DNA of 5,581 nt from CBDUXZ01 sp965371325 [NCBI: uncultured bacterium] (GTDB lineage: Bacteria > JAUYMQ01), in contig CBDUXZ010000155.1 in NCBI GenBank assembly GCA_965371325.1, forward strand, positions 1 to 5,581, in the 5' to 3' direction. Position numbers and translations under genes: made by a program. A model generated the notes under the pieces. That model was not told the DNA's origin. It ran no database searches and was given only the letters and a program-made list of their open reading frames with translations. The first letter of the stretch is position 1. Every line of letters starts with the position of its first letter. Of the stretch, positions 1 to 5,581 are shown piece by piece.

Positions 1-78
1 CGGGCAGAGTAAGCCCCCTCGGGCTCCCTGGATCCCATCGTTATGTGGTACAAAATCTTGAAAAGTATCAGAAATAAG

Positions 79-92
79 GGCCCCGCGGGGCC
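79..92. repeat. 14-bp GC-only palindrome ahead of methyltransferase start
   Basis: GGCCCCGCGGGGCC is a perfect palindrome that ends 11 bases before the methyltransferase start codon, directly upstream of its purine-rich ribosome binding site. It could form a short GC hairpin in the mRNA leader or be a dyad operator. It may equally be chance in GC-rich DNA, since nothing else marks it as regulatory. Confidence 0.3.
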
Positions 93-103
93 AGGGGAGG
101 AGG
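93..103 (+). promoter_or_regulatory. Ribosome binding site of the methyltransferase gene
   Basis: The run AGGGGAGGAGG lies directly before ATG 104 and contains two overlapping GGAGG-like Shine-Dalgarno cores. The spacing to the start is short (about 3 bases from the upstream core), but it is the only good site near the start, and it supports ATG 104. Confidence 0.5.
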
Positions 104-991
104 ATGAAGGCACATCGCGCCAGCCGCACCGCCGAGGGAATAGCAGCCGTTCGCGCCGTGGAATCGCTCCGCCCCGTGGGGGAGCGCCTCTTCGAAGACC
201 CCTTCGCACGGGGCTTTCTGGGCCGGCGCTACGGGGCCCTGGCCCTCCTCGCGCGGATCCCGTCCTTCCGGAACCTTCTGGTGAGGCTCTATGAGCAGCG
301 CCTGCCTGGCACCGTGGCCTACGCGGTCTGCCGCACGCGCTACATCGACGATGTGCTGACCGAGGCCGTCCGAGCGGGGGCGGAGCAGGTGGTGATCCTC
401 GGCGCGGGCTTCGACAGCCGCGCTTACCGAATGGCGGCGCTCGCGCGCACGCGGGTCTTCGAGGTGGATCACCCGGCCACCCAGGCCGCAAAAAGGGCGC
501 GGCTCGCGCGCATGCTTCCGGTCGTTCCTCCCCACGTCACGTTTGTGCCGATCGACTTCGAGAAGGAGAAGCTGGAGATCGCGCTGTTGCGGGCCGGCTA
601 TCGCGCCGGCGCACGAACATTTTTCATCTGGGAGGGCGTGGTCTCCTACCTGACGGCCGAGGCCGTCGCCGAGACACTCCGTTTCGTCGCCGACTCGTCG
701 GGGCCGGAGAGCCGCATCGTCTTTACCTACCTCCACCGGGGAATTCTCGACGGCACGGCGCGCTTCGAGGGTGCCGGCTCGCTCATCGCGTATGTGCGGC
801 GGCAGAAGGAGCCCTTCTCCTTCGGATTCTACCCGGATCGACTGGCGGCCGATCTTGCGGAGCGGGGTTTTGATCTCCTGGAAGATCTCGGCGCCGCCGA
901 GTGGCGCGCCCGCTACCCCGCAACCTTCGAGGCGCTGGATGTGAAGATCACGGGCTTCACACACGTGGCCCTCGCCCGCGTGCGCGCATGA
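104..991 (+). CDS. SAM-dependent methyltransferase, TIGR00027 / LCMT-like family
   Basis: A 295-residue cytosolic class I methyltransferase that would transfer a methyl group from S-adenosylmethionine; the acceptor is unknown. What is seen: the N-terminal SRTAEG segment (residues 7-12) and DPFA (32-35) typical of this family; motif I VVILGAGFDSRAYRM (96-110), the SAM-binding glycine-rich loop with its family-specific D-x-R-AYR extension; motif II FEVDHPATQAAKR (119-131), with an acidic residue expected to contact the ribose; and FIWEGVVSYLT (174-184), the conserved post-strand-4 motif. The length is usual for the family, which is related to leucine carboxyl methyltransferases and abundant in actinobacteria and proteobacteria. 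The start at 104 fits the ribosome binding site and the family N-terminus. Its stop overlaps the start of the next gene as ATGA, so the two are probably co-translated. Family assignment is strong; the methylated substrate cannot be predicted. Confidence 0.9.
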   Translation: MKAHRASRTAEGIAAVRAVESLRPVGERLFEDPFARGFLGRRYGALALLARIPSFRNLLVRLYEQRLPGTVAYAVCRTRYIDDVLTEAVRAGAEQVVILGAGFDSRAYRMAALARTRVFEVDHPATQAAKRARLARMLPVVPPHVTFVPIDFEKEKLEIALLRAGYRAGARTFFIWEGVVSYLTAEAVAETLRFVADSSGPESRIVFTYLHRGILDGTARFEGAGSLIAYVRRQKEPFSFGFYPDRLAADLAERGFDLLEDLGAAEWRARYPATFEALDVKITGFTHVALARVRA

Positions 992-2448
992 TCGGCACGC
1001 TCGGAGAGCTCTCGGCGCGGCTCGCGCATCGCTGGATGCCGGATCCGTTCGTCTTCGCAATTCTGCTCACCGCTCTCACGGCAACCCTCGCCGTGGCCTA
1101 CGGGCCCAACGTCGCGCCCGATGCGCTTCGCACCGGGGAGCAGGTGGCCCTCAACCAGGACGAGACCGGGCGGGACGCTGCGATCGCGCAGCAAACCGGG
1201 AGCGGCGAGGAGCCACGGGTGGGTGTGCTCCCGCGCGTCAGGCAGGTGGCCCGTTACTGGATCGATCCAGACAAGGGGTTCTGGTTCCTGCTGAAGTTCG
1301 GCATGCAGATGACGGTGATCCTCGTGACGGGCTTCGCCCTGGCGACAACGCCGATCGTCAGGCGCATGATCGACCGACTCGCGGACGTTCCCCGCGGACC
1401 GGGAAGCGCGGCGGCGCTCGTGGCCTTTGTCGCCATGGCGGCATCGTTCGTTCACTGGGGGCTGGGGCTGATGGGGGGCGCGCTTCTGGCGCGGGCCGTG
1501 GGGCTTCGGGCGCGTGCGCGGGGCGTTCCGATTCACTACCCGCTGCTGGGGGCGGCCGGTTACATGGGGCTCATGGTGTGGCACGGCGGGTGGTCGGGAT
1601 CGGCGCCGCTGATTTTTGCCAGCGATCAGCTCGGGATGCTGGGAGAGGGCGGCGCGCTGCCGTTCTCCATGACGATCCTGAGTCCGATGAACATCGCCGT
1701 CGCGCTGATCCTGCTGGCCGCGGTTCCCGCGCTCTTCTACTTCCTGGCGCCGCGGGAAGCGGCGCGGCTCGCGCCCTGTCCTCTCGCGGAGGAGGCGGCC
1801 GCCCGGGTGGAGTTGCCGACGGACGCGACGCCGGCGGCCAGGCTCAACCGCTCACGGCTTCTGGCCTGGGCCATCGGCCTGGCGGGCCTTTACGCGGTGA
1901 TCGGTTACGCGGTGGGAGCGCCCCGGGCGGATCAGATCGCCGTGATCAACGGGGTCTTCCTGTTCACCGGTCTGATCCTGCACGGCTCACCCGGCGCGTA
2001 CGTTCGCGCCATCACCGAGGGCGCGCGCGGCGCGGCGGGGATCATCCTGCAGTTCCCCTTTTACGCGGGCATCATGGGGATGATGAGCGCCTCGGGGCTG
2101 GCGGCGCTGGTTTCCGCCTGGTTCGCGCGCGTCTCAAGCCCTGAAATGTTTCCGGCTATGGCGTTTGTTTCGGCCGCGCTGGTGAATTTCTTCGTCCCCT
2201 CGGGCGGAGGGCAGGTGGCTGTGCAGGGGCAGGTTCTGATCGATTCCGCGAGCAGCCTGGGCGTGCCCGCGTGGAAGGCGGTGATGGCGCTCTCCTACGG
2301 GGATGAGATCGGGAACATGCTACAACCCTTCTGGGCCCTCCCTCTGCTGGCCATCACCGGCCTCGAGGCGCGCCAGATCATGGGCTACACCATCCTGGTG
2401 ATGCTCCTCTCCGCCCCGATCTTCATCGCCGCGCTCACCTTCTTCTGA
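988..2448 (+). CDS. atoE: Short-chain fatty acid permease, AtoE family
   Basis: A 486-residue polytopic inner-membrane transporter of the AtoE / SCFA_trans family (PF02667), expected to move short-chain fatty acids such as acetoacetate or butyrate. It follows the E. coli AtoE pattern from end to end: MIG start with RWMPDPFVFA (15-24), FWFLLKFGMQM (98-108), HWGLGLMGGALLAR (156-169), HYPLL (183-187), ILQFPFYAGI (353-362), NFFVPSGGGQ (400-409) and QPFWALPLLAITGL (446-459). I count about ten to twelve hydrophobic segments. ATG 988 is chosen over an in-frame ATG at 901 because homology starts at MIG and because 988 forms an ATGA overlap with the methyltransferase stop. There is no Shine-Dalgarno before it, which suggests translational coupling. 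Odd point: a hydrophilic insertion of roughly 45 residues (about 42-90) between the first two membrane segments, compared with the E. coli protein. Substrate is inferred from family only. Confidence 0.92.
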   Translation: MIGTLGELSARLAHRWMPDPFVFAILLTALTATLAVAYGPNVAPDALRTGEQVALNQDETGRDAAIAQQTGSGEEPRVGVLPRVRQVARYWIDPDKGFWFLLKFGMQMTVILVTGFALATTPIVRRMIDRLADVPRGPGSAAALVAFVAMAASFVHWGLGLMGGALLARAVGLRARARGVPIHYPLLGAAGYMGLMVWHGGWSGSAPLIFASDQLGMLGEGGALPFSMTILSPMNIAVALILLAAVPALFYFLAPREAARLAPCPLAEEAAARVELPTDATPAARLNRSRLLAWAIGLAGLYAVIGYAVGAPRADQIAVINGVFLFTGLILHGSPGAYVRAITEGARGAAGIILQFPFYAGIMGMMSASGLAALVSAWFARVSSPEMFPAMAFVSAALVNFFVPSGGGQVAVQGQVLIDSASSLGVPAWKAVMALSYGDEIGNMLQPFWALPLLAITGLEARQIMGYTILVMLLSAPIFIAALTFF

Positions 2449-2454
2449 TCAACG

Positions 2455-2547
2455 AATGGGGTCAGGTCTCTATATTGCGCCCACTTCGGTTGCCTGCAAG
2501 GTCGGTATCCCGGTGCGGGGGGCGCAATATAGAGACCTGACCCCATT
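2455..2547. repeat. 93-bp palindromic element (28-bp perfect inverted arms, REP/MITE-like)
   Basis: The left arm (2455-2482) begins AATGGGGTCAGGTCTCTATA and its exact reverse complement is the right arm (2520-2547), with a 37-base centre. All 28 pairs match. The GGGGTCAGGTCT core is, from memory, a motif dispersed in proteobacterial genomes and often found near REP-associated tyrosine transposases (Y1 type); no such transposase lies in this window. The element sits between the convergent permease and amidohydrolase genes, where its transcript would form a very stable stem and could act as a barrier or 3' end for both. It has no T-tract, so it is not a classical intrinsic terminator. Its outermost two bases on the right are part of the amidohydrolase stop codon. 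The perfect arms suggest recent arrival or strong selection for pairing. Confidence 0.85.
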
Positions 2548-3382
2548 AAAGTTTGAAGACGCGGCGGGCGTTTTCGTGGAAGAACTTCGCTTCGATCTCC
2601 TCGGGGAGGCCCAGCTTGCGCGCGTGCTCGACACACTTCTCGAAGGAGAGCTGCGGAAAGTTCGTTCCGAAAAGAACCTTCTCCTTTCCGTAGGTCTGCA
2701 TGAAGTGGATGAGCTGCATCGGGTAGTAGCGGGGAAGATAGGCCGAGGTGTCGATGTAGACGTTCTCGTGCTTCCAGGCCAGCGCGATCATCTCGTCGGT
2801 CCAGGGGTAGCCGATGTGCCCGCCCACGATGCGCAACTCGGGGAATGTCAGCGCGATCTCGTCGATGTGGGGAATGGGGCGCCCTGTTTCGGAGGGCTTC
2901 AGGGGCCCGGTGTGACCGACCTGCGTGCAGAAGGGGATGTCGAGCTCGATGCACTTGACGTAGAGCGGGTAGTAAAGGTTGTCGTTCGGCGGCCTGTTCC
3001 AGAGCCACGGAATCACACGAAGCGCCTTGAAGCCCAGCTCTCTCACCGCGCGATCCAGCTCGCGAACCGCCTCGACGGGATTCTCAAGGTTCACGGCGGC
3101 AACGCCTTCGAATCGTCCGGGGAACGCCCGCACGATCTCCGCCACGTCGTCGTTGCTGAAGACCCATCCGCCGGGGCGGTGCCAGGCCGACAGCATCACG
3201 GTTTGAATGCCCGCGCGGTCCATGGCCTCGACCATCTGCGCCGGCTCCATCCCCTTCTCGAGCAGATCGGCTCTGCCCGATTGCCGGAAGAGCCGCGCGA
3301 TCTCGGGGACGCCGTTCATCAACTCTTTGCTCGCGGGCTGCGCCCACGCATCGATCACCTGGAGTTTCCCGCCCGCTGACAT
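2546..3382 (-). CDS. Amidohydrolase-2 family protein with atypical metal site
   Basis: A 278-residue TIM-barrel protein of the amidohydrolase 2 family (PF04909), probably cytosolic since no signal peptide is seen. Visible landmarks: VIDAWAQPA (9-17) where most relatives have D-x-H-x-H; LSAWHRPGGWVFSND (64-78); FKALRVIPWLW (118-128); FCTQVGHTGP (151-160, H157); VGGHIGYPW (186-194, H189); NVYIDTSAY (207-215); FGTNFP (238-243), where N replaces the usual catalytic Asp of the G[ST]D[YF]P motif; and ENARRVF near the end. The strand-1 HxH pair and the strand-8 Asp are therefore absent, so metal binding is reduced or different. I recall a subgroup with the same IDAWAQ and GTN features, some annotated as 4-hydroxyphenyl-beta-ketoacyl-CoA hydrolase (CouO-like), so C-C bond hydrolysis of a beta-ketoacyl-CoA is one possibility. 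The start has a good AAAGGAG site 6 bases upstream. It converges on the permease gene, and its TAA stop overlaps the palindromic element. Confidence 0.85.
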   Translation of the reverse strand: MSAGGKLQVIDAWAQPASKELMNGVPEIARLFRQSGRADLLEKGMEPAQMVEAMDRAGIQTVMLSAWHRPGGWVFSNDDVAEIVRAFPGRFEGVAAVNLENPVEAVRELDRAVRELGFKALRVIPWLWNRPPNDNLYYPLYVKCIELDIPFCTQVGHTGPLKPSETGRPIPHIDEIALTFPELRIVGGHIGYPWTDEMIALAWKHENVYIDTSAYLPRYYPMQLIHFMQTYGKEKVLFGTNFPQLSFEKCVEHARKLGLPEEIEAKFFHENARRVFKL

Positions 3383-3388
3383 GTCCTG

Positions 3389-3395
3389 CTCCTTT
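3389..3395 (-). promoter_or_regulatory. Ribosome binding site of the amidohydrolase gene
   Basis: On the minus strand AAAGGAG lies 6 bases before the ATG at 3382-3380. This is close to an ideal Shine-Dalgarno and spacing, and it fixes the start of the amidohydrolase. Confidence 0.75.
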
Positions 3396-3415
3396 CATCG
3401 AAGTGGCCCTTGCGA

Positions 3416-3421
3416 ATTCTA
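3416..3421 (-). promoter_or_regulatory. Possible -10 box for the amidohydrolase gene
   Basis: Minus-strand TAGAAT (5/6 to TATAAT) lies about 35 bases upstream of the amidohydrolase start, a plausible leader distance. No recognisable -35 hexamer is found 16-18 bases further upstream, so this is only a weak candidate. Confidence 0.25.
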
Positions 3422-3560
3422 TCAGAGTTCGAGGGAGATCCGCTTGGAGCGCTCTTTCAGAATACACAGTCGTGCGTTCCGAAGGGCGGATGCGGGAAGC
3501 AGGACCAAACCAGCCTAACCCCCCAAAATCACATATCTATCAAGTACTGATATATTTTTC

Positions 3561-3740
3561 TATAATTGTTGACAGGCTCTTCTGAGAGTGCAACGATGCA
3601 GGGTTGGGGTGCGAGGTTGGCTCGATCCCCATCAGTCAGTGTCCGGGACTTTTACGACGTCTTGGCGGACTCGTCGGATACTGTACTCGCAGGTCAGAGC
3701 CGACGCGGGAGCCTCATCCGATTGCGGATGGGGCTCCTTT
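3561..3740 (+). ncRNA. Candidate structured small RNA (unassigned)
   Basis: This gene-free stretch starts in an AT-rich patch holding an exact TATAAT (3561-3566), with no good -35 before it, and a TTGACA (3569-3574), with only a poor -10 after it. Several hairpins can then be drawn in order: GGGG/CCCC plus CGAG/CTCG (3606-3630, two internal mismatches), GTCCG/CGGAC (3641-3645 with 3666-3670), and GTCGG/CCGAC (3673-3677 with 3700-3704). The series ends in a 13-bp terminator-like stem. The overlapping plus-strand reading frames do not look like proteins. I do not recognise any tRNA, riboswitch or known RNA family. The series of stems followed by a terminator is the only support; transcription is inferred. 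Confidence 0.3.
3708..3740 (+). terminator. Intrinsic terminator-like hairpin
   Basis: GGAGCCTCATCCG (3708-3720) pairs with CGGATGGGGCTCC (3725-3737) across an ATTG loop. This gives a 13-bp stem with a single G-U pair, followed by TTT then GCGTT. The stem is strong but the T-tract is short. No intact gene ends just before it on the plus strand, so it closes either an unannotated transcript or a lost gene. Confidence 0.55.
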
Positions 3741-3834
3741 GCGTTCGTGGGTGCACGGACAGGTGAGGCGATTTGCAGCATCGAAATTCGGGCGGTTATC
3801 TTGAACCTCAGTGTTGTTCAGTGCACCGGCTTCC

Positions 3835-3858
3835 ACGCGACGGCAGTGGCCTTCGCGT
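3835..3858. repeat. Imperfect hairpin in gene-free stretch
   Basis: ACGCGA (3835-3840) pairs with TCGCGT (3853-3858), and GGC (3842-3844) with GCC (3849-3851), separated by one mismatch and an AGTG loop. It lies between the terminator-like stem and the transposase relic. No function can be assigned. The rest of 3741-3923 holds nothing else I recognise. Confidence 0.3.
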
Positions 3859-3908
3859 CGTCACGGTCCCGTCTTTAACCCGCCCAATGCCCGAGTACCG
3901 GGGCTGTG

Positions 3909-3938
3909 TTGACACCATGAGAATCAATGCACTAGCAT
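3909..3938 (+). promoter_or_regulatory. Weak sigma70-like promoter candidate
   Basis: A perfect TTGACA (3909-3914) is followed after 18 bases by TAGCAT (3933-3938, 4/6 to consensus). It points towards the sulfotransferase gene about 250 bases downstream and would read antisense through the transposase relic. It is the best-scoring hexamer pair I see upstream of that gene, but the long leader and poor -10 make it doubtful. Confidence 0.2.
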
Positions 3939-4142
3939 CCTCAACGAGGAAGAGGTGCGGTGTGAGATCATGGGCCGGAGATTGGGGCCGAGCCGGTACC
4001 CACTGGTCAGGCGCCAGCTCACCACCTTGCGGCTCTCCCGGTCCAGGACGACGTAGAGACAGAAGAAGCGCCACGGAATACGGCTCCCCAGATGCGTGAT
4101 GTCCCAGCGCCGCAGGTCATTTTGAACCCACCTGGTTTGTCG
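3924..4142 (-). pseudogene. Integrase-core (rve) transposase relic, IS3/IS481-like
   Basis: Read on the minus strand from about 4142, one frame gives TRWVQNDLRRWDITHLGSR, then RFFCLYVVLDRESRKVVSW, and stops at TGA 3926-3924. This is the first part of the DDE integrase core (PF00665): the W-D-I-T motif carries the first catalytic Asp (codon 4103-4101), and LYVVLD.xSRKVVxW is the conserved second strand pair. There is no start codon. The N-terminal half with its helix-turn-helix is missing, and after VVSWRL the family resemblance is lost, so the second Asp and the Glu are absent. It cannot be functional. The exact IS family is uncertain: the W-DIT-L and LYVVLD wording resembles IS3-group and IS481-group enzymes. 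Its upstream edge lies about 45 bases from the sulfotransferase start, marking an old rearrangement point. Confidence 0.65.
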
Positions 4143-4186
4143 AGATGTTCCTTGTAGTCCTCCATATGTGAAGGATACGTAATTCG

Positions 4187-5020
4187 ATGCCCGCTAGGAA
4201 TCTTGTAGATAGAGTTCTAAGGAACGTACATCGGATTAGAAAGAACCTCTGGCAACGAGCCCATCCCGTGAGAGGTCAGCGTAAGCCGGTATTTATTGTC
4301 GGATGCCACCGATCCGGGACCACCATGTTGACGCATATCTTTCGAAAGAGCTACCACACCAGCGTCTACAACGAACGCGATCCAGCGGCTTTTATCGGGG
4401 CCCGTCTTCGTCCTGTTGATCAAATTGATGACCTGATCGAAAGAAGTCCTGGCCGTTTCATTGTGTTCAAGCCGATTTGTGATTCTCAGTGGATAGACCG
4501 CATCTTGCGCGTTCGACCCAATGCAACTGCAATCTGGATCTACCGGAATTATCGTGACGCGGCCGCCTCCATGGTGAAGAAGTGGGGCGGGCATCAAAAG
4601 AGGGCGATGACATCGCTCGTAAATGGTGAATTAAAGCCTCCCCACTGGCGGGCTGAAAGGATTGACAGTAAGACCCTGGAACTAACAAAGGCTTTATATT
4701 CTCCTGATATGTCCTACCACTCTGCAGCGCTCCTCGCATGGTACCTGAGGAACCAAATATTTTTCGACTTGAAATTGGAAGAACGCGAAGACGTCATCGT
4801 GGTTAAATATGAAGACTTGGTAAAGGATCCATCGAGACTATTTAATCAAGTCTTCGACTACATAGGATGTGAGTTTAATGAGAATTTGATCACGGATGTG
4901 CATGAGCTCTCGATCGAAAAAGGAAAGGACATATCTTATCCGGACGAATTGATCGATGCTTGCGAGTCTATGCAGCGGGACTTGGATCGCGTGCTGGAGC
5001 ATGGCCGAAATGGGAAGTGA
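4187..5020 (+). CDS. Sulfotransferase family protein
   Basis: A 277-residue PAPS-dependent sulfotransferase (PF00685/PF13469 type) that would move a sulfuryl group to an unknown acceptor, such as a sugar, lipid or peptide. Visible motifs: the 5'-phosphosulfate loop VFIVGCHRSGTTML (35-48); FKPICDS (94-100) on the next core strand; the 3'-phosphate-binding segment IWIYRNYRDAAASM (116-129) with R120 and S128; and VVKYEDLVKDP (205-215), a common conserved strand-loop of the family. HSAALLAWYLRNQIFFDL (178-195) matches the usual helix before it. No signal peptide or membrane anchor is seen, and the length is normal for the family. The start at 4187 has only a modest AAGGA site 11 bases upstream. 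Codon use is visibly richer in A/T-ending codons (AGA, ATA, TTA, AAA) than in the genes at 104-3382, and a transposase relic adjoins it, suggesting horizontal transfer. It appears to stand alone. Confidence 0.85.
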   Translation: MPARNLVDRVLRNVHRIRKNLWQRAHPVRGQRKPVFIVGCHRSGTTMLTHIFRKSYHTSVYNERDPAAFIGARLRPVDQIDDLIERSPGRFIVFKPICDSQWIDRILRVRPNATAIWIYRNYRDAAASMVKKWGGHQKRAMTSLVNGELKPPHWRAERIDSKTLELTKALYSPDMSYHSAALLAWYLRNQIFFDLKLEEREDVIVVKYEDLVKDPSRLFNQVFDYIGCEFNENLITDVHELSIEKGKDISYPDELIDACESMQRDLDRVLEHGRNGK

Positions 5021-5186
5021 GTCGTTGTGAGCCGTCAGCCGAGTTTGGACCAATTGGGCCGATGATGTAAGAGAGGGTTCCGGGCTCCGAAAGGAGAAGG
5101 TGTGCATGACGAATGCTAATTATGTCACCATCGAGAGCTGGAGTAGCCACCGACAATGTGCCTGCCATCGGATTTGGTGGTGAACC

Positions 5187-5220
5187 GGCTCGGGAGCGAG
5201 CCTCCTCAAGCGCTTGTTTT
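5187..5220 (+). terminator. Possible weak terminator downstream of the sulfotransferase
   Basis: GGCTCG-GGAG-CGAGCC (5187-5202) is a perfect 6-bp hairpin. It is followed shortly by the palindrome CAAGCGCTTG (5207-5216) and then TTTT. Either could end transcripts from the sulfotransferase gene, whose stop lies about 165 bases upstream. The gap between stem and T-run is irregular, so confidence is low. Confidence 0.25.
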
Positions 5221-5237
5221 CAGGAGAGAAATAGTAA

Positions 5238-5450
5238 TTTGCCACCCACAGGTCTGGCAGCTTTACCTGCAGCGATGTCAGCACCGATGCGAATGTCAGC
5301 AGTGGCGTGGCCCTCGGGGATCTGGATGGCCCGGAGCCCATTCCGGCACTTTCGCTCCGCGGCAGCTTGATTGCCCTCCTGCTCTTGTTCGTGGGCGCTG
5401 CCGTCGCCGGGCTGTCACGCAGGCGCTCGCGGAGCGTGGCAAGCGCATAG
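5238..5450 (+). pseudogene. Remnant of an exported protein: C-terminal PEP/IPTL-CTERM-like sorting tail
   Basis: One frame from 5238 to the TAG at 5448-5450 gives 70 residues with no usable start codon: in-frame stops lie directly before it (TAG 5232, TAA 5235) and further up (TGA 5181). The tail has the tripartite form of exosortase or rhombosortase-type sorting signals: a short motif PEPIPALS (32-39), a hydrophobic helix SLIALLLLFVGAAVAG (43-58), and a basic end SRRRSR (60-65). Ahead of it is a Ser/Asp/Gly-rich stretch (DVSTDANVSSGVALGDLDG, 13-31) typical of surface proteins. In the family this tail anchors proteins in the membrane until they are sorted to the surface. A good AAAGGAG (5090-5096) with ATG 5106 in the same frame may be the original start, but the codons between are interrupted and show no signal peptide. 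I read it as a truncated, decayed gene; the body of the protein is missing. Confidence 0.55.
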
Positions 5451-5459
5451 GCACAGCCA

Positions 5460-5512
5460 CTTTTTCATCCCTGAAAAAGAACGCCCCACCCTTTCGCAGG
5501 GTGGGGCTCTTT
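5460..5512. terminator. Strong, probably bidirectional intrinsic terminator
   Basis: GCCCCACCCT (5483-5492) pairs perfectly with AGGGTGGGGC (5498-5507) over a TTCGC loop. On the plus strand it is followed by TCTTT. On the minus strand it is followed by GTTCTTTTT, a better T-tract. Immediately upstream is a second small hairpin, CTTTTTCA-TCCC-TGAAAAAG (5460-5479). It sits just past the stop of the decayed surface-protein gene, which it probably once served, and may also end a minus-strand gene lying beyond the right edge. Nothing identifiable follows up to 5581. Confidence 0.75.
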
Positions 5513-5581
5513 ACACGGGCGCACAGAGCGGGCGAGGTTTCTTGATGGGGAGTGATGGGGCCGGAAGAACGCGCTTGAGAG

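What the first reader, a model, noticed from the sequence alone, without database searches (positions are those of the whole stretch)
2455..2547. Perfect 28-bp palindromic element that supplies part of a stop codon
The right edge of the element (AATGGGGTCAGG read on the minus strand) provides the last two bases of the amidohydrolase TAA. The left edge begins 7 bases after the permease stop. The element therefore fills almost the whole convergent gap without damaging either gene. Perfect pairing over 28 bases suggests recent mobility or selection for a stem. It may be a non-autonomous relative of elements moved by a REP-associated Y1 transposase, here also acting as a shared 3' end for two mRNAs.
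Basis: partly seen in the sequence, partly recalled or inferred. Interest (0 to 1): 0.6.

Follow-up and report, generated by a model that had tools for sequence, protein, structure and literature searches.

The report
Small palindromic mobile element between genes
A 93-base perfect palindrome sits between two genes; its end sequence is shared with a widespread family of tiny mobile DNA elements that appear to be spread by a known single-strand-DNA transposase family, so it is a new copy of a known kind of thing rather than a new system.

Summary
In detail: window 2455-2547 is a 28-bp perfect inverted repeat around a 37-nt loop, filling the gap between a convergent permease and amidohydrolase. 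Each arm carries GGGGTCAGGTCT. Of 28 of those genomes, 26 have a Y1 transposase gene; of 55 Y1 ORFs read, 25 have inverted GGGGWSAS arms on both sides. Inner arms of transposase flanks and dispersed elements match better within a genome (11.6 of 14) than between genomes (6.9). This is the TIR/TIRYT kind of Di Nocera 2013, not a REP. Best reading: a non-autonomous TIR element mobilised in trans by a TIRYT. The stop-codon idea is weak: the family's common edge is GGGG, leaving the TAA one base outside. No intrinsic terminator was found. The host genome is not held, so its copy number and transposase could not be tested.

The parts
2455..2482 (+). left arm of the palindrome (28 nt)
   Evidence: the repeat finder
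2458..2469 (+). family tag GGGGTCAGGTCT, left
   Evidence: shared with the 118 loci; fits GGGGWSAS
2470..2482 (+). lineage-specific inner arm CTATATTGCGCCC
   Evidence: inner arm varies between genomes; best match 7 of 13 among fully tagged sites read
2483..2519 (+). 37-nt loop; its own fold is little better than shuffles (z -0.97)
2520..2547 (-). right arm of the palindrome (28 nt)
2533..2544 (-). family tag GGGGTCAGGTCT, right
991..2448 (+). flanking short-chain fatty acid transporter (SCFA_trans); host gene, not part of the element
   Evidence: Pfam PF02667, profile 5-453 of 453
2546..3382 (-). flanking amidohydrolase (Amidohydro_2), matched to the end of the profile; host gene
   Evidence: Pfam PF04909, profile 61-289 of 289

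Best explanation
The element is a non-autonomous miniature element of the TIR type associated with TIRYT (RAYT-like Y1/HUH) transposases. Two inverted arms, each a 12-nt tag plus a lineage-specific inner half, surround a short filler. Shown here, in other genomes: the shared tag, multiple copies, tag-flanked transposase genes, and the match of inner arms within a genome. Inferred: in single-stranded DNA (for example the lagging-strand template) the arms fold into one hairpin, a TIRYT encoded elsewhere in the genome recognises tag and inner arm, cuts next to GGGG and pastes the element elsewhere without a target duplication. It was tolerated here because it lies in a 97-nt convergent gap (2449-2545) and truncates neither gene. 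Any effect on mRNA 3' ends would be a by-product.
For: 23 of 28 genomes carry copies at 20-50 nt spacing, up to 41; the same pattern read backwards gives 0 in all 28. Y1_Tnp in 26 of 28 genomes. 25 of 55 Y1 ORFs have GGGGWSAS arms, inverted, on both sides. Inner-arm match within genome 11.6 of 14 against 6.9 between, 0 of 10,000 permutations, 18 genomes. Both of two tag-flanked transposases scanned pass NCBIfam NF047646, REP-associated tyrosine transposase. 9 of 126 elements inside a called gene, against 77% of random positions, by a rough caller. No excess of direct repeats of 3-10 nt at the edges. In G028, 16 flanks of 8 copies show no similar pair.
Against: The host genome is not held, so neither dispersed copies nor a cognate transposase were seen in the window's own organism. 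The arm was not found in the collections scanned (21-mers), and the inner arm matches nothing better than 7 of 13 among fully tagged sites read. 30 of 55 Y1 ORFs lack such arms on at least one side. Between-genome inner-arm matches reach 14 of 14 in places, and three genomes match poorly within themselves (G011 4, G003 7, G019 9). Flanks of copies in G008 and G023 are not independent: 139 and 25 similar pairs. No transposition was observed.
Confidence: 0.82

Rival explanations
1. A bidirectional transcription terminator or 3'-end stabiliser kept by selection at a convergent gene pair, not mobile.
For: Convergent position filling the gap; very stable RNA stem. Related elements favour gene 3' ends somewhat: 31 of the 94 placed between two called genes are convergent, 33%, against about 23% of random intergenic positions.
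Against: No terminator-like site in 2300-2700. Tag shared across many phylum-level groups and with transposase flanks. 50 of 126 elements lie between tandem and 13 between divergent calls.
Confidence: 0.1
2. A true REP or REPIN of the GTAG class moved by TnpA_REP.
For: Palindromic, extragenic, same transposase superfamily.
Against: No GTAG-type head at the arm; a single arm does not fold as DNA (-0.6 kcal/mol, 154 of 200 shuffles as good); termini fit GGGGWSAS instead.
Confidence: 0.04
3. A MITE of a DDE transposon whose ends also begin GGGGTC (Tn3-type ends, recalled, not from a call).
For: The first letters resemble Tn3-family ends (recalled).
Against: Arms are shorter than Tn3 ends (recalled 38 bp). 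No 5-bp direct repeat in the window, and 0 of 120 related elements have one. The tags flank Y1 genes.
Confidence: 0.02
4. The element was kept because it supplies stop codons to flanking genes.
For: Two letters of the amidohydrolase TAA lie in the arm. 29 flanking ORFs end inside one of 123 unique related elements, by a rough caller. 11 of 55 Y1 ORFs use the TGA in their right tag. Counted over all 246 element sides without merging relatives, one frame meets a stop within 24 nt in 91 (37%) against 14.5% in shuffles.
Against: After merging related arms, stops at positions 20-22 are 9 of 65, just what position-wise base composition predicts (0.14), and the other two frames have fewer early stops than shuffles (36 and 53 of 246, against 20% and 32%). 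The window's own arm has no stop in the inner codons, and its TAA lies outside the common core.
Confidence: 0.02

Closest known systems
TIR repeats / TIRtrons with TIRYT transposases (Di Nocera et al. 2013, PMC3733652; section 16 and passages read)
   Same: Termini fit GGGGWSAS; inverted arms; the same motif flanks Y1 transposase genes; dimers or clusters of repeats are described there.
   Different: This copy carries no transposase, and its inner arm CTATATTGCGCCC was not matched in the loci read here.
TnpA_REP subclass 2.1 (Quentin et al. 2018, PMC6006769; section 20 and passages read)
   Same: The 25 transposases with arms on both sides are 227-350 aa, 23 of them 267 aa or longer. All four scanned have the Y1 domain; one has HTH_23 over its cut-off.
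   Different: That paper found no REP-like sequences near subclass 2.1 genes and left the TIRYT link to be confirmed; here such arms are shared with dispersed palindromes. Membership of these proteins in subclass 2.1 itself was not tested.
REP / REPIN with RAYT (Nunvar 2010, PMC2817692, passages; TnpAREP 2021, PMC8266576, passages)
   Same: Short extragenic palindromes linked to a Y1 transposase, inverted around its gene.
   Different: REPs have a GTAG-type head and fold by themselves; here the head is GGGG and only the two arms together fold.

Membership tests
TIR element of a TIRtron (Di Nocera 2013) | Termini fit GGGGWSAS | tested here: met
   GGGGTCAG at 2458 and, on the minus strand, from 2544; the only two such motifs in the window
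TIR element of a TIRtron (Di Nocera 2013) | Inverted arrangement of the two termini | tested here: met
   28-bp inverted repeat
TIR element of a TIRtron (Di Nocera 2013) | Same family of termini flanks Y1 transposase genes | tested here: met
   Met in other genomes only: 25 of 55 Y1 ORFs, both sides
TIR element of a TIRtron (Di Nocera 2013) | Cognate TIRYT in the host genome with the same arms | not testable with these tools
   No genome held for the window
TIR element of a TIRtron (Di Nocera 2013) | Dispersed copies in the host genome | not testable with these tools
   No genome held; 23 of 28 other genomes carry copies at 20-50 nt spacing, 21 of them two or more
REP / REPIN | GTAG or GT[AG]G head | tested here: not met
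   Head is GGGG
REP / REPIN | Each unit folds into its own hairpin | tested here: not met
   Single arm -0.6 kcal/mol, z 0.81, DNA parameters
Intrinsic terminator | GC-rich hairpin followed by a T-run | tested here: not met
   0 sites found in 2300-2700; that scan allows loops of 3-8 only, but no T-run follows either arm
Tn3-type MITE | 5-bp target duplication | tested here: not met
   CGAAT versus ATTAA in the window; 0 of 120 related elements

The most novel reading that the evidence does not exclude
One 12-nt tag, GGGGTCAGGTCT, recurs in elements and transposase flanks across some 19 phylum-level names, while the inner 13-14 nt changes from genome to genome together with the resident transposase. 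This would be a split-address system: the common tag marks where a TIRYT cuts, the inner arm is read by the lineage-specific part of the enzyme (perhaps its C-terminal helix-turn-helix), and the window element is a member with an address not seen before in the loci read.
Probability: 0.3. Interest if true: 0.5.

Novelty: new member of a known kind. Interest (0 to 1): 0.3.

Why it matters
The single copy is ordinary. The family around it is less so: its tag recurs under many phylum-level names, and the arm-to-transposase match within genomes is evidence that dispersed palindromes and TIRYT-like genes belong together, a link that Quentin et al. 2018 left to be confirmed. It gives ready substrate and enzyme pairs for a bench test.

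Tried and rejected
Viral contigs with a 14-mer of one arm gave 80 loci, the tool's maximum; none had the inverse 11-mer within 3 kb, so I take them as chance or unrelated. Two-arm searches there gave 0 loci with a 13-nt arm, then 1 and 3 with an 11-nt arm, three distinct loci in all, including L081 with five palindromes. BLAST of the element against plasmids found nothing; a 401-base query against phages found 5 records with short weak matches. Rfam at gathering thresholds found nothing. Designed stop codons were tested and not supported after merging relatives, although the unmerged count of one frame is above shuffles (figures under the rival). Direct repeats at the edges: 0 of 121 at 3 nt, 1 of 120 at 4, 0 at 5-10; at 2 nt 21 of 122 against a shuffle mean of 10.7 and maximum of 20, but 13 of the 21 are AT, which is its own complement and so cannot tell duplication from pairing. 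A host was sought through the permease: 6 of 95, 22 of 148, 22 of 148, 2 of 30, 2 of 297 and 2 of 398 genomes matched at the differing E limits used; best identity 51%. Searches sampled the same phylum and gave the same matches, so they are not independent. The host was not placed. The within-genome pair test was mixed: cells with both arms changed alike versus one arm changed were 12 vs 2 in G022 (and 2 changed differently), 10 vs 1 in G028 (9 of the 10 from one divergent copy, L163), 33 vs 29 in G008 (and 2 changed differently) and 1 vs 7 in G023. The G008 and G023 counts include nested matches, and one G008 place is counted twice (L098 and L300). Similar flank pairs were 0 in G028, 1 in G022, 25 in G023 and 139 in G008; the printed ones are short, and extra arm copies nearby probably cause many of them, which I did not test.

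Full report
What is there. The window holds four genes with family matches: a SAM-dependent methyltransferase (104-991), a short-chain fatty acid transporter (991-2448), a convergent amidohydrolase (3382-2546) and a sulfotransferase (4187-5020). Between the second and third lies a perfect 28-bp inverted repeat, 2455-2482 and 2520-2547, around 37 nt. Chance is excluded: about 2e-10 such repeats would be expected from base composition, and 0 of 200 shuffles folds as well. By Pfam the transporter covers 5-453 of 453 profile positions and the amidohydrolase reaches the end of its profile, so the element truncates neither.

Is it a family? A 21-base arm pattern is absent from genome contigs and a second one from viral contigs. 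From the record titles I count 19 phylum-level names, among them Pseudomonadota isolates such as Massilia, Duganella and Kineobactrum and many metagenome-assembled genomes; binning errors and overlapping names (Aminicenantes and Acidobacteria, for example) could inflate this. Several loci come from the same genome. The 126 elements in these loci share the tag by construction and vary inside. In 28 of these genomes, chosen by me, the pattern at 20-50 nt spacing occurs in 23, up to 41 copies, while the same pattern read backwards occurs in none. One viral contig, L081, carries five such palindromes.

What moves it? 26 of 28 genomes have a Y1_Tnp gene. I gave 72 loci to a motif search, which found 55 distinct Y1 ORFs; the rest were duplicates or not recognised and were not scored. 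Of the 55, 25 have GGGGWSAS arms, inverted, on both sides. In the 30 loci with at least one such arm I collected 55 distinct arms; 26 begin GGGGTCAGGTCT, the others are variants such as GGGGTCAGATCT and GGGGTCACATCT. In 18 genomes with both a transposase with arms and a sampled element, the best inner-arm match averages 11.6 of 14 within a genome and 6.9 between genomes, and 0 of 10,000 permutations reach this. Some between-genome pairs reach 14, and G011 (4), G003 (7) and G019 (9) match poorly within themselves. Both transposases scanned pass the NCBIfam model for REP-associated tyrosine transposase. All four scanned by Pfam pass the Y1_Tnp cut-off; one passes HTH_23, and three in all have a helix-turn-helix match at E below 0.002.

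Where do they sit? By a rough ORF caller, 9 of 126 elements lie inside a gene against 77% of random positions; 50 are between tandem, 31 convergent, 13 divergent genes and 23 at locus edges. That caller picks a shadow ORF in the window itself, so the figures are approximate. 29 flanking ORFs end inside one of 123 unique elements. 11 of 55 transposase ORFs take their TGA stop from their own right tag. After merging related arms, stops at positions 20-22 are 9 of 65, as composition predicts; unmerged, one frame has early stops on 91 of 246 sides against 14.5% in shuffles, and the other two frames fewer than shuffles. I read this as a by-product of a few large subfamilies and of landing at gene ends.

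The stop codon in the window. Pairing across 123 elements is complete at the tag by construction, 0.97 at position 13, 0.63 at -1, 0.44 at -2, 0.39 at -3 and 0.31-0.32 from -4 to -8; composition predicts 0.30, 0.30 and 0.27 at -1 to -3. Some subfamilies therefore extend outward by a few pairs, but the common edge is GGGG. The TAA at 2546-2548 then lies one base outside the core, and its two letters in the arm are more likely flank. An empty site would settle this; none was found.

Literature. Di Nocera et al. 2013 (passages and section 16 read) describe TIRs around TIRYT genes, some sharing the motif GGGGWSAS, many in dimers or clusters. Quentin et al. 2018 (passages and section 20 read) place 20 of 26 of these in TnpA_REP subclass 2.1, saw no REP-like sequence near that subclass, and call for further analysis. 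A search for TIRYT finds these two papers alone in the held library. Searches for the strings ACCTGACCCC and GGGGTCAGG showed 20 of 37 and 40 of 183 papers; by title none is about REP- or TIR-type repeats, and I opened none of them. The exact 12-mer may be in print elsewhere.

Mechanism. Shown, in other genomes: the tag, the arm pairing, multiple copies and the coupling to transposase flanks. Inferred: that a TIRYT acts on the folded single strand, as TnpA_REP does on REPs (passages of PMC8266576), and that the window's host has one. A lone arm does not fold, so if folding matters it is the whole element that folds. Regulation of the two mRNAs is open; no intrinsic terminator is found.

Limits. 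No host genome is held, the permease searches did not place the host (best 51%), and the inner arm of the window matched nothing better than 7 of 13 among fully tagged sites.

Noticed in passing
window 3880-4200, minus strand: A decayed fragment that resembles the integrase core (rve) of a transposase, below the Pfam cut-off (23.9 of 32.6 bits).
   Followed up: partly
window 5220-5460, plus strand: A short frame ending in a hydrophobic stretch and SRRRSR, like a sorting-signal tail (label recalled); upstream the frame has stops.
   Followed up: no
window 5471-5520: A GC-rich stem (CCCACCCTTTCGCAGGGTGGG) that looks like a terminator hairpin; seen by eye, not scored.
   Followed up: no
L081 1871-7279: Viral contig with five tagged palindromes; its ORFs look phage-like by eye only.
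   Followed up: partly
L216, L219, L273: The last residues of these transposases (ending ET or QT) and their TGA stop are read from their own right terminal repeat.
   Followed up: partly
L112, L151, L177, L181, L190: Right arms followed by a second copy of arm plus a few flanking bases, like small tandem duplications (seen by eye).
   Followed up: no
L303-L305, L128 (genome G022): The palindrome runs two to six bases beyond GGGG (flanks such as AAACAG / CTGTTT), more than is usual in the family.
   Followed up: no
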